Below are positions 1-64,000 of a DNA stretch of 64,000 bases, one piece after another. The translations under genes and the position numbers were made by a program. The notes below the pieces were generated by a model. It was not told where the DNA came from. It did not search any database and worked only from the letters and a program-made list of their open reading frames with translations. Source of the stretch: Kangiella shandongensis (GTDB taxonomy: Bacteria > Pseudomonadota > Gammaproteobacteria > Enterobacterales > Kangiellaceae); assembly GCF_020005365.1 (NCBI RefSeq), contig NZ_JACNML010000011.1, forward strand, positions 1 through 64,000, in the 5' to 3' direction. How positions within the stretch are numbered: the first letter of the stretch is position 1; every line of letters begins with the position of its first letter.

Positions 1-64
1 CGCTTTCTGTAATGTGCTTGACGGCCTGAATTTTAAATTCTTCGGTATATCGCTTGGATGACAT
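1..64 (-). mobile_element. IS3-family transposase OrfA, N-terminus (cut by window edge)
   Basis: An ATG at 62-64 on the minus strand opens a frame reading MSSKRYTEEFKIQAVKHI and runs off the left edge. This is the typical start of an IS3-family OrfA helix-turn-helix protein, which binds the element ends and is fused to OrfB by frameshifting. A strong GAGGAG ribosome site lies about 8 bases before the ATG. Upstream, the minus strand at about 127-102 reads TGAATCGCCCCG then TAGACAC, which looks like the terminal inverted repeat of such elements. The right part of the element lies outside the window. Confidence 0.8.
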
Positions 65-101
65 TTCATTCTCCTCTTTAGCTTCATTGTATAGCTAAAA
101 A

Positions 102-127
102 GTGTCTAGGAATATCGGGGCGATTCA
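102..127 (-). repeat. probable terminal inverted repeat of the minus-strand IS3 element
   Basis: Read on the minus strand, the segment begins TGAATCGCCCCG and continues to TAGACAC, a pattern remembered from ends of IS3-family elements. It sits 38 bases upstream of the minus-strand OrfA start and 17 bases upstream of the plus-strand OrfA start. This suggests the minus-strand element inserted just ahead of the plus-strand one. The partner repeat is outside the window, so the boundary is inferred. Confidence 0.45.
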
Positions 128-143
128 AACAAAGAGGTGTTCA

Positions 144-458
144 ATGGTAAGAAGAAGACAACGTCGGTCATTCAGTCCGGAGTTTAAACGAGATGCTGCG
201 AGTTTGGTGCTTGAACAAGGCTACAGTTATGCGGAAGCAAGCCGAGCCGTAGATGTCCATGACAATACCCTCCGAAAATGGGTTCAGCAGTTAAACAGTG
301 AGCAAAGCGGTCAAACGCCTAAAGGTAAGGCGATGACCCCAGAGCAGCAGAGAATACAAGAGCTTGAGGCTCGCGTGAATCGGTTAGAGCGGGAAAAATC
401 GATTCTAAAAAAGGCTACCGCTCTCTTGATGTCCGACGACCTGAACTCTACGCGCTGA
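144..458 (+). CDS. IS3-family transposase OrfA
   Basis: This is a 104-residue helix-turn-helix OrfA of a second IS3-family element. The ATG at 144 is preferred over the upstream start at 102 because AGAGGTG sits 5 bases before it and the protein then starts MVRRRQRRSFSPEFKRDAA. The C-terminal third is a leucine-zipper coil (ELEARVNRLEREKSILKKA), as usual for OrfA. Near the 3' end the heptamer A-AAA-AAG (407-413) lies in the correct phase for programmed -1 frameshifting into OrfB. The family makes the transposase as an OrfAB fusion. OrfB is truncated here, so the element is probably dead. Confidence 0.88.
   Translation: MVRRRQRRSFSPEFKRDAASLVLEQGYSYAEASRAVDVHDNTLRKWVQQLNSEQSGQTPKGKAMTPEQQRIQELEARVNRLEREKSILKKATALLMSDDLNSTR
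407..413 (+). promoter_or_regulatory. programmed -1 ribosomal frameshift heptamer of the IS3 element
   Basis: The bases AAAAAAG occur as CTA-AAA-AAG in the OrfA frame, exactly the A-AAA-AAG slip phase used by IS3-family elements. Slipping back one base enters the open frame of OrfB, which is already open at 413 and has no good start of its own. Confidence 0.75.
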
Positions 459-691
459 TAGATCGGTTGAGGGAGCATGAAGCGACTGAGTTGGTCTGCT
501 CAGCGTTAGGTGTTGGTGTGAGCAGTTTTTACGAGCGTCGGAAGCGGCGTCAGCAAATAGACACGAAACGACGGCTGCTGCGTGCCCGGGTAAAGCGGCT
601 GTTCATCAAGTCGCGCAACTCAGCGGGCACCCGTACCCTGGTTACCATGTTGAAAGATGAGGGTATCGTGCTGGGGCACTTTCTGAGTTAG
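413..691 (+). pseudogene. IS3-family transposase OrfB, 3'-truncated
   Basis: This frame, in -1 phase to OrfA, encodes the N-terminal HTH_21-type part of an IS3 OrfB (REHEATELVCSALGV, SSFYERRKRRQQ, RTLVTMLKDEGIVLG). OrfB proteins are normally about 270-290 residues and end in the DDE catalytic domain. Here similarity stops around base 675 and the frame ends at 691 after four unrelated residues. The whole rve/DDE domain and the right inverted repeat are missing, so the copy cannot transpose by itself. The break point joins sequence that belongs to another gene. Confidence 0.82.
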
Positions 692-828
692 CACATGAGC
701 CAGATGAGAATCATACTCGTAGAGTATTTCCTAATGATTCAACCTTTGCGGTAGTGCCAGATGCTAACGATAATCCAAATGCCAATGGCGCGGAGATTAA
801 TACAGAGAATTTAGCAAGTCTGGATTAG
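676..828 (+). pseudogene. 3' tail of an interrupted gene of unknown function
   Basis: Right after the IS remnant, a frame different from OrfB stays open for about 50 codons, with residues such as AHEPDENHTRRVF and ANGAEINTENLASLD, to a TAG at 826-828. It is acidic and Asn/Asp-rich. It ends overlapping by 4 bp the stop of the convergent FGGY kinase, a common arrangement for two real convergent genes. I read it as the surviving C-terminus of a gene whose front was lost with the IS insertion or deletion. The family is not recognised. Confidence 0.5.
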
Positions 829-2369
829 GATAAGCGGTGTAGGCTTTTGTATAAAGGTTTAAGACGCTTGTACATGTGTTGATAAACTTCGGTGTAGAGC
901 TTTTGATAGGCTTTTACATTCTCCGGCTTAGGGTAGAAGGTTGTACTTTCTCGGCACATGGCATTAACTGCGGTAGCGTAGTCGGGGTATGTGCCTATTC
1001 CAACGGCTGCATTGATCGCTGCCCCTAGCGCAGAAGTTTCGTAAGTATGAGGTCTGGTAGCCGGAAGGTTAAAGATATCAGCCGTAAGCTGCATACAGAC
1101 GTTGCTTTGTGAACCGCCGCCGGAAACGTATAAATGCTGAACTGGTCGTTTGGTCTTTTTCTCGATTGTCTCCATTCCCTCTCGTAAACTGTATGCGATC
1201 CCTTCCAGGATGGCATGGTAGACGTGAGCTTTGGTATGGGTATCTTTAAAGCCGATAATGGCCCCTCTGGCTTCTGGTCCTGGGACTTTGACGCCGGGTG
1301 ACCAGTAAGGCTGTAACACTAGCCCGTCTGAGCCTGGGGGGATATTAGCAACCGACTCTTCTAAAAGTTGCTCTGCAGCGACGCCTAATTGGGAGGATAG
1401 CTGTTGTTCTCTTTGGGCAAACTCTTCTTTAAACCAGCTGACCATCCAGAAACCGCGATGAATTTGAAATTCGAGCGTATAGGCGTCGGTGATGGATGAT
1501 GGGTAAGGTGGAATAAAGCGAATGGGTTCAAGGTACTTCTTACTGGTAACATTTATTGTTGCTGTGGTGCCAAAGCTTAGACAAGCCTGGTTATCATTAA
1601 TACAGCCCGAACCTAATACTTCAGAAGCTTTGTCTGAGCCAGCTGCTACAACGGGTAGCCCCGTTGCTAACCCAGTCATCTGTGCTGCTCGTTCAGTAAT
1701 ATTTCCAATGATTTCACCCGGCTTTACCAGCTCCGGAAGCTGTTCTTTATTTAGAGGGGCAACTTGCCACTTCCAGTCTGAAGAACGAGCCCACTGGTGT
1801 CGCTTGTAATCGAAAGGAATGTAACTGACCTGACTTGCAGTAGAGTCTTTAAATTCGGAGGTTAGTTTGTAGTTCAAATAGCCGGACAAGAGTAGGTACT
1901 TATCAGTTTTGGTCCATAGTTCTGGTTGATGGTGGGCTATCCAAGCTGCTTGGCAGCTAGATTGGAAGTTGTGCAGAGTTGAGGTTAACCCCGCAAGTTT
2001 AAAAATATATTTCCAAGAACCTTTAAGTGGTTTAATGTGCCTTAGCTTACGCTGATCTGTCCAGATAATGGCTGGGCGTAATGGTTCCCCGTGAGAGTCC
2101 AGATTGACCACCGTATTGCGCAGGGTTGTGACGGCGACGGCTGAGATTTTACTAAAAGCTTCGGGAGAACTCTGCTTTAAGCGCTGGCAAGCGAGGCATA
2201 AAGTATCCCAAAAGAATTGAGGATGTTGCTCATACCAGCCGGGATGTTCGGAGAGGTAGTTGTCAATTGGGATTTGGCTTTTAGCAAGGATATTGCCCGC
2301 TAAGTCAAAAATAATGGCACGCAAACTCTGCGTACCATTATCAATGGCGAGGATGACTTCCTCCGACAC
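825..2369 (-). CDS. FGGY-family carbohydrate (polyol) kinase
   Basis: This 514-residue cytoplasmic kinase of the FGGY family transfers phosphate from ATP to a sugar or polyol. The N-terminal phosphate-binding motif AIDNGTQSLRAIIFD (residues 8-22) and the C-terminal FGGY_C region with SGGGSQSNV (about 415) and ETSALGAAINAA are visible. Length matches the family (about 480-530). The start is a GTG placed directly after the TAG of the preceding oligopeptidase gene, so translation is probably coupled. It is the last gene of a five-gene operon containing glycerol-phosphate transfer genes, so glycerol is one possible substrate. The sequence does not settle substrate, and xylulose/ribulose-type kinases look similar. 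Confidence 0.88.
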   Translation of the reverse strand: MSEEVILAIDNGTQSLRAIIFDLAGNILAKSQIPIDNYLSEHPGWYEQHPQFFWDTLCLACQRLKQSSPEAFSKISAVAVTTLRNTVVNLDSHGEPLRPAIIWTDQRKLRHIKPLKGSWKYIFKLAGLTSTLHNFQSSCQAAWIAHHQPELWTKTDKYLLLSGYLNYKLTSEFKDSTASQVSYIPFDYKRHQWARSSDWKWQVAPLNKEQLPELVKPGEIIGNITERAAQMTGLATGLPVVAAGSDKASEVLGSGCINDNQACLSFGTTATINVTSKKYLEPIRFIPPYPSSITDAYTLEFQIHRGFWMVSWFKEEFAQREQQLSSQLGVAAEQLLEESVANIPPGSDGLVLQPYWSPGVKVPGPEARGAIIGFKDTHTKAHVYHAILEGIAYSLREGMETIEKKTKRPVQHLYVSGGGSQSNVCMQLTADIFNLPATRPHTYETSALGAAINAAVGIGTYPDYATAVNAMCRESTTFYPKPENVKAYQKLYTEVYQHMYKRLKPLYKSLHRLS

Positions 2370-4415
2370 CTATTGTCCTATGCCTGAATGACGCAACAGT
2401 GCATCGGTGGAAGGTTCTCTTCCGCGGAAAGCTTTGAAAAGATCGTCGGGTTCCTCGGAGCCCCCTTTCTGCAGAATGTTGATCAGGAAGTCAAGCCCCG
2501 TTTGTGGGTTGAAAATACCTTCTTCCTCGAAGCGTGAGAATGCGTCAGCCGATAGGACTTCTGCCCATTTGTAGCTGTAATATCCTGCGGCATAGCCACC
2601 GGCAAAAATATGCCCGAAACTGTGCTGGAAGCGATTAAACCCTGGTGGCTGGATAACGGCTACTTGCTGACGAACCTTATCTAGCGTTTGCTGTATTTGA
2701 TCTGGGGTTTCCGGATCAAACTCACTGTGGATCTTGAAGTCAAAGATGGAAAACTCTAGCTGGCGTACCATCTGCATGGCCGACTGAAAGTTTTTGGCGG
2801 CCAGTAGCCGTTCCAGTTTCTCCGCAGGAAGCGGTTCGCCCGTGTCATGATGTTTGGCAATTTTTGCCAGTCCTTCTTCTTCCCAACAGAAATTTTCTAA
2901 AAACTGACTTGGGAGTTCGACGGCATCCCATGGCACGCCGGAAATACCGGCAACAGACGCATGATTGATTTGCGTCAGCATGTGATGTAGACCATGGCCG
3001 AATTCATGGAATAGAGTAGTCACTTCATCATGCGTGAACAGGGCCGGTTTATCGCCAACTGGACCATTAAAGTTACAGGTTAAGAAGGCAACAGGTTTTT
3101 GGATACCGGTAGAAGTTTGGCGGCGCCCAACACAATCAGCCATCCATGCTCCACCCCGTTTATGACGGCGTGCATAGAGATCGAGATAAAAGCTGGCAAT
3201 ATAGTCATCGTCCTGGCTATAGATATCAAAGAAACGAACATCAGAATGCCAGGTCTCAACGTCATCTCGCTCCTGGAACTTAATATTAAATAAGGTTCCG
3301 GTGATGTCGAACATGCCTTGAATCACCTGATTTTCTGGAAACCAGGGACGTAACTCTTCTTGTGAAATGTTGTACTTTTCGTTTTTCAGCTTTTCACTGT
3401 AATAAGCCAGATCCCAGGCTTCGAGCTGGGAGATGCCATGTTTTTCTTTGGCATACTGGGTCAGTTCTTCGAGATCTCGTTCTGCCTGCGGTTTGGATTT
3501 AATGGCAAGGTCATTGAGAAAAGCCAGCACTTCATCGGTAGACCTGGCCATCTTCGTGGCCAGAGATAACTCACCGTAATGAGGGTAATCGAGAAGCTGG
3601 GCCAGCTCGTGACGTAGACTCAAAATTTCCGGCATAATGTCGCTATTATCAAATTTTCCGGCTTGAGGGCCCTGATCGGAGGCTCTGGTTGAAAAAGCAG
3701 TATACACTTCCTGACGCAGTTCACGGTTATTGGCGTGCATCATGATCGGCAGATAGGAAGGAAAATCTAAGGTGATGCGGTAACCTTCTACCCCACTAGC
3801 TTCGGCAGTCTGTCTGGCCGCTGCAATGGCAGATTCTGGTAGGCCATCCAGCGAGTCTGCGGTATCGAAGTCTTTGTGCCAGGCCATGGTGGCATCCAGC
3901 AGGTTCTGTTCAAATTTGGATGTTAACTCTGACAAACGCTTTTGAATGTCACCATAGCGTTTTTGCTTGTCTTTTTCCAAAGCGACGCCAGACAGTTTAA
4001 AGTCTCTTAAGTCGTCGTGCAGAATTTTGCGCTGGACTTTATCCAGGTTGAGCACATCGGCTCTATCGTTAAGGGCTTTCACCGACTGGTAGAGCCCTTT
4101 GTGTTGACCCATTTCTGTGCCATAGTCGGACAATAAAGGCAAGCAGGCGTTGTAGGCTTCTCGAACTTCTTCCGAGTTAGCTACCGAATTAAGATGGCTG
4201 ATAGGCGACCAGGCTCTATCCAGACGATCATTGATTGCTTCGAGCGGTTTTACGAAGTTGTCCCAGCTGATTGACGATGCGTCTAATTGTTCGGTCAGCT
4301 CGTTAATGGCGGTACGACTATCATTGATGATAGTTTCAACCGCTTGAGCCATATGCGTAGGCTCAATTTTAGAAAAAGGGGGCAGTGTAGTGAGGTTCAA
4401 AAGAGGATTCGACAT
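2370..4415 (-). CDS. prlC: oligopeptidase A (M3 family zinc metallopeptidase)
   Basis: This cytoplasmic M3 metallopeptidase of 681 residues, almost the same length as E. coli OpdA/PrlC (680), degrades short peptides including released signal peptides. The zinc site HEFGH is at about 470-474 within TLFHEFGHGLHHML. Downstream come the expected M3 segments such as ELPSQFLENFCWE and FGHIFAGGYAAGYYSY. The ATG at 4415 has AGAAGG ahead of it. It lies 9 bp after the glycosyltransferase gene and abuts the FGGY kinase, so it is embedded in an envelope-type operon, an unusual neighbourhood for prlC. Confidence 0.95.
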   Translation of the reverse strand: MSNPLLNLTTLPPFSKIEPTHMAQAVETIINDSRTAINELTEQLDASSISWDNFVKPLEAINDRLDRAWSPISHLNSVANSEEVREAYNACLPLLSDYGTEMGQHKGLYQSVKALNDRADVLNLDKVQRKILHDDLRDFKLSGVALEKDKQKRYGDIQKRLSELTSKFEQNLLDATMAWHKDFDTADSLDGLPESAIAAARQTAEASGVEGYRITLDFPSYLPIMMHANNRELRQEVYTAFSTRASDQGPQAGKFDNSDIMPEILSLRHELAQLLDYPHYGELSLATKMARSTDEVLAFLNDLAIKSKPQAERDLEELTQYAKEKHGISQLEAWDLAYYSEKLKNEKYNISQEELRPWFPENQVIQGMFDITGTLFNIKFQERDDVETWHSDVRFFDIYSQDDDYIASFYLDLYARRHKRGGAWMADCVGRRQTSTGIQKPVAFLTCNFNGPVGDKPALFTHDEVTTLFHEFGHGLHHMLTQINHASVAGISGVPWDAVELPSQFLENFCWEEEGLAKIAKHHDTGEPLPAEKLERLLAAKNFQSAMQMVRQLEFSIFDFKIHSEFDPETPDQIQQTLDKVRQQVAVIQPPGFNRFQHSFGHIFAGGYAAGYYSYKWAEVLSADAFSRFEEEGIFNPQTGLDFLINILQKGGSEEPDDLFKAFRGREPSTDALLRHSGIGQ

Positions 4416-4424
4416 AAATACCTT

Positions 4425-5180
4425 CTAAGATGTTTTACTCAATTCAAAGAGTTTGGCTTCTTTCAATAAAGCATAATATGCGGATAAATGTGAAAAAATA
4501 AAGCCTCGCAATCCAGAAAAGCAGTAGCGGTAGATGAGGTAATTGCGAATAAACTCTAGGGGATAGATGAGTAGCAGTTTGAGAATCGACGGCTGTTTCC
4601 CTTTTTGATACTTTTCGGCAGCTTTAAGCGATGAATATTTATTATATTTGTCGGTTAGTTGCGTGATATCAGCGTAACCATAATGATTAAAATATTTACT
4701 GGTATTTTTCAGCTTACCATTAATTCTTGGCCCTTCGTGAACAAGGTTATCAATATGATACTGAACAAATTGTTTTTTAAACAACCTTGTATTGGTTGGT
4801 AACCGGGTAAGTTTCGAAAAGAACTTTCCAATAAAAAGATCATTACGACGACATTTGAGGGCAACGTAATGGTGCTGTTCACTGGTAAATCGTTTTATTT
4901 CCTCAATAAAGGCTTTGGTCAGTTCCTCATCGGCATCGAGATTCAGTACCCACTCGTGCTGGCAGAGCCCCATGGCATAATGTTTTTGCCTGGCGTAGCC
5001 GGGCCAGTCGTTATGAATGACTTTGGCGCCCTTGCTTTTGGCGATCGATATCGTGTTGTCAGTACTGCCACTATCGACCACGATAATTTCAGCAAAGTCC
5101 TGGCAGCTGTCCAGCACCCGGCCAATGTGCCGCTCTTCATTCTGGACAATAATAAAAACACTGACGGATATTTTGTTCAT
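4425..5180 (-). CDS. family 2 glycosyltransferase, WaaE/KdtX-like
   Basis: This GT-A fold glycosyltransferase of 251 residues resembles LPS core WaaE (beta-1,4-glucosyltransferase acting on heptose I). The N-terminus VSVFIIVQNEERHIGRVLDS, the nucleotide-binding VVDSGSTDNT and the DxD-like NLDADEEL (about residue 93) are characteristic. The C-terminal region (KFFSKLTRLPTNTRLFKK, LVHEGPRINGKL) matches that subfamily. It probably works on the cytoplasmic face of the inner membrane on the growing core oligosaccharide. It follows the cytidylyltransferase gene after 5 bp in the same operon, suggesting a joint role in decorating LPS core. The sugar donated is not known. Confidence 0.85.
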   Translation of the reverse strand: MNKISVSVFIIVQNEERHIGRVLDSCQDFAEIIVVDSGSTDNTISIAKSKGAKVIHNDWPGYARQKHYAMGLCQHEWVLNLDADEELTKAFIEEIKRFTSEQHHYVALKCRRNDLFIGKFFSKLTRLPTNTRLFKKQFVQYHIDNLVHEGPRINGKLKNTSKYFNHYGYADITQLTDKYNKYSSLKAAEKYQKGKQPSILKLLLIYPLEFIRNYLIYRYCFSGLRGFIFSHLSAYYALLKEAKLFELSKTS

Positions 5181-5185
5181 AGTAA

Positions 5186-5590
5186 TTATTCTTCTTCAGG
5201 TTCTATATGGCGTACAACTTCGATAATTTCTGTGGTCGAAATCGAAGGGGTACGAGGCAGGTACTTTATCTGGCACAAGTCTGACAGTTCGTCGAACTGA
5301 CCTTGCCAGTCATCACCCATGACAAGAATGTCAGCGTGATATTGTTGAATATAGTCGGGCTTCTGCTCGAGTGATTCTTCAAGAAAAACAAAATCGACAC
5401 AAGACAAAGCGTCGATGATACGTATGCGATCATGCTCCGAATAAATGGGAGGACGACCTTTCTTTGAGTAGTTGAGTTTATCGGAAGAAACACCGACATA
5501 TAGTTCGTCGCCTAAAGCCCGGGCACGTTCCAGAATATTGACGTGACCCACATGAAAAACATCAAAAGTACCAAAGGTTATGACTCGCAT
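5186..5590 (-). CDS. glycerol-3-phosphate cytidylyltransferase-like nucleotidyltransferase
   Basis: This small nucleotidyltransferase of 134 residues resembles TagD/GCT, which makes CDP-glycerol from CTP and glycerol 3-phosphate. The start MRVITFGTFDVFHVGHVNIL carries the HxGH motif, and ISTTEI near the C-terminus is the second CTP-binding signature. The longer open frame upstream is rejected because it overlaps the preceding gene. The ATG at 5590 lies 2 bp after that gene's stop. The adjacent CDP-glycerol glycerophosphotransferase-like protein is its expected consumer, which supports the substrate. Related ethanolamine-phosphate or FAD-type enzymes remain possible from sequence alone. Confidence 0.87.
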   Translation of the reverse strand: MRVITFGTFDVFHVGHVNILERARALGDELYVGVSSDKLNYSKKGRPPIYSEHDRIRIIDALSCVDFVFLEESLEQKPDYIQQYHADILVMGDDWQGQFDELSDLCQIKYLPRTPSISTTEIIEVVRHIEPEEE

Positions 5591-5592
5591 GA

Positions 5593-6654
5593 TTAGCCTT
5601 GATTGATAATAAACTGTGCCACTCGCTGAGAACATAGGCCATCTACCTGGCCGACAACCTGTTGTGTAATCTCCCGGCGAGTAGCCTGATAAAGCGAGTG
5701 ATCGTTAAGGTTTGATTCTACCGCAGATTTCAGCTTACGATAATGATCAATATTGGCCCCCATTGACTGGAATAGTTGATAATCGTCAGACAAACGCTTC
5801 TTCAGGCGGAATTTTAAAAAGCCGCGATACCCCCAACGGAGTTTGAGGAAGTGGCAGATGATGACGGGCTTGTCGAGGGCGATAAACTCAAATAGCGCCG
5901 AAGAGGTTTCACTAATCATCAGATCGGCCGTGGCCATAAAAGGGACTAGATTTTGCTCACTCTCCTGGGCCAGATAAACATTGTCAAAGGTTGCCCAGTG
6001 TTGCAGCAGATCGCGCTGCTTCTCATAAGCTGGTTTAATCAGCGATAAATAGTGGGGTTTGAGCAAAATATTATATTCAGCAAATTCCTGTGGCCAGTTT
6101 TTCGGAAAGTTCTCGATGGTACTGGGGTAAAAAGTTGGTGAATAAAGTAGGGTCGGTTTGTCCGGATCGAGACTGAGCGAGCTCAAATCCAGTTTGATCG
6201 AAGGATCATTAATAATGGGATCCAGCTTGGTATAGCCGGTTAACACAAAGTTTTTATCCGGGTACAGTTGCTGCAACCGGTTTTTACGCGACTCCGACTC
6301 GACGAAGCGGTATTGGATTGGTGCACTGGACGCATTGTAATAGGTAGATTTTGGGCCTAGTCCGTGCAGAATTAAAGCCGTTTGGCAGATATCATTGAGC
6401 TCTCTGGCGATTTCAGCAGCATGCCCAAATATAACCCAGTCGGGACTTTGTTGTTGGTAGAAGTTTAATCGTTCTTCCGGTTTTACGACTTGGGTTGTAA
6501 CGTTTTTACGCTTCAGTGATTCTAATATAGCACTGGGTGGTTCAGTGGTGAACACCACAGAAATACTGATATTCGGGTGCTTAAGCAAAGCCTCTATAAC
6601 CGGCTCAAAATGAGGCAGATAATACAAATAAGCGGCATCAAAAAATAACTTCAC
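5593..6654 (-). CDS. CDP-glycerol glycerophosphotransferase family protein
   Basis: This 353-residue protein resembles the TagB/TagF-type GT-B glycerophosphotransferase domain that moves glycerol phosphate from CDP-glycerol to an acceptor. Recognisable segments are ALILHGLGPKS, LLYSPTFYPS, YNILLKPHYLSL and ADLMISETSSALFEFIALDKPVI, the last being the donor-site region. No signal peptide or transmembrane segment is seen, consistent with action at the inner face of the membrane. It starts with GTG and is the first gene of the operon. In Gram-positives the family builds teichoic acid. In a Gram-negative the acceptor is more likely LPS core or a capsule, which is inference. Confidence 0.85.
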   Translation of the reverse strand: MKLFFDAAYLYYLPHFEPVIEALLKHPNISISVVFTTEPPSAILESLKRKNVTTQVVKPEERLNFYQQQSPDWVIFGHAAEIARELNDICQTALILHGLGPKSTYYNASSAPIQYRFVESESRKNRLQQLYPDKNFVLTGYTKLDPIINDPSIKLDLSSLSLDPDKPTLLYSPTFYPSTIENFPKNWPQEFAEYNILLKPHYLSLIKPAYEKQRDLLQHWATFDNVYLAQESEQNLVPFMATADLMISETSSALFEFIALDKPVIICHFLKLRWGYRGFLKFRLKKRLSDDYQLFQSMGANIDHYRKLKSAVESNLNDHSLYQATRREITQQVVGQVDGLCSQRVAQFIINQG

Positions 6655-6750
6655 GACAGATTACTTCAAATTCTCGAGTGACTTATTATAAATAAGTGCT
6701 TGATGTGTTTATAATCCGTTCATTATAACCAGAAAGGCCATGAAATAACG

Positions 6751-8106
6751 ATGACTGTTAAACACTATGATTTTATTACTATTGGTGGCGGTAGCGGCGG
6801 CATTGCTTCGGCAAACCGGGCTTCAATGCATGGTGCAAAGAGTGCCATAATTGAAGGTAAAGCGCTGGGCGGCACCTGCGTCAATGTTGGTTGTGTGCCC
6901 AAAAAAGCCATGTGGTACGGCGCCCAAGTCGCTGAGGCATTTAAGTATGCGCCAGATTATGGATTTAAAATATCCAATGTCGACTTTGACTGGGGTAAAT
7001 TGGTGGAAAGCCGCGAAGCCTATATTTCTCGCATTCATCAAAGCTACGAGCGCAACTTGGGCAACAACAAAGTCGACGTTATCAGCGGGCATGCCAAATT
7101 TGTCGGCAAGCATGAAGTTGAGGTCGATGGTGAACGCTACAGTGCCGAGCATATTGTTATTGCCACTGGCGGCTACCCGATCATTCCTGATATTCCTGGT
7201 GCTGAGCATGGTATCGACTCGGATGGTTTTTTTGAGCTACAGGAGCAACCTAAGACTGCGGTAGTTGTCGGTGCGGGGTATATCGCCGTGGAAATTGCTG
7301 GCTTGCTGCATGCGCTGGGAACCGAGACTCATCTGGCGGTCCGTAAACATAAACCATTGCGTGACTTTGATGATCTCCTGTCGGATACTTTGGTTGAAGT
7401 GATGAGGGATACGGGGCTTAATCTGCATACACACAGTATTCCTCGCTCGGTAAATAAATTGGATGATGGCCGTTTGGAGTTAAAGCTCGAAAATGGTGAA
7501 ACGATTGGTCCGGTGGATACCTTAATCTGGGCGGTTGGACGAGCACCGGCGACGGGTAATCTGAGTTTAGAGAAGACGGGCGTTGCCAAAGACCCGCAGG
7601 GGTTCATTAAAACGGACAAATACCAAAACACCACGGCTAAAGGTATTTATGCCATTGGAGATAATACGGGGCGTCTGGCTTTAACTCCTGTGGCCATTCA
7701 GGCGGGTCGTCGTTTGGCCGAACGCCTGTTTAATGGCAAGGACAAAGAGCACCTGGACTACACCAATGTACCGACGGTGATCTTCAGTCACCCGCCGATC
7801 GGTACTGTCGGCATGACTGAAGAGCAGGCTAAAGAAACCTATGGTGAGGACAATATTAAGGTTTATAACTCATCTTTTACCGCCATGTATTCGGCGTTAA
7901 CTCAACACCGTGAACCGGCTAAAATGAAGTTGGTGTGTGCAGGCCCGGAAGAGCGCGTCATTGGGCTGCACGGTATTGGCTTTGGAGTGGATGAAATGCT
8001 GCAGGGTTTTGCAGTGGCCGTCAAAATGGGAGCGACCAAGGCTGACTTTGATAATACGGTGGCGATTCACCCGACTTCGGCTGAAGAATTTGTAACCATG
8101 CGTTAG
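6751..8106 (+). CDS. gorA: glutathione-disulfide reductase
   Basis: This 451-residue FAD flavoprotein reduces glutathione disulfide with NADPH in the cytoplasm. The FAD-binding GGGSGG begins at residue 12. The redox disulfide [13 protein letters not shown] places Cys43 and Cys48, and the C-terminal [12 protein letters not shown] gives the catalytic His440/Glu445 pair. These positions are nearly identical to E. coli Gor. The second dinucleotide motif [15 protein letters not shown] is also present. AAAGG lies 13 bases before the ATG. TATAAT at 6710-6715 is a plausible -10 element. The gene is divergent from the CDP-glycerol operon and ends at a strong bidirectional terminator. Confidence 0.95.
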
Positions 8107-8120
8107 AGACGCGGGGATCA

Positions 8121-8147
8121 ATAAAGCCCAGCGTTGCTGGGCTTTAT
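8121..8147. terminator. bidirectional intrinsic terminator, gor / TraB-family gene
   Basis: A perfect 12-bp inverted repeat (ATAAAGCCCAGC / GCTGGGCTTTAT) with a 3-base loop lies between convergent genes ending at 8106 and 8164. The AT-rich outer ends give each strand a short U-rich tail. Confidence 0.8.
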
Positions 8148-8163
8148 AGGCCGGTCAATGGTT

Positions 8164-9186
8164 CTAGTAACGAACGCGTTCTACCGTAAACCCTTTTTCT
8201 TCAAGGTAGTGGTTAATGCTTTTATCCCCACCATAATGAGCAGCTCCAACCACAGCAAAGAGAGCTTTACCTTGCTCAATCTGCTCTGCAATGCCGTCGG
8301 CCATGCCACGGTTGCGTTTGTACAATAGGGCATCCATAAACTGCTCATAGGAAGCTTGGTCTAGCCCCTTTTCTTCAGCTTCTAAGAGACTGCTGGCGAC
8401 AAACTCTTCAACTTTGCCTTGCTTCCATGCCGCGACCAGCTCAGAAGTTTCATCTTCTTCTTTAGTGACCACGCTGTACAGGAACATATCCTGCAACTCT
8501 AAAGGTAATGTATCGAAGACACTGAGCTGGAAATCAAAGGTTTCCAGTTCAATGATGTCTTTCTGGTGCTTTTTGGCTTCACTTAAAAAATGCATGTCGA
8601 CGCCATACTTTTCGCTATACCCCGATTGCTGCATGCTTAATGCTTCCAGCGTCATGGCTGCAAACCAGGGTTCGAACGAGTTAAACATCTGGCAAGGGCT
8701 TTTCGTCTCGGTGCAGTACTCCTGGTATTCGCTTAATGTCTCTTCACTCAGAACCGACACTAGCGTGTTATCTGGATCCATCGCTATTTCCTGCACAGTT
8801 TGTGCCATTTCGGCCTGGTTAATGCTGGATAGATCAATTTCGACCGCAATGGCATCAGAGGCTTCATAAGCTTGTGTGACTGGCTGAGGCAGGGGATACA
8901 TAGTGGCCTCGCCCATATGAATGGAACCAAACAAATAGGAGGCGGTGCCGTTATGCTCGATCTTCCATAATGCGGGTTTATAAGCGGGATCGGCGGTTTG
9001 GGCATCGGCCATTTGTTCTTGTGGCGCGGTTTCTGTCTGGTCGGTTGCTGGTTGCTGTTCAGACTGAGTCGACTCAACTTTTTGCTTAGAGTTGCTGTCT
9101 TTTACTGCCTTGTCTGGTTTCTGATCATCACCACAGGCGGAGAGGCCGATTAAACTCGCAAAAATTATCCCTAAATACTTCTTCAT
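8164..9186 (-). CDS. TraB/GumN family lipoprotein
   Basis: This 340-residue protein has a lipobox ending LIGLSAC (Cys18), then a low-complexity Gln/Thr/Glu linker (about 25-65). A TraB/GumN (TIKI-like) domain follows, recognised from YLFGSIHMGEATMYPLP, AVEIDLSS, MHFLSEAKK, ELETFDFQL and the C-terminal AVVGAAHYGGDKS. Eukaryotic TIKI relatives are metal-dependent proteases using the conserved Gx2H/E residues. For bacterial members activity is mostly untested. The lipoprotein signal points to attachment in the envelope. It follows an ATP-grasp gene by 28 bp on the same strand, probably co-transcribed. Confidence 0.87.
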   Translation of the reverse strand: MKKYLGIIFASLIGLSACGDDQKPDKAVKDSNSKQKVESTQSEQQPATDQTETAPQEQMADAQTADPAYKPALWKIEHNGTASYLFGSIHMGEATMYPLPQPVTQAYEASDAIAVEIDLSSINQAEMAQTVQEIAMDPDNTLVSVLSEETLSEYQEYCTETKSPCQMFNSFEPWFAAMTLEALSMQQSGYSEKYGVDMHFLSEAKKHQKDIIELETFDFQLSVFDTLPLELQDMFLYSVVTKEEDETSELVAAWKQGKVEEFVASSLLEAEEKGLDQASYEQFMDALLYKRNRGMADGIAEQIEQGKALFAVVGAAHYGGDKSINHYLEEKGFTVERVRY

Positions 9187-9214
9187 TTATTTGCTCCAAC
9201 TTCAATATTATGTA

Positions 9215-10108
9215 TTAGCTTTGATGGGTATGCTTGATGGCATTTACAAGTGCCTGGGCGAACATTTTACAACTTTCCTTGCCGCCATGACGGAAAAAAA
9301 GCGACGGTTCGATTAACTCTAATTCATTAACAAATGCCGCTCCGTCTTTATGATGAAGGAAGTCGACTCGGGCATAAAGCGGCGCACCGACTTGGGCCGT
9401 TACGTGCTGTATGGCTTTTTCTGCCAACTCCTGTTCAGCTTCGCTCAGGTGGTATACAAAGTCGCTAGCACCATAGTCATCCTGTACCCGAAAGTCACCC
9501 TTAACGGGAACCTTACGGGTACCATGACTGTATTTACCATTAAAGAAAATACCTGACGTCTCGCCAAAGGTTTCGACATTGGCTAAGTAAGGTTGTAACA
9601 CCAAGTCTTCTTTGGTGCATAAACGGTCGACATGCTGTTGAGCGGCTGACAGTTCTTCTTCAGAAGACAACGAGAAGCGAAGGCATTCGCGGGCATTGGC
9701 ACCGATCAGAGGCTTAAGGAAGCCTCTTTGCCAGCCATGTTTACCCATTAGCGCTGCAACATCGTATGTTTGACCCCGAATTAACCATTCGGAAGGAGTA
9801 ATGGCTATACCAGCTTGCTCCAGTTCTCGAAGGTATCGCTTGTGACTGTTCCACTCGATAATGGGCTTCGGATTGAGCAGTTGCGTCTGTCTGCTGACCC
9901 GATCAATCCACTGCATAAACTCATCAATCCGTTCCTGATAGTCCCAGGTCGTGCGAAGCAGGCAGGCATCGAACTGTGACCAGTCACAGTCGGTGTCCCA
10001 CGGCAGTATTTGGTAGTTGATGTCGAGTGCATCCAGTTCGCTGAAAAAAGGAAGATCGTCTTTTTCCCAGTCAGGGAGGTCTCGGCAGCTGGCTATGGCT
10101 AAGTTCAT
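9215..10108 (-). CDS. ATP-grasp superfamily ligase, RimK/glutathione synthetase-like
   Basis: This cytoplasmic protein of 297 residues has an ATP-grasp fold similar to a family that includes the cycloserine ligase DcsG and RimK-like ligases. Visible landmarks are LLRTTWDYQERIDEF, NPKPIIEWNSHKRYL (end of the preATP-grasp domain), GFLKPLIGANARE, LVLQPYLANVETFGET and the Mg-binding end ARVDFLHH...FVNELELIEPSLFF. Such enzymes activate a carboxylate as acyl phosphate and join it to an amine or thiol. The substrate is not predictable here. It precedes the TraB/GumN lipoprotein gene in a probable two-gene unit. Confidence 0.82.
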   Translation of the reverse strand: MNLAIASCRDLPDWEKDDLPFFSELDALDINYQILPWDTDCDWSQFDACLLRTTWDYQERIDEFMQWIDRVSRQTQLLNPKPIIEWNSHKRYLRELEQAGIAITPSEWLIRGQTYDVAALMGKHGWQRGFLKPLIGANARECLRFSLSSEEELSAAQQHVDRLCTKEDLVLQPYLANVETFGETSGIFFNGKYSHGTRKVPVKGDFRVQDDYGASDFVYHLSEAEQELAEKAIQHVTAQVGAPLYARVDFLHHKDGAAFVNELELIEPSLFFRHGGKESCKMFAQALVNAIKHTHQS

Positions 10109-10231
10109 GCAGTCAATGTCATTTCGCTATTTAACAAATAGCGCCAGTGAATCTTTATAGCTTACACTAGCAACCGTAAAATATCCTCGATCTGAAAGGA
10201 AAAAATGTGATCCATCAAACAACCTTTGTGA

Positions 10232-12673
10232 CTAATAATTGATGGTGTTACGCGCCAGACGAGCTTCTCGGCTCAGTAATTTCGACAGCTGACTGGCTGG
10301 CATCGGGTGATAAAAGAAAATACCCTGTCCCATGTGGCAGCCTAATGACTTCAAAGTATTGTATTGGTTCGGGGTTTCGATCCCTTCGGCGACAGTTTTC
10401 AGATTCAGGCTCTGTGCCAGAGAAATAATGGTTTGGATAATATTAAGGTTGACCTTATGGTCATTACAGTTGGGGCTTAAACGGGAGACAAAGTATTTAT
10501 CGATCTTCAGATTATCAACCGGTAGCTGACTGAGGTAGGCCAGTGAGGAATAGCCTTTGCCGAAATCATCGATGGATAGCTTTATGCCCTTTTCCTGCAA
10601 CTGATTGAGGACTTTCACGGTGTTAATGACATCGGTCATGGCTGCGCTTTCGGTGATTTCAACCTCCAGCATTTTACCCGATACGCCAAACTGAGAGATG
10701 GTATCGTTTAGGTTATGAACCAGGTCGAAATACTTTAAGTCCTTTACAGAAAGATTAAAAGCAATTGGTATATCGATGCCCATGCCATGCCACTCGACCG
10801 ATTGCCGGCAAACCATTTTGGTAACCAACTGACTTAAATCATGAATCAGCCCCGTTTCTTCGGCGATTGGGATAAAAATATTGGGAGGAATGCTGCCGCT
10901 TTCACTATCGTCCCAACGGCAAAGCGCCTCGACGCTGGTGATTTTACCAGAGATAATATCGACTCGAGGCTGGAAGAAGAGGTGTAGTTGCTGGTCGGCG
11001 ATAGCAATCTTGAGTTTCTTTTCTATCATGCGGCGCTTATTTTCCTGTTGGCTGTATTTGCGCTGATAGAACTTGAATCGATTACGTGCAGACTTCGCCG
11101 AGTACATCGCCATATCGGCAAAACGGAACAAGTCTTCCGCATTATCACTGTGATCTGGATACATACTGATCCCAATACTGGCACCGGACTGAACTCGGTG
11201 TGGACCGGCCTGTATCGGGTTTTTCAGGTGACGCAGTAAGCGCTCCGCGACGGCCTGTGCTTCGTGAATCTCTGTGTTAGGCAACACGATGGCAAATTCG
11301 TCACCGCCTACTCGAGCCAAGGTGTCACCGTTGCGTAAGCACTTTTTCATAAACTCAGTAACAGAAATGAGTAGCTCGTCGCCGATAGAGTGTCCGAGGG
11401 TATCGTTAATTTGTTTAAAGCGATCCAGATCGACGTACATAAAGGCCAGCTTTGATCGTTTGGCCTGGCAGCTTTCAATATCCCTCAGTAGACAGTTACG
11501 CAATAGGTGCCGATTGGCTAAACCGGTCAGTGAGTCGTAATTGGCTAAACGGTGGATTTCCTGCTCTGCCTCTTTACGATCATTAATTGCATGGAAGTTG
11601 ATTGTCACACCCTGGATATCAGGATCGTTCAGATGATTTGCCAGGCGACTCTCGATCCAGATAATATCGCCATTCTTATGCCGGATACGGCGCTCAACAA
11701 CCGAGGAGGCCCCGGGATTTTCCGCTACATAACGCAGGTTCAGAGTTGCATCGTCCCGATCATCTTCATAAATAAAGCTGTCCAGGGTTTTGCCTAGTAA
11801 ATCATCCTCGGAATACCCCGTAACACGCGTCACAGAGGGAGAAATGTAAGTAACCTTGCCATCCTTGTTGTACATCAAAATGCAGTCGTAACTGTTTTCG
11901 ACCAGCGTCCGGTAGTACTTGTCCTTTTGACGGAGGGCGTTCTCAGCTTCCTGACCTTTATTCATCTTATGAATCGTGCCAATCTCGATGAGGGGATCGC
12001 CATCATCGGTCCTGGAATAGATAGTGCTATGCACCTGTACCCACAACCAGTCGCCGTTTTTATGCTGCAAGCGGAACTCTACCGGCACCACGGTGCGATC
12101 ACTGCTTTGCCGCAGAATCTCTTCCTGTTGTTGCACTGCCTCGAAATCATCAGGGTGAATAAAGCTGTATACGCCATCGTTCATGGCCATGATTTCCTGT
12201 TCGGTATAACCTAATAGCTTGGAATAGTTTTGCAACCCCTCTGAAAATATTTTTTCTTTACAATCAAGAACATAAATAAATATCGGTGAGTTCTGGATGA
12301 CGGTTTCTTTATAATCTTTGACCACATCCTGAATATCGGGAGAGGCGAGGTTCAAGCTGGGTAGCGTCTGCAGAGACAGGATCTGGTCGACGTGAGATTC
12401 GCCCTTTTTGAGTTTTAAGGATGAGACAATAAATTCGCGATCGACGCCAAGTTGCGGCAGGGTGATGATAGCGCGACTTTCTGAACCATTATGGAGCGAA
12501 CGGGGGAGCAGGGATTCGATGGAAGTGCCTTGAAGCAGTGTCGGTGAAACCACCGGATCAATCGAAATCACTTTAATGACATGCGTTTTACTGCATACCA
12601 GTAGTGCTGAATAATCGTTAGAGAATAAGCGGTTTAGTAGCTGCTTATCCAGTGGCTTAATCCTTTGCTCCAA
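10232..12673 (-). CDS. PAS-PAS-GGDEF-EAL cyclic-di-GMP turnover protein
   Basis: This 813-residue soluble sensor has an N-terminal region of unknown type (1-120) and two PAS domains (about 130-240 and 255-370, with YTEQEIMAM, VHPDD-like FIHPDDF and GYSEDDLLGK). An intact GGDEF (about 456-460 in RVGGDEFAIVLP) with an RxxD inhibitory site (RNGD) follows, then an EAL domain. The EAL domain keeps SVEALCRW, FNLSVKDL, EITESA, IDDFGKGYSS and KIDKYFV, so both diguanylate cyclase and phosphodiesterase sites look complete. No membrane segment is seen. The apparent start is TTG with GGGG five bases before; the exact start is uncertain. It likely acts alone, monocistronic. Confidence 0.92.
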   Translation of the reverse strand: MEQRIKPLDKQLLNRLFSNDYSALLVCSKTHVIKVISIDPVVSPTLLQGTSIESLLPRSLHNGSESRAIITLPQLGVDREFIVSSLKLKKGESHVDQILSLQTLPSLNLASPDIQDVVKDYKETVIQNSPIFIYVLDCKEKIFSEGLQNYSKLLGYTEQEIMAMNDGVYSFIHPDDFEAVQQQEEILRQSSDRTVVPVEFRLQHKNGDWLWVQVHSTIYSRTDDGDPLIEIGTIHKMNKGQEAENALRQKDKYYRTLVENSYDCILMYNKDGKVTYISPSVTRVTGYSEDDLLGKTLDSFIYEDDRDDATLNLRYVAENPGASSVVERRIRHKNGDIIWIESRLANHLNDPDIQGVTINFHAINDRKEAEQEIHRLANYDSLTGLANRHLLRNCLLRDIESCQAKRSKLAFMYVDLDRFKQINDTLGHSIGDELLISVTEFMKKCLRNGDTLARVGGDEFAIVLPNTEIHEAQAVAERLLRHLKNPIQAGPHRVQSGASIGISMYPDHSDNAEDLFRFADMAMYSAKSARNRFKFYQRKYSQQENKRRMIEKKLKIAIADQQLHLFFQPRVDIISGKITSVEALCRWDDSESGSIPPNIFIPIAEETGLIHDLSQLVTKMVCRQSVEWHGMGIDIPIAFNLSVKDLKYFDLVHNLNDTISQFGVSGKMLEVEITESAAMTDVINTVKVLNQLQEKGIKLSIDDFGKGYSSLAYLSQLPVDNLKIDKYFVSRLSPNCNDHKVNLNIIQTIISLAQSLNLKTVAEGIETPNQYNTLKSLGCHMGQGIFFYHPMPASQLSKLLSREARLARNTINY

Positions 12674-12825
12674 TTGAACCCCATGCGTAAAGCTATTATT
12701 TAAGATAATAATCTATGTTTAGAATAGCCTGAGCTAGAGTTTTGTCAAATGATTCAATGTGGGTTTTATTTTGCGATTACGAAGTTTATCGCTAAAATAA
12801 GGCAAGCTTATAGCAAAGATATCTT

Positions 12826-13356
12826 ATGACAATTCGAACTTTTCAGAAAAAAACACCGAAAATTGGTAATAAAGCTTTTGTTGATGAATCGGCTTTGGTC
12901 TTGGGGGACGTGGTTATTGGGGAGGATAGCTCCATTTGGCCGATGGCGGTGTTAAGAGGGGATGTTCATGCGATACGGGTTGGTAAGAGAACCAGCATCC
13001 AGGATGGTACCGTGTGCCATGTAACCCACGCAGGCCCGTACGATCCGGAAGGGCACGATCTGATTATTGGTGACAATGTGACGGTCGGTCATAAAGCGAT
13101 CCTGCACGGTTGTACCATTGAGGATAACTGCTTAATCGGTATGGGGGCCGTGGTGATGGATGGTGCCATTGTGCGACAAAATGCAATTATTGGTGCTAAC
13201 AGTCTGGTGCCTCCGGGACGAGAGCTGACCGGTGGTTACTTATGGGTGGGCTCGCCGGCACGTAAGATTCGCAAGTTAACGGATGAGGAAGTTAAGTTCT
13301 TCAAATACTCGGCAGATAATTACGTTAAACTTAAGAATGAACATATGGCTGATTGA
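12826..13356 (+). CDS. gamma-class carbonic anhydrase family protein (YrdA-like)
   Basis: This left-handed beta-helix hexapeptide-repeat protein of 176 residues would form trimers with zinc between subunits. The conserved stretch SIWPMAVLRGDVHAIRVG, then CHVTH (His65/68), GHKAILHGC (His89, His94) and IGMGAVVMDG match the gamma-carbonic anhydrase/YrdA family. The zinc-ligand histidines are present. The family interconverts CO2 and bicarbonate, but many YrdA proteins show no measured activity, so the reaction is tentative. No signal peptide is seen. It is a single gene followed by a strong terminator. Confidence 0.9.
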   Translation: MTIRTFQKKTPKIGNKAFVDESALVLGDVVIGEDSSIWPMAVLRGDVHAIRVGKRTSIQDGTVCHVTHAGPYDPEGHDLIIGDNVTVGHKAILHGCTIEDNCLIGMGAVVMDGAIVRQNAIIGANSLVPPGRELTGGYLWVGSPARKIRKLTDEEVKFFKYSADNYVKLKNEHMAD

Positions 13357-13379
13357 GCACAGTCACTCACAGAGACATA

Positions 13380-13406
13380 AAAAAACCGGCTAATAGCCGG
13401 TTTTTT
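13380..13406. terminator. bidirectional intrinsic terminator
   Basis: The inverted repeat AAAAAACCGGCT / AGCCGGTTTTTT with a 3-base loop lies between the convergent carbonic anhydrase gene (ends 13356) and DUF481 gene (ends 13424). It has a U-run on either strand. Confidence 0.9.
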
Positions 13407-13423
13407 CTTCTGCCCAATGCGGA

Positions 13424-14155
13424 TTAGAAGCTGTAGCTGATACCGATAGTGGTGGTACGGTCAGTTTTCTCTGCACCTTCTGGAACCACCGAGTTGTAGT
13501 TGATCAGGTAAGAGAGCTTCATCGCCAGATTGTCTGAAATCTTGGTGGTGACGGCCGATTTTGAGACGTAGGTATCAACGTCCTGGCCCCAGACAGCACT
13601 AACTATTTGAGTAAAACGGGCAGTATCCGTAAGCTGGTGAGCAAAATCGAGGTCACCACGCAATACGCTTTCTTTCTCATGCTCACCAATAAAGACGGCA
13701 TTAATACGATAACCTAAACCGAAGCCGAGTGAGAAATGGCCGTTATCACTTTTGTAGAATTGGTGACCGTAACCAACGTAAGCACCTGCCTGATAATCAT
13801 AAGCACCGAAATAATCGTTATTGTAATCAACGATACCGTACAAGAAGCTCTTTTCGGACAAGTCGTAACGGTTGTTCCAGGCAAAGGTATAATTTTCTGC
13901 CTCGCGATCACCGTCGCTGGAGTTCGTGACACCGGTAATCTGAATACCTGTCGACCAGTTTTCTGTAGCGCGAGCCACCCAGTCGAATTCGCCATTTAAA
14001 CTTTCAGTTTCTGTGTTACCTGAGGTCTTGATATAGCCCACATCAATGTTACCCAGATAGCCTTCGTCTGGGGCATTGGATAGCAGACCGTCGGCAAAAG
14101 CTGTTGGAGCCGCGAAAATGACAGCCAGGGCTGTAACAGTTTTTTTCATTGTCAT
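13424..14155 (-). CDS. DUF481 family outer-membrane beta-barrel protein
   Basis: This secreted protein of about 243 residues has a clear signal peptide (MTMKKTVTALAVIFAAPTAFA). Alternating beta-strands rich in Tyr, Trp and Gly follow, ending in the aromatic C-terminal SYSF typical of outer-membrane barrels. Segments such as DVGYIKTSGNTETESLNGEF and YGIVDYNNDYFGAYDYQAGAYVGYG fit DUF481 (YdiY-like). The ATG at 14155 is preferred to the upstream TTG (14170). The DUF481 family has no settled function. It is flanked by a terminator downstream and an AT-rich promoter region upstream, suggesting monocistronic expression. Confidence 0.87.
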   Translation of the reverse strand: MTMKKTVTALAVIFAAPTAFADGLLSNAPDEGYLGNIDVGYIKTSGNTETESLNGEFDWVARATENWSTGIQITGVTNSSDGDREAENYTFAWNNRYDLSEKSFLYGIVDYNNDYFGAYDYQAGAYVGYGHQFYKSDNGHFSLGFGLGYRINAVFIGEHEKESVLRGDLDFAHQLTDTARFTQIVSAVWGQDVDTYVSKSAVTTKISDNLAMKLSYLINYNSVVPEGAEKTDRTTTIGISYSF

Positions 14156-14251
14156 AATCAAATCTCGCAAACTAAATTTTTACAATTAAAAAGGGGGAGT
14201 CTAGCGGGCCAAATTGTAACATTAATCAGGCCTTCGTCAGCAACTAAAACG

Positions 14252-15028
14252 TCAAGAAACGTCAAGCTTTTCGCGGGCCCAGTCAAATATCGAAGGATAG
14301 CTCAGGCGCATGCGTTTTAAGAGCGCCGATTGATATTTTTTATCGAGCGATAGCGCGTCATAACGACCAGTCTTCACAAAGTCCTGCAGCTGCTTTCGGG
14401 TAAAAGGGTGGCCATCGGAAGCGATAGCCATATCGACTTCGCGTTCACTGGCATAACTCAGCCAACGACAGAGATCGTCTTCGTGGATCAGATTGAAGCA
14501 TTTTGGATCGAGATATTTTTCTTCGTCGAGCAGGTTATCAATCAGTTTCTGGCGTTGTTTGGAATACAATCCTGAGGCTCGAATGATGCTGGTATGAGCG
14601 TGTAGCTTGAGAAGCGCCTTTTCGGCATCCAGCAGCACTTTGCCAGAAAAACTGGCAGGCTTAGGATCGGTAGACTCATCAATAACGGATTCAAGATTAC
14701 CGCCGTAGACCGAGGTTGAAGAGACGAAGGTGCAATGAAAACTGTCTTGCTGCTTATGAAGTTCGTCAATCAGGCGCGCCACCGCATGGATATAGGTCTG
14801 ACGGTAAGCTACTTCGGTTCGTTCATCAGGCGCGACGATAATAAAAACCTGGTCCAGTTTGGGAAGCTCTGGCAGTTCAACGCCTGCTTTTAGCAGGTTA
14901 AACTGGATATGATTATCTGACCATTCCTTCTCAGAGCGTGACAAAGTAATAGGATTTTCACCTTCATTCTTAAGGTGATGATAGAAGCGCTGACCAAGTT
15001 TGCCAGTGCCTACGATTAAAGTATTCAT
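14252..15028 (-). CDS. NAD(P)-dependent epimerase/dehydratase-like protein (YeeZ-like)
   Basis: This 258-residue Rossmann-fold protein begins with the dinucleotide motif IVGTGKLGQRF. The region FVSSTSVYGGNLESVIDESTDP resembles the Ser/Tyr region of extended SDRs, and IIRASGLYSKQR and LIHEDDLCRWL match the YeeZ/NAD-dependent epimerase group. It has a shortened C-terminal domain compared with true sugar epimerases. It sits 3 bp after gmhB in the glyQ-glyS-gmhB unit. A nucleotide-sugar substrate linked to heptose or LPS synthesis is possible but unproven. Confidence 0.82.
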   Translation of the reverse strand: MNTLIVGTGKLGQRFYHHLKNEGENPITLSRSEKEWSDNHIQFNLLKAGVELPELPKLDQVFIIVAPDERTEVAYRQTYIHAVARLIDELHKQQDSFHCTFVSSTSVYGGNLESVIDESTDPKPASFSGKVLLDAEKALLKLHAHTSIIRASGLYSKQRQKLIDNLLDEEKYLDPKCFNLIHEDDLCRWLSYASEREVDMAIASDGHPFTRKQLQDFVKTGRYDALSLDKKYQSALLKRMRLSYPSIFDWAREKLDVS

Positions 15029-15031
15029 TGT

Positions 15032-15583
15032 TTATTTCTCTGAGTTGATAGCTTCTACAAGTTTCGCCAGGCTTTTTTCGACGGTGATATTTTCGCCCGC
15101 CAGTTTATCCAACGTTTTTAACCCTTTGCCTGTGAGTAGCAGCACAAAATCGCAGCCAAATTCCTGCGCACAGTGATAATCTGAGCTGGAATCGCCGATA
15201 AAGACCACTTCTTCGGGTTGTGCACCAAATTTTTTCGCAATACGCTGTAACATGGTTGGTTTGGGTTTGCGACAGTCACAGCCGTCGTCCGGGTGGTGTG
15301 GGCAGAACTCAACCTGATCGATATGTCCGTCATGCTCATCCAACAGCTTCGCCATTTTTTGATGCATAGCATCTAAAACAGACTCATCATAAAAACCACG
15401 GCCAATACCCGACTGGTTTGTGGCGATGGCGACTTTAAAATGTTTATTTAAAGCCGCTACAGCCGGCAAACTTCCTGCGATGGGAATCCACTCTTCTGGC
15501 GATTTGATATAAGCATCTGAATCGTGATTAATCACGCCATCACGATCCAGTACAACCACTTTTTTTACTGACCAATTGATCAT
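15032..15583 (-). CDS. gmhB: D-glycero-beta-D-manno-heptose-1,7-bisphosphate 7-phosphatase
   Basis: This HAD-superfamily phosphatase of 183 residues removes the 7-phosphate in ADP-heptose synthesis for LPS inner core. The nucleophile motif VVLDRDGVIN gives Asp13 and Asp15, ATNQSGIGRGFY and FIGDSSSDYHCA are the further HAD motifs, and CPHHPDDGCDCRKPKP is the four-ligand zinc loop diagnostic for GmhB. The ATG at 15583 lies 15 bp after glyS. The glyQ-glyS-gmhB order is conserved in many gammaproteobacteria. Confidence 0.94.
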   Translation of the reverse strand: MINWSVKKVVVLDRDGVINHDSDAYIKSPEEWIPIAGSLPAVAALNKHFKVAIATNQSGIGRGFYDESVLDAMHQKMAKLLDEHDGHIDQVEFCPHHPDDGCDCRKPKPTMLQRIAKKFGAQPEEVVFIGDSSSDYHCAQEFGCDFVLLLTGKGLKTLDKLAGENITVEKSLAKLVEAINSEK

Positions 15584-15598
15584 ATAAATCTTGCAGTC

Positions 15599-17659
15599 TT
15601 AGTTTTGTAGCTGTGAAATGTCAGCAACTGAGCCAAACATATCCTGTAGTTTTTTAAGCAAAGCCAGACGGTTGGCTTTAATCGCCGGATCGTCGGCATT
15701 CACCATGACATGGTCGAAGAATGCATCAACGTCGTGGCGCAGTGCTGCCAGACGCGTTAAGCGTTCCTGATAGTTATCGATTGATACCAGCTCAGCTTCA
15801 ACGGAAGCAATGGTTTTTGCCAGTGACTGCTCTTCGCTTTCTTGCAGTAACTTACTGTTTATCGTGTCGGGAACTTCAACGTCAGCTTTTGCCAGAATAT
15901 TTTTCACACGCTTGTTAGCCGCAGACAGGCTTTCCGCTTCTGTTAGCGTCTGGAAGTGCTGCACGGCTTTCAAACGCTGATCAAAATCCAGTGGTTTAGT
16001 TGGCTTTAATGCCATGACCGCATTAATACTGTTAGCACTGATGCCCTGATCGGCATACCAAGATTTGAAACGATCGAAAATAAAGGACAAGAGATCGGTT
16101 TTGACCGAATCATTGCTCAGCTTGCCATCAAACTGTTTCGCAGCGGCTTCGATCAGATCGACTAAGTCCAGTTCCAGCTGGTTTTCAATAAGGGTGCGTA
16201 ACAGGCCTATCGCAGCTCGACGCAGGGCGAAAGGATCCTTGGCGCCTTTGGGAGCCTGACCGATCCCAAAGATACCGACCAGCGTATCCACACGATCGGC
16301 AATGGCCAGACATTGGCCGACTGGGTTGGCCGCAAGCTTATCGCCAGAGAACTTGGGCAGGTACTGCTCGGTCATGGCAATAGCGACACTGTCGTCCTCA
16401 CCATCATGGCGCGCATAATAAGTTCCCATAATACCTTGTAACTTATCGAATTCACCGACCATCTGTGTGGTCAGATCGCACTTCGATAATAAACCGGCAC
16501 GATGAGCCAGTTCAGGCTCGGCACCAATACCTGGTGCAATCGTTTTCGCCAGCTCGGCAACGCGCTCTGCTTTTTCCTGCACGGTACCCAGTTGCTTTTG
16601 AAAAACGACTTTCTTAAGGCGCTCCTGTTGGCTTTCCAGGGGCGCCTGCTGATCTTTTTCATAGAAGAACATGGCATCGGCCAAACGCGGACGAATGACT
16701 TTTTCGTTGCCTTCAATGACGCTGCGTGGGTTCGAGCTTTCGATGTTACTGACGGTAATAAAGTTCGGTAACAGGTTGCCGCCTTTATCCAGTACGTGGA
16801 AATACTTCTGGTGTTCGGCCATGGACGAAATCAAACACTCCGACGGTACTTTAAGGAAGCGGGTTCCGAATTCGCCTGTTAAAGCAACGGGCCACTCGAC
16901 CAGTCCAGTCACTTCATCCAACAAATCAGGGTCAATTTGTGCAAAGCCACCCAGCTTTTCAGCCTCGGCTTTGACCTGCTCGGTAATCATGCGCTGACGC
17001 TCGTCATAATCGACGATAACGTGCTCGGCTTTGAGTTTGCTGACATAATCATCGGCATCGTGTAGCGATATCGGACCTTCGGCCATAAAGCGATGACCAT
17101 GACTGATATTGTCGGTATGAGTATCCAGAATGGTAGCTTCCAGTACGGACGAACCGTATAACAGCACGCTCCAGTGAACTGGGCGGATAAATTGCGCCGA
17201 GCTATCACCCCAGCGCATCGCTTTCGGGATCGGAAGCTTCTTCAGTGCCCCAACCAGGATATCTTCAATCAACGCGCTCAGCGTCTGGCCCTTTTGCGAG
17301 ATGGTATACCCCAAACGCTCGCCTTTATCAGTCTGGATGCGCTCGAGCTGGTCCACTTCAACACCACAGGATTTGGCGAAACCGGCTGCAGCAGGCTTTG
17401 GGTTGCCATCATCATCAAATGCCGCGGCCACTGCTGGCCCCAGACGTTCGACTTCTTTATCCGGTTGGGCGTCGCTTAAGTCGCGAACGATCAGAGCCAG
17501 TCGGCGTGGTGTGGCATACGCTTCTACCGTGCCAAACTCAAAATCTTTGGCTTTCAGAGCATCGCTGACGTTATTCTTCAGGGCGTCGCGTAATGTTTTT
17601 AAACTGACTGGAGGAAGCTCTTCCGTGCCCAGTTCAAATAATAGATCTGAATGGTGCAT
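15599..17659 (-). CDS. glyS: glycine--tRNA ligase beta subunit
   Basis: This 686-residue subunit of the bacterial alpha2beta2 glycyl-tRNA synthetase is close to E. coli GlyS (689). The start LLFELGTEELPP, RLALIVRDL, and RWGDSSAQFIRPVHWSV are family signatures. The HD-like middle domain (YYARHDGEDDSVA) and the C-terminal anticodon-binding DALR-like domain (FFDHVMVNADDPAIKANRLALL) are present. The beta subunit mainly binds and positions tRNA-Gly. Its ATG overlaps the glyQ stop by one base (TAATG), implying coupled translation and balanced subunits. Confidence 0.97.
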   Translation of the reverse strand: MHHSDLLFELGTEELPPVSLKTLRDALKNNVSDALKAKDFEFGTVEAYATPRRLALIVRDLSDAQPDKEVERLGPAVAAAFDDDGNPKPAAAGFAKSCGVEVDQLERIQTDKGERLGYTISQKGQTLSALIEDILVGALKKLPIPKAMRWGDSSAQFIRPVHWSVLLYGSSVLEATILDTHTDNISHGHRFMAEGPISLHDADDYVSKLKAEHVIVDYDERQRMITEQVKAEAEKLGGFAQIDPDLLDEVTGLVEWPVALTGEFGTRFLKVPSECLISSMAEHQKYFHVLDKGGNLLPNFITVSNIESSNPRSVIEGNEKVIRPRLADAMFFYEKDQQAPLESQQERLKKVVFQKQLGTVQEKAERVAELAKTIAPGIGAEPELAHRAGLLSKCDLTTQMVGEFDKLQGIMGTYYARHDGEDDSVAIAMTEQYLPKFSGDKLAANPVGQCLAIADRVDTLVGIFGIGQAPKGAKDPFALRRAAIGLLRTLIENQLELDLVDLIEAAAKQFDGKLSNDSVKTDLLSFIFDRFKSWYADQGISANSINAVMALKPTKPLDFDQRLKAVQHFQTLTEAESLSAANKRVKNILAKADVEVPDTINSKLLQESEEQSLAKTIASVEAELVSIDNYQERLTRLAALRHDVDAFFDHVMVNADDPAIKANRLALLKKLQDMFGSVADISQLQN

Positions 17660-18582
17660 TATTTTTCCTCCTCAGGCGTATCTTGCAGCATAGGAAAACC
17701 CAGTTCCTCACGGGCATGGTAGTAAGCTTCGGCAACGGCGCGGGCAATCGTGCGAACGCGGAGGATAAAGCGTTGGCGCTCCGTCACTGAGATAGCACCT
17801 CGCGCATCTAATAAATTAAAGGTATGAGAGGCCTTCAGCACCATTTCATAAGCGGGCAGCGGCAGGTTGTTTTCGATCAGGTTGTTCGATTCCGACTCAA
17901 AGTAATCGAACAGCTCGAACAGTTTATCAACGTTGGCGTGCTCAAAATTATACTTTGATTGTTCCACCTCGTTCTGATGGAAAACGTCGCGGTAGTAGAC
18001 CGTGCCGAGTGGGCCATCGGTCCAGACCAGATCGTAGATACTGTCCACGCCCTGGAGGTACATGGCGATACGCTCGAGACCATAAGTAATCTCACCCATT
18101 ACCGGCTTACACTCGAGGCCGCCGGCCTGCTGGAAGTAGGTAAACTGAGTGACTTCCATACCGTTCAGCCAGACTTCCCAGCCAAGACCCCAGGCGCCAA
18201 GTGTCGGTGATTCCCAGTTATCTTCGACGAAGCGGATATCATGCTCCAGCGGATCGATACCGATAGCTTTCAGTGAGCCGAGGTACATTTCCTGGATATC
18301 GAGCGGTGAAGGCTTGATAACTACCTGATATTGGTAATAATGTTGTAAGCGGTTCGGGTTTTCCCCATAGCGACCATCAGTCGGACGGCGGCACGGTTGA
18401 ACATAGGCTGCACTCCATGGCTCGGGGCCAATGGCGCGCAGGAATGTTGCCGGGTGGAAGGTACCAGCTCCGACTTCGAGATCGAGCGGTTGCTGAATGA
18501 CGCAGCCTTGTTCGGCCCAGTAATTTTGTAGGGTTAGGATAAGTCCCTGAAATGTTTTTGTACTTTCGTTACCTTGAGTCAC
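17659..18582 (-). CDS. glyQ: glycine--tRNA ligase alpha subunit
   Basis: This 307-residue catalytic subunit of glycyl-tRNA synthetase (E. coli 303) carries the class II active site that makes glycyl-adenylate. The hallmark start [49 protein letters not shown] and [15 protein letters not shown] are all present. It is the first gene of the unit glyQ-glyS-gmhB-epimerase. About 45 bp upstream lies a long inverted repeat (18627-18674) that may affect transcription or leader folding. Confidence 0.97.
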
Positions 18583-18626
18583 GGGATCGCCTTTCGCTAA
18601 GGTGTTACTAAGAATTCCAAGCTCTA

Positions 18627-18674
18627 TTGACCATTGTGATCGATTTTAAGCAAAAATTGAATCACAAAGGTCAA
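18627..18674. repeat. long imperfect inverted repeat upstream of glyQ
   Basis: TTGACCATTGTGAT at 18627-18640 is mirrored by ATCACAAAGGTCAA at 18661-18674 (13 of 14 pairs). The middle, CGATTTT/AAAAATTG around AAGC, pairs further. The roughly 48-base hairpin or operator lies in the divergent region between glyQ (minus) and the membrane protein gene (plus). Confidence 0.6.
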
Positions 18675-18760
18675 CGGACCTTAATTAATGGTGGGATTAT
18701 ACGGGAATTTGGGTTATTTTCTAACCTGGAAAGCATAACTAAATGCAGGAGATAGTGAAA

Positions 18761-19555
18761 ATGTTACAGATTCGAGCGGTTGTGAACCTCATATTAGTCG
18801 CTGCGGTTATCTTTATCAGCTACTACAGTAGTATCGTTGGCATAAACGAGCAGACACAGGACTCGGTCAGCGCCGCTTTTTCCTCGGCATTTACTCCTGC
18901 GGCATATGCTTTCTCGATTTGGGGCGCGATTTTTATCATGCTGATTATTGTGGCGGTTAAAGATCTGCGTGGAGTCTTCCTTAATGGCACACAAACCACG
19001 CTGAGTTTTAATGCTGGCTTAAGTCTTGCGCTGGTGCTGACCTTCATTTGGGTGTTTGTCTGGTCATACTTACAGATTGGCTGGTCGTTGGTGGTGATGA
19101 CAGCCATTTTTGTGTCGCTGATTTGGGCAGTGTTATCCGGTAAAGAGCGTCCTGTCAGCGCCAATATTACACTAGCGCTGTATTTAGGCTGGATCAGCGT
19201 TGCCCTGGTTGCGAATGAGGCCGCATGGCTAGTCAGCCTGGATTTGGTCGGTGAGAATAAAGAAGAAGGCTTTCTACATGACCCCAGTTTTAGCGTGATG
19301 CAGAGCGCCTTAACGTTGGTGGTCTTTGCGCTGGTGATGAGTTTTAAATCCATTCGTCACGGTCTGGAGCCTGCGGTGTTTGTGTATCCGCTAGTGGGTG
19401 TCTGGGCCTATATCGCAATTCTGATAAAAAATGGCGCCGGCAATCCCAATTTACTGGTCTACGTATCGGCCTTCTTTGCTTTAATTTTATTATTGATCGC
19501 GGGTTACTTCGGTTCAAAGTGGAACAGCAGTTATTCAGCGACTACAAAGGATTAA
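18761..19555 (+). CDS. multi-pass membrane protein, TspO-like
   Basis: This hydrophobic protein of 264 residues has about eight predicted membrane spans. The segment AFTPAAYAFSIWGAIFIML resembles the conserved P-x-FxIWG motif of tryptophan-rich sensory (TspO/MBR-like) proteins, here in a long divergent form. The start at 18761 (MLQIRAV) is preferred over the ATG at 18743 because AGGAG lies 9 bases before it. A 14-bp gap separates it from tag, so the two may be co-transcribed. TspO proteins bind porphyrins or sterol-like ligands. For this branch the ligand is unknown. Confidence 0.6.
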   Translation: MLQIRAVVNLILVAAVIFISYYSSIVGINEQTQDSVSAAFSSAFTPAAYAFSIWGAIFIMLIIVAVKDLRGVFLNGTQTTLSFNAGLSLALVLTFIWVFVWSYLQIGWSLVVMTAIFVSLIWAVLSGKERPVSANITLALYLGWISVALVANEAAWLVSLDLVGENKEEGFLHDPSFSVMQSALTLVVFALVMSFKSIRHGLEPAVFVYPLVGVWAYIAILIKNGAGNPNLLVYVSAFFALILLLIAGYFGSKWNSSYSATTKD

Positions 19556-19569
19556 TGAAAGGAGAATAA

Positions 19570-20118
19570 ATGACAAAACGTTGTGGCTGGGTGAGCGATG
19601 ATCCCTTATACATTGACTATCATGATAACGAATGGGGCAAGCCCGAATACGACGATAAAAAGCTATTCGAGATGCTTTGTCTCGAAGGGGCTCAGGCCGG
19701 TCTGAGCTGGATAACGGTACTGAAAAAGCGCGAGCATTACCGCAAAGTATTCGATAACTTTAATCCCCATAAAATAGCTCAATACGATGAGGCCAAACGT
19801 GAAGCTCTACTGAGTGATCCAGGAATCATTCGCAATAAACTGAAAGTGAATGCTTTTATCGTTAACGCCCAACGGTATTTAGAGGTTACACAAGAACAAA
19901 GCTTTAAGGATTATGTGTGGCAGTTTGTCGGTGGTGCGCCGGTGAATAATCGAAGAACCTCATTAAAGGAAGTGCCAGCAACAACCGCCGAATCCGATGC
20001 CATGTCAAAACAATTAAAAAAAGATGGATTTAAATTCGTCGGTAGCACCATCTGTTATGCCTTTATGCAGGCCACCGGCATGGTCGACGATCATATTGAA
20101 GACTGCTTTTTGGGTTAA
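19570..20118 (+). CDS. tag: DNA-3-methyladenine glycosylase I
   Basis: This 182-residue base-excision repair enzyme removes 3-methyladenine from alkylated DNA. The start TKRCGWVSDDPLYIDYHDNEWG supplies Cys5 and His18, and the end DDHIEDCFLG supplies His175 and Cys179, forming the structural zinc site at E. coli-like positions. The conserved EGAQAGLSWITVLKKRE contains the catalytic-pocket Glu. GGAGAATAA precedes the ATG. The stop overlaps the convergent L,D-transpeptidase gene by 4 bp. Confidence 0.95.
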   Translation: MTKRCGWVSDDPLYIDYHDNEWGKPEYDDKKLFEMLCLEGAQAGLSWITVLKKREHYRKVFDNFNPHKIAQYDEAKREALLSDPGIIRNKLKVNAFIVNAQRYLEVTQEQSFKDYVWQFVGGAPVNNRRTSLKEVPATTAESDAMSKQLKKDGFKFVGSTICYAFMQATGMVDDHIEDCFLG

Positions 20119-20828
20119 TGACTAAAAGGTAAGAAGTAATCCATTAAATCGCTGTACAGAATTTTGCTCCAAGCCAAATGTTTTATAGGCTGCAGAGCCG
20201 CTTTCCGTGGATCGCTTGGAGCAATGGCCACTTCGATATTCTGGTGGCCAATGTCGTTGGCTAGTGTAAACAATTCTTCAACGGCTTCATCACCCATCGC
20301 CAGGCAGCCGATCGAGACCGCTTTGCCGTGAATAAAGATATTGGTCCCCGGCTGATCCCTGCCTTCGGCTTTGGCATGTTTTAAGTCAAATGCATTTGGG
20401 TAGTTGAGCTTCATCGACAGATGATACGAGCTGTTGGGGTTTAAATACTCGATAGAGTAAACCCCTTCCGGTACTTGCCGATCACCTTCTCGCAGCTTAG
20501 GACCTGAAACGCCGCTTAAGGCCTCAATCGGATACTGATGAACAAACACTGGCTCCGAACCGGAGGTATCCCAGAGTTCCAGACTGGCCTCATCTTTGAC
20601 CGCTAAAAAGGTGACTGATTTGGGTGGGTAGGTTATTTTCGCCGTCTTAAAATAGGGCTTCATCCTTTGTCTAGCATCGTCACCATAGCGAGCAATCACA
20701 TCTGGTATTGATCGTGCGCCTGCGACCTTTACCACTAACGGATGCCAGTAGGCTCGACCATAGATGTAAAACAAGTAAAACCCCAGAAGAAGGGCGACGA
20801 GAACGGTGCCCGTAATTACTCTTTGCAT
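20115..20828 (-). CDS. L,D-transpeptidase (YkuD) family protein
   Basis: This 237-residue protein has an N-terminal membrane anchor or uncleaved signal (VLVALLLGFYLFYIYG) and a periplasmic YkuD domain. The catalytic motif is IHGKAVSIGCLAMGDEAV, with His and nucleophile Cys in HGx3SxGC form; NIFIHG is the lead-in. The family forms 3-3 peptidoglycan cross-links or attaches proteins to peptidoglycan. This short single-domain type without LysM resembles the YafK group, some of which cleave rather than form such bonds. The ATG at 20828 is preferred over the in-frame TTG at 20834. Confidence 0.87.
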   Translation of the reverse strand: MQRVITGTVLVALLLGFYLFYIYGRAYWHPLVVKVAGARSIPDVIARYGDDARQRMKPYFKTAKITYPPKSVTFLAVKDEASLELWDTSGSEPVFVHQYPIEALSGVSGPKLREGDRQVPEGVYSIEYLNPNSSYHLSMKLNYPNAFDLKHAKAEGRDQPGTNIFIHGKAVSIGCLAMGDEAVEELFTLANDIGHQNIEVAIAPSDPRKAALQPIKHLAWSKILYSDLMDYFLPFSH

Positions 20829-21157
20829 GGCCAATGACCGATAAATAAAAAATAACTTAGCTTAATACAGTGTTGATGACAATGGTTTGTCGAGTCTATT
20901 CGTTGCACAGGCTTCATCTAAGAGAAACGTTTCCGTCACTATATCGTCATATTGATCCGACATACTGACCCTGACTGAAGGAGCGGGTAAGTTACTACCA
21001 ATAACCTAATGAACTAGGAAGGGTTGGGATAGCACGGGGGATGTGTTCCAGGGAGTGGGGCCGAAGGATTGGCATTAAAGGATTTTAATAAAGGACTTTA
21101 GGGAAGATGCTGGGCAAAGGAATTGCCCAAAACTAAAGTCTTGTCTTGTGGCTGAAG
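20829..21157. other. intergenic region with nested hairpin; possible small RNA
   Basis: No open frame with a ribosome site is seen. At 21094-21140 an outer stem GACTTTAG / CTAAAGTC encloses an inner stem TGGGCAA / TTGCCCA with loop AGGAA. Eighteen bases later comes the strong terminator at 21158-21189, which on the plus strand would end a transcript carrying this structure. No convincing sigma-70 promoter was found, so the RNA is speculative. Confidence 0.35.
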
Positions 21158-21189
21158 TAAAAGCTACTAACGGCGGTTAGTAGCTTTTA
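21158..21189. terminator. intrinsic terminator downstream of DJ-1 family gene
   Basis: A perfect 14-bp stem TAAAAGCTACTAAC / GTTAGTAGCTTTTA with a 4-base loop starts 6 bp after the stop of the minus-strand DJ-1 gene. Both flanks are U-rich when transcribed. Confidence 0.8.
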
Positions 21190-21194
21190 TGCCG

Positions 21195-21875
21195 TTATGA
21201 CTGCAGTTGGGCAATCATTGCCTTGGCCGTTTCTTCCGATGATGCTGGATTTTGACCGGTGATCAGATCGCCATCGATCTGTATAAAGTCCTGCCAGTCG
21301 TCGCCCTTATAATATAAGCCGCCGTTCTCCTGCAACATGTCTTCGACTAAAAAGGGAACGACTTCGGTTAACTGTACCGCGGCTTCTTCGCTGTTGCTAA
21401 AGCCAGTGACACGCTTTCCCTTAACCAGCGGACTACCATCGGGAGCTTTTGTTTGCTTAAACACCGCTGGAGCATGACAAACGGCGCCAATTGGCTTTTG
21501 CATTTTATAGGCTTGCTCGATAATGGCAATTGAATGTGGATTCTCAGCCAGATCCCACAATGGGCCATGACCGCCTGGATAAAACACGGCATCAAACGCT
21601 TCAATATCGACGTCGGCCAGCTTGACGGTAGAAGCCATCTGCTTTTGCGCCTTCTCGTCTTCTTTAAAGCGCTTGGTCGAATCGGTCTGAGCATCGGCAG
21701 CGTCGCTACTTGGATCGAGTGGCGGTTGTCCGCCTTTCGGCGAGGCTAGAGTGACTTCAGCTCCTGCATCCTTAAAAATGTAGTAGGGAGAAGCAAACTC
21801 TTCGAGCCAGAATCCGGTTTTTTCACCGGTATCCCCGAGTTGATCATGGGACGTTAAGACCATGAGCACTTTCAT
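21195..21875 (-). CDS. DJ-1/PfpI family (Hsp31-like) protein
   Basis: This 226-residue class I amidotransferase-like protein has the nucleophile elbow IGAVCHAPAVF with reactive Cys, FYPGGHGPLWDL preceding it, and the acid in TGFWLEEF. These fit the DJ-1/PfpI branch that includes Hsp31-type glyoxalase III and chaperone proteins. The start at 21875 (MKVLMVLTSH) is chosen because AGGAG lies 7 bases before it; the open frame upstream lacks family similarity. It lies 63 bp downstream of an AraC/GyrI regulator on the same strand, suggesting control of a stress or detoxification response. Confidence 0.9.
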   Translation of the reverse strand: MKVLMVLTSHDQLGDTGEKTGFWLEEFASPYYIFKDAGAEVTLASPKGGQPPLDPSSDAADAQTDSTKRFKEDEKAQKQMASTVKLADVDIEAFDAVFYPGGHGPLWDLAENPHSIAIIEQAYKMQKPIGAVCHAPAVFKQTKAPDGSPLVKGKRVTGFSNSEEAAVQLTEVVPFLVEDMLQENGGLYYKGDDWQDFIQIDGDLITGQNPASSEETAKAMIAQLQS

Positions 21876-21938
21876 AAAAAACTCCTGTTGATACAACTGT
21901 CTTACTAAGATGACGGCTTCAGGCTCAAGATTCAAGGG

Positions 21939-22817
21939 CTAAGTACGCAAACGAACCGGGAGATAAACATCGGTAACCGCTTCGTGTTCTTTGCGATCAG
22001 GGAAGAACTCGACACGTTCGAAGAAAGGAGGCTTATCAACCAGTTCATAGTCGGACTGCTCTAACCATTCGCCGTAAAGATAGTCCATGACGCCGCGTAA
22101 CTGATCTTCCGTACCTTGAAAGCGAATTTTGGCACAACTACTGGCGGCAATGGTTTTGTGGATTACGCCTTGGGGGTTACTCTTAATCGGTTTATCCGTC
22201 GTACAGCAGATATCCATATGAAACTCGTCGGGTGCCGTCGCCTCCGGATCATTATAAAAAATATTGTAGGTCTTACTCTCAGGAGGGAGGACACCATTAG
22301 CCCGTCGCCATTCGATAAACGTTTCGACGGACTCCATGATTTTACTGGGTGAGCCATGGTGTTCGAGTGCGGCGACTTGGGTTTCAGGAAAGTCGACAAC
22401 ACTGACGTCATGTTGGGTTGTATCAGGTATAGCCATGCGTTTTGGTGCTCCTTGTTCAATAAAGTCATTCCATAAATCCCAGTTGGGTTGATGACGGAAT
22501 TCGGTGGGCGTGACGCCAAAACGCCTTTTAAAGCTATGACTGAAAGACTCCACAAAATCAAAACCCGCTTCAAAGGCAATATCGGTGACCTTGAGACTTG
22601 GCCGGTTGGCCAGCTGCAACATGGCGCGGCGTAATCGCTTGTTTTGAACATATTGCGCCGGATTTAAGCCGATATGCGCCTTGAATTGCCGTTGGAAATG
22701 GTAGGGCGAACAGTGTGCGATCCGCGCCAACTGTTCAAGGCGTAGTGGATACTCAAGATTGTCGTCAATATAACGGCAGACCTTATTGAGTCTTTGCTGT
22801 AATGTTTTAGCGCTCAT
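21939..22817 (-). CDS. AraC family regulator with GyrI-like effector domain
   Basis: This 292-residue two-domain regulator has an N-terminal AraC/XylS DNA-binding domain with two helix-turn-helix units (RLEQLARIAHCSPYHFQRQF and VTDIAFEAGFDFVESFSHSF, about residues 20-105). The C-terminal GyrI-like SOUL-type effector domain (VVDFPETQVAALEHHG to YLPVRL, about 135-292) binds small hydrophobic or cationic molecules in relatives such as Rob and BmrR. It lies directly upstream of the DJ-1 gene, probably its target. Confidence 0.92.
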   Translation of the reverse strand: MSAKTLQQRLNKVCRYIDDNLEYPLRLEQLARIAHCSPYHFQRQFKAHIGLNPAQYVQNKRLRRAMLQLANRPSLKVTDIAFEAGFDFVESFSHSFKRRFGVTPTEFRHQPNWDLWNDFIEQGAPKRMAIPDTTQHDVSVVDFPETQVAALEHHGSPSKIMESVETFIEWRRANGVLPPESKTYNIFYNDPEATAPDEFHMDICCTTDKPIKSNPQGVIHKTIAASSCAKIRFQGTEDQLRGVMDYLYGEWLEQSDYELVDKPPFFERVEFFPDRKEHEAVTDVYLPVRLRT

Positions 22818-22909
22818 AACAACATATTTCGTTAAGTGTTAGGCGCAGTATGCAGAACATGACGAAAAAACTCCTGTTCAATCTTGCTCTATTAGGCCGG
22901 AGCGATGAC

Positions 22910-23125
22910 TTATTGGCCGCGAAAAATCGCTTTTAGCTGTTTTAATATACTAAATAAAGAGCCGGAAATGCCAACAATGACAGCAAGTACCAGTATACCG
23001 ACTCGGAGTTTGACTGGCAGCTCCAGCCACTGCCAGTAATCGTTAGCTAGAATCGCGCTGATTAAGAGCACCGCTACGGCGTAGCAGCTCAGAGTAAACT
23101 TGGATAAGGCTTGAAATTTTGGCAT
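22910..23125 (-). CDS. small membrane protein of unknown function
   Basis: This 71-residue protein (starting MPKFQALSKF at ATG 23125) has two predicted membrane helices, CYAVAVLLISAILAN and VGILVLAVIVGISGSLF, and a basic C-terminus ending LKQLKAIFRGQ. A longer GTG start at 23158 would overlap the preceding gene by 29 bp and is less likely. It is the last gene of the tusA-DUF1285 cluster, 4 bp behind DUF1285. I do not recognise a family. Confidence 0.65.
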   Translation of the reverse strand: MPKFQALSKFTLSCYAVAVLLISAILANDYWQWLELPVKLRVGILVLAVIVGISGSLFSILKQLKAIFRGQ

Positions 23126-23129
23126 AAGT

Positions 23130-23708
23130 TTAAATCGTACCCAGGCTGAAAAACTCACCGGCTGAGATCACACCGAGGTGTTTTTGATCATCGACTACAC
23201 GCTCTTCGGCCATCTCCACCAGCTGATAGAAAACGTTACGGTGAATTAAGGCATGTAGATTGCGGCGAACCATGACATAAGGCGAAGGCTCGCCGGTTTT
23301 ACTGTCCTGCTCGACCCATAGTGGGTGATCCGGCCCGAGTAAAATCGTATTATCGCAATTATCTTTAAAGATAATAACCGGGCCTTGCTCTGTCTCTTTA
23401 ACCTCCATAGTGGTGACGAGAAAAGGCGCGTCCTCGACGCGTATGCCGAGCTTCTCGACCGGGGTGACCAGATAGTATTTATCGTCTTCTTTTTTGATTA
23501 CGGTGGAGAACAACTTGACCAGACGCTGACGGCCGATAGGCGAGTTTTGATAGAGCCAGCTGCCGTCGCGCTTAATAATGAGCTCCATATCACCGCAGAA
23601 GTCGGGATCCCACTGTTCGACAGGCGGCAGTTTATTGTCATCCTGAGATTGACTGATTTGACTCAAGATGTGGCTAAAGTCAGCGTTGTTGTCTTGCTCG
23701 TTACTCAA
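23130..23708 (-). CDS. DUF1285 domain-containing protein
   Basis: This 192-residue cytoplasmic protein matches DUF1285 by CGDMELIIKRDGSWLYQNSPI, RQRLVKLFSTVIKKEDDKYYLVTPVEK and RNLHALIHRNVFYQLVEMA. The family is widespread in proteobacteria and has no assigned activity. The start is TTG immediately after the tusA TAA, so it is probably translated by coupling. The first 30 residues are a variable, polar extension. Confidence 0.87.
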   Translation of the reverse strand: MSNEQDNNADFSHILSQISQSQDDNKLPPVEQWDPDFCGDMELIIKRDGSWLYQNSPIGRQRLVKLFSTVIKKEDDKYYLVTPVEKLGIRVEDAPFLVTTMEVKETEQGPVIIFKDNCDNTILLGPDHPLWVEQDSKTGEPSPYVMVRRNLHALIHRNVFYQLVEMAEERVVDDQKHLGVISAGEFFSLGTI

Positions 23709-23960
23709 TTAGGCTAATCCTTTCCTGATTAAATATTTGTAAGGCATTTCGTCGGTAATACTGGCCAACAGTTGGTGATCCATGAAAGTACAGAATTTTG
23801 GAATATCCCGCGTGGTTGAGGGATCGTCCGCGATGACCAGCAACGTCTCACCTTCCGCCATTTTACGGACGTTGAGACGAACCATCATTACGGGCTCAGG
23901 GCAGCGTAGCCCCAGTGCATCTAATTTACGGTCAAAGCTGTCAAAGTTGATATCTGTCAT
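23709..23960 (-). CDS. tusA: TusA-family sulfur carrier protein
   Basis: This small protein of 83 residues has the TusA signature [22 protein letters not shown], with the persulfide-carrying Cys20 at the E. coli-like position (Cys19). [21 protein letters not shown] completes the SirA/TusA fold. TusA passes sulfur from IscS toward tRNA 2-thiouridine and other sulfur pathways. Paralogs of the fold (YeeD, YedF) exist, but the length and motif favour TusA. It heads a three-gene minus-strand unit with DUF1285 and a small membrane protein. Confidence 0.9.
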
Positions 23961-24143
23961 GATGGATCAATATATATGTTATAACATTAAAAATTGTGCG
24001 AATTTTAGTCTTTTTAGCATCTTATCGAAAGTAAATTGACTAATTATAGCTATATTGTATCAATGCGTTTAATAAGATTAATTTTATTAATTTAGCGCTT
24101 CTCGTTATGATAGCACCATAAATTGATGAAAGGAGATTGATAG

Positions 24144-24620
24144 ATGAATAAAGCAATCAACATTGGAATTAATGAAAAATCACGTGAAGAGATTGGTCAG
24201 GGCCTTTCGCGTCTATTAGCGGATACCTATACACTGTACCTACAGACTCACAACTTCCACTGGAACGTAACTGGTCCTTTCTTCCAGCAGCTGCATGTGC
24301 TGTTCGAGGAGCATTACACCGAGTTAGCGACAGCGGTCGACGAGATTGCGGAGCGCATTCGAGCGCTGGGCATTTTAGCTCCCGGAACTTACCAGGAGTT
24401 TGCCAAACTCTCCAGTATTGAAGAAGTGACTGGAAATATCAGCGCAGAAGAAATGATTGGTCGTCTGGTCGATAGTCATGAAACGGTGGTGAGAACGGCA
24501 CGTGAAGTTCTAACGATTGCTCAAGACGCCGACGATGAATCTTCTGCTAGCCTGGTCGGTGATCGTCTGGTGGTTCATGAGAAAACGGCGTGGATGTTGC
24601 GCTCCCACCTACAGAGTTAA
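24144..24620 (+). CDS. dps: Dps family ferritin-like DNA-protection protein
   Basis: This 158-residue Dps forms 12-subunit shells that oxidise and store iron and protect DNA. The ferroxidase ligands at the dimer interface are visible: [11 protein letters not shown] (His39), [11 protein letters not shown] (His51, Glu55) and [13 protein letters not shown] (Asp66, Glu70). The lysine-rich N-terminal tail of E. coli Dps is nearly absent, so DNA binding may be weak. AAGGAG precedes the ATG. TATGAT at 24106-24111 is a possible -10 element and a TATAGCTATA palindrome lies at 24045-24054; neither regulator nor promoter is certain. Confidence 0.94.
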
Positions 24621-24623
24621 AGT

Positions 24624-26558
24624 TCAAGATTCCTGTTGAGTATCATTAAAGGTCGAAACCACACGGTTTCGGCCTTGGCTTTTAGCCTTGTAAAGTAATC
24701 TGTCAGCACGATTAATCACCATATCCAGACTCTCGTCTTCCAGCATATACTCGGTAACGCCAAAGCTGGCAGTTAGGTGGATGCCGTCATCCAGATCGCT
24801 AAAGTCCGCATTGGCAAATTGATGATTTAAGCGTTCGGCAATCTGCTTAGCTTCTTTTACATTCGTATCCGGTAGAATAATTAAGAACTCTTCGCCGCTG
24901 ATCCGGCCAATGGTGTCTTTTTGACGCAAGGTATGTCGGGTAATCGACGCCAGGCGGTTAATAACCTTGTCGCCCATACGATGACCAAAACGATCGTTGA
25001 TGGTTTTAAAGTGGTCGATGTCAAAAATGATAAGGCTGTATACTGACCTGCCATCTTCACTCTTCTCGTGTTCCTGTTCCAGCTGTCGGAACATCTGGCG
25101 ACGGTTAGGCAGATCGGTGAGGTTATCGGTTAACGCCATTTCCTCATTTTTGCGTGCTGCCTTGCGGTATTTCATCAGCAACCATAAGCTGATAACCAAT
25201 AAAATCAGCATCAGAGCGATTAAAACCACCAGAATAACGCTGTATTTCTTGTACTTCTTAACGTACTTAGTATTGATCTGGTTTTCTTTTTCCAGCAACT
25301 TATTTTCAAACGACAGACGCTCTTGATCCAGCTGCTCGCGTGACAGGTTGGATACATAAGTTAAGTTATCGTTGAACGTCTTACGGTAGGTTTCATAAGA
25401 CTCTTGTAGCAGCTTATAGGCATCTTCAAAATCATCGCGTGCGGCGCTAATTTCCGAGCGTAGGCGTTTTAGATAGAAATCATCCAACGCAGCGACTTTT
25501 GCAGCGCTGTCGATAGCCTCATCCAGATGTTTTTCAGCCTGATCAATCTGGCCCAGCTTTAGATAGGCGTAGGCAAAGTCGGTTTGTAATTCATAGCCAA
25601 AGAGCTGCTCGCCAACTTGTTCCTGCAGTCGTTTAGCCAACTCAAGTTCTTCTATCGCCGACTCATACTCTTTGGTGTTGGTATAAACACGCGCCTTAAC
25701 CTGATGCGCAAAAGCTCGAAGCGGAATATCACCTTCTTTGATCGCCAGCTTCCTCGCTTTTTCAATCAACTCCAGCGATTTCTCGTATTCTTTGTTCATG
25801 CGATAGGAGTCAGCCAGATTGGCGTAGAAATAGATATTGCTGACTAAGGCTGGGTGACGCTCCATAACCTCAACCGCTTTTTTGAAATACATGATGGCGG
25901 ACTGGTTATCGTTTAAAAAGCTATAAAGAATGCCGAAGACATTATACGTCTCGGAAATCAGGTAAGGGTCGTTGGCCTCCAGCGAGTAGTCCAGTGCTAA
26001 CTCGAGTAATGGAATACTTTCCTGATAACGCGACAGGATGGCACTGATGTAGGCCTGCTCCAATACCAGGTCGCCGAGTTTATTCAACCCCCATTTATCT
26101 TTGACTTCGTTATACAGACGTTCGGATTCTTCCAGCGCTGTAACCAGATCGCCCTCGCTGCGTAGAACGAAAATATTGACGTAATCGTACTGGTTTTGCA
26201 GCATCGGCTGATCGACCGTTTTAACCAGCGGTTCAGCGACTGACATATATTCACGAGCCCGAATGGCTTCGCCATTAAGGATCTGGTAATTCGCCATCAA
26301 GATATTGGCGAGCGCTTCGGAGTGGTTATCTAGATCGGGCTTATTTAGCAGGTTGCTGATTTTAAGGAAAAAAGCTTCCTGTTTACGCTCGGGTACCGAG
26401 AGATTGGACATATTATACAGCTGCTGCTGTAAGGCCTGATTCTGGGACAGATTTGGGTTGGAAGTGGTAAAAAGCGGGCCTTCAACATTATTAAAGGCGT
26501 AGGCAAACACGTTACAGCTACATAAGACTAAGAAAATAGATAAGCATTTCCTGAGCAT
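24624..26558 (-). CDS. TPR-repeat, membrane-anchored GGDEF protein
   Basis: This protein of about 644 residues starts at ATG 26558 (MLRKCLSIFLVLCSC, AAGGAAA upstream) and opens with a signal peptide. It continues with a periplasmic array of tetratricopeptide repeats (about 60-390), a coiled coil, one membrane helix (VILVVLIALMLILLVISLWLL) and a cytoplasmic GGDEF domain (about 480-635). The active-site loop reads SGEEF instead of GGEEF, with an RxxD site (RQKD) upstream, so it may still be an active diguanylate cyclase. The stop lies 3 bp from that of convergent dps. Confidence 0.9.
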   Translation of the reverse strand: MLRKCLSIFLVLCSCNVFAYAFNNVEGPLFTTSNPNLSQNQALQQQLYNMSNLSVPERKQEAFFLKISNLLNKPDLDNHSEALANILMANYQILNGEAIRAREYMSVAEPLVKTVDQPMLQNQYDYVNIFVLRSEGDLVTALEESERLYNEVKDKWGLNKLGDLVLEQAYISAILSRYQESIPLLELALDYSLEANDPYLISETYNVFGILYSFLNDNQSAIMYFKKAVEVMERHPALVSNIYFYANLADSYRMNKEYEKSLELIEKARKLAIKEGDIPLRAFAHQVKARVYTNTKEYESAIEELELAKRLQEQVGEQLFGYELQTDFAYAYLKLGQIDQAEKHLDEAIDSAAKVAALDDFYLKRLRSEISAARDDFEDAYKLLQESYETYRKTFNDNLTYVSNLSREQLDQERLSFENKLLEKENQINTKYVKKYKKYSVILVVLIALMLILLVISLWLLMKYRKAARKNEEMALTDNLTDLPNRRQMFRQLEQEHEKSEDGRSVYSLIIFDIDHFKTINDRFGHRMGDKVINRLASITRHTLRQKDTIGRISGEEFLIILPDTNVKEAKQIAERLNHQFANADFSDLDDGIHLTASFGVTEYMLEDESLDMVINRADRLLYKAKSQGRNRVVSTFNDTQQES

Positions 26559-26631
26559 GTACACGTGTTTCCTTATACTTGTTAGATAGTTATAAGAGGC
26601 ACTGTACACTAAAGAGAATTAAAAATGAATA

Positions 26632-26661
26632 ACTGGGCAATGCAAAGTTGCATTGCCCAGT
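26632..26661. terminator. intrinsic terminator downstream of the amidohydrolase gene
   Basis: The 14-bp perfect inverted repeat ACTGGGCAATGCAA / TTGCATTGCCCAGT has only 2 bases between arms. It is followed on the minus strand by a U-rich run. It lies about 70 bp after the amidohydrolase stop. Confidence 0.75.
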
Positions 26662-26729
26662 CAAAAATTTGAACACGATCAGACTTGAAGCATATTACTA
26701 CAAACTGATACATGCTCGAAGAGCAAAGT

Positions 26730-29700
26730 TTACTCAAAAAAGAATGGCTTACGCTCTTTTTCCTGTGGTGCAATCTGGTTCATGCTGGCAGCATCATAAA
26801 GCTTACCGTTCAGCATCACCATATTGACCTTGTCCGAGTCACGCAGGTTTTCCAGAGGGTCAGCATCAAGGATAACCAGATCCGCCAGTTTGCCGGCTTT
26901 GATCGAACCGATTTCAGAATCCATGCCCAGCATTTTGGCACCATCAATCGTACCAGCACGAAGGGCTTCCATTGGTGTCATGCCACCTTGACCAAACATC
27001 CACATTTCCCAATGCGAAGCTAAACCTTCACGTTGACCATGGGCACCTAACAAAACACCAACGCCCAGTTCTTGTAGCTCAGCGGCAACGGTCGCGTTAT
27101 TGATGTGGTTGTAGTCCTCGTCTGGCGCTTTAAAGCGACGACGTGAGGCTGGTTCAAGAATATTACGTGGTACAAACTTGCTCAGAAGCGGGTGCTTCCA
27201 GACGTCAGTTTTGTCATACCAGTAACGCTCACCCCAGATACCGCCATAAGCTACGCCAAGCGTTGGTACGTAATCGGTATCGGCCTGACTCCACAGCTGC
27301 TTAACGTCGTCATAGATGTTAGCGACCGGAATCGAGTGCTCGATGGTGGTATGACCGTCGATAATCATGCTCATGTTGTGCATGAATAAAGAGCCACCTT
27401 CAGGCACTACCAGCAAGCCAGTCTCGCGAGCGGCTTGTAACACCTGCTGACGCTGATCACGACGCGGCTGGTTATAACTCTTAACCGAAAATGCACCGGC
27501 CGCTTTCATACGCTCGAGGTGATTGGTGGCGTCGTTCATATCATCAACCTCCGCCGTAATGTAATGATTCGCACCGTACAAAATTGTACCCGTTGAGAAA
27601 ATACGTGGCGCTGTGATTAAGCCGGCTTTCTGCATTTCGCTGGCCGAGAATACTGCTTCGGTATCCGCCGACGGGTTATGCGTCGTCGTCACACCAAAGG
27701 CCAATGAAGCTAACGCGCTCCAGTTGGTTTGCGGCTGAATTTGATCGTTAGCGTAAGAACCGTGCCAGTGAACGTCGACCAGACCCGGGATAATCGTCTT
27801 ACCGCTGACATCGATGGTTTCTGCGTCCGACGGAATCGAAACATCACCGCGCTTACCGACAGCTTTAATGCGGTTATCTTCTATCACAATCACGCCGTCT
27901 TCGATGACCTGTTCGCCTTCCATGGTAACCACCTTCGCGCCGACCAGTGCGGTTAGACCTTCAGGCTTGGCAGCCTTAACCGGCATGGCGATTTTGGTTT
28001 CTTTTGGTTGAGGCGCTTCCGCTTCGTCGTCACTGGCTTGACCGTCATCAGCTAAGAAGTCGAATTTCTCAGACAGTTTTTGTTGATAAAGCGTTGGGCC
28101 AAGTGACCAAGAAAGTTCAGAACCATCTTCAGACCAGGCAAGGTTTGCGCCAGAGAAGGTCGAGAATTTTTTAACTGGCAGGTTACGCGCGTCCGGGCCT
28201 GTAGTAATGGCTTTACCGCTTTTGACAAACGGCGTAACGTAAACTTGATAACGTTGAGTGAACGCCAGCCATTTCTGATCGGGCGATACTGCGAAATCTG
28301 AAATCCAGTTACCCGCATAATGTTCACGCTCTTCGTGACCAGCCAGGTCAGTGCTGATTAACTTACTTTCGTAGGTTTGACCGTGTGGCACTGTTTTGCT
28401 GAAGAAAACGCGATCCGATTCACCAGCGAAGAAAGGATTGGAGCCTGAATCGCTGACTTTTGTCACTTCCTCTTCGTCCAGGTCAACGCTGAAAATTCCC
28501 GTATCTTCGGAGTAGAGAGGGCTCGTAATGTAGCCACCGCTAATCGCCTGATAAACAGCGAAGTCGCCATTCGGGCTGATGCTTGGGTTGGTGTAGTGCC
28601 CCGGTTGTTCCGAAATGACATCACCGCGACCACCGCTGGAAGAAACGATACGAACCGTGCCCAGTTTCTTGTCGTCCCAGGTGGTGTAGATAATGTCGTC
28701 ACCATCCGGTGAGTAGCTTGGGTAAAGCTCGAAATGATCGTCCTGACGCGTTAAGCGTTCTGGCTTACCGTTTGGTAAATCCACCGTATAAATTTTACCA
28801 AGACTCTGGAACACGGCTTGATCACCTTCTGGAGAAACCTGTAACCAGCGCAACATCTTGGCATTAAAACGCTCTTCAAATGCAGGATTGGTTTGCTTAA
28901 TTGCCGCACGTATTTCACGACGATCCTTTACTTCGAAAGGAATCTCCACGACATCTTTCGACTCAATATCGATCTTGTGCAACTTACCCGCAGCCCAGAA
29001 TACGATTTCATCGCTGTCTGGAGTCCATGAAAAATTCGGGTAAACGCCATGGATCGCCCAGGTTTCCTGCATGTCGCGTTCTAAATCTTTATAAATAGGG
29101 AACTCAGCGCCCGACTTACGATCTTTCAGGAATAACGCTGACTTGCCACTAATACGACGTACGAAGGCGATATATTTACCGTCTGGCGAAGGCTCTGGAC
29201 GCACTGCGCCGCCCGGCCCATCGATCCAAGTTTCGATCTCGCCGGTATCGCGATTAATCGCATATACTTCATAAATCTGTTTGGTCGAATCTTTGCTGTA
29301 CTCGAAATATCCGCCCGGAGTTGAGTCGCGCGAATAAAGGACGTATTGACCGTCTGGTGTGAAAGCTGGCTCGCCCAGATCTTTCTGTTCGTTCGGGCGC
29401 TTGTTTAACTGAACGCCACTACCGCCAGACTTGTGATACAACCAGATCTCACCAGCACCCAGCGAGCGCGTACCCGTAAAGTGCTTACGTGCCGCAATGT
29501 AGTCGCCGTCTGGGCTCCATTTAGGATTGTTTAACAGGCGGAAGTTTTCTTTCGTGACCTGAAATTGGTCGCTACCATCCAGATTCATGGTCCAGATATT
29601 ATCGCCGCCACCTTGATCCGAAGTGAAAGCCAACTGCGAACCATCCGGAGAAAAATCAGGCTGCATATCCCATGCCATACTGTTGGTAATATTCGTCGCC

Positions 29701-29939
29701 TTACCGCCAGAGATTGGCATGGTGTAGATATCGCCCAATAAATCGAAGGCAATGGTTTCGCCGTCCGGGCTGACATCAAGGTTCATCCAAGTACCTTCAG
29801 TAACGTTCAATTCGGCAAAGATCGCTTCGCCGGGAGGGTTGTTTACGTCCCACTTAGCCTCTTCTTTCTTCTCCTCAGCCTGCGCCGCGAAGCCCAAAGA
29901 AGCCACCAAAAGGCCGCTTATCATGGAATATTTATGCAT
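26730..29939 (-). CDS. secreted TolB-type beta-propeller / amidohydrolase fusion
   Basis: This exported protein of about 1069 residues has a signal peptide (MHKYSMISGLLVASLGFAAQA). It carries a long run of PD40/WD40-like propeller repeats (DVSPDGETIAFD, DFSPDGSQLAFTSD, KWSPDGDYIAAR, EPSPDGKYIAFVRR and later ones, about 50-640). A C-terminal metal-dependent amidohydrolase domain (about 665-1050) contains the metal-binding HxH in LVDVHWHGSYAND and ends LADLVILDADPLENL. Such fusions are known in marine bacteria and are annotated as amidohydrolases or imidazolonepropionase-like. The substrate, possibly a cyclic peptide or amino-acid derivative, is unknown. Periplasmic location is inferred. Confidence 0.9.
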   Translation of the reverse strand: MHKYSMISGLLVASLGFAAQAEEKKEEAKWDVNNPPGEAIFAELNVTEGTWMNLDVSPDGETIAFDLLGDIYTMPISGGKATNITNSMAWDMQPDFSPDGSQLAFTSDQGGGDNIWTMNLDGSDQFQVTKENFRLLNNPKWSPDGDYIAARKHFTGTRSLGAGEIWLYHKSGGSGVQLNKRPNEQKDLGEPAFTPDGQYVLYSRDSTPGGYFEYSKDSTKQIYEVYAINRDTGEIETWIDGPGGAVRPEPSPDGKYIAFVRRISGKSALFLKDRKSGAEFPIYKDLERDMQETWAIHGVYPNFSWTPDSDEIVFWAAGKLHKIDIESKDVVEIPFEVKDRREIRAAIKQTNPAFEERFNAKMLRWLQVSPEGDQAVFQSLGKIYTVDLPNGKPERLTRQDDHFELYPSYSPDGDDIIYTTWDDKKLGTVRIVSSSGGRGDVISEQPGHYTNPSISPNGDFAVYQAISGGYITSPLYSEDTGIFSVDLDEEEVTKVSDSGSNPFFAGESDRVFFSKTVPHGQTYESKLISTDLAGHEEREHYAGNWISDFAVSPDQKWLAFTQRYQVYVTPFVKSGKAITTGPDARNLPVKKFSTFSGANLAWSEDGSELSWSLGPTLYQQKLSEKFDFLADDGQASDDEAEAPQPKETKIAMPVKAAKPEGLTALVGAKVVTMEGEQVIEDGVIVIEDNRIKAVGKRGDVSIPSDAETIDVSGKTIIPGLVDVHWHGSYANDQIQPQTNWSALASLAFGVTTTHNPSADTEAVFSASEMQKAGLITAPRIFSTGTILYGANHYITAEVDDMNDATNHLERMKAAGAFSVKSYNQPRRDQRQQVLQAARETGLLVVPEGGSLFMHNMSMIIDGHTTIEHSIPVANIYDDVKQLWSQADTDYVPTLGVAYGGIWGERYWYDKTDVWKHPLLSKFVPRNILEPASRRRFKAPDEDYNHINNATVAAELQELGVGVLLGAHGQREGLASHWEMWMFGQGGMTPMEALRAGTIDGAKMLGMDSEIGSIKAGKLADLVILDADPLENLRDSDKVNMVMLNGKLYDAASMNQIAPQEKERKPFFFE

Positions 29940-30144
29940 TGTCACATTCTTATAAAATGGTCCGAACCTAGCAATATAAAGACTTGAAACGGAAAGGGCA
30001 AAGGCTCACTACAGGAAGTATTACGAAAATTGTAAGAAAGTTTGATCAAGTAGTAATTTGTTCCTAAGCGGCAGATTGCGCGTCTATTGACTAAGTCCCA
30101 TTTACGGTACCTCTGTAACATTTTGCGTATTAATAAGATTAGGC

Positions 30145-30185
30145 TTGAAAATTGTTGTCGAGAATACTATTGTTGCGACAACAAT
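30145..30185 (+). promoter_or_regulatory. promoter with overlapping MarR-type operator
   Basis: A sigma-70-like pair, TTGAAA (30145-30150) and TATTGT (30168-30173), has 17-bp spacing. Over its -10 lies the palindrome ATTGTTG-CGA-CAACAAT (30169-30185). ATTGTTGTCG (30151-30160) also mirrors CGACAACAAT (30176-30185). A MarR repressor is encoded two genes downstream, so autoregulation is likely. This is inference from position. Confidence 0.65.
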
Positions 30186-30204
30186 ATTTACTGGAGAGAG
30201 ACAG

Positions 30205-30429
30205 GTGAGTAATAAATCACAGAAAATAGCTTTTGGGCTCTTGATGGCCTTTTTTATGTCAATGGTGATGTCCTTTGTTATGGTTTTGATTAATTCTGGG
30301 TTATCAAAAACCTTCTTATTGCTCTGGGCAAAAAGTTATATTATTGGCTTTGTTGTCGCGATACCAACAGCAATGATTGCCGCGCTGGTATCGCAAAAAA
30401 TAATTGGCAAATTTGATAGGGAGCATTAG
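30205..30429 (+). CDS. DUF2798 family small membrane protein
   Basis: This 74-residue protein starts at GTG 30205 with GGAGAGAG eight bases before; the longer frame from 30145 would cover the operator and is rejected. Two membrane helices (FGLLMAFFMSMVMSFVMVLI and KSYIIGFVVAIPTAMIAALV) followed by a basic tail match DUF2798, a family of small two-helix membrane proteins with no assigned role. It is the first gene of a three-gene unit with an EVE-domain protein and a MarR regulator, possibly a membrane stress or efflux-related component. Confidence 0.8.
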   Translation: MSNKSQKIAFGLLMAFFMSMVMSFVMVLINSGLSKTFLLLWAKSYIIGFVVAIPTAMIAALVSQKIIGKFDREH

Positions 30430-30430
30430 T

Positions 30431-30865
30431 GTGCCGAGATACTGGATAATTACTGCTTGTAGAGAGCACGTGAAGAACGGCGTTGAAGGGGGATTTGCTC
30501 AGGCATGTCATGGTAAGGCGACACCCTTAAATAAAATGAATCAAGGTGATTACGTGATTTATTATTCAAGTAAAGAGTTCTTTGCAGAAAAACAACTATG
30601 CCAGAAATTTACAGCCGTAGGGCAGATCAAGACCGGTGATGTTTATCAATATGCAATGTCAGAAAGTTTCCATCCGTTTAGGATTGGTGTTGAGTTTTTT
30701 AATTCGAGAGATATTCCCATACGTCCGCTGATTAGTCGTCTTGATTTTATTCCAAATAAAACGAGATGGGGCTATCCATTTAGATGGGGTATACTGGAAA
30801 TCAGTGCGCATGATTTTCAAATAATTTCGGAGTGTATGCTCGATGACAAAAAGCGTTACGTTTGA
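30431..30865 (+). CDS. EVE domain-containing protein
   Basis: This 144-residue protein starts at GTG 30431, one base after the DUF2798 stop, with AGGGAG upstream. It is essentially a single EVE domain of the PUA-like fold: PRYWIITACREHVKNGVEGGF, FAQACHGKATPLNKMNQGDYVIYYS and KFTAVGQIKTGDVYQ are characteristic of the UPF0310 group. EVE domains bind modified bases in DNA or RNA, and some occur in restriction or defence systems. It overlaps the MarR gene by 23 bp, so the two are co-translated. The function in this cassette is unknown. Confidence 0.87.
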   Translation: MPRYWIITACREHVKNGVEGGFAQACHGKATPLNKMNQGDYVIYYSSKEFFAEKQLCQKFTAVGQIKTGDVYQYAMSESFHPFRIGVEFFNSRDIPIRPLISRLDFIPNKTRWGYPFRWGILEISAHDFQIISECMLDDKKRYV

Positions 30866-31286
30866 TTTTAATAAGCCTGAGGAAAATTTGGGGTACTTAC
30901 TGTGGCAAACAACGATGCGCTGGCAAAGACTGATGAACCGAGCTTTGGAAGACATTGGTTTAACTCATACGCAGTTTGTAATTTTGGCTGCTTTAGGGTG
31001 GCTGCTAAAGCAGAATGATTATGTGACCCAAAAAGATATCGCCGAACATAGTAATACCGATAGAATGATGGTCTCAAAAATTCTGAGAAAACTACAAGCA
31101 GATGGGTTAGTGATACGTAGAGAGCATGAAAAAGATACTAGGGCGAAAATCGTTGAGATAACGGATGAAGGAATAGAAATTTTACAAAAGGCTATTGCAA
31201 TAAAGACTCAAGCTAATGAAGGGTTCTTTGAGAAAATTGATAATAAAAGTCGTTTTAGAACTGAACTTGAAAATTTAATTAGTTAG
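30843..31286 (+). CDS. MarR family transcriptional regulator
   Basis: This 147-residue winged-helix repressor has a recognition region YVTQKDIAEHSNTDRMMVSKILRKL (about 60-85) followed by the wing DGLVIRREHEKDTRAKIVEITDEG (about 88-110), typical of MarR. It closes the DUF2798-EVE-MarR unit, overlapping the EVE gene. The ATTGTTG palindrome over the unit's promoter is the obvious candidate operator. Ligands of MarR proteins are often phenolics or oxidants; none can be read here. Confidence 0.92.
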   Translation: MTKSVTFDFNKPEENLGYLLWQTTMRWQRLMNRALEDIGLTHTQFVILAALGWLLKQNDYVTQKDIAEHSNTDRMMVSKILRKLQADGLVIRREHEKDTRAKIVEITDEGIEILQKAIAIKTQANEGFFEKIDNKSRFRTELENLIS

Positions 31287-31424
31287 AAAGAATATAGCTT
31301 TGAATAGCAAGTGTTGAGTCTGACCTATGGGTACTCTACTTTCACTTAAGTTAAAGATGAAGTAAATAGTTATCTAGATCGCTTGAGTAACAGTCTAGAT
31401 TGGTTACAGGAATAAGGCGGGGCT

Positions 31425-33389
31425 ATGGATATGAATACAACTCAGCAAGATTCGCTTGGAAAACACTCTTTTAATGTCGCCCGAAAGGGTTGGAAACGAC
31501 TCTGTGTGTTGATGACGTTTGTGCTTATTGGAGCGGCGATTTCGATACCAATGGCTAACGCTGTTTGCACGACACCTCCTGGCGGTGATACGTCGACGGC
31601 TATCTGGGATGCCCACATGAATGAAATAGCGAGCATGGGTGAAATCGAGCCGGTGGATTTTCAGATCGGGGATCAGGAGATTTATCGAGTGCGTAAGCGT
31701 AGCGATAGACGCACCAGAGATAGTGTGCTGGGACATCTGCGAGCGATTGCGCCGCGCATTGAAGAGTTTCAACGTTATTTCCCGACTGCGGCGGAACGAG
31801 AGGAAGCTCTGGAACGAGTCGAGAGCGGAGATGAAGAAGAATTAAAGTATGTACCGACTCCTCCGGATCGTCCTGTTTTACTGGTGGAAAGCGACCTGGA
31901 TCTTCTGGGCAGTACTCTGGCGTTTACAACCTGCGCCGAAAAAGGGGAGATGCATGACTTAAACAGCTTCGTCGAAGTGGATGAGGATGGCGAAGAGATT
32001 CGACGGTCAGTCCCACTGCCAGAGAGCCTGTGTATCGTTGCCGTACGATCGCATACCATCGACAGTGCCGAGGAGATGCGTTTTGTGTTGGCTCACGAGT
32101 GGGTACATACGATGCAGAACGGTTCTTATGATTTTACTGCGAAGCCATTATGGTGGCAGGAGGGCTCTGCGGAATGGGGCGCGCATAAGGTGATTGAAGG
32201 TTCTGATATTCGTGACCATAAGATTGAGCAATTCTATAACCGCCAGCCGGAATGTTCGCTGACTCAACACAGCTATGACGCCCAGCCGTTCTTTTTCTGG
32301 GGTGAACAGGAGTACGGAACCGACTGGGGAATTTCGTTGGGCATGGGCGGGCCAGAATACCTGAAATACCCACGTCGAGCCGCGGAGATTCTACCGCCAG
32401 CGCAATGGCTGGAATGGGCAATAGCTCAGGGCAACCAAAGCATCACCATGCCCGATGGTCGACCATTACCGCACCAGGCGGAATTTGAGCCGATGGACAT
32501 AGTCGGCTCATGTGAGGGTAATATTGAAGGCCCGCCGCTGTCGGTTCAGTTGCGTGAAGTCACCTTTCCAGAAGGTGCTGCATCACCATTAACCATTAAT
32601 CCTAATGGCGCTCAATTGGCTTATCGCTATGTGATAGATCCCAACGGAAGTGGCGAGCCTAGTAAATGGGCGCCTGTTATAGAAACGACTGAGCTGGAAC
32701 CGCCAAGCGGCCCGATGCAGATTGTTGCTATCATGCCTTCTGGCGATGATCTTAACGCGACGCTTTCGCTGGATAATAGCGGGGGCTTAAACTGCGCCTG
32801 CCATATTGGCACTTGGATGGAGCAGGCCACGGCGGATGACGAAGCGGAGGACACCTTTGATGGAGCGCTTGAGGCTCTAGAAAAGTATAGAAGTATGGTA
32901 CCTCCAGAACAGTTGGCAGAGTTAGATAAGGCCAAACAAATGATCCAGTCGTCGGACACCAAGGATCGATTCCGATTTAGAGGAGCTGCAGAGCAGATTT
33001 TCGAGATGGGAGGCGAAGGAGAAGTCACTTACGATAACGATGGCCCGATAGTCACTTTTAAACCTGGCGGTTCGTTCATCATCGAAGACCCTCATACGCT
33101 AACTGACGGTAAAAGTACCGTTAATTACAATACCTATATCCATTCGGGCGACTGGGTGATTGAAGATGGTGTACTAAAAATCGACCTGCAACATTTTACC
33201 TATAAAGGCACAGTTGAAGGCCCCGTTTCAGACGGACCGCAAAACTTTGGTGGCGATAATAAGCATTCGTCCTACGTCGGCGGTGGTGGCCAATGGGTGG
33301 TGTCTTGCGAAGATAGCGGCGTAACCCTTATCCCAGCTGATGAAAGAGAACGCGGCCCGGGGAAGGATGCGGTTTTAATAGCGCGTTAG
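31425..33389 (+). CDS. secreted putative gluzincin-type metallopeptidase, otherwise unknown
   Basis: This 654-residue protein has a basic N-terminus and a signal-like helix (LCVLMTFVLIGAAISIPMANA). A zinc motif FVLAHEWVHTMQNG (about residues 224-237) is followed 15-20 residues later by WWQEGSAEWGAHKV, the HExxH plus EGxAE layout of gluzincin (peptidase MA-like) metallopeptidases. The middle and C-terminal parts (about 350-654) are not recognised. Six or more cysteines suggest disulfides in the periplasm or outside the cell. It is a single gene between AT-rich flanks. Peptidase activity is inferred from the motif alone. Confidence 0.65.
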   Translation: MDMNTTQQDSLGKHSFNVARKGWKRLCVLMTFVLIGAAISIPMANAVCTTPPGGDTSTAIWDAHMNEIASMGEIEPVDFQIGDQEIYRVRKRSDRRTRDSVLGHLRAIAPRIEEFQRYFPTAAEREEALERVESGDEEELKYVPTPPDRPVLLVESDLDLLGSTLAFTTCAEKGEMHDLNSFVEVDEDGEEIRRSVPLPESLCIVAVRSHTIDSAEEMRFVLAHEWVHTMQNGSYDFTAKPLWWQEGSAEWGAHKVIEGSDIRDHKIEQFYNRQPECSLTQHSYDAQPFFFWGEQEYGTDWGISLGMGGPEYLKYPRRAAEILPPAQWLEWAIAQGNQSITMPDGRPLPHQAEFEPMDIVGSCEGNIEGPPLSVQLREVTFPEGAASPLTINPNGAQLAYRYVIDPNGSGEPSKWAPVIETTELEPPSGPMQIVAIMPSGDDLNATLSLDNSGGLNCACHIGTWMEQATADDEAEDTFDGALEALEKYRSMVPPEQLAELDKAKQMIQSSDTKDRFRFRGAAEQIFEMGGEGEVTYDNDGPIVTFKPGGSFIIEDPHTLTDGKSTVNYNTYIHSGDWVIEDGVLKIDLQHFTYKGTVEGPVSDGPQNFGGDNKHSSYVGGGGQWVVSCEDSGVTLIPADERERGPGKDAVLIAR

Positions 33390-33398
33390 GGAATTAAA

Positions 33399-33431
33399 AG
33401 TAGGGAGTAAGGTGCGTCTTGACGCACCCTA
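33399..33431. repeat. extragenic palindrome (REP-like)
   Basis: GGTGCGTC (33411-33418) and GACGCACC (33421-33428) form an 8-bp stem with a 2-base loop, flanked by TAGGG and CCTA. There is no U-run, so it is not a clean terminator. Palindromes of this GTGCGTC/GACGCAC kind recur between genes in many proteobacteria. Other copies are not visible in this window. Confidence 0.45.
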
Positions 33432-33523
33432 CAGCGCTACCAGTGATTAGCTAATACTGAATAACTCGTAGTTTGTCGGCATAACCGTTAAACTAGTGGC
33501 CTATTGCACTGATAAAGCCTTTG

Positions 33524-34909
33524 ATGACCTTTTCTAACCTTAATTTGATCCAACCTCTTCTCGATGCCTTGCACAAGAGCGGCTACGAAAAACCTTCCCC
33601 AATCCAGCAGAAAGCTATTCCGTTAATCCTAAAAGGTGAGGATATTATGGCGGCTGCGCAGACGGGGACGGGTAAAACCGCGGGCTTTGCGCTTCCGATG
33701 TTGCAGAGACTGTCCGAAGGGAAAAGGCCTGCGGGGAATGCAGCGCGGAGCTTGATTCTAGCGCCGACGCGAGAACTGGCGGAGCAGGTTCATCAGAGCG
33801 TACAGAAATATGCCGCTAACTTATCGCTGAAATCCGTGGTGGTGTACGGTGGCGTGAAAATCAATCCACAGATGCTGAAACTACGAAAAGGTACGGACGT
33901 ACTGGTGGCGACGCCGGGGCGATTACTGGATCTGATGGAAAAGAATGCCGTGCGTTTTGATGATCTGGAGCTTCTAGTCCTGGACGAAGCGGATCGAATG
34001 CTCGATATGGGCTTTTTACCGAGCATTAAACGTATTGTCGGAAAACTACCTAAACAGCGCCAAACGCTGCTTTTTTCTGCAACCTTCTCAGAGTCGATTA
34101 AAAAATTAAGTCAGCAGTTCCTAAACAATCCAAAACTGATTGAAACGGAAACGACCAATACCACCGCGTCAACGGTAAAACAGTGGATTCACCCGGTCGA
34201 TAAAAAACAGAAAGCGGCGTTACTGAGTTACCTCATCGAAGATCACCGCTGGCATCAGCTGCTGGTATTCGTCAGAACGCGCCGAGGCGCAAACAGATTA
34301 AGCCTTGCTCTCGAAAAGCGTGGAATAAAAGCGACCTCGATTCATGGCGGTAAAAGCCAAAACGCGCGTAACCGTGCGTTACAGGAATTTAAATCGGGCA
34401 AGGTACATGCCTTAGTCGCGACCGACGTCGCCGCACGCGGACTCGATATCGACCAGATGCCAGTGGTAGTGAACTATGACCTGCCGAATGTAGCCGAAGA
34501 TTATGTCCATCGAATTGGCCGTACCGGTCGAGCGGGAGAAAAAGGCACCGCAATATCATTAGTCAGCGCCGATGAAGTAGATGATCTAAAAGCGATCCAG
34601 AACCTGATCCAAAAACAATTAGAGCGACGAATTGTCGACGACTTCGAACCGATTCATTCCGTTCCAGAAACGGATCTAAAAGCCGCAAAGAAAAAGAAGC
34701 CCCACAAAAAGAAACTAGCCAAAGCAAAGCTGAAAGAATCAGGCAAAAAATCAGGCGGTAATCAAGATAAAGGAAGCCAACCGAAAAGAGGAAAAAACGG
34801 CTATAAAGGCAAGTCAGCGAATAAAGGAAAAGAAGCTAATAAAAGAAAACAGGGTAAGAAGAAGTCGGTCAATAAGAGTATGAGTAAAGGTCGTAATAAA
34901 AGGAGTTAA
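33524..34909 (+). CDS. rhlE: DEAD-box ATP-dependent RNA helicase RhlE-like
   Basis: This 461-residue helicase carries the Q motif (YEKPSPIQQKAIP), Walker A AQTGTGKT (45-52), PTRELAEQ, LDEADRMLDMG (about 153), FSATF, VATDVAARGLDID and HRIGRTGRAG, the full DEAD-box set. It ends in about 85 residues dominated by lysine and glycine (KKKKPHKKKLAKAKL and following), a nonspecific RNA-binding tail like that of RhlE. The family remodels RNA during ribosome assembly and decay. The ATG at 33524 is used; the TTG three bases earlier is unlikely. Confidence 0.93.
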   Translation: MTFSNLNLIQPLLDALHKSGYEKPSPIQQKAIPLILKGEDIMAAAQTGTGKTAGFALPMLQRLSEGKRPAGNAARSLILAPTRELAEQVHQSVQKYAANLSLKSVVVYGGVKINPQMLKLRKGTDVLVATPGRLLDLMEKNAVRFDDLELLVLDEADRMLDMGFLPSIKRIVGKLPKQRQTLLFSATFSESIKKLSQQFLNNPKLIETETTNTTASTVKQWIHPVDKKQKAALLSYLIEDHRWHQLLVFVRTRRGANRLSLALEKRGIKATSIHGGKSQNARNRALQEFKSGKVHALVATDVAARGLDIDQMPVVVNYDLPNVAEDYVHRIGRTGRAGEKGTAISLVSADEVDDLKAIQNLIQKQLERRIVDDFEPIHSVPETDLKAAKKKKPHKKKLAKAKLKESGKKSGGNQDKGSQPKRGKNGYKGKSANKGKEANKRKQGKKKSVNKSMSKGRNKRS

Positions 34910-35128
34910 ACCTTGAATGAACTATGTTCCTTTTAGGCACGCGCTTTCTTTGGTGCATTAATTAGAACTCAATAAATATGTGTTGCATATAGTTAAATAA
35001 ACCATAAAATAAATATCAGGCTTCTGGCGGCCCCTCTTTTACTCGTTGTTTTTGTCACTAAATGTCTAGTGTGCAGGACTCTGACGAGAAACAGGCTTTA
35101 ACCTGTTATAATTTTGGAGGACGTAGCT

Positions 35129-35236
35129 ATGGGTTGCAAAACTACTAAACGCACTGTGCGTACTAGTAAAAAGCCCGGCCCAAAAACTGTTCGTGTGAAA
35201 CCACACAAACGGTCAAAGCCGAGCAAATGCAAGTAA
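35129..35236 (+). CDS. small basic cysteine-containing protein, unknown
   Basis: A 35-codon frame starts MGCKTTKRTVRTSKKPGP and ends KRSKPSKCK. The ATG at 35129 has a strong GGAGG eight bases before it. Fourteen of 35 residues are Lys or Arg, with one Cys near each end, two prolines in KPGPK, and no acidic residue. The clean ribosome site in an otherwise gene-free 400-bp gap argues for real translation. Nucleic-acid binding or a membrane-active role are both conceivable. I do not recognise a family. Confidence 0.6.
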   Translation: MGCKTTKRTVRTSKKPGPKTVRVKPHKRSKPSKCK

Positions 35237-35306
35237 TCTAGTGTAAATAGGCACCAGAAGCCGCTTTGTACCAATAAAAATTTGTAACTAGCATAAAATA
35301 GTTTAC

Positions 35307-35906
35307 TTAGTCACTTCTGATTTTTCCTTGTTTTGTTAAGGCTGTTAATAGGGCACGAAAAGCTCTTATGCACCTAAGATGGTTTTCTGGATGATACTCA
35401 TTTTCATACTCGCGCCTCTCAAGTTGGAAAAGGTGCATTCTATTTCTGGTGTCCCAAAGCCAATCAAGTTCAACTTTAAGATCATCATTTATAATAGAAT
35501 TCTCAAGCAGGTATGTCGTTCGTCTTTTATAATTCTGGCCGCAGATGGTTTTTAGATATTCTTTGGTCGTGCTTTCTGTAACGCTTGCAACTAGGAAAAT
35601 GAATAGCTTATGCAGCATGTCTCTGGCTGTTCCAGACAAATCCGTTCGAACAATAAGCCAGATTATAGTGTCTGATAGAATTAATGTATAAGCTAGATTT
35701 GATTTTAACTCGGGGCAGTCAATAAAAGGGAATCTATTACGTTGATATTGCGCTGTGCGAATAAAACCTCTTGGAAATCTTATTTGTGCTTCTGGAAGGT
35801 CAGCTATAGTCTTCCCCTTTGCCACGCAATAGTCATTAATTTCCTGGATTAATTGCCCTGCCATCGAAACTGCTTTTTGCAAATCATTTTCGTCTTTAAT
35901 ATTCAT
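35307..35906 (-). CDS. hypothetical protein, possibly HEPN-like helical fold
   Basis: This 199-residue, mostly helical cytoplasmic protein is visibly AT-rich compared with the neighbouring housekeeping genes. The C-terminal segment LDWLWDTRNRMHLFQLE resembles the RN...H helix of HEPN-type proteins, but the spacing (RNRMH) does not fit the active Rx4-6H RNase motif. No signal peptide or membrane segment is clear, although ILSDTIIWLIV is hydrophobic. It and the next gene share strand and composition and look acquired. No function can be assigned. Confidence 0.6.
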   Translation of the reverse strand: MNIKDENDLQKAVSMAGQLIQEINDYCVAKGKTIADLPEAQIRFPRGFIRTAQYQRNRFPFIDCPELKSNLAYTLILSDTIIWLIVRTDLSGTARDMLHKLFIFLVASVTESTTKEYLKTICGQNYKRRTTYLLENSIINDDLKVELDWLWDTRNRMHLFQLERREYENEYHPENHLRCIRAFRALLTALTKQGKIRSD

Positions 35907-36007
35907 TGTTCTAACCCATAATTTTAATGAAGTCTCTAAAAGGTTTAAGAGTTTCTTATATATGAAACTCTGTAGTTGCTTAACCCCTTATTTATTTAGT
36001 TTGTGAA

Positions 36008-37042
36008 TTAGGGTTTATCTACAACATTTAGTTTTAGCAGCCTCTCAACTTTTTCCGATAACTCATTTAGTAGTGATGTGCTAGGGTTGGAATTCTTATT
36101 ACTATCTTCATTAGTTTTAGGTAGTTGAAATGCAACTCGCGTAGCAGAAGAAGTAATTTCATCTTTAACTTGATTGTCGGTAACTAATTCTGAGTAAGAA
36201 GGAAGGGTCTGAGCAATTGCTGATTTATGTGCATAATTTTCTTCTAACATTCTTTCCTTTACATATTGTCTAAATGAGAAAAAAACCAACAGATATGAAG
36301 GAGCCAATAAAAGAATTCTCATGAACCAAACTAAAGGAAAATCATACTGAGTGGAAGGGGAGCTGTTTTCATCTTTAGCGGGCACTTCGCTTTCTATATG
36401 ATTTACTAAATTAGTAATTGAATTAGTTACATCATAAGTTACATACATAGCTATGCCTACACTAATAGCCACAATTATAGCCCAAATCCATTTTTGAGTT
36501 GATATTTTGCTTCGTCGATTATCGAAGGCAGAGCTTAATGAGTCAGCTGCTGCTGGATTAATTAAAGATTTGATTTGATCTTTAAGTTTTACTATATCAG
36601 CATTTGCTTGGCTGACTTTTGATAACTGATCGTCAATTGATGTTCTTTTAGCTTCAATATCAGGCCCTAATATAGCCAATGCGTACACACCTGATTGGCG
36701 GATATGAGTATTGGTGGACTGAAGTTGCGCCAAAGGTTGGTGATGTTGATTTTGTATTTGATCAGGAGCCGTGCCTTTTAAATTGCTATACTGTGTGAAG
36801 AAATTGTTTAAATTTGTGCTAATACCATTCAAAAGATTAAATGGAATGTTTTCTAAAAGCTCCTCCTTTAGTGCGGTTCTCAATACATTTAAGGTGTCAT
36901 GTATTAAGGTCTCTATTTCATCTACTTTTTGGTTTTGCCAAGCCTGAGCCCTGCCTCCAGATACTAAAAGAACATCGAAATCTTCACTTTCTAAATTTTC
37001 AACATTTTTAAGTATAGATTCTACCAAGTCTTTATTGGGCAT
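36008..37042 (-). CDS. hypothetical membrane protein with coiled coil
   Basis: This 344-residue, AT-rich gene encodes a protein with a helical N-terminal half (about 1-175, including coiled-coil-like SKVSQANADIVKLKDQIKSL). Two membrane segments (WIWAIIVAISVGIAMYVTY at about 190 and FMRILLLAPSYLLVFFSF at about 250) are separated by a Ser/Glu-rich loop. A cytoplasmic-looking tail ends in another helix (LNELSEKVERLLKL). The topology resembles membrane-anchored effectors or scaffolds, but no family is recognised. It lies about 100 bp upstream of the 199-residue gene on the same strand, so the two may form a unit. Confidence 0.6.
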   Translation of the reverse strand: MPNKDLVESILKNVENLESEDFDVLLVSGGRAQAWQNQKVDEIETLIHDTLNVLRTALKEELLENIPFNLLNGISTNLNNFFTQYSNLKGTAPDQIQNQHHQPLAQLQSTNTHIRQSGVYALAILGPDIEAKRTSIDDQLSKVSQANADIVKLKDQIKSLINPAAADSLSSAFDNRRSKISTQKWIWAIIVAISVGIAMYVTYDVTNSITNLVNHIESEVPAKDENSSPSTQYDFPLVWFMRILLLAPSYLLVFFSFRQYVKERMLEENYAHKSAIAQTLPSYSELVTDNQVKDEITSSATRVAFQLPKTNEDSNKNSNPSTSLLNELSEKVERLLKLNVVDKP

Positions 37043-37126
37043 TTTATCTCCTTCAGCTTAAGCTTAATTTAATAGACAGAGAATGTTCACAATATATAAA
37101 GTTAATTAATTGTTATAAATTGTATT

Positions 37127-37558
37127 TTAAACACAAACTGACTTCATCAAATGCAGTGTTAACCCCGGTGAGCCGAGTTCTTTAACGCTAGTGGCGCCAC
37201 CTTTGTCGCTATACCCTTGGATGGAGTTTGCTCCGCCCCAGGTCATGGCGAGTTGTTTGTTTGGATTACTACTCATATCGAACAGGCGAATGGACACCAT
37301 TTCTGGTGTATGAGGCCAGGCGTCTTTAAGTTCTTTGTATTTCTCAGCGGAGGCTTCTTCGATCTGGATACCGAGTTTTAAGCCATTAGAGAGTTCGAAG
37401 GTTTTTGGCTCGTCGGAAGTAACGTCCCAAAAGCCAAGTCGTTTACCATTCCATTCGGCGTAAACACGCTGTATGCGCTCGCCAGTTTGTGGATCGCAGG
37501 CTAAGCTGGCTTGTGTAAAGGCGGTGGTTAGAAATAAGAATAGTCCTATCTTTTTCAT
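37127..37558 (-). CDS. small secreted protein, unknown function
   Basis: This 143-residue protein has a good signal peptide (MKKIGLFLFLTTAFTQASLA) and a mature part beginning with Cys. A second cysteine is three residues from the C-terminus (MKSVCV), which could form a disulfide closing the chain. The body is mixed alpha/beta without recognised motifs. GC content returns to the genome-like level here, unlike the two genes to its left. Periplasmic location is inferred from the signal. Neighbours give no hint of the role. Confidence 0.65.
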   Translation of the reverse strand: MKKIGLFLFLTTAFTQASLACDPQTGERIQRVYAEWNGKRLGFWDVTSDEPKTFELSNGLKLGIQIEEASAEKYKELKDAWPHTPEMVSIRLFDMSSNPNKQLAMTWGGANSIQGYSDKGGATSVKELGSPGLTLHLMKSVCV

Positions 37559-37842
37559 CCTGAATCCTTGTTGTTTCTGATTTTATCTTTTTGCTTTATT
37601 TGTGTTGATATTTAGTTATCTGTACGTAATATAAACAAGTGTGATGCATTTCGCAAATTGAAAGGAGAGGGGCTTCGCAGCTGAAGCTACGGGTTTGAGG
37701 GCGGGCGATAAGGTTGTTGCAATTAGTGACTGCAACATCCCCGGTTGTGATGCTGACGATTGACGTCAGCGAGAGTACACAAAAGACGGTGATGATTAAG
37801 GCAAGATAAGTCGGTTGAGCTGGCCTAATACATGTTAAGCTA
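37559..37842. other. gene-poor region with three small hairpins
   Basis: After an AT-rich promoter-like part, the stretch 37672-37770 contains GCTTC/GAAGC, GTTGCA/TGCAAC (37716-37721 with 37731-37736) and GCTGACG/CGTCAGC (37752-37758 with 37764-37770). No U-run follows them. No open frame with a ribosome site is seen. It may be a leader of the next gene or degenerate repeat material. Confidence 0.3.
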
Positions 37843-37875
37843 GTGTTAGGGCTTGATGCAGATGTAGGAATAAGC

Positions 37876-38298
37876 GTGTTTAAACCCCGATTGATTCAGA
37901 CGGATAAGGACTGGCTTGATGCCGATGGTATCAAGCTATACACCATATCGGCGGCTAACCTTCCGGTGAATCGAAGCGATTATCTGGGGCAGTTAAAGGT
38001 TTTAAAACTAAAAAAGGATTTTGACTGGGCGAGAACCGCAGCCTTTGCTATCTTTCATGACGGCGCTTCCGCAAAGTATCTGGTGTTGGTGGCATGGGGC
38101 AACGATAACGAGCTATTCACTACCGTATCGGTCAGAAAGTCGGAGCATTGGTTCGAAGATCCTGAAGCCTACTCGTTTTGCCTGTGGGATATGGAAGTCA
38201 TGTGGGCCGAGCGCAATATCTATATTGAAACCATGTACAGCGGGGTCGAAAGCTTGGATGCCTATCGCGCGACAAGACCCGATCAATGGTTACCGTAA
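37876..38298 (+). CDS. conserved-looking hypothetical protein
   Basis: This 140-residue cytoplasmic protein reads from GTG 37876 (VFKPRLIQTDKDWLD), chosen because AGGA lies 6 bases before; an upstream GTG at 37843 is possible. The sequence is rich in Trp and acidic residues (AFAIFHDGASAKYLVLVAWGN, FCLWDMEVMWAERNIYIETM), suggesting a compact alpha/beta fold. No signal, membrane segment or known motif is seen. It converges on the DUF2784 gene with a 25-bp gap. Function unknown. Confidence 0.6.
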   Translation: MFKPRLIQTDKDWLDADGIKLYTISAANLPVNRSDYLGQLKVLKLKKDFDWARTAAFAIFHDGASAKYLVLVAWGNDNELFTTVSVRKSEHWFEDPEAYSFCLWDMEVMWAERNIYIETMYSGVESLDAYRATRPDQWLP

Positions 38299-38323
38299 GC
38301 AGCAGCGAACTTGTCGAGCAATT

Positions 38324-38743
38324 TTACTTTTTCTTTGAGTTTGATTTTCGGAAGTGCGGCGGGTAAATAATCCAGACCAACAGCACGAGCAAACCAAACG
38401 TTGAGTAAGCCACAGTAAAGACCCAGGTGGGCAGATCCCAATACAGTATCTGTTGTACCCAGTGTTCGACAAAACCGACCTGATAGGTATCGCCTCCGGC
38501 CTGTTGCCGTAACCATATTTCCAGCGTCGTCAACGGGCAAACCAGACCCAGCCAGACTTCGGCTATCACAACCACAACAATGGCAAGATGGACCAGGCGA
38601 AACCATAATCGATTAACCCAATCCCAATGCCGGAGATTACCTATAACGATCAGAACCAGACCGCCGACAACAAATAAAACTAATGACATGTGCAGAATTA
38701 GCACGATATCGGCCAGCCACTGGAACAGGTTACTTTCGTTCAT
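38324..38743 (-). CDS. DUF2784 family membrane protein
   Basis: This 139-residue inner-membrane protein has four hydrophobic spans (about 9-32, 46-66, 100-125 including WVFTVAYSTFGLLVLLVWII). The DUF2784 signature pattern DIVLILHMSLVLFVVGGLV, then NLRHWDWVNRLWFRLVHL and EVWLGLVCPLTTLE, is visible. No activity is known for the family. The tail is short and basic. No obvious operon partner. Confidence 0.8.
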   Translation of the reverse strand: MNESNLFQWLADIVLILHMSLVLFVVGGLVLIVIGNLRHWDWVNRLWFRLVHLAIVVVVIAEVWLGLVCPLTTLEIWLRQQAGGDTYQVGFVEHWVQQILYWDLPTWVFTVAYSTFGLLVLLVWIIYPPHFRKSNSKKK

Positions 38744-38799
38744 CCTCCCAGCATAGCAAATCAGCTTATCTGGCTACAGTTTCAATATTGGCTCGGGTT

Positions 38800-39486
38800 T
38801 TATTCGTATTCGTCATGGCGTTTTTGCCATTCGTAAGTTGGGGTTTGTGGCCAGCCTTCGGGAGAGTCTTCCCATGCTTCCTGTCGGCCATAGGGAGTTA
38901 AGTCCAGATAAGTCCAGTGGCTACCGAGGTATTCTACACCACGAGCGCCGGTGTGGTAGGTTTGATAAATATCGTCACCATCTCGTAGGAATATGCTGAC
39001 ACCATGGATTTCCTGATCGTTAACGGTGGCGCCGAAGTCATAATTAAAGTCGCTGTCCAGCGACGAATACCAGGGGATGGGGGTATTCCATTCCATGCGT
39101 TTGCGATATTGCTGCAGTTTTTCCAGCGGTGCGCGCGAGATCAGGACGAAGCTGGTGTCGCGGGCGTGAAAATGTGCTGGGTGAGTCATGGCGTCTGTGA
39201 CCCATGAGTATCCCGGGCATCCTGCATCCCAGTCGGGCCCGAACATAAAGTGGTAAACAATCAGTTGTTTGCGCCCCTCGAACAGGTCGAGCAAGCTGAG
39301 TTCCCCTTTGTCGGATTGAAAGCGGTAATCTTTATCCACTTTGCGCATCGGCAGGCGTCGTCGTTGGGCGTTAAGGGCGTCACGAGCGCGGGTGAGTTCT
39401 TTTTCTTTCTCGACAAAAGTATCAACGGCGCTTTGCCATTCTTCTGGCGACACAACTTCTGGTAATGGCTTCTTTTCCGTGGGCAT
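38800..39486 (-). CDS. DUF899 family thioredoxin-like protein
   Basis: This 228-residue soluble protein starts at ATG 39486 (MPTEKKPLPEV) with AAGGAGC ahead; the longer frame to 39525 is rejected on that basis. DUF899 hallmarks are the paired-charge start EEWQSAVDTFVEKEKELTRARDAL, LFEGRKQLIVYHFMFGPDWDAGCPGYSW, and the tail SHWTYLDLTPYGRQEAW. The fold is thioredoxin-like but only one Cys remains at the usual active-site position, so classic disulfide exchange is doubtful. The family is often found near AHSA1/SRPBCC genes, and one lies next to it here in the opposite direction. Confidence 0.85.
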   Translation of the reverse strand: MPTEKKPLPEVVSPEEWQSAVDTFVEKEKELTRARDALNAQRRRLPMRKVDKDYRFQSDKGELSLLDLFEGRKQLIVYHFMFGPDWDAGCPGYSWVTDAMTHPAHFHARDTSFVLISRAPLEKLQQYRKRMEWNTPIPWYSSLDSDFNYDFGATVNDQEIHGVSIFLRDGDDIYQTYHTGARGVEYLGSHWTYLDLTPYGRQEAWEDSPEGWPQTPTYEWQKRHDEYE

Positions 39487-39642
39487 GACAGGCTCCTTTT
39501 CATGTTTGCTACGTCTGTTTTCCAAAGACTAGCATGTTCTGGTTAAATAGTGAGCAACTGAAGCAAGAAATGTTAATTAGGTCATCGTCTTTAATAGCTA
39601 AACTAGTATGCTTAAATACTCATCAAAGAATAAGGAACCATT

Positions 39643-40053
39643 ATGGATATCACGGTGGAAACAACCATTAATGCAGATTTGGACTCAGTATGGAAATGCT
39701 GGAATAACCCGGAAGATATTAAGCAGTGGAATACCGCTTCTGAGGACTGGCACACCACGCAGAGTGACGTGGATCTGCGCGTCGGAGGTCGCTTCAGTTC
39801 ACGTATGGAAGCGAAGGATGGCAGCATGGGCTTTGACTTTGAAGGAACTTATACCAAGATCGCTGATAAAGAGCTGTTAGAGTATGAAATGGATGACAAG
39901 CGCAAAGTGTTGGTTCAGTTTGAGCAAAATGGTGATGGGGTTAAGGTGAGTGAAACCTTTGAAGCTGAAAAGGAGAATGAGCCAGAAATGCAGCGCAAAG
40001 GCTGGCAAAGTATTCTGAATAATTTCGCCAGATATGTCGAAAATCAGCCTTAA
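39643..40053 (+). CDS. SRPBCC (AHSA1-like) domain protein
   Basis: This 136-residue START-fold protein shows DITVETTINADLDSVWKCWNNPEDIKQW, GGRFSSRMEAKDGSMGFDFEGTY and KVSETFEAEKENEPEMQRKGWQSILNNF, matching the AHSA1/CalC subgroup that binds hydrophobic ligands in a helix-grip cavity. The ligand is unknown. AAGGAACC precedes the ATG. It is divergent from DUF899 with a short shared promoter region and is followed by a structured, convergent intergenic space. Confidence 0.88.
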   Translation: MDITVETTINADLDSVWKCWNNPEDIKQWNTASEDWHTTQSDVDLRVGGRFSSRMEAKDGSMGFDFEGTYTKIADKELLEYEMDDKRKVLVQFEQNGDGVKVSETFEAEKENEPEMQRKGWQSILNNFARYVENQP

Positions 40054-40125
40054 ATACCTCTTGGCTGGTAGGTTGTTGAGTAAAACAACCTGAGAAGCCG
40101 TAATGATGTGGGAAGAAATGACAGG

Positions 40126-40167
40126 GTGTTTTGCAGAAATTAATGAAGATTAATCCCTGCAAAACAC
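40126..40167. terminator. two-level hairpin between convergent genes
   Basis: GTGTTTTGCAG / CTGCAAAACAC (11 bp) encloses a second stem ATTAAT/ATTAAT around GAAG. It lies between the AHSA1 stop (40053) and the YcaC stop (40182). There is no U-run on either strand, so it could slow polymerase or protect mRNA ends rather than act as a classic terminator. Confidence 0.45.
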
Positions 40168-40181
40168 GACATGATACGCTG

Positions 40182-40805
40182 CTATGATTCGGCGTTTTGA
40201 TTATAACTGGCGATCAAGTTGCGATAATCAGGAATGTGGTTAGAGAATAAAGTACCTAACCCCTCGATATCGTTTCTCCAGTCTCTGTGTAGTTCACAGG
40301 CCGCCCCAAACCAGGTCATCAGCTGAGCACCTGACTTGCTCATTCTATCCCAGGCTGAATCTCTGGTAAGCGGGTTAAATGTGCCCGATGCATCGGTGAT
40401 GACAAACACCTCAAAGTCTTCTTCTAAAGCCGATAAGGTTGGGAATGCAACGCACACCTCGGTCACGACGCCGGCAATAATCAGCTGTTTTTTGCCCGTT
40501 GCTTTAACGGCTTTAACAAAATCTTCATTGTCCCAAGCGTTAATTTGCCCAGGGCGCGCGATATATGGAGCATCAGGGAATATACCTTTTAACTCTTGGA
40601 CCAGAGGGCCGTTAGGACCATCTTCGAAACTGGTGGTTAAAATGGTCGGTAAGCCAAAGTATTTGGCTGCTTCTGCAAGTGCCAGCACGTTATTTTTAAA
40701 TTTATCGGGATCAATGTCTCGAACCAGCGACAGTAATCCAGTCTGATGATCCACTAATAGGACAGCGGCATCATCTTTATTTAATCTACGATATTTATTA
40801 CCCAT
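40182..40805 (-). CDS. ycaC: YcaC-like isochorismatase-family hydrolase
   Basis: This 207-residue protein starts at ATG 40805 (MGNKYRRLNKDDAAVLLVDH) with GAGGAAT upstream. Asp19 and Cys118 (AGVVTEVCVAFP) of the cysteine-hydrolase active site are at the same positions as in E. coli YcaC. RPGQINAWDNEDFVKAVKATG and MTWFGAACELHRDWRNDIEGL are nearly identical to YcaC from memory. YcaC forms octamers and its natural substrate is unknown. It is monocistronic, with an AraC regulator gene divergent upstream that could control it. Confidence 0.92.
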   Translation of the reverse strand: MGNKYRRLNKDDAAVLLVDHQTGLLSLVRDIDPDKFKNNVLALAEAAKYFGLPTILTTSFEDGPNGPLVQELKGIFPDAPYIARPGQINAWDNEDFVKAVKATGKKQLIIAGVVTEVCVAFPTLSALEEDFEVFVITDASGTFNPLTRDSAWDRMSKSGAQLMTWFGAACELHRDWRNDIEGLGTLFSNHIPDYRNLIASYNQNAES

Positions 40806-40994
40806 AGTTGTATTCCTCATCATTAAGTAAGCAGCTCACTCTTATGAGCTAGCGGTTAAGTAATAAATATATACCTCTGTAGATGGATATGATTATACGA
40901 AATTGCTGTTTTTTATACTTTATTGCTAATCGCGTTGAGGGGGACAGTATATATGCTAAAGTAGGGTGTAACGTACCTTTCGAGGTTGAACCTT

Positions 40995-41864
40995 ATGGGA
41001 AAGTATTATAGAGAGTTTAGAGACAATACCAGTTTCAACCTGATTAACATCGCAAGTATTCATTATTTCAATGGCGGGCGAGTTGAGAGTAAGGACTTTA
41101 AGTCGAAAGATATGACTTTCCTAATCCCGTTGGAGCATGCGGGTTTCGAATTACGCTGGGAGCAGACTGATGGTACTTCGGAGGGGAAGCGGTTAGCTGC
41201 GGGAGACATTTGCTTTATTCCCATGAACTCCTTCTATAGTATTGAATGGTGTAATGCCCACTTTTTGAAACTTTCGATTAAGTTTGACTTTGTCGCTGAT
41301 GCAGCGGACGTATCGGTTGACACTTTACGGCATTTTATAAATCCTAACATAGGCTTCCATGACAATTTTATGTTTAGTACGGCACAAGTCTGCCGTAAGT
41401 ACATAGAAAGTCATGACGATGTCGATGAGCAATACATTAAAAGCTGGCTCTATGTTTTGGTGAACTACTATTTCGATACTTATGTTATTGGCGATACAGT
41501 GACTAAGGCAAAAAATAAATTGGACAGTATCGAGTCGATTCCCAACTCCGAAATCCGATCGTTAATTGCTTATATCGATTTAAACTTGAATAAAAATTTG
41601 ACCGTTCAAGACATGGCTGATTATGTTGGTATGAGTCAGTATCATTTCATTAGAGTTTTCAAAGAGATGGTTGGCATGCCTCCAGCAAGGTTTTTTGGTT
41701 TACAGAAGGTAACCAAGGCTAAAGAAATGTTGTTGCAGGGGATACCTATCGTTGAGATTGCTTACGTACTTGGGTACTCGAGTCAGTCGCATTTCAGTAA
41801 AGCTTTCTCTTCAATCGTTGGGCTATCACCAAGAGAGTTTACACGGAAAGAAGGTAAGATTTAA
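40995..41864 (+). CDS. AraC family transcriptional regulator
   Basis: This 289-residue regulator starts at ATG 40995 with GAGG nine bases before. The N-terminal cupin-like sensor region (about 1-175) is followed by an AraC DNA-binding domain (about 185-285): NLTVQDMADYVGMSQYHFIRVF and IVEIAYVLGYSSQSHFSKAF are the two helix-turn-helix units, and PREFTRKE ends the domain. It is divergent from ycaC and 34 bp upstream of an FMN reductase gene on the same strand. Either may be its target; the effector is unknown. Confidence 0.9.
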   Translation: MGKYYREFRDNTSFNLINIASIHYFNGGRVESKDFKSKDMTFLIPLEHAGFELRWEQTDGTSEGKRLAAGDICFIPMNSFYSIEWCNAHFLKLSIKFDFVADAADVSVDTLRHFINPNIGFHDNFMFSTAQVCRKYIESHDDVDEQYIKSWLYVLVNYYFDTYVIGDTVTKAKNKLDSIESIPNSEIRSLIAYIDLNLNKNLTVQDMADYVGMSQYHFIRVFKEMVGMPPARFFGLQKVTKAKEMLLQGIPIVEIAYVLGYSSQSHFSKAFSSIVGLSPREFTRKEGKI

Positions 41865-41898
41865 TAAGTATAACATCGTATTTTTTAAGGTGGTCTAA

Positions 41899-42450
41899 GT
41901 GAAAATTTTTGCGTTTTGTGCGAGTAATAACAGTGAATCTATAAATAAAAAATTATTGGAAGAAAGTTGTCGAAATTTCCAGAACCATGAGGTTAAGTTC
42001 AAGGTGATGAATGACTTTGATTTGCCTATTTTCAGTCAGGATCTTGAGAGAGATAATCACACCTACCCACAAGCGGCACAAACGTTTTTAGATTTAACGG
42101 CTGATAATGATGCTATCGTTATTGCGACACCTGAGCACAACAGTTCCATTCCAGCTGCTTTCAAGAATATCGTCGACTGGTGTTCTCGATCGCCTAATTT
42201 GAATGGTGAGAAGATATTCAGGAATAAGCCAGTGTTATTGCTGAGCACTTCTCCCGGTGGTCGAGGAGGCAGTACAAACCTGAAGCATCTTGAAACCATT
42301 ATGCCCTGGTGGGGAGCGGATATAAGGTTCTCGCTCAGCATACCAAGCTTTTTCGAACATTTTGATCAGAGCGAAGCATCTTTCGATAAAGAGACCAAGG
42401 AGAAAGTTCAGGGTGTCAGTACCCAGTTCCTGGACTCTTTACAGAACTGA
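41899..42450 (+). CDS. NADPH-dependent FMN reductase family protein
   Basis: This 183-residue flavodoxin-like protein starts at GTG 41899 (AAGGTGG upstream). KIFAFCASNNSESINKKLL is the FMN phosphate-binding loop, and IVIATPEHNSSIPAAFKNIVDWCSR is the conserved PExN region of NAD(P)H:FMN/quinone reductases such as chromate reductase ChrR. LLSTSPGGRGGSTNL is the third flavin loop. The family reduces quinones, azo dyes or flavins. It lies just behind an AraC gene, perhaps under its control. Confidence 0.9.
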   Translation: MKIFAFCASNNSESINKKLLEESCRNFQNHEVKFKVMNDFDLPIFSQDLERDNHTYPQAAQTFLDLTADNDAIVIATPEHNSSIPAAFKNIVDWCSRSPNLNGEKIFRNKPVLLLSTSPGGRGGSTNLKHLETIMPWWGADIRFSLSIPSFFEHFDQSEASFDKETKEKVQGVSTQFLDSLQN

Positions 42451-42563
42451 GCCGTCGTTATTGTCATCCCTTTCGTTATAGAAATCAGGCTTGTATAAAA
42501 AATAACCAGCGATTAAAGTGGAAATACCTGTGATGTTGTATTTTCTTTGAGCTGGAGGGATAT

Positions 42564-44111
42564 ATGAGCAATCCGATCGTTGCGGATAATAAACCAAAGA
42601 AGGTTGCGCTTAAGAAAGGTGAAAAGTATTTCTTTTGTCGCTGTGGTCGTTCAAGCGACCAGCCGTTTTGCGATGGCTCGCATAAGGGCACGGAGTTTAC
42701 GCCGTTAGGCTTTGTGGTCGAGGAGGATAGCGATGCCTATCTCTGTCGTTGTAAGCATACCAATAACGCACCCTATTGTGACGGTACCCATAAACAGTTT
42801 TCTGGCGATGATGTGGGCAAAGAAGGGCCTGGTGTTAAAGGAAAAAAGGGTGAAGCCCCAGCTGCTAAAGCAACCGAAGAAGAGCCAACGGTAGAGTTTA
42901 TTCACCAGTTGGCTCGTGAAGGGTTAAGCAAGTTGGGGCATCATGGACCGATAACGGCAATGGGCGTGCCGCGTTATAAGTTGCCGCAGTGGGATGATAT
43001 CCAGATTATGGTGGCGCAGATGGCGACCAAACCGTTGATGGATGATGCGGTAGTCAGTACCGAATTGATCATTGGGCCGGAAGCCAGAAAGCCGCTCAAG
43101 CTGGATATTCCACTGTTTGTCTCGGATATGAGTTTCGGTGCTTTATCGGAAGAAGCTAAAATTGCTCTGGCCCGCGGTGCAGAGTTAGCTGGAACAGGAA
43201 TTTGCTCAGGAGAGGGCGGGATGTTAGCCGAAGAGCAGGCTGAAAATTCACGATATTTTTATGAGCTGGCCAGCGCCAAGTTTGGCTATAAAGAAGAGCT
43301 GTTAACTCGTGTACAAAGCTTTCATTTTAAAGGCGGGCAAGGCGCTAAGACTGGAACTGGTGGCCACCTACCGGGGAATAAAAATGTCGGTAAAATTTCA
43401 CAGATGCGTGGTATCCCTGAAGGGCAGCCAGCGGTATCGCCACCGACGTTTGACGATCTAAGAACGGTTAGGGATTTTAAGCGGTTTGCCGATCGGCTTC
43501 GCGAGATTACGGGCGGCATTCCGGTGGGGTTTAAACTCAGTGCCAATCATATTGAGCGTGATATTGAATTCGCCATAGAAGCCAGTGCCGATTACATTAT
43601 TCTCGATGGGCGCGGTGGTGGCACTGGTGCTGCACCTGAAATATTTAGAGATCATATCAGCGTACCGACTATTCCGGCGTTAGCTCGGGCTCGACGGTTT
43701 CTGGATGAGCAGGGTGCCAGCGGCAAGGTGACTCTGATTGTTACCGGCGGACTTCGTTTACCCATCGATTTTGTCAAAGCCATGGCGTTGGGCGCGGATG
43801 GTGTGGCGGTTGCCAATAGCGCCATACAGGCGATTGGTTGTGTTGCTGCACGAATGTGCCATACCAATAACTGTCCATCTGGCGTCGCGACTCAGAAGAA
43901 AGAATTACGCCAGCGACTGAATATCGACAAATCAGCAAACCAGCTGAAGAATTTTTTTGAGGCATCGGCCGAGCTGATGCAGGTGATGGCCAGAGCCTGT
44001 GGTCATGATCATCTTAATCAATTTAATATTGATGATTTAGCGACCTGGAATCGGGATATGGCCCTGTTATCCGGGGTGCAATATGCAGGGTTTATCGAAC
44101 CGAAGTATTAG
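42564..44111 (+). CDS. CDGSH iron-sulfur / glutamate synthase-like FMN domain fusion
   Basis: This 515-residue protein has two N-terminal CDGSH [2Fe-2S] motifs (CRCGRSSDQPFCDGSH with Cys25/27/36 and His40; CRCKHTNNAPYCDGTH with Cys61/63/72 and His76), a short Lys/Ala linker, and a full GltS FMN-binding domain (about 110-515). That domain includes SDMSFGALSEEAKIALARG, GQGAKTGTGGHLPG and CHTNNCPSGVATQ, the 3Fe-4S cluster loop. The amidotransferase domain of true glutamate synthase is missing, so it cannot use glutamine by itself. An oxidoreductase role with an unknown substrate is likely. GGAGGG precedes the ATG. Confidence 0.92.
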   Translation: MSNPIVADNKPKKVALKKGEKYFFCRCGRSSDQPFCDGSHKGTEFTPLGFVVEEDSDAYLCRCKHTNNAPYCDGTHKQFSGDDVGKEGPGVKGKKGEAPAAKATEEEPTVEFIHQLAREGLSKLGHHGPITAMGVPRYKLPQWDDIQIMVAQMATKPLMDDAVVSTELIIGPEARKPLKLDIPLFVSDMSFGALSEEAKIALARGAELAGTGICSGEGGMLAEEQAENSRYFYELASAKFGYKEELLTRVQSFHFKGGQGAKTGTGGHLPGNKNVGKISQMRGIPEGQPAVSPPTFDDLRTVRDFKRFADRLREITGGIPVGFKLSANHIERDIEFAIEASADYIILDGRGGGTGAAPEIFRDHISVPTIPALARARRFLDEQGASGKVTLIVTGGLRLPIDFVKAMALGADGVAVANSAIQAIGCVAARMCHTNNCPSGVATQKKELRQRLNIDKSANQLKNFFEASAELMQVMARACGHDHLNQFNIDDLATWNRDMALLSGVQYAGFIEPKY

Positions 44112-44145
44112 TCATTGTTAGGTATGAATTCCTTAAGGAGACAAA

Positions 44146-44514
44146 ATGAAAACAAAAGTTGTTGTGTTAGTTTTATTCTTGGTATTCTTTTTGTCTGGGA
44201 TCGCTAAGCTAACGAGCTTGCCTTTCGAAGTGGAGGCCTTCGAGCGCTGGGGGTATCCTCTGTGGTTTATGTATCTTACCGGTTTTATCGAAATTATCGG
44301 TGCCGCCGCTTTACTGATTCCAAGAGTTTCGGCTGTGGCGAGCCTGGTGCTGGCAGGGCTGATGGTGGGAGCCGTAGCCACTCATCTGATGCACGGAGAG
44401 TGGTTGATGTTAATCGTGGCAACGGCCATTCTCGTAACGGCCCTCTACCGAACCTGTGTTGGCAGAGAGCAGATCAGGACGTTGATTGGCCGCTCGCCGA
44501 AATCTCCGGATTGA
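44146..44514 (+). CDS. DoxX-like family membrane protein
   Basis: This 122-residue protein has four membrane helices (VVVLVLFLVFFLSGIAKLTS, LWFMYLTGFIEIIGAAALLI, AVASLVLAGLMVGAVATHLM, LMLIVATAILVTALYR) with SGIAKL and GFIEIIGA motifs of the DoxX/YphA group. AAGGAGAC precedes the ATG. It lies 34 bp behind the CDGSH-GltS gene, so the two probably form an operon. DoxX proteins often partner with redox enzymes at the membrane, which fits this neighbour. Confidence 0.87.
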   Translation: MKTKVVVLVLFLVFFLSGIAKLTSLPFEVEAFERWGYPLWFMYLTGFIEIIGAAALLIPRVSAVASLVLAGLMVGAVATHLMHGEWLMLIVATAILVTALYRTCVGREQIRTLIGRSPKSPD

Positions 44515-45150
44515 TCAGCTTTTCAGTTTAAATTTACGGCGAGTTTCGTCGACCAGACGATATCTGGAACTTCGTTGTCTTTCATGCGGAGCAAAGGCTG
44601 AGCTAGCCTTATCTAAGAGGTTAACCGCACGCTCAAGCTGACTCATTTCATCATCGGTTAGCTTATCTTGTGAGGACAGTTCATTGATCTGAAGAATGGC
44701 AAACTCTTTTGCCGCAATGTCCTCAGGTAGTCCCGATACCGTGCAAAGACCGTAGATGCCTTGTATAAAGTGCTGCCATTCTTCCCTGATATGCTTTGCT
44801 AGGTTGGCATTAATTTTAGGATCAGAAGATAAGTGATGGGCAGATTTTAGTTCTGCTATCGCTTTTTCATAGCGAGTAGAAAATACGTCATAGATCAATT
44901 CGCTATCATTTAATGAATGAACTATTCCGAGCCAGGAAGCATATCCTTTTGCGTAATATTCAATACAATGGGTTTCTTCGTGAAGACCAAAAAATGAATC
45001 ACTTCTTACATCCACATCGAGTTTATAAGAAGCTTTAGGCATGACTTCATTGTCTTGATAATCGCGAAAGTCCTGTTCTGTGATTTTCGTGTTATCAAGC
45101 AGCTCCTGCAATGTGAAGAAGTGACTGTTCAGGTAGTGTATAAGTTCCAA
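44515..45150 (-). CDS. hypothetical protein, DUF6058-like
   Basis: This 211-residue soluble protein begins LELIHYLNSHFFTLQELLDNTKITEQDF (read from a TTG at 45150 with AAAGGA 9 bases upstream). The pattern HYLNSHFFTLQELL and ARYVLDV-like KASYKLDVDVRS recalls DUF6058, a family named for occurrence near natural-product genes. I hold that assignment loosely. The rest is helical (REEWQHFIQGIYGLCTVSGLPEDIAAKE). It converges on the DoxX gene with no gap. No biosynthetic genes are nearby. Confidence 0.55.
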   Translation of the reverse strand: MELIHYLNSHFFTLQELLDNTKITEQDFRDYQDNEVMPKASYKLDVDVRSDSFFGLHEETHCIEYYAKGYASWLGIVHSLNDSELIYDVFSTRYEKAIAELKSAHHLSSDPKINANLAKHIREEWQHFIQGIYGLCTVSGLPEDIAAKEFAILQINELSSQDKLTDDEMSQLERAVNLLDKASSAFAPHERQRSSRYRLVDETRRKFKLKS

Positions 45151-45216
45151 ACGCTATAATCCTTTGAGTTAATATGTCATTATCCAGCTGCGTGAGGGGT
45201 ATCCCCAGTCTAGGCA

Positions 45217-45759
45217 TTAGTCTGCCTGTAATAAGCCCTGGTAACAAATTAAGGTGCCGAGAACTGGCAAAGAAAATTCGACATGAAAGCGGTATCGATC
45301 ATTTTCTATGACTTTATAAGCGGTACTGCCAGGGATGAGCCACAGAGGCAACGAGAGCCGACCGGCTTTGACTTCCAGGCATCGCCAGAACCAGCCTCCA
45401 TTGCGAATATCTACGGTGAGCTTCATGGAAACAGGCCCTGTTTTTTCAATCCAATAGCCTTGTTCTATGGTGCCAACGGGTATAAAAAGTGAGGTGACCG
45501 TGTCGCTCTGGTTAAATTGACGTGACCAGCGTAATCCCCGTTCGTCATGAGAAATAGTAACGGTCAGCTGCTGAGTTCCCATAGAGGGTAGATTCATCTT
45601 CTTGGCTAATCGACGACCGATAACTCCAGCCAGTCCTTTGCCATAAGTGATATTGACGTCCCCGCGTAGCTGGCCACCACGAATATGCAGTTGTTGTAGC
45701 AATGGGTGGAGGTCGTTAAATCTATTACCAAACCAATTCTTTACGATGTTACTTTCCAT
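45217..45759 (-). CDS. DUF4166 domain-containing protein
   Basis: This 180-residue protein matches DUF4166 in order: RFNDLHPLLQQLHIRGGQLRGD, KGLAGVIGRRLAKKMNLPS, GLRWSRQFNQSDTVTS, LTVDIRNGGWFWRCLEVKAGRLSLPLWLIPG and FHVEFSLPVLGTLICYQGLL. The domain is often fused to epimerase or saccharopine dehydrogenase-like proteins but stands alone here. It resembles a beta-barrel lipid-binding fold. No signal peptide is present. Function is not established. Confidence 0.83.
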   Translation of the reverse strand: MESNIVKNWFGNRFNDLHPLLQQLHIRGGQLRGDVNITYGKGLAGVIGRRLAKKMNLPSMGTQQLTVTISHDERGLRWSRQFNQSDTVTSLFIPVGTIEQGYWIEKTGPVSMKLTVDIRNGGWFWRCLEVKAGRLSLPLWLIPGSTAYKVIENDRYRFHVEFSLPVLGTLICYQGLLQAD

Positions 45760-45807
45760 AGTTATTCAATAGGCTGGGTTAGACTTTGTCGTGAACTAAC
45801 TTATTTA

Positions 45808-46128
45808 TTACTGATCCTTTGGTTTTAGCATAAACTCTAGCGCCATCTGTAAATCTTTGTCGCTACAGTCAAAACAACCGCCTTTGGGTGGCATGCCTTT
45901 ATAACCGTTGACCATGCTTTCTAATAGAATCTCTTCGCCTTTATCCAGACGCGATTGCCATTGCTCGATATTGCCTCTCATAGGAGCGCCGCCATGACCG
46001 CGCTCGTGACAGCTAAAGCATGAACGGTAATAAATACTTTCACCGTCCCGTTTTTGTGGTTCAGGGGTACAGGAGATTAAGCCCATCGGGATCAATATTA
46101 TGAGAGAGGTTTTGAGTGCGTTACGCAT
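45808..46128 (-). CDS. cytochrome c5-like lipoprotein
   Basis: This 106-residue protein starts at ATG 46128 (MRNALKTSLIILIPMGLISC) with AGGATA seven bases before. The lipobox LISC implies anchoring to a membrane on the periplasmic side. One haem-binding CFSCH is followed by an axial-ligand region NGYKGMPPKGGCFDCSD, where Met and an extra cysteine pair are typical of cytochrome c5. It probably shuttles electrons among respiratory complexes. Its start overlaps the end of the GNAT gene by 8 bp, and a second cytochrome c5 gene lies just beyond. Confidence 0.87.
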   Translation of the reverse strand: MRNALKTSLIILIPMGLISCTPEPQKRDGESIYYRSCFSCHERGHGGAPMRGNIEQWQSRLDKGEEILLESMVNGYKGMPPKGGCFDCSDKDLQMALEFMLKPKDQ

Positions 46129-46600
46129 CGTTTGTATCCTGCTTTTTAACCATATAGTCACAGTTTTCCATGGGCATAGCTTCTGGATATTCTGTTTCAA
46201 CAAACCCTAGACTTTCATAAAGCTTCTTAGCTCTGGGATTATCTTTCATGACAAACAATGAATAGTCAGCAGTATCTAAACATTCATGTCCCAGCTCTAG
46301 CAGTCGGCTGATAAGTTCGGTGCCAATGCCTTGGCCTTGATAATCTGGGTTGACTATGAGGCGACTCAATTGAGTACGACCGACACGATCGTAGATTTGT
46401 CCAAAAGCCAGTGGGGTGTTGTCCTTAACAAGAACACGGTTAACTAATTTATCGTTATAGAGCTTAATGTCTTCGATGAAGCTTTGCTGATCGAACGGGT
46501 AGCGGAAGTTTGGACCTGCCCATATAGAAAAAACATCGGGGTCCTTTACCCACTCCATGACGCTAAGCAGGTGTTCTTCGGTGGCTTTGACGAGTTTCAT
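46121..46600 (-). CDS. GNAT family N-acetyltransferase
   Basis: This protein of about 159 residues starts at MKLVKATEEHLL (ATG 46600; ATG 46606 also possible, with no clear ribosome site). The acetyl-CoA-binding loop LIVNPDYQGQGIGTELISRLLE contains the Q/RxxGxG/A motif, and YSLFVMKDNPRAKKLYESLGFVETE completes the GNAT fold. It acetylates an unknown amine, perhaps a protein N-terminus or small metabolite. The reading frame open to 46723 runs back through a terminator and is not used. Confidence 0.85.
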   Translation of the reverse strand: MKLVKATEEHLLSVMEWVKDPDVFSIWAGPNFRYPFDQQSFIEDIKLYNDKLVNRVLVKDNTPLAFGQIYDRVGRTQLSRLIVNPDYQGQGIGTELISRLLELGHECLDTADYSLFVMKDNPRAKKLYESLGFVETEYPEAMPMENCDYMVKKQDTNDA

Positions 46601-46623
46601 CTGCATATATTTCAGACACAAAA

Positions 46624-46646
46624 AAGCCGATCGCTTGGATCGGCTT
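46624..46646 (-). terminator. intrinsic terminator of the cytochrome c5 gene
   Basis: On the minus strand AAGCCGATC / GATCGGCTT (9 bp, 5-base loop) is followed by a run of five T. It starts 13 bp after the cytochrome c5 stop at 46659 and ends just before the GNAT start, separating the two transcription units. Confidence 0.82.
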
Positions 46647-46658
46647 CTTAAGAAACGA

Positions 46659-47096
46659 TTACTTGCTTTGTTCGACCATGTAGTCAACAACAGCTTTGAT
46701 TTCGTCATCTGAACAGTCGGCACAAGTACCTTTCGGTGGCATAGCGTTAAGGCCGTTGATCGCGTTGCTGTAAACGGTTTCTTCGCCCTGAGCTACACGA
46801 GGTTCCCAGGCAGCCACGTCACCCAGTTTAGGGGCACCAGCAACGCCCGCTGCGTGACACGCTGTACAGTATGTGTTGTAGATGTCTTCAGGAGCACGAG
46901 GACCAGATGCTGCGCCTGTGCTAGGAGCGGTGTTAGATACCTGTGGTACCTCGTCACCTTCTACATAAACTTTATGTACTGGCTCCAAGCGCTCTTTTAC
47001 GCTCTTGTCGCTTAAGTGTTTCGCTGCCGCTGCTCCGGCAAATACTGCTGCTGTGATAGTCACAGCTAAAACGAACATTGATTTTACTTTAGTCAT
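46659..47096 (-). CDS. cytochrome c5 family protein
   Basis: This 145-residue periplasmic monohaem cytochrome starts at ATG 47096 (MTKVKSMFVLAVTITAAVFA, GAGAGA upstream). A signal or anchor helix is followed by a Pro/Ser/Thr linker. The haem motif is YNTYCTACHAAGVAGAP and the axial Met and cysteine pair lie in AINGLNAMPPKGTCADCSDDE, the classic cytochrome c5 signature. It likely carries electrons to a terminal oxidase. The lipoprotein paralog at 45808-46128 shares the same signature, suggesting an old duplication with altered anchoring. Confidence 0.92.
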   Translation of the reverse strand: MTKVKSMFVLAVTITAAVFAGAAAAKHLSDKSVKERLEPVHKVYVEGDEVPQVSNTAPSTGAASGPRAPEDIYNTYCTACHAAGVAGAPKLGDVAAWEPRVAQGEETVYSNAINGLNAMPPKGTCADCSDDEIKAVVDYMVEQSK

Positions 47097-47324
47097 GGTC
47101 TCTCTCATCAAAATAGACAAATTAGAGTCATCGCTTAGCGGCTTAAAGCGATCCCTAAGCACCCGGAGGTGGAAAATTTAGTGGGCAAATTATAACCGTA
47201 AACCGGACGCGATCAAATAGCCAAGACAAAATAAGCTGTGGTTATATGAATAATTCTGATTTAGGCATACTTTTTTGTTTTGTGATCAGGCACAATAAGC
47301 ACAAATACTCAGCGCTGATTCCTT

Positions 47325-47786
47325 ATGAGTTCATTACCGCAAGAAGCCTTACAGATGTTGGGCGAGGCTCTGGTTAATAATATTCCTTTCAACCGACATA
47401 TTGGCCTTAAGTATCAGACGGTTAGTGAAGAACAATGTATCATCACCTTCGACATGAAACCCGAATTGGTGGGTAACTATATTCAGGGTATTTTGCACGG
47501 TGGTGTGATTTCTTCGGCCATGGATATGGTCGGCGGCATTATGGCTGCGGTGGGTATTTTGCACAGTAATCCTGCCACTCATCTCGATGAGCTGAAAAAG
47601 AAAATCGCCAAGCTGAGTACGATCGATTTGCGTGTCGATTTCTTGCGTCCCGGGCGCGGTAATACTTTTTTTGCTAAAGCTGAGTTGTTACGAGCCGGTA
47701 AGCGGGTTGCGGTAGTGCGTACTGAGTTAGTAAACGAAGACGACGTGCAGATTGCTGTGGCTACCGGTACTTTTATGGTTGGTTAA
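47325..47786 (+). CDS. hotdog-fold thioesterase, YigI-like
   Basis: This 153-residue acyl-CoA thioesterase-like protein has the hotdog signature YIQGILHGGVISSAMDMVGGIMA, with the conserved HGG. IDLRVDFLRPGRGNTFFAKAELLRAGKRVAVVRTELVNEDD is the central sheet. Length and the N-terminal helix FNRHIGLKY match YigI. The family hydrolyses acyl-CoA; chain-length preference is unknown. No ribosome site is obvious ahead of the ATG. The gap to rarD is 43 bp, so co-transcription is likely. Confidence 0.87.
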   Translation: MSSLPQEALQMLGEALVNNIPFNRHIGLKYQTVSEEQCIITFDMKPELVGNYIQGILHGGVISSAMDMVGGIMAAVGILHSNPATHLDELKKKIAKLSTIDLRVDFLRPGRGNTFFAKAELLRAGKRVAVVRTELVNEDDVQIAVATGTFMVG

Positions 47787-47829
47787 GAGAACCAGCATCT
47801 TTTCTAAATATATTCAATAGGTTAGCGCC

Positions 47830-48768
47830 ATGAAGCCTGAGAACACATCGACTCAGCAGGGCTCCGGTTCCGCTGAAGGACAACAAAACCCCAAGGCAGG
47901 TTATATTTTTGCGCTGGGTGCTTTTATGATTTGGGGACTGGCGCCGATTTACTTTAAAGCGGTGCAGGAAGTTTCTCCTCTGGAAATTCTGGCGCACCGT
48001 GTGGCCTGGTCGGTTCCGGTAGTGTTATTGATTATGTGGGCAATCAAGCGCCCATTTCCTAAAGGTATTCTGAAAGATAAAAAGACGCTGGGGTTGCTGG
48101 TACTGACCTCGGTTCTGATTTCAGGGAACTGGCTGGTGTTTACCTGGGCGGTGACTAATGACAGGGTATTGGAAACCAGCCTTGGCTATTTTATTAATCC
48201 TCTGATTAGCGTCGCTCTGGGGATCTTATTCTTAAAGGAAAAGCTCTCCATCTGGAGCAAGTGGGCGCTGGGGTTGGCGATTGCGGGGGTCAGCTATCGG
48301 GTGGTGGTACTGGGCGGTCTGCCCTGGGTTTCATTATATCTGGCATTTTCTTTTGGCTTTTATGGCTTATTGCGTAAGCAGGTGAATATTGGGCCACTAC
48401 AGGGACTGCTGGTCGAAACCTTAATCGTGCTACCGTTTACGGCGGGTTATATCTATTACCTGTGGTACACAGGAACTGGCAGCTTCTTACATTCGTCGTC
48501 GCAGATTGACTGGTTATTAATCGCCGGTGGTGTGATCACGACTGTGCCGCTGGCTCTGTTTTCAGCTGGCGCTCGACTGTTGCCACTGAACACCATTGGG
48601 TTTTTCCAGTATCTGGCACCCAGTCTGACCTTCATTCTGGCTGTGTTCGTGTTTAAAGAGCCATTTAACCTTGATTTGTTGATTACCTTCGTCTGCATCT
48701 GGTTGGGTCTGGTGGTGTACACCGTTGGTGTGGTAAAAAATTCTCAGCGTAGACGAAAGCCTGCTTAA
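47830..48768 (+). CDS. rarD: EamA family transporter RarD
   Basis: This 312-residue protein has ten membrane helices and two EamA repeats. The RarD-specific start GYIFALGAFMIWGLAPIYFKAVQ, then PLEILAHRVAWSVPVVLLI and NWLVFTWAVTNDRVLETSLGYFINPLISVALG, identify it; LFSAGARLLPLNTIGFFQYLAPSLTFILAVFV is the second repeat. RarD was named for chloramphenicol sensitivity in E. coli and Pseudomonas. The real substrate is not established. The gene follows the YigI-like gene. Confidence 0.93.
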   Translation: MKPENTSTQQGSGSAEGQQNPKAGYIFALGAFMIWGLAPIYFKAVQEVSPLEILAHRVAWSVPVVLLIMWAIKRPFPKGILKDKKTLGLLVLTSVLISGNWLVFTWAVTNDRVLETSLGYFINPLISVALGILFLKEKLSIWSKWALGLAIAGVSYRVVVLGGLPWVSLYLAFSFGFYGLLRKQVNIGPLQGLLVETLIVLPFTAGYIYYLWYTGTGSFLHSSSQIDWLLIAGGVITTVPLALFSAGARLLPLNTIGFFQYLAPSLTFILAVFVFKEPFNLDLLITFVCIWLGLVVYTVGVVKNSQRRRKPA

Positions 48769-48872
48769 GAGAGAAAGCTTTCAGCACGGCTTGTACTACT
48801 TACTTTGCGCTTGTCATGGCTACATAAATATATGATAAATTGGAGTCGATACAGTCGGTAAAAGGAGTGTCT

Positions 48873-50648
48873 ATGGCCCTTGAAGCAATTTTTGTATTAG
48901 CCTTGGTATTGGCTGTATTTATTGCTTTTGTTTGGGAAAAGTACCCTCCTGAGGTCGTTGCTCTTACTTCCTGTGCTGCTCTGCTTGTGGCAGGCGTCTT
49001 AAACACTGAAGAATTCTTATCCGTATTCAGTAACAGCGCTCCGGTCACCATCGCTATGATGTTAATCCTGAGTGCTGCTTTGGAGCGCACGGGTGTGTTA
49101 CAGATAATCAGCAACACCCTCAAGCGTAGGGCCAAGGGATCTTACTTACGTTCGTTGTTTATCATCATGCTCTTCAGCATGATGACTTCAGCATTTATGA
49201 ACAATACGCCCATTGTGTTGATGCTGACCCCGGTCGTGATCTCTCTCGCCGCCAGTGTCAATATGGCACCTTCAAAGCTACTGATCCCTTTATCTTTCGC
49301 CTCTATTTTTGGTGGGACATTAACTCTTGTCGGTACTTCTTCAAATATTTTGATGAGCAGTATTGCTTCTGATGCCGGTCAGCAGCCTATTGGAATGTTT
49401 GAAATGACGCTGCCGGGATTATGTTTTGTTGCCGTTGGATTCGTTTATATGCTGACCGTTGGTCGATGGCTATTGCCAGACAGGCTCTCGTTAATAGAGG
49501 TTATGAAACAAAAATCTCAGCGAAAGTTTATTGCCGAGGTATTTATCCCGACTGGTTCGACGCATATCGGCAAGCCTGCCACAGAGTTCGCCGCAGCGAT
49601 GGACGGTGCGCACCTGATTGATATGGTGCGACACAATATTTCCGTGAGAAGGGGGATGAATCAGTTAACTATCAAGGCCGGGGACAGATTGATATTAAAG
49701 ACAGCCGCCAGTGAACTGCTAAGCTTGAAAGAGGATGGTGAGGTTGAATTTACGGCTTCTTTGCCACAGGGTGTTGAGCCGGTAACTGCGAGTGAGTCAC
49801 TGGTGATGGAAGCCAGTATCAGCATGAAATCACGCTTAGCAGGGCGACGGGTGATGGAGTTAGGGCTGGCGCGTAAGTATGGTGTGTACGTTATTGCGCT
49901 ACACAGAGAAGATGAAAAGGCTAATGAAAATTTCGATAAAATAAAATTAAAATTTGGCGATACTCTCTTACTTGAAGGCTCCGCGGAAGGAATCAAACGT
50001 CTTATGGATGATGGAGATGTCATCAACCTGACTGAGCCACAGGACAGGCCGATACGACGGGCAAAGGCACCGATTGCTTTTCTGACTATCTTAACTGTGA
50101 TGACATTAGCAGCGACGGAAGTTTTACCAATTGCAGGTTTGGCAATTATCGGGGCCTCAGTGGTGCTGTTGACGAGGTGCGTGGATCCTGACGAAGCTTT
50201 TGACGCTATTGACTGGCGGATTCTGTTTCTAATTTTCGGCATGTTAGGATTAAGCCTTGGTTTGGAGAAAACAGGCGCTGCTCAGTGGCTGGTGAATGCT
50301 ATTCTGGTTTTGACGGAAGAAGTAGGGGCTAAGGGAATTTTGTTCGGGGTTTACCTGCTGACGGCGTTGCTGACGCAAATGGTAAGTAATAATGCCGTTA
50401 CTGTTTTAATCGGCCCTATCGTGATTGCATTGGCGCAGCAGCTTGGGCTGGATCCAAGACCATTTATAATGGCTGTGATGTTTGCAGCCAGTGCCAGCTT
50501 TGCAACGCCTATAGGCTATCAGACCAATACATTTATTTACGTTGCCGGAGGCTATAAATTTAATGATTTCTTAAAGGTAGGGATGCCACTTAATCTGATC
50601 TTTGCTTTTGTCGCAACGGTGGTGATACCGTTGTTTTTCCCTTTGTGA
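48873..50648 (+). CDS. SLC13-family anion permease with two TrkA-C domains
   Basis: This 591-residue inner-membrane protein starts at ATG 48873 (MALEAIFVLALVLAV) with AAGGAG ahead. The N-terminal half carries CitMHS/DASS helices with SAFMNNTPIVLMLTPVV. Two cytosolic RCK_C/TrkA-C domains follow (about 205-290 and 300-385, e.g. RLAGRRVMELGLARKYGVYVIAL). The second permease half contains QMVSNNAVTVLIGPIVIALA and FAASASFATPIGYQTNTFIYVAGG. This layout is that of sulfate or di/tricarboxylate permeases of the SLC13 type. The substrate is unassigned. Confidence 0.9.
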   Translation: MALEAIFVLALVLAVFIAFVWEKYPPEVVALTSCAALLVAGVLNTEEFLSVFSNSAPVTIAMMLILSAALERTGVLQIISNTLKRRAKGSYLRSLFIIMLFSMMTSAFMNNTPIVLMLTPVVISLAASVNMAPSKLLIPLSFASIFGGTLTLVGTSSNILMSSIASDAGQQPIGMFEMTLPGLCFVAVGFVYMLTVGRWLLPDRLSLIEVMKQKSQRKFIAEVFIPTGSTHIGKPATEFAAAMDGAHLIDMVRHNISVRRGMNQLTIKAGDRLILKTAASELLSLKEDGEVEFTASLPQGVEPVTASESLVMEASISMKSRLAGRRVMELGLARKYGVYVIALHREDEKANENFDKIKLKFGDTLLLEGSAEGIKRLMDDGDVINLTEPQDRPIRRAKAPIAFLTILTVMTLAATEVLPIAGLAIIGASVVLLTRCVDPDEAFDAIDWRILFLIFGMLGLSLGLEKTGAAQWLVNAILVLTEEVGAKGILFGVYLLTALLTQMVSNNAVTVLIGPIVIALAQQLGLDPRPFIMAVMFAASASFATPIGYQTNTFIYVAGGYKFNDFLKVGMPLNLIFAFVATVVIPLFFPL

Positions 50649-50758
50649 GTTCACCCTTTGTGGCTTAGGGCGGTGTACAGACTCAAGGTGGCCGGCCTAG
50701 CGAGAAGGGAGAACTAAGCCAGCCTAAAAGAAAATTTAACCAACCTTATCTAAAGGAA

Positions 50759-53143
50759 CTAGAACGTCAGGCGGAATCCGGCGGAAAGGGTTCTGCCGGC
50801 GCGGGTCGTGCGATCTTTCAGGAAAGAGGCATGATCACGAATTTCCGTATTAGCCATGTTCTCTCCTTTCAGGAACAACATTAAGTCGGCGTTATCAAAA
50901 TAGATGTTATAGCCGAAATTCATGTTGATCAGCGTGTAGCCTTCGGTTGGTAATTCGTCTTCAGCCAGTTGGTTTTGATCATCAACTTTGATGGCTGTGA
51001 AGTCGGCGCTGAAATCACCTTCGACGAAACCAATATTACCACCTAAGCGCTTGGCCGGAGTTCGTGGCAGGTAACCGCCTTTATCCAGTGTGGCGCGGGT
51101 GTAGTCTGCGAACAGTCCGGCTTTCCAGTACCTGTCACCTTCGTAGCCAAAGGTCCAGTCGATCTCTGCTTCGAGTCCAGTGAAGGTCGCGTCGTCCTGC
51201 GTATATTCGAAGATCGGGAATTCTTCACCATGTTCTTCGTGTTCGTCGCCATGCTGCTCTTCGTGCGCTTCGCCTTCATGATGCGCCAGATAGATGTAAT
51301 CGGATACCTGATTATGGAACAGGGAAACCGAAGCGTGGACGTCATCGGTGTGATAGCGCAGGCCGATATCGATGTTGTTGGCTGTTTCTTTGTCCAGATT
51401 CGGGTTGCCGACCTCGATGGTCAGCGTTGCCAGATGTGGTACATAGTGCTCTTCGTCGTTGCCGGCGTTCGAGTAGAGTTCTTCCACCGCAGGCAGGCGC
51501 TGGGCATGTGCCAGATTAATCGGTAAAGACCACTTGTCATCGATATGCCAGACGGTACCGGCGGCAAAGCTATAGGCGTTATCGTCACGTTGTGCACCAG
51601 TGAATGCGCCGCTACTGCGAACATCAATTTCCTGGTGATCGACACGCAGGCCCAGCTCGGTATGCCAGTCGCCTTTGTCCATTTCTTCCAGCCAGAAAAC
51701 ACCGTAGTTTTTGGTGTTGGAGCCGGGGATAAAGGTTTCAGCACCGATGGCTGCAAAGTCGCTGTCGCTGAGCTGTAAACCGAGTGCACCCTGCCAGCCG
51801 CTCCAGGCGTTATGTACCGCTTCAATGCGAAGTTCCTGTGCATCATTGGTGAACTGGGTGCTGATTTCATCGCCTTCCAGTTCCATATGTTCATAGTCGG
51901 TTTTGGCGTAACTGAACTTCAGCTCCTGGAAGCCAGCGAAAGGATCGTTGAGCTGACCTTTGACGTCATAACGTTTTTGTTTGAGATCTAGTAATATGCT
52001 TTCATCTTCGGCGTGCTCGGCATGCTCTTCTTCGGTTTCACCTTCGTGACCTTCTTCCTCATGTCCATGGGCGTGTCCCGGTAGGCCGTAAGAGCGATCA
52101 AACTCGGTATAAGATGCGCCGATATAGCCGCGCTCACCTATGTAAGAAAGGCCGAAACTGCCGCCTTTGGTATCGGTACTGGTGTTATCCAGCGTACCGC
52201 CAAATTCTTCGGCGTGCTCGGCATGTTCTTCTTCGGTTTCACCTTCGTGTTCGTGAGCTTCCTCGGCGCGTAGGAACGACGACTCGGCAAATCCCGGAAT
52301 TTCGTAGTCATCAGTTTCTGATTTAAAGGCATCCAGATTAAAAGCAAAGTTGCCGGCTGACGTGGTGACGGTGCCGACTGTGCTGCGCTCGCCGGTGGTC
52401 GAGTCAGCGGCGCGAGCTTCGATACCACCTTCGATACCTTGTGCTAAATGCGTCGGGATACGGTGATCGACCACATTGACCGCGCCACCGACGGCGCCGC
52501 CACCATAAAGTAGTGTTGCCGGGCCTTTAAGTACTTCCACGCGATCGGCTAATAGCGGCTCGGCGGCAATCCAGTGATCCGGACTGGAGTTGGAGGCGTC
52601 CTGCGTTGAACTGTTATTACTTAATACGGTAACGCGGTTACCCTGTTGACCTCGAATCACTGGACGACCGGCACCGGAGCCAAAGCTGGAGAGATTAATG
52701 CCTGGCGTTTGTGCCAGTGTTTCACCAATATTGGCACCGCGATTTTTAACCAGCTCTTCACCGCTGATGATAACCGATGGCGACGCCATTTCCAGACTGG
52801 AGTGCTCCAGCGGATTACCGGTAATGACCAATACTTCGGTATTGTCCGGTGTGATTTCGATCGTGTGCTCGTTACCATCATGGCGAATCGAGCGGTTAAT
52901 ATGACCTTCCGGGCCCGCCTCGATATCCAGCACGTAGCGGCCTTCTTCCAGCTCTTCAAACTGGAACTGACCGAGTTCATTGGTGGTGGTGGACAGGTTC
53001 AGTGTGCGTAGATGAACTTCGACGCCTGCCAATGGCTGATCGTTATCATCGGTAATCACGCCAGAAAGATTTTTTTCAGCTGCCAATGCGCTGTGCGAGG
53101 CTAAAATGCCCAGCACTAAAAGACTTACTTTAGTAAGTTTCAT
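50759..53143 (-). CDS. TonB-dependent receptor with histidine-rich loops (ZnuD-like)
   Basis: This 794-residue outer-membrane receptor has a signal peptide (MKLTKVSLLVLGILASHSALA), a carboxypeptidase-like beta domain (about 25-105, GVITDDNDQPLAGVEVHLRT), a plug (about 115-225, NRGANIGETLAQTPGINLSS) and a 22-strand-type barrel ending in ...LTF. Three extracellular-loop segments are packed with His, Glu and Asp (EGETEEEHAEHAEEF, HGHEEEGHEGETEEEHAEH, EGEAHEEQHGDEHEEHGEEF). Such loops occur in the zinc receptor ZnuD, so zinc is the likely cargo. A DUF2946-like gene lies just upstream. Confidence 0.92.
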   Translation of the reverse strand: MKLTKVSLLVLGILASHSALAAEKNLSGVITDDNDQPLAGVEVHLRTLNLSTTTNELGQFQFEELEEGRYVLDIEAGPEGHINRSIRHDGNEHTIEITPDNTEVLVITGNPLEHSSLEMASPSVIISGEELVKNRGANIGETLAQTPGINLSSFGSGAGRPVIRGQQGNRVTVLSNNSSTQDASNSSPDHWIAAEPLLADRVEVLKGPATLLYGGGAVGGAVNVVDHRIPTHLAQGIEGGIEARAADSTTGERSTVGTVTTSAGNFAFNLDAFKSETDDYEIPGFAESSFLRAEEAHEHEGETEEEHAEHAEEFGGTLDNTSTDTKGGSFGLSYIGERGYIGASYTEFDRSYGLPGHAHGHEEEGHEGETEEEHAEHAEDESILLDLKQKRYDVKGQLNDPFAGFQELKFSYAKTDYEHMELEGDEISTQFTNDAQELRIEAVHNAWSGWQGALGLQLSDSDFAAIGAETFIPGSNTKNYGVFWLEEMDKGDWHTELGLRVDHQEIDVRSSGAFTGAQRDDNAYSFAAGTVWHIDDKWSLPINLAHAQRLPAVEELYSNAGNDEEHYVPHLATLTIEVGNPNLDKETANNIDIGLRYHTDDVHASVSLFHNQVSDYIYLAHHEGEAHEEQHGDEHEEHGEEFPIFEYTQDDATFTGLEAEIDWTFGYEGDRYWKAGLFADYTRATLDKGGYLPRTPAKRLGGNIGFVEGDFSADFTAIKVDDQNQLAEDELPTEGYTLINMNFGYNIYFDNADLMLFLKGENMANTEIRDHASFLKDRTTRAGRTLSAGFRLTF
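52006..52249 (-). repeat. near-identical 43-bp direct repeats inside the TonB receptor gene
   Basis: 52006-52048 and 52207-52249 are identical except for one base, 201 bp apart. Each encodes HEGETEEEHAEHAE on the minus strand, giving two copies of the metal-rich loop motif. They could support copy-number change of the loop by recombination. Confidence 0.85.
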
Positions 53144-53236
53144 GTGTTAATTCCTCAATTGTACAAATACACAGTTACTCCCCCATGAGCTCTTTATAGA
53201 AGAACAGGGGATGTTAAATAAATTGTTAGTCGTGTG

Positions 53237-53521
53237 TTATGCGAATTGAGGAGGGGCGCGGCCGTAGAAAGGTCGAATAATGCGGACAAACACCGCACTG
53301 TCAGAGAGGGTGACGGTTTGTACGCTGACTTCGACAGGCTGTGGGACGGCTATCTGGTGGGGCGTTGTGTGTAGCTGGGCTCCCGCATGGTGTACACAGA
53401 AGGTACATTCCTGGAAGTCTTTCGCCTGTTCGTGAATCGGTGAGTTTGCGTGCGCCACGCCGAGCAACGCCATGCTCAGCAGGGCGCTCAAAATAATAAT
53501 GTGACGTAACATCTTATTCAT
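53237..53521 (-). CDS. DUF2946-like small exported protein
   Basis: This 94-residue protein starts at ATG 53521 (MNKMLRHIIILSALLSMALL); an ATG at 53545 is the alternative and neither has a strong ribosome site. A signal peptide ends near GVAHA. The mature part contains FQECTFCVHHAGAQLHTT, a CxxC followed by histidines suited to metal binding. The C-terminus FYGRAPPQFA is the RxPP ending typical of DUF2946. It lies 93 bp upstream of the TonB receptor on the same strand, pointing to a periplasmic role in the same metal uptake. Confidence 0.72.
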   Translation of the reverse strand: MNKMLRHIIILSALLSMALLGVAHANSPIHEQAKDFQECTFCVHHAGAQLHTTPHQIAVPQPVEVSVQTVTLSDSAVFVRIIRPFYGRAPPQFA

Positions 53522-53573
53522 AGTGGGTTCACGCAGTTGATTCATAATCAGAAGTTACTACTTCAAGTTTGCA

Positions 53574-53602
53574 ATGCTATTCCATTAGAAAGTAATATGC
53601 AA
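53574..53602 (-). promoter_or_regulatory. candidate promoter of the DUF2946-TonB receptor unit
   Basis: On the minus strand TTGCAT (53602-53597) and TAGCAT (53579-53574) are separated by 17 bp, about 30-50 bases upstream of the DUF2946-like start. No clear Zur palindrome is visible over it. Confidence 0.35.
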
Positions 53603-53675
53603 TCAGATCACAGCAGATATTTGTAACTGAATATCTCAAGCCGAATATTGATAATAATCCAAGGAAATACGTACC

Positions 53676-54989
53676 ATGGCCGAAGAATTGCCAGTTTCCA
53701 TTGCGGAGCGCCGTCTCGATAACGTGCCTCATTACCCTGATCGACATGAGCCCGTGGGTTTTATGTTGCGCCTCGTTAAAGCGCTACACACTTATGGTGT
53801 GCCGAGCTATGAACTGGAGCGGCTGATAACCAACGTCGCCGATCAGCTCGGTTATGGTTTGCAAACCACTGCCGTACCTACCAGCATTACCATGACCTTC
53901 ATTGAGGAAGAGGACAAGCCGCGAACTTATGTTATCCGCTCCAATGCCGGTGAGGTCAATGTGGATAAGCTCAGTCGCACCATCGACGTGGCACACGCGG
54001 TGATTCAGGGGGACATGACGACTGAAGAAGGGGCGCAGGAGTTGACCGAAATCAGCAATTCGGCACCGCTGCATAATAAGTTCTGGATGATTTTCTGCTT
54101 TATGCTGGTCTCGATCTCGATTTCGAGGATTTTTGGCGGTGGGGTTGAAGAAATTATCACTGCTTCGGTGACTGGGCTGGTGGTAGGCACTTTTGTCAAT
54201 ATTGGAGGGTTGCGTTCAGAGACCGTATCCAATCTGATGCCGGCGTTATCCGCTTTTTTTGCCACCATGATTTCCTTTGGCTTTAATTTCTGGCTGGGGC
54301 TGAGTTCGACCTATATTCCGGTGGTGTCGGGGATTATGGTGCTGATCCCAGGGATGATGCTGACCATCGCCATGGCCGAACTGGCAACACAGAACCTGGT
54401 GTCGGGTACGGCACGCCTGTTGGGCGCCGGCGTAATTTTTATTCAGATGACCCTGGGCGTGGCGATTGGTACACAAGTGGCGTCGTTAATCTTTGGCCAG
54501 GCCAGTATTACCACCAGCATCGATCATCAGCTACCGGAGTGGACTATCTGGATTGCGATTACCATCAGTTCCTGGGCTTTGATGATGTTATTCCAGAGCC
54601 GTAGTAAGCACTTACCTTGGATTGTGGCAACAACCTGCCTGTCTTTCTTTATTTCGCGCTGGGTTGGCAGCTCTATGGGCGTCGCCACCGGGGCGTTTTT
54701 CGGGGCCCTGACCGTGGGTATTCTGGCTAATCTGGCCTACCGTATTAAGCAGGTGCCGACGGCAGCGATCATGATGCCGGGCTTTATTATTCTGGTTCCC
54801 GGCAGTGTCGGCTTTAAGAGTCTGACGGAGTTGTTGGATCACAATATTATTGGCGGGCTGGAAACGGCATTTAATATGATGATTGTTGGTGTCTCGCTAA
54901 TTACCGGTTTATTGGTGTCGTCGATAGCGACTCTGCCGAAACCTAAAATTAAGACTGAAACTTTAAATGAGAGTGGTGGTGAGGAGTAA
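53676..54989 (+). CDS. threonine/serine exporter family protein (ThrE-like)
   Basis: This 437-residue inner-membrane protein has a soluble N-terminal domain carrying LVKALHTYGVPSYELERLI, the HxYGxP motif of ThrE proteins, and TAVPTSITMTFIEEEDKPRTYVI. About ten membrane helices follow in two sets. The second set (about 295-425) resembles the ThrB/DUF3815 half, so both parts are fused in one chain. The family exports threonine and serine in actinobacteria. Here the substrate is inferred. AAGGAAATAC precedes the ATG. Confidence 0.87.
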   Translation: MAEELPVSIAERRLDNVPHYPDRHEPVGFMLRLVKALHTYGVPSYELERLITNVADQLGYGLQTTAVPTSITMTFIEEEDKPRTYVIRSNAGEVNVDKLSRTIDVAHAVIQGDMTTEEGAQELTEISNSAPLHNKFWMIFCFMLVSISISRIFGGGVEEIITASVTGLVVGTFVNIGGLRSETVSNLMPALSAFFATMISFGFNFWLGLSSTYIPVVSGIMVLIPGMMLTIAMAELATQNLVSGTARLLGAGVIFIQMTLGVAIGTQVASLIFGQASITTSIDHQLPEWTIWIAITISSWALMMLFQSRSKHLPWIVATTCLSFFISRWVGSSMGVATGAFFGALTVGILANLAYRIKQVPTAAIMMPGFIILVPGSVGFKSLTELLDHNIIGGLETAFNMMIVGVSLITGLLVSSIATLPKPKIKTETLNESGGEE

Positions 54990-54993
54990 GCTC

Positions 54994-55476
54994 ATGATTC
55001 GAATAATCCAATTGATGGCTTTTTCACTGGTTTTAACTGCTTGCGATGCTGGCTCTGATTTCGTGGAGGGATATTCGTTGGTCTATGTACAGGATGGCGA
55101 CAGTGTCGTGTTATGCTGTGATAAGGGTGAAAAATTTACGGTCAGGTTATTGGACATAGATGCGCCCGAACGTTATCAGCCTTATGCCGAAACGTCCAAA
55201 CAGCAGCTTCGCGAACTGTTAGAAGGAGAGTCTTTGAGCCTTTTCGGCGCTAAGTACGATAAATACGGGCGACGGTTGGCGGTCATTAAAGCCGACGGCG
55301 TCAATGTTAATGATAAGATGGTGGAAACTGGGGCGGCCTGGGTCTGGCGTTACAGTAAAAACCGCCAAATGAGAGAACTGCAGGAAGAAGCCCGTGATGA
55401 TGAGCGCGGCCTGTGGGCCTTACCACAAGCACAGCGGCAGGATCCCTGGTTATGGCGACAGCAGCATCAGCGCTGA
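54994..55476 (+). CDS. thermonuclease (SNase) family lipoprotein
   Basis: This 160-residue protein starts at ATG 54994 (MIRIIQLMAFSLVLTAC, GAGGAG ahead). The lipobox LTAC implies lipidation. The SNase domain has YVQDGDSVVL, VRLLDIDAPERYQPYAETSKQQL, LEGESLSLFGAKYDKYGRRLAVI and GAAWVWRYSKN. Catalytic Arg, Asp and Glu of staphylococcal nuclease correspond to VRLLDIDAPE and RRL. It may degrade nucleic acid in the periplasm or outside. It starts 4 bp after the ThrE-like stop and is probably co-transcribed. Confidence 0.9.
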   Translation: MIRIIQLMAFSLVLTACDAGSDFVEGYSLVYVQDGDSVVLCCDKGEKFTVRLLDIDAPERYQPYAETSKQQLRELLEGESLSLFGAKYDKYGRRLAVIKADGVNVNDKMVETGAAWVWRYSKNRQMRELQEEARDDERGLWALPQAQRQDPWLWRQQHQR

Positions 55477-55501
55477 GTAAACGGAGAGTAAGGGTATAGG
55501 T

Positions 55502-56383
55502 ATGAGACAAGAGAAAGTGGGTCATGTGACTCTGGTTGGTGGCACACACGGTAATGAATACACCGGAATCTACTTACTGGACAAATACCGTAAGCAGTCG
55601 GGTGGTCTGGGCAATTACAACTTTGATGTGGACTTGTACGAAGCTAACCTGAGAGCGTTTGAAGCCAATCGCCGTTATCTTGATCGCGACTTGAATAGAA
55701 GCTTCAAATTAGCAGATCTGGATAATGAGCAGCTTGAGGGGTATGAAAATCGCCGTGCCAGAGAAATTAATCAGGCGCTGGGACCGAAAGGCGACAGCAA
55801 AACGGACATGATCATCGATCTGCATACCTCCACAGCACCGATGGGGGTTAATCTTGTTTTGACTAAAACCGACACTTTTCATCTGATGCTGGTGGATTAT
55901 GTGCAGCAACGGATGGATAACGTTAACGTGACGTTGGAAGAAATGCCGGATCATCATTTTCTGATGAGTATTGCGCCGCGCCATGTGCTGGTCGAAGTTG
56001 GGGCTGTGGCACAGGGACAGTTGCGTCAGGATGTGTTTGATAAAACCGATATGGCGGTCCGATTGATCCTGGATTTTATCGAACAGTACAATCAGCACAA
56101 ACTACCACAACCATCTGAATCTATTGATATTTTTAAGTACTTTGATTTTGCTTACCTGCCACTGGACGAGACTGGCGATATCGCTGGTATGGTGCATAAA
56201 AACATTCAGGATCGTGACTTTACGCTACTGAGAAACGGTGAGCCGATTTTTAAATTACTCAACGGTGACAACGTCGAACATGAGGGTGAAGACTGCTATA
56301 TCAGCTTTGTTAATGAGGCGGCCTATTACGACGAGAAAAAAGCCTTCGCCATGTCGCGGAAGAAGGTTTTTCATATAGGGTAA
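55502..56383 (+). CDS. aspartoacylase-like zinc hydrolase (AspA/AstE family)
   Basis: This 293-residue carboxypeptidase A-fold enzyme has the zinc motif LVGGTHGNEYTGIYLL (His16, Glu19), NRRYLDRDLNRSF and IDLHTSTAPMG (third zinc ligand His). These are the signatures of aspartoacylase and succinylglutamate desuccinylase. The length and ARHVLVEVGAVAQGQLRQDV-like segment favour the aspartoacylase side, which deacetylates N-acetylated acids. The substrate is not proven. It follows the nuclease gene by 25 bp in the same direction. Confidence 0.88.
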   Translation: MRQEKVGHVTLVGGTHGNEYTGIYLLDKYRKQSGGLGNYNFDVDLYEANLRAFEANRRYLDRDLNRSFKLADLDNEQLEGYENRRAREINQALGPKGDSKTDMIIDLHTSTAPMGVNLVLTKTDTFHLMLVDYVQQRMDNVNVTLEEMPDHHFLMSIAPRHVLVEVGAVAQGQLRQDVFDKTDMAVRLILDFIEQYNQHKLPQPSESIDIFKYFDFAYLPLDETGDIAGMVHKNIQDRDFTLLRNGEPIFKLLNGDNVEHEGEDCYISFVNEAAYYDEKKAFAMSRKKVFHIG

Positions 56384-56806
56384 GGGTATTGTCATTCCAG
56401 CCCTTGAGCTGGAATCTTAATCAAATCGAAGATGCAGTATTTCACTATTTAATTTTGTGTTTCGCCCTACGGCGAGTCGCTTTTCTTGAGTGGACAAGAC
56501 AAGTAACCAAAAGAATGCCTGCAGTGAATGACAGCCAATATAAAAGCCAAAAAAAACCGCCCAATGGGCGGTATAGCGTGAAGAGACCTATGATAGCAGT
56601 TTTGTTGTTATTGGAATCTGGTTTCGCTGCGTTAACCTTGATAGTTAAGGTGTGAGACTTTCCGATAAACCCAACTCTCAGTTAATGGCAGCGAATACTC
56701 GTAGGCAATCTTATGTTTAATGTTTGATTACCTAACCATGGAAAGCATCATACCGATAATACTTTTCAAATGCAAACGATTCTCATTTAAAAAAATGAAT
56801 ATTTTC
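56384..56806. other. gene-poor region with degenerate repeats
   Basis: A palindrome ATTCCAGC/GCTGGAAT (56394-56415), in a GTCATTCC...GGAATCT frame common to dispersed proteobacterial repeats, starts 8 bp after the aspA-like stop. CGCCCTACGGCGAGTCGC followed by AAGTAACCAAAAGAATGC (about 56464-56518) recalls another frequent extragenic repeat. An 88-codon frame across it has no ribosome site and is not called. Confidence 0.4.
56556..56572 (-). terminator. intrinsic terminator, minus strand
   Basis: ACCGCCC / GGGCGGT with a 3-base loop is followed on the minus strand by eight T. It lies about 235 bp beyond the LysR stop at 56807 and is the first terminator downstream of that gene. Confidence 0.8.
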
Positions 56807-57712
56807 TTAATCCTGTTCCATCTTTCCATATTCCTCGGCTAAATAGTCGAGGAAACTACGAATTGATGGCATAAGACCGCGCCGCGAAGGGAAGACTGCA
56901 TGCACAATTTCGGGTTTGGGCGCCCACTGTGGCAGGAAATGAATTAAAGAACCTTCTTTAAGCTGCTCTTCGACCATTAGCTTTGGCAACTGCACCATGC
57001 CTATCCCTGCCACCGCTGCGTCTCTCAGCGACACCATATCACCACACTGCAAGCGTGGCTGATGTTGGATAGCCACTTCTTCACCATTGTCATCGAACAG
57101 GCGCCATTGGTGGGACTGCTGCTCCACACCCAGACCGAGGCTGGGTAATTGGTTTAATTCTGCAGGTCTTTGCGGACGAGTAAATTGCTTTAATAATTCC
57201 GGGCTGGCGACCAGGCATTGTGCACGTTGACCCAGAACCTTAAGCACTAGATCACTGTCAGCCAAGGGTGGCGGGCGAACTCGAATCGCCACATCAATCC
57301 CTTCCTCAACCAGATCGACGGCGCGGTTGGTGGCATGCAGCTCTATTTCGACACTGGGGTTCTGTTGCATGAAGTTAACGATTATCTGACTGATATTGAC
57401 CTGCAGCAGAGCCACCGGACAGCTGATCCTGAGCAGACCACAGGGTTCGCTACGGGTTTGTTCGATAGCATCCTCCGCAGCCTGTGCTTCGATAAGAATG
57501 GCCTGGCAGTGCTGATAGTAAAGCTTGCCAATATCGGTGACCGAAGTATGCCGTGTAGTACGTTGCAGTAAGCGAACACCGAGCCGTTCTTCGAGTTCGG
57601 CCACGCGGCGACTCAGTTTGGATTTCGGTATACCGCTGGCTCGCTCAGCCGCAGCGAAGCCTGCATGTTCGACGACCAGAGCAAAATAATAGAGATCGTT
57701 CAGATCCTGCAT
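56807..57712 (-). CDS. LysR family transcriptional regulator
   Basis: This 301-residue regulator has an N-terminal winged helix (DLYYFALVVEHAGFAAAERASGIPKSKLSRRVAEL-type region, residues 4-40; LGVRLLQRTTRHTSVTDIG) and a LysR substrate-binding domain (about 90-297). It resembles the CrgA/DsdC-like group regulating quinone or stress genes. It is divergent from the pirin gene with a 114-bp intergenic region, the standard layout of a LysR protein and its target. The inducer is unknown. Confidence 0.92.
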   Translation of the reverse strand: MQDLNDLYYFALVVEHAGFAAAERASGIPKSKLSRRVAELEERLGVRLLQRTTRHTSVTDIGKLYYQHCQAILIEAQAAEDAIEQTRSEPCGLLRISCPVALLQVNISQIIVNFMQQNPSVEIELHATNRAVDLVEEGIDVAIRVRPPPLADSDLVLKVLGQRAQCLVASPELLKQFTRPQRPAELNQLPSLGLGVEQQSHQWRLFDDNGEEVAIQHQPRLQCGDMVSLRDAAVAGIGMVQLPKLMVEEQLKEGSLIHFLPQWAPKPEIVHAVFPSRRGLMPSIRSFLDYLAEEYGKMEQD

Positions 57713-57726
57713 TTATTGTCCTATTT

Positions 57727-57784
57727 ATAGAACACTATGTGCCAATTTTAACGTCTAGTACATAAATTGTCATGTCAATATAAT
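57727..57784. promoter_or_regulatory. divergent LysR/pirin promoter region
   Basis: ATAG-AACA-CTAT at 57727-57738, 14 bp from the LysR start, is a small dyad of the kind bound by LysR proteins. TATAAT at 57779-57784 is a perfect -10 for the pirin gene, with no strong -35. The assignment to this regulator is inference. Confidence 0.35.
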
Positions 57785-57826
57785 GAAATCATCAAAGCAA
57801 CAGCCGTTTAGGCAGGAGATAACATT

Positions 57827-58690
57827 ATGAGCATGAAGAGAATTACAGGCATTTATCGTGCACCTGCTGGACACTGGGTCGGTGATGGTTTTCCAGTCCG
57901 CTCGTTGTTCGCTTACAACAATAAGGGGCAGCAGATCAGTCCATTCCTGTTACTGGATCATGCCGGGCCATCGAACTTCGATGCCAGTAAGACGCCGCGA
58001 GGTGTGGGCGAGCACCCGCATCGTGGTTTTGAGACCGTGACTATCGTTTACCAGGGTGAAGTGTCACACCGGGATTCGACTGGTAAGGGTGGTACTATTT
58101 ATCCGGGCGATGTGCAGTGGATGACAGCGGGTAGTGGCATTTTGCACGATGAATTTCATTCAAAGGCGTTCAGTGAACGTGGCGGTATGATGGAGATGGC
58201 ACAGCTGTGGGTGAATTTACCGAAAGAGCACAAAATGACTGAGCCGGGCTACCAGGCGATTAAAGCCGATGATATTCCAAAGTTAAAATTGGAGGGTGGT
58301 TTACTGCGAGTTATCGCCGGTGAATACCAGTCAACGAAAGGGCCTGCCAATACTTTTTCACCGATTAATGTGTGGGATCTGGTGATGGCCGAAGGCAGCG
58401 AACAGTCGCTGACAGTACCTGAAGGCTGGAATACCATTGTAGTCGTGTTAAAAGGCGCGGTAGACATTAACGGACAGAAAGCTGCGCTGGAAGATACTGT
58501 GATCTTCGATAGCGCTGATACCGAAATCAGTATCAAGGCAGAAGAAGAAACGACGCTGCTGATACTGAATGGTGAACCGCTAAATGAGCCGATTGTAGGA
58601 GCCGGTCCTTTCGTCATGAACAGTGAGGAAGAAATTGTTCAGGCGTTTAATGACTTTAAGGCGGGAAAATTTGGTGACAGGCTGTCTTAA
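57827..58690 (+). CDS. pirin family protein
   Basis: This 287-residue bicupin iron protein has the pirin signature PFLLLDHAGPSNFDASKTPRG, then GVGEHPHRGFETVTIVYQGEVSHRDSTG carrying His ligands, and GDVQWMTAGSGILHDEFH with His and Glu ligands. The C-terminal cupin (about 170-285) contains IVVVLKGAVDING. Some bacterial pirins degrade quercetin; others bind pyruvate dehydrogenase. CAGGAG precedes the ATG. The divergent LysR gene is the probable regulator. Confidence 0.93.
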   Translation: MSMKRITGIYRAPAGHWVGDGFPVRSLFAYNNKGQQISPFLLLDHAGPSNFDASKTPRGVGEHPHRGFETVTIVYQGEVSHRDSTGKGGTIYPGDVQWMTAGSGILHDEFHSKAFSERGGMMEMAQLWVNLPKEHKMTEPGYQAIKADDIPKLKLEGGLLRVIAGEYQSTKGPANTFSPINVWDLVMAEGSEQSLTVPEGWNTIVVVLKGAVDINGQKAALEDTVIFDSADTEISIKAEEETTLLILNGEPLNEPIVGAGPFVMNSEEEIVQAFNDFKAGKFGDRLS

Positions 58691-58700
58691 ACACTAAGAA

Positions 58701-58724
58701 AAGTCTGGCTCTCGGGCCAGACTT
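58701..58724. terminator. bidirectional intrinsic terminator, pirin / slipin
   Basis: AAGTCTGGC / GCCAGACTT (9 bp, 6-base loop) lies between the pirin stop (58690) and slipin stop (58731), with AT-rich ends on both sides. Confidence 0.75.
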
Positions 58725-58730
58725 CTTTCG

Positions 58731-59471
58731 TTATTTTTTCATAAAGTTCTTAAGGAAATCTATCGGTAGGGGAAAGACGATAGTACTATTGTGTTCGCCC
58801 GCTAAACCGGACAAGGTTTGTAGATAACGCAGCTGGATTGCTTCTTCCTGTTGAGAAAGCACTTTTGCTGCTTCTAACAATTTCTCAGAGGCTTCCATTT
58901 CACCCAGTGCATGGATCACTTTAGCACGACGGGCACGCTCGGCTTCAGCCTGTTGGGCGATGGCACGAATCATACTTTCATCGAGATCCACATGCTTGAT
59001 TTCAACGTTAGAAACCTTGATGCCCCAAGCATCGGTCTGGCTATCGAGAATGTCCTGAATGTCGGCATTGAGTTGCTCGCGTGAGGCCAGCATCTCATCC
59101 AGCTCGTGTTGGCCTAATACTGACCGTAAGGTGGTTTGTGCCAGCTGGCTGGTGGCGTCAAAATAACGTTCAACGTTAATAATAGCTTTCTGTGGATCAA
59201 CCACACGGAAGTAGACCACGGCGTTAACCTCGACCGAAACGTTGTCGCGAGAAATAACATCCTGCGTTGGCACATCCATCACCACGGTCCGTAAATCGAC
59301 CCGAACCATTTGTTGTATGAAGGGGATGATGATGATCAGACCCGGACCTTTGACTTTCCAGAAGCGACCCAACATAAATATGACACCGCGTTCATATTCA
59401 CGAAGAATCTTAAACATACTGGCTAAGGTGAGAACCACCAGTGCCAGAATAATCGGATATAAAATGTTCAT
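58731..59471 (-). CDS. slipin family SPFH protein (stomatin-like)
   Basis: This 246-residue protein has an N-terminal membrane helix ([19 protein letters not shown]) and an SPFH/band 7 domain: [55 protein letters not shown] and [20 protein letters not shown] coiled region [24 protein letters not shown] follows. It is 31 bp downstream of an NfeD protease gene, the classic slipin-NfeD pair (STOPP). Together they organise or proteolyse membrane microdomains. Confidence 0.94.
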
Positions 59472-59502
59472 AAATAAATCCCTCTATAAAGTGCTTAAGA
59501 AA

Positions 59503-60894
59503 TTAATTGTCTGTAACCGGTGTAACAGATAACACCAAGTCATCAACCGCTGTAACTTTGACTTTCTGACCCGCTTTTAATGGAACTGTGCTATGGCATT
59601 TCCAGCGCTCACTGTGAAGCCAGATCCAGCCCTCATTATCAAAGTCTTCAATAACAGTACCGACATCATTAACCAGCTCCTCTTTGCCACTGACGACAGG
59701 ACGCCCGCGGGCACGCAGGGCGAGACTTAAAATAAAGCTCAATAAAATAACGCTGATAACGGTCACGGCGATCAATATGGGGAGAGCGATAGCAACACCG
59801 GTCTCGGGCTCATTAAAGAGCAGGAAGGAGCCAATCAGGAAAGCGATAATGCCGCCAACCCCCAGAATGCCAAAGCTCGGGGCGAAGGCCTCGACGACCA
59901 GCAAGGCAATACCCAGCAGCAACAGGCCTGCGGCAACATAATTCACCGGCAATATTTGCAGAGCGTACATCGCCAGTAATAGACATATGGCACCGATAAC
60001 GCCGGGAACCAGCCCGCCGGGGTTGTAGCCTTCAAAAATTAGGCCGTAGATGCCAAGTAATAACAAAATATAGGCAATATTGGGGTCGCTGATAATACTC
60101 AAGAGTTCGGTCTGCCAGTCGGGTTCGACTTTGGTAATAACCATCTTGTCGGTGTCCAGTGTTGCCTGTCCTGATGGCAGGCGGACGGAGCGTTGATCGA
60201 TCTGCTCCAGTAGTCGCTGCGGATCGCTGGCAATTAAATCGATGACACCAATCTCAAGCGCTTCCTTCGAGGTCAGACTTTCCCCTTCACGAACGGCATT
60301 TTTTACCCAATCAATATTACGGTTATGGTAAGCGGCTAAACTGCGCAAGTAAGCTTCGGCATCGTTAATCACCTTCTTTTCCATGGCAGATTTACCGGCG
60401 GCGGGCTGAGCTTTTTCCTGGTCTTTATCTTGTTCATCGCCCTCTTTATCTGGTGCCTTTTCAGGCTCCGTTGGAGCCGGCATACCGCCGATTGAGACCG
60501 GGGTAGCGGCGCCTAAATTAGTCGCTGGGGCCATGGCTGAAACATGACTGGCGTAGAGAATATAAGTGCCAGCACTGGCTGCGCGTGATCCGGGGGGATA
60601 GACGTAGGTCACGACTGGAACTTTGGAAGATAAAATCTCGCGAATAATATCGCGCATTGCCAGATCCAAACCACCTGGCGTATTCATCTGAATAATAATG
60701 AGCTCGTAGCCCTGTTCAGGAGCGGCCTTGATATTAGAAACCAGAAAATGCGCAGTCCCCGGATTAACCGAACCATCGAGTACTAACAACATCGCCTGTC
60801 TGGGTTCGTTATCGGGAGATTCTGCAGCAAAAAGGGAGGGCGACGCTGACAGTAGCAGCGCAAAGAAAAGATAGAAACTGAAAACCTGCTTCAT
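59503..60894 (-). CDS. NfeD family membrane serine protease
   Basis: This 463-residue long-form NfeD starts at ATG 60894 (MKQVFSFYLFFALLLSASPS, GAGGGA ahead). A signal peptide is followed by a ClpP-like protease domain (about 35-240). PGSRAASAGTYILYASH holds the catalytic Ser, and SAMEKKVINDAEAYLRSLA holds the Lys of the Ser-Lys dyad. Four to five membrane helices follow (about 250-390), then an OB-fold NfeD C-terminal domain (GTVIEDFDNEGWIWLHSERW). An Ala/Glu-rich insert with Lys repeats at about 150-175 is unusual. Its partner slipin lies downstream. Confidence 0.93.
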   Translation of the reverse strand: MKQVFSFYLFFALLLSASPSLFAAESPDNEPRQAMLLVLDGSVNPGTAHFLVSNIKAAPEQGYELIIIQMNTPGGLDLAMRDIIREILSSKVPVVTYVYPPGSRAASAGTYILYASHVSAMAPATNLGAATPVSIGGMPAPTEPEKAPDKEGDEQDKDQEKAQPAAGKSAMEKKVINDAEAYLRSLAAYHNRNIDWVKNAVREGESLTSKEALEIGVIDLIASDPQRLLEQIDQRSVRLPSGQATLDTDKMVITKVEPDWQTELLSIISDPNIAYILLLLGIYGLIFEGYNPGGLVPGVIGAICLLLAMYALQILPVNYVAAGLLLLGIALLVVEAFAPSFGILGVGGIIAFLIGSFLLFNEPETGVAIALPILIAVTVISVILLSFILSLALRARGRPVVSGKEELVNDVGTVIEDFDNEGWIWLHSERWKCHSTVPLKAGQKVKVTAVDDLVLSVTPVTDN

Positions 60895-61047
60895 AGAAAA
60901 TCCCTCTATTAAGCTGAGTCCTACATAGCTCAAAGTGAGCTACTACTAATGTAGCGCGATTAGTAAAGGATTACAAAGTGCAACAGGGGGGGAGTTATAA
61001 AAGAGTAGATGATAGTTGATCTAACTCAACAGTTTTGCTGTGGGTAT

Positions 61048-61103
61048 AAAAAACTCCGACTATTTCTAGCCAGGCTTTCAGTATAATGGTGGCCTGGGGC
61101 AGA
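61048..61103 (-). repeat. decayed second copy of tRNA-Phe 3' end and terminator
   Basis: The 56 bases 61048-61103 match 61238-61293 at 50 of 56 positions, exactly 190 bp apart. The repeated segment covers the last 17 bases of tRNA-Phe with CCA plus the downstream terminator. In this copy two mismatched terminator pairs are lost. Such a layout is what integration at a tRNA 3' end leaves behind. Confidence 0.8.
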
Positions 61104-61238
61104 CTCATTTGTCCGGCAGAAAACTGCTCCTGCATTTTCTGCATTCCCGTCTGGTGCAGTGACCGTAAGGCAAAGGACAGGGAAGTCGTTTGTAATTGAA
61201 CGTAGTTCAATTCGATAAAATTAAATACCCAAGAACGA

Positions 61239-61270
61239 AAAAAGCCCGACTATTTCTAGTCAGGCTTTTA
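61239..61270 (-). terminator. tRNA-Phe intrinsic terminator
   Basis: On the minus strand AAGCCTGACTA and TAGTCGGGCTT pair (one G-U) around GAAA, followed by six T, directly after the tRNA 3' end. Confidence 0.8.
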
Positions 61271-61276
61271 GTATGA

Positions 61277-61352
61277 TGGTGGCCCGGGGCAGAATTGAAC
61301 TGCCGACACAAGGATTTTCAATCCTCCGCTCTACCAACTGAGCTACCAGGCC
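61277..61352 (-). tRNA. tRNA-Phe (GAA)
   Basis: This 76-base tRNA with encoded CCA reads, on the minus strand, GGCCTGG (acceptor), TAGCTCAGTTGGTAGAGC (D arm), anticodon loop TTGAAAA giving anticodon GAA, and GGCAGTTCAATTCTGCC (T arm), with CCGGGCC closing the acceptor (one G-U). It is close to E. coli tRNA-Phe. The gene is 54 bp downstream of yggX on the same strand. Confidence 0.97.
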
Positions 61353-61406
61353 AACGGACGCGTATTAAACCGATTCTTAGGTTTTAAGTCAAGCCTAAAT
61401 TTAAAA

Positions 61407-61682
61407 TTATTTCTTATCTTCAGGAACGTAGCCTTCGGCTTCGTCGTAGTCGCCACCAAAAAGGAATTTTTCCATCTGATCCGCCAAATATTTCTGCGTA
61501 TCCGAGTCTACCAGACTTAGACGTTTTTCGTTAATCAGCATGGTTTGATGCTCAAGCCACATCTGCCAGGCTTCCTGTGAGATGTTGTCGTAGATTCGAT
61601 CGCCGAGTTCGCCGGGGAAGGGTTTAAAACCAATTCCTTCTGCATCTTTTTGTAGTTTCTGACAAAAAACAGTACGTGACAT
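61407..61682 (-). CDS. yggX: YggX iron-trafficking / oxidative damage protection protein
   Basis: This 91-residue protein matches the E. coli YggX length and sequence: SRTVFCQKLQKDAEGIGFKPFPGELG, ISQEAWQMWLEHQTMLINEKRLSL and KYLADQMEKFLFGG are its hallmarks. The conserved Cys near the N-terminus (Cys7) is present. It protects Fe-S proteins from oxidation. Its ATG directly follows the mutY stop with no gap. MutY itself has a 4Fe-4S cluster, and the mutY-yggX pairing is conserved in gammaproteobacteria. Confidence 0.95.
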   Translation of the reverse strand: MSRTVFCQKLQKDAEGIGFKPFPGELGDRIYDNISQEAWQMWLEHQTMLINEKRLSLVDSDTQKYLADQMEKFLFGGDYDEAEGYVPEDKK

Positions 61683-62699
61683 TTAATTCTCCGCTAATGT
61701 TTGCAGTAGTTTGCTGACTGGCGTCGGTAGGCCAATTTCAGCAATTTCATTGAGTGCAAAGGTGCCTATTTGATTGGGCTCCATGATACCCGTGTCAGCG
61801 ATATTTTTCATTAGTAATGGCTGCACTTCGAGATCATAGTGACTAAATTTATGTACAAAGGAATCCAGCTTCTGTTGATGCTCAGGTTCGCTCTGTGTTT
61901 GTTCAATTTCGGGAAAACACCAGAGGCCGCCCCAGATCCCCGAAGGTGGTCGCTTGTGCAGGATGACCTGATTGTTTTTTAGACAGACAAGCCAATAAAC
62001 CGAACGCTTGGGGTGGGCTTTTTTCGGTTTCTTGCCGGGTAACTCTTCAATTTTGTCATGTCCCAGCGCGTAGCACTTGGCTGAGAGCGGGCAGCTATCG
62101 CATTTCGGTTTGCTGCGGGTACAGACCACGGCGCCTAAATCCATCATCGCCTGGTTGTACTGGGCTGTATGTTCGCCTGGAGTGTTGTCTTCTGCTCGTT
62201 GCCACAGTGCTTTTAATACTGACGCCTTGCCAGCCCAGCCTTCGATACCATAACAGCGTGCCAGAACGCGTTTGACGTTTCCATCGAGGATAGCACTCGG
62301 CTGATCAAAAGCGAAAGCCGCGATAGCGCCGGCGGTGGAGCGACCGACGCCGGGCAGGGTTTCGATTTCGGACTGGCTTTGTGGAAACTGGCCATCGAAT
62401 TCATCGGCAACCTGCCTGGCTGCCTTGTGCAGATTGCGCGCACGACTGTAATAACCCAGTCCGCTCCACAGGTGCATCACCTGATCTTCGCTGGCCTGCG
62501 CCAGATCGACGATAGTCGGAAACTGCTGCAGGAATTTCTCGTAGTAAGGAATAACCGTCGTGACCTGGGTCTGCTGCAGCATGATCTCAGACAGCCAGAT
62601 ACGATACGGATCTTTGGTGCCTTGCCATGGCAGGTGCTTGCGACCATGCTGTCGATAATAGTCGATAACCTTTTGTTGAAAGTCTTTAGGCTGCCACAT
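61683..62699 (-). CDS. mutY: A/G-specific adenine DNA glycosylase
   Basis: This 338-residue glycosylase starts at ATG 62699 (MWQPKDFQQKVIDYYRQHG); the longer frame to 62759 overlaps the upstream gene and is not used. It removes adenine mispaired with 8-oxoguanine. The helix-hairpin-helix LPGVGRSTAGAIAAFAF, catalytic Glu in SEIMLQQTQV and Asp in AILDGNVKRVL are present. The 4Fe-4S loop CTRSKPKCDSCPLSAKC keeps the C-x6-C-x2-C-x5-C spacing. A NUDIX-like C-terminal domain (VYWLVCLKNNQVILHKRP onward) reads 8-oxoG. It overlaps no neighbour and abuts yggX. Confidence 0.96.
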   Translation of the reverse strand: MWQPKDFQQKVIDYYRQHGRKHLPWQGTKDPYRIWLSEIMLQQTQVTTVIPYYEKFLQQFPTIVDLAQASEDQVMHLWSGLGYYSRARNLHKAARQVADEFDGQFPQSQSEIETLPGVGRSTAGAIAAFAFDQPSAILDGNVKRVLARCYGIEGWAGKASVLKALWQRAEDNTPGEHTAQYNQAMMDLGAVVCTRSKPKCDSCPLSAKCYALGHDKIEELPGKKPKKAHPKRSVYWLVCLKNNQVILHKRPPSGIWGGLWCFPEIEQTQSEPEHQQKLDSFVHKFSHYDLEVQPLLMKNIADTGIMEPNQIGTFALNEIAEIGLPTPVSKLLQTLAEN

Positions 62700-62713
62700 G
62701 GAGGTACTCTGGC

Positions 62714-64000
62714 TTAGAAGTCGTAAAGGATGGGCAGGATAATCGACAATGAGATCCACATCAATACAACCAGTGGCACACCAACTTTGACGAAGTCGGA
62801 GAACTTGTAGCCACCAGCATTCATGACCAGCAGGTTGGTCTTATAGGCCATCGGGGTGGCGAAGCTCATGTTGGCACCGAACAGTACCGCGATAACAAAA
62901 GGTTCTGGCGGTAAATTAAGTTGCGTGGCGACACTGACCGCGATCGGCGTACCGATAACCGCGGCGGCATTATTCGAGACAACATTGGTCAGAATTGCCA
63001 GTAGTAGCATCAGGCCGCTGAGTAGAACCGTTGGCGGGGCGCCATGCAATAAGGAGACAAAGGCCTGAGCTAGATATTCAGCGGCTCCGGTTTCGGTCAT
63101 ACCCATCCCTAAAGCCAAACTGGCGGCGACAATCAGCACCACGGGGGCACTGAGTGCATTCATGGCATCGCGCCAGGTAATGCAGTGTGTCAGGATCATC
63201 AGCAGGGCGCCAGCCAAGGCACTGACAGAGATAGGTAATAAGCCAACCGCAGCGAATAATACCACTAGCCCCATTATGATGAGGGCTCTCGGCGCGCGAT
63301 GCGAGCGCGGCAAGTCAGTTGTAGCATCGAGCACTAAAATATCACCGCGCTTTTTAAATTCGGAAATTTCTTTTTGCCCGCCCTGTACCAGTAAAACATC
63401 ACCGACGTGCAGCGTAACCTTACCCAGCCCTTTGTTATGCATATCGACAACACGGTCGCTGCGGTGCAGAGCGATCGCAACGAGACCATACTGGTTCATA
63501 AAACTGACGTCTTTAAGAGAACGCCCAGCTAAGGGTGAGCCTGGCGTTACGACCAGCTCGGATAGTTGCTGGTTCTCGGCGGTTAAGGGATGGTCTTCGT
63601 TGACCTGCTGCCCGGCTTTATAAAGCCTCGCGCCCAGCACCTGCTCGTATTCCTTAAGGCGATTGGGAGTATCGGTGACGCGCAGCTTATCACCGGCGCG
63701 AACAATGGCGTCGGGCATCGGCATAATGGTCGCTTCGGAGCCACGGTGAATACGGGTTACCTTCATCATACCGTCGGTTTTACGGATAACCTCGGCCAGC
63801 GTTCTGCCGTCAGCAAAAGAATTATCGTTAATGTGTAATTGGGCGGTAAAAATACGCGGTGAGGTATTTTTCATGATGGCCTGACGCTCTGGGGTGATCC
63901 TGGGGGCGACCAGCCACAGGTAAATCACGGCAACGGCTCCAGCCATGGCCGCCGGCAACATAAAATCGAACATACCAAAGCGCTCCAGCCCTAAGTCGGC
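62714..64000 (-). CDS. SLC13-family permease with TrkA-C domains (5' end outside window)
   Basis: The frame stays open from the ATG at 63973 through the last nine codons (ADLGLERFG) to the right edge, so the real start lies beyond; 428 residues are visible. A membrane segment is followed by two RCK_C/TrkA-C domains (about 45-125 and 140-220, with LAGRSLKDVSFMNQYGLVAIAL). The C-terminal permease half has ILTNVVSNNAAAVIGTPIAVSVA and LFGANMSFATPMAYKTNLLVMNAGGYKFSDFVKVG. It is related to the protein at 48873-50648. It lies 14 bp upstream of mutY and may be co-transcribed. The substrate is unknown. Confidence 0.9.
   Translation of the reverse strand, partial: ADLGLERFGMFDFMLPAAMAGAVAVIYLWLVAPRITPERQAIMKNTSPRIFTAQLHINDNSFADGRTLAEVIRKTDGMMKVTRIHRGSEATIMPMPDAIVRAGDKLRVTDTPNRLKEYEQVLGARLYKAGQQVNEDHPLTAENQQLSELVVTPGSPLAGRSLKDVSFMNQYGLVAIALHRSDRVVDMHNKGLGKVTLHVGDVLLVQGGQKEISEFKKRGDILVLDATTDLPRSHRAPRALIIMGLVVLFAAVGLLPISVSALAGALLMILTHCITWRDAMNALSAPVVLIVAASLALGMGMTETGAAEYLAQAFVSLLHGAPPTVLLSGLMLLLAILTNVVSNNAAAVIGTPIAVSVATQLNLPPEPFVIAVLFGANMSFATPMAYKTNLLVMNAGGYKFSDFVKVGVPLVVLMWISLSIILPILYDF

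Follow-up and report, generated by a model that had tools for sequence, protein, structure and literature searches.

What kind of unit is formed by the AT-rich group of MarR, EVE and DUF2798 genes in the window (the whole 64-kb stretch of DNA analysed here), and has such a unit been described before? The cassette is real and well formed. It is of a published kind, and the DUF2798 gene is what is new.

The three genes lie on the + strand as a compact unit in the order DUF2798, EVE, MarR, with the regulator in final position (Table 1); the order MarR-EVE-DUF2798 given in the initial annotation was corrected accordingly. All three domain assignments were borne out by Pfam searches, the EVE and MarR matches exceeding the Pfam cut-offs, and a plausible ribosome-binding site precedes each gene. 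Three overlapping genes had been described. EVE and MarR do overlap, by 23 nt, and this is the sole overlap in the unit; the DUF2798 stop at 30429 and the EVE GTG start at 30431 are separated by 1 base. The most likely start codon of DUF2798 is GTG 30205, preceded by GGAGAGA. A start at TTG 30145 was rejected, as that ORF would take in the promoter and operator. Likewise, an EVE start at the upstream TTG 30404, which would overlap DUF2798, was set aside because homologues align from 30431. GC content is 37.5% in the cassette vs 46.9% in the window, in agreement with the claim of an AT-rich stretch.

Table 1. Coordinates of the cassette and its features in the window.
Feature	Position	Strand	Remarks
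Acquired cassette, approximate extent in variable slot	30046..31420		from amidohydrolase gene to the gene at 31425; congener homology ends at 30039-30045
Putative promoter	30145..30173	+	-35 TTGAAA 30145-30150, 17-nt spacer, -10 TATTGT 30168-30173; consensus match 9/12
Second half-operator (predicted)	30151..30160	+	ATTGTTGTCG; same as reverse complement of 30176-30185
Predicted MarR autoregulatory operator	30168..30186		19-bp palindrome TATTGTTGCGACAACAATA over the -10; perfect 8-bp arms
DUF2798 small membrane protein	30205..30429	+	74 aa, GTG start; PF11391 E=6.6e-15; membrane assignment by hydropathy
EVE-domain protein	30431..30865	+	144 aa, GTG start; PRK02268/UPF0310 class; PF01878 E=4.3e-15
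MarR-family regulator	30843..31286	+	147 aa, no cysteine; PF01047 E=2.6e-12

Upstream of the first gene, a sigma-70 promoter with a palindromic operator over its -10 and an additional half-site in its spacer had been proposed. The ATTGTTG-CGA-CAACAAT core was located at 30169-30185 with symmetry extending to 19 bp, and across the whole 2.8-Mb genome the 17-bp core has a single match at 0-1 mismatch. The half-site begins 18 bp upstream of the palindrome, and its 7-base core (30151-30157), present as claimed, extends to a 10-mer; no further copy of this 10-mer or of that at 30176-30185 was found within the window. The second site consists of the half-site and 2/7 further bases only. The position of the promoter is plausible, and the palindrome covers its -10. 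The match to the consensus is no better than chance alone (6 matches as good as TTGAAA-17-TATTGT were observed in the region vs 4.7 expected), and the promoter therefore stands as a weak prediction. For the palindrome, 24 sequences with 8-bp arms were counted in the window, and a shuffle test of the 200-bp upstream region gave p=0.09. On sequence by itself, the operator is only marginally beyond chance; the case for it is made by its position, the tandem half-site, genome-wide uniqueness and the comparison with relatives.

For this comparison, which the initial annotation had named as a check in the form of a neighbour survey, 530 EVE relatives were found in genome contigs, of which the best 80 were read; with other searches this yielded 90 loci. 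A MarR gene lies on the same strand within 450 bp of EVE in 47 of the 90. The third gene is mostly rhodanese, VOC or SRPBCC (13, about 9 and 9, respectively, among 48 adjacent proteins). The refuting condition set in the initial annotation, a trio conserved nowhere else, gave a split outcome: EVE-MarR pairs are conserved widely, and no second trio with DUF2798 was encountered in about 115 loci. DUF4345 was considered as a further third gene and dropped: the match is probably a gene of locus L089 far from the cassette, and a candidate in L021 had no Pfam match. E. coli genomes gave no DNA match, and viral contigs contained one relative only (L093). A separate accession deposited as phage, MW462191.1 (L129), contains an EVE match together with many bacterial metabolic genes; the genes around EVE are for LysR, efflux, superoxide dismutase and aminotransferase proteins. 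The record resembles bacterial more than phage DNA, and as evidence for phage carriage it is weak.

Clade-specific palindromes of 18-19 bp precede the first gene of related EVE-MarR operons. In Bacilli, TAATCAGTTAWACTGATTA was found upstream of the first gene in 15/15 operons (17-19 of 19 bases), which include some near-relative genomes; in the MarR-rhodanese-EVE operons of this group (L034-L092) it is strictly kept and sits 39-58 bases before MarR. A different palindrome, TANTACGTATACGTANTA, lies upstream of 9 operons of Chlamydiae/Dependentiae, and weaker related ones occur in Bacteroidetes and in a viral contig. Environmental Chlamydiae repeatedly have VOC-EVE-MarR cassettes with TANTACGTATACGTANTA, which also accompanies EVE-MarR in Dependentiae (L016-L059). 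The window palindrome agrees with these in size and place and has bases of its own; its sequence was absent upstream of the related operons, and apparent matches in Bacilli were discarded, as they fell within the MarR coding sequence. Like-sized palindromes upstream in Bacilli and in Chlamydiae/Dependentiae support reading the window palindrome as an operator, and this comparative evidence is stronger than the palindrome statistics. The proposal of a visible operator over the -10 was upheld in this sense, with a 19-bp palindrome that is unique in its genome and has clade-specific counterparts in relatives.

Operons of this general composition are known. Bell, Wolf and Koonin (2020; PMC7641849) described operons that combine EVE with MarR or YafY and include SRPBCC or VOC partners; their MarR/YafY-EVE group is the largest almost exclusively prokaryotic EVE cluster. 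A small-molecule-binding third gene (SRPBCC or VOC/EhpR) is the most frequent there and is not universal; DUF2798 is not mentioned in that paper. As in these cassettes, found across phyla, the window has EVE in an operon with MarR and a third gene. It differs from them in carrying DUF2798 instead of a gene for a soluble ligand-binding SRPBCC or VOC/EhpR protein. YafY-VOC-EVE plasmid operons of Legionella and Klebsiella likewise bring EVE of the same class together with a transcription factor plus a further gene, but have a WYL-type regulator and VOC where the window has MarR and DUF2798. The Bacilli MarR-rhodanese-EVE operons also combine EVE and MarR with a third gene and have a 19-bp palindrome in front; they differ in having MarR first, from a distant MarR branch, and a rhodanese partner.

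The closest published counterpart is ydcFGH of B. subtilis, whose products are a protein of 97 aa, an EVE protein and PamR (YdcH), a MarR regulator. A 2017 study examined this operon using gel shift, reporters, RNA-seq and stress tests (PMC5730154). At its own promoter, PamR binds an 18-bp inverted repeat, TAATAAGnnnnCTTATTA, as well as a second, imperfect one, and represses ydcFGH; the repeats are absent elsewhere in the B. subtilis genome. When challenged with antibiotics, salt, ethanol, peroxide or salicylate, strains deleted for ydcF, ydcG or ydcH showed no phenotype. Promoter activity hardly changed when ydcF or ydcG was lost, and loss of PamR altered prophage and metabolic gene expression (PMC5730154). 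The matching locus in our data was recognized in genome G801 (L151) by both published repeats, an rsbX-like upstream gene, the 97-aa ORF, EVE and MarR. The window EVE is 40% identical to the EVE of this locus (E=4e-40), and the window MarR is 35% identical to its YdcH/PamR-like protein (E=6e-32). Both units have a small first gene followed by EVE and a PamR homologue in tight coupling, and at the promoter both have a genome-unique inverted repeat, about 18 bp long, together with a weaker copy of it (in the window, 30168-30186 and the half-site at 30151-30160). They differ in operator bases, the PamR sites being tested and the window sites predicted, and in the first gene, which in ydcFGH is a broken SRPBCC gene and in the window an intact DUF2798 gene. 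With MarR-EVE three-gene operons already in PMC7641849 and ydcFGH/PamR in PMC5730154, a compact unit of a new kind is not supported. The broken state of ydcF was apparent at positions 1067-1489 of L151, where the frame is lost in the first half and an internal stop is present; near relatives (L152, L153) have intact SRPBCC copies.

In MarR trees, the window protein fell on the PamR side, apart from the Bacilli MarR-rhodanese-EVE branch; its own branch is long, and its exact place is unsure. No second copy of the cassette MarR was found in the genome. The protein lacks cysteine, which excludes direct thiol sensing by MarR. The suggestion that EVE is under a MarR switch is supported.

The EVE protein scored 178 bits to NF002616 (cut-off 139) and was placed in a single alignment and tree together with EVE proteins linked to MarR or YafY. 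It has the predicted PUA-like EVE fold and the class-specific conserved residues; within the shared region, only three sites deviate from columns with at least 90% conservation. Its AlphaFold model has a pLDDT of 93.5, and the best structural matches of the model were PH1033 (2hd9/1wmm) and YTH domains. Given the well-predicted fold and its likeness to PH1033 and YTH m6A readers, binding of a modified base is plausible.

For the DUF2798 protein, two transmembrane helices were predicted from hydropathy at about residues 9-29 and 43-65. Among 90 related loci, 394 genomes of the order, 398 of the phylum and plasmids, and in about 115 EVE loci examined altogether, no DUF2798 gene was found beside EVE; one match in L034 (15 bits) was set aside as a 53-aa ORF about 500 bp from the cassette. 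With 0 of about 115 loci, DUF2798-EVE-MarR counts as a new variant. DUF2798 genes of related genomes often adjoin divergent MarR or LysR genes, and NmrA-like, SDR, CMD, ABM or siderophore-interacting genes occur near them. These neighbourhoods, by inference, point to redox or electrophile stress at the membrane. Loci with DUF2798 beside a divergent MarR gene are L115, L118, L119 and L121; in these and L112, several DUF2798 proteins have two domain copies, and some of the genes precede DUF3861, NmrA-like or siderophore-interacting genes. A different DUF2798 gene was seen in five congeners (L095-L098, L101), located by eye between an apparent aat gene and a WYL-type regulator; the copy in L101 has an internal stop codon.

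The initial annotation had taken the AT-richness as a hint of transfer, and comparison with congeners substantiated this. Nearly all congeners retain the amidohydrolase and DEAD-box helicase genes on either side, and homology resumes within the gene at 31425 or at the helicase. The EVE protein is absent from the 19 other genomes of the genus, and among 394 genomes of the order only two others have the gene. In the congener loci compared (L133-L137), one congener (G007) has an empty site, with 194 bp between the amidohydrolase and helicase genes; another (G001) contains only a counterpart of the gene at 31425, and G005, G009 and G010 have different small genes for ankyrin-like and hypothetical membrane proteins. 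The empty site, the other genes in congeners and the end of homology at 30039-30045 identify the cassette as one of the cargoes that a variable slot can take up; no integrase was noted within it. A second AT-rich stretch of the window (35000-37100, 35-39% GC) has two - strand ORFs, 35307-35906, with no Pfam match, and 36008-37042, and is possibly another acquired segment.

The genes present and their close coupling, a tandem palindromic site over the promoter that is unique in the genome, the homology of the MarR and EVE proteins to an experimentally studied pair, and the variable slot are together best explained by a horizontally acquired, self-repressing stress cassette of the MarR-EVE (ydcFGH/PamR) type in which DUF2798 has taken the usual partner's place, and we consider this reading likely. 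A MarR dimer would bind 30168-30186 and, more weakly, 30151-30160, block the -10 and hold down expression of the three genes. MarR would be released by a signal, most likely a small compound of hydrophobic or electrophilic nature, and the EVE protein would then bind a modified base in RNA or DNA. DUF2798, in place of an SRPBCC, VOC or rhodanese partner, would probably handle or sense the compound at the membrane; its role is the least certain step of this mechanism. The cassette would regulate itself alone. Counted against this explanation were the unshared palindrome sequence, the weak promoter match, the lack of a deletion phenotype in B. subtilis, the near-constant promoter activity there after loss of ydcF or ydcG, and the unmatched trio.

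The last point bears on DUF2798 in particular. With no other such trio found, chance at this one locus could account for the membrane partner: a MarR-EVE pair may have landed beside unrelated cargo and come to share its promoter by chance, with only EVE and MarR cooperating. DUF2798 genes are otherwise apart from EVE and often found with MarR or LysR regulators, and the 1-nt gap could stem from a deletion. This alternative is possible, if unlikely. The predicted operator lies directly before DUF2798, so that MarR should control it; the gene occupies the first cassette position, which in relatives with this gene order is the place of the partner, and the slot is filled by the three genes. A site for another regulator, or a palindrome without function, would be compatible with the frequency of 8-bp arms in the 64 kb and the modest shuffle result. 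It is nonetheless improbable in view of the uniqueness of the palindrome in the genome, the adjoining tandem 10-bp half-site and a placement as in related cassettes.

Defence against phage or foreign DNA, in which EVE reads modified invader bases and MarR silences the genes until infection, would fit the alternative cargo of the slot in congeners, the EVE domains in modification-dependent restriction systems (PMC7641849), a fold resembling VcaM4I and the altered prophage gene expression in B. subtilis after PamR loss (PMC5730154). The cassette has no nuclease or other effector, however, and related cassettes carry VOC, SRPBCC or rhodanese genes in place of effectors. PADLOC models gave no EVE or DUF2798 match, and their MarR matches were only to winged-helix parts of CARF and other proteins. 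A defence role is thus judged improbable.

Three points are of use for the MarR-EVE family, whose members occur across many phyla. The broken SRPBCC partner in the B. subtilis-type operon is a possible reason for the missing phenotype in PMC5730154. Candidate operator motifs are now at hand for two large clades, making those MarR regulators directly testable. The partner list of SRPBCC, VOC, rhodanese and now DUF2798 restricts the probable signal to compounds that are hydrophobic or electrophilic. More tentatively, and with considerable doubt, MarR-EVE cassettes may swap sensor or detoxifying modules, the membrane protein here answering a membrane-borne compound and not a soluble ligand. If so, DUF2798 would be the first membrane partner known for a MarR-EVE system.
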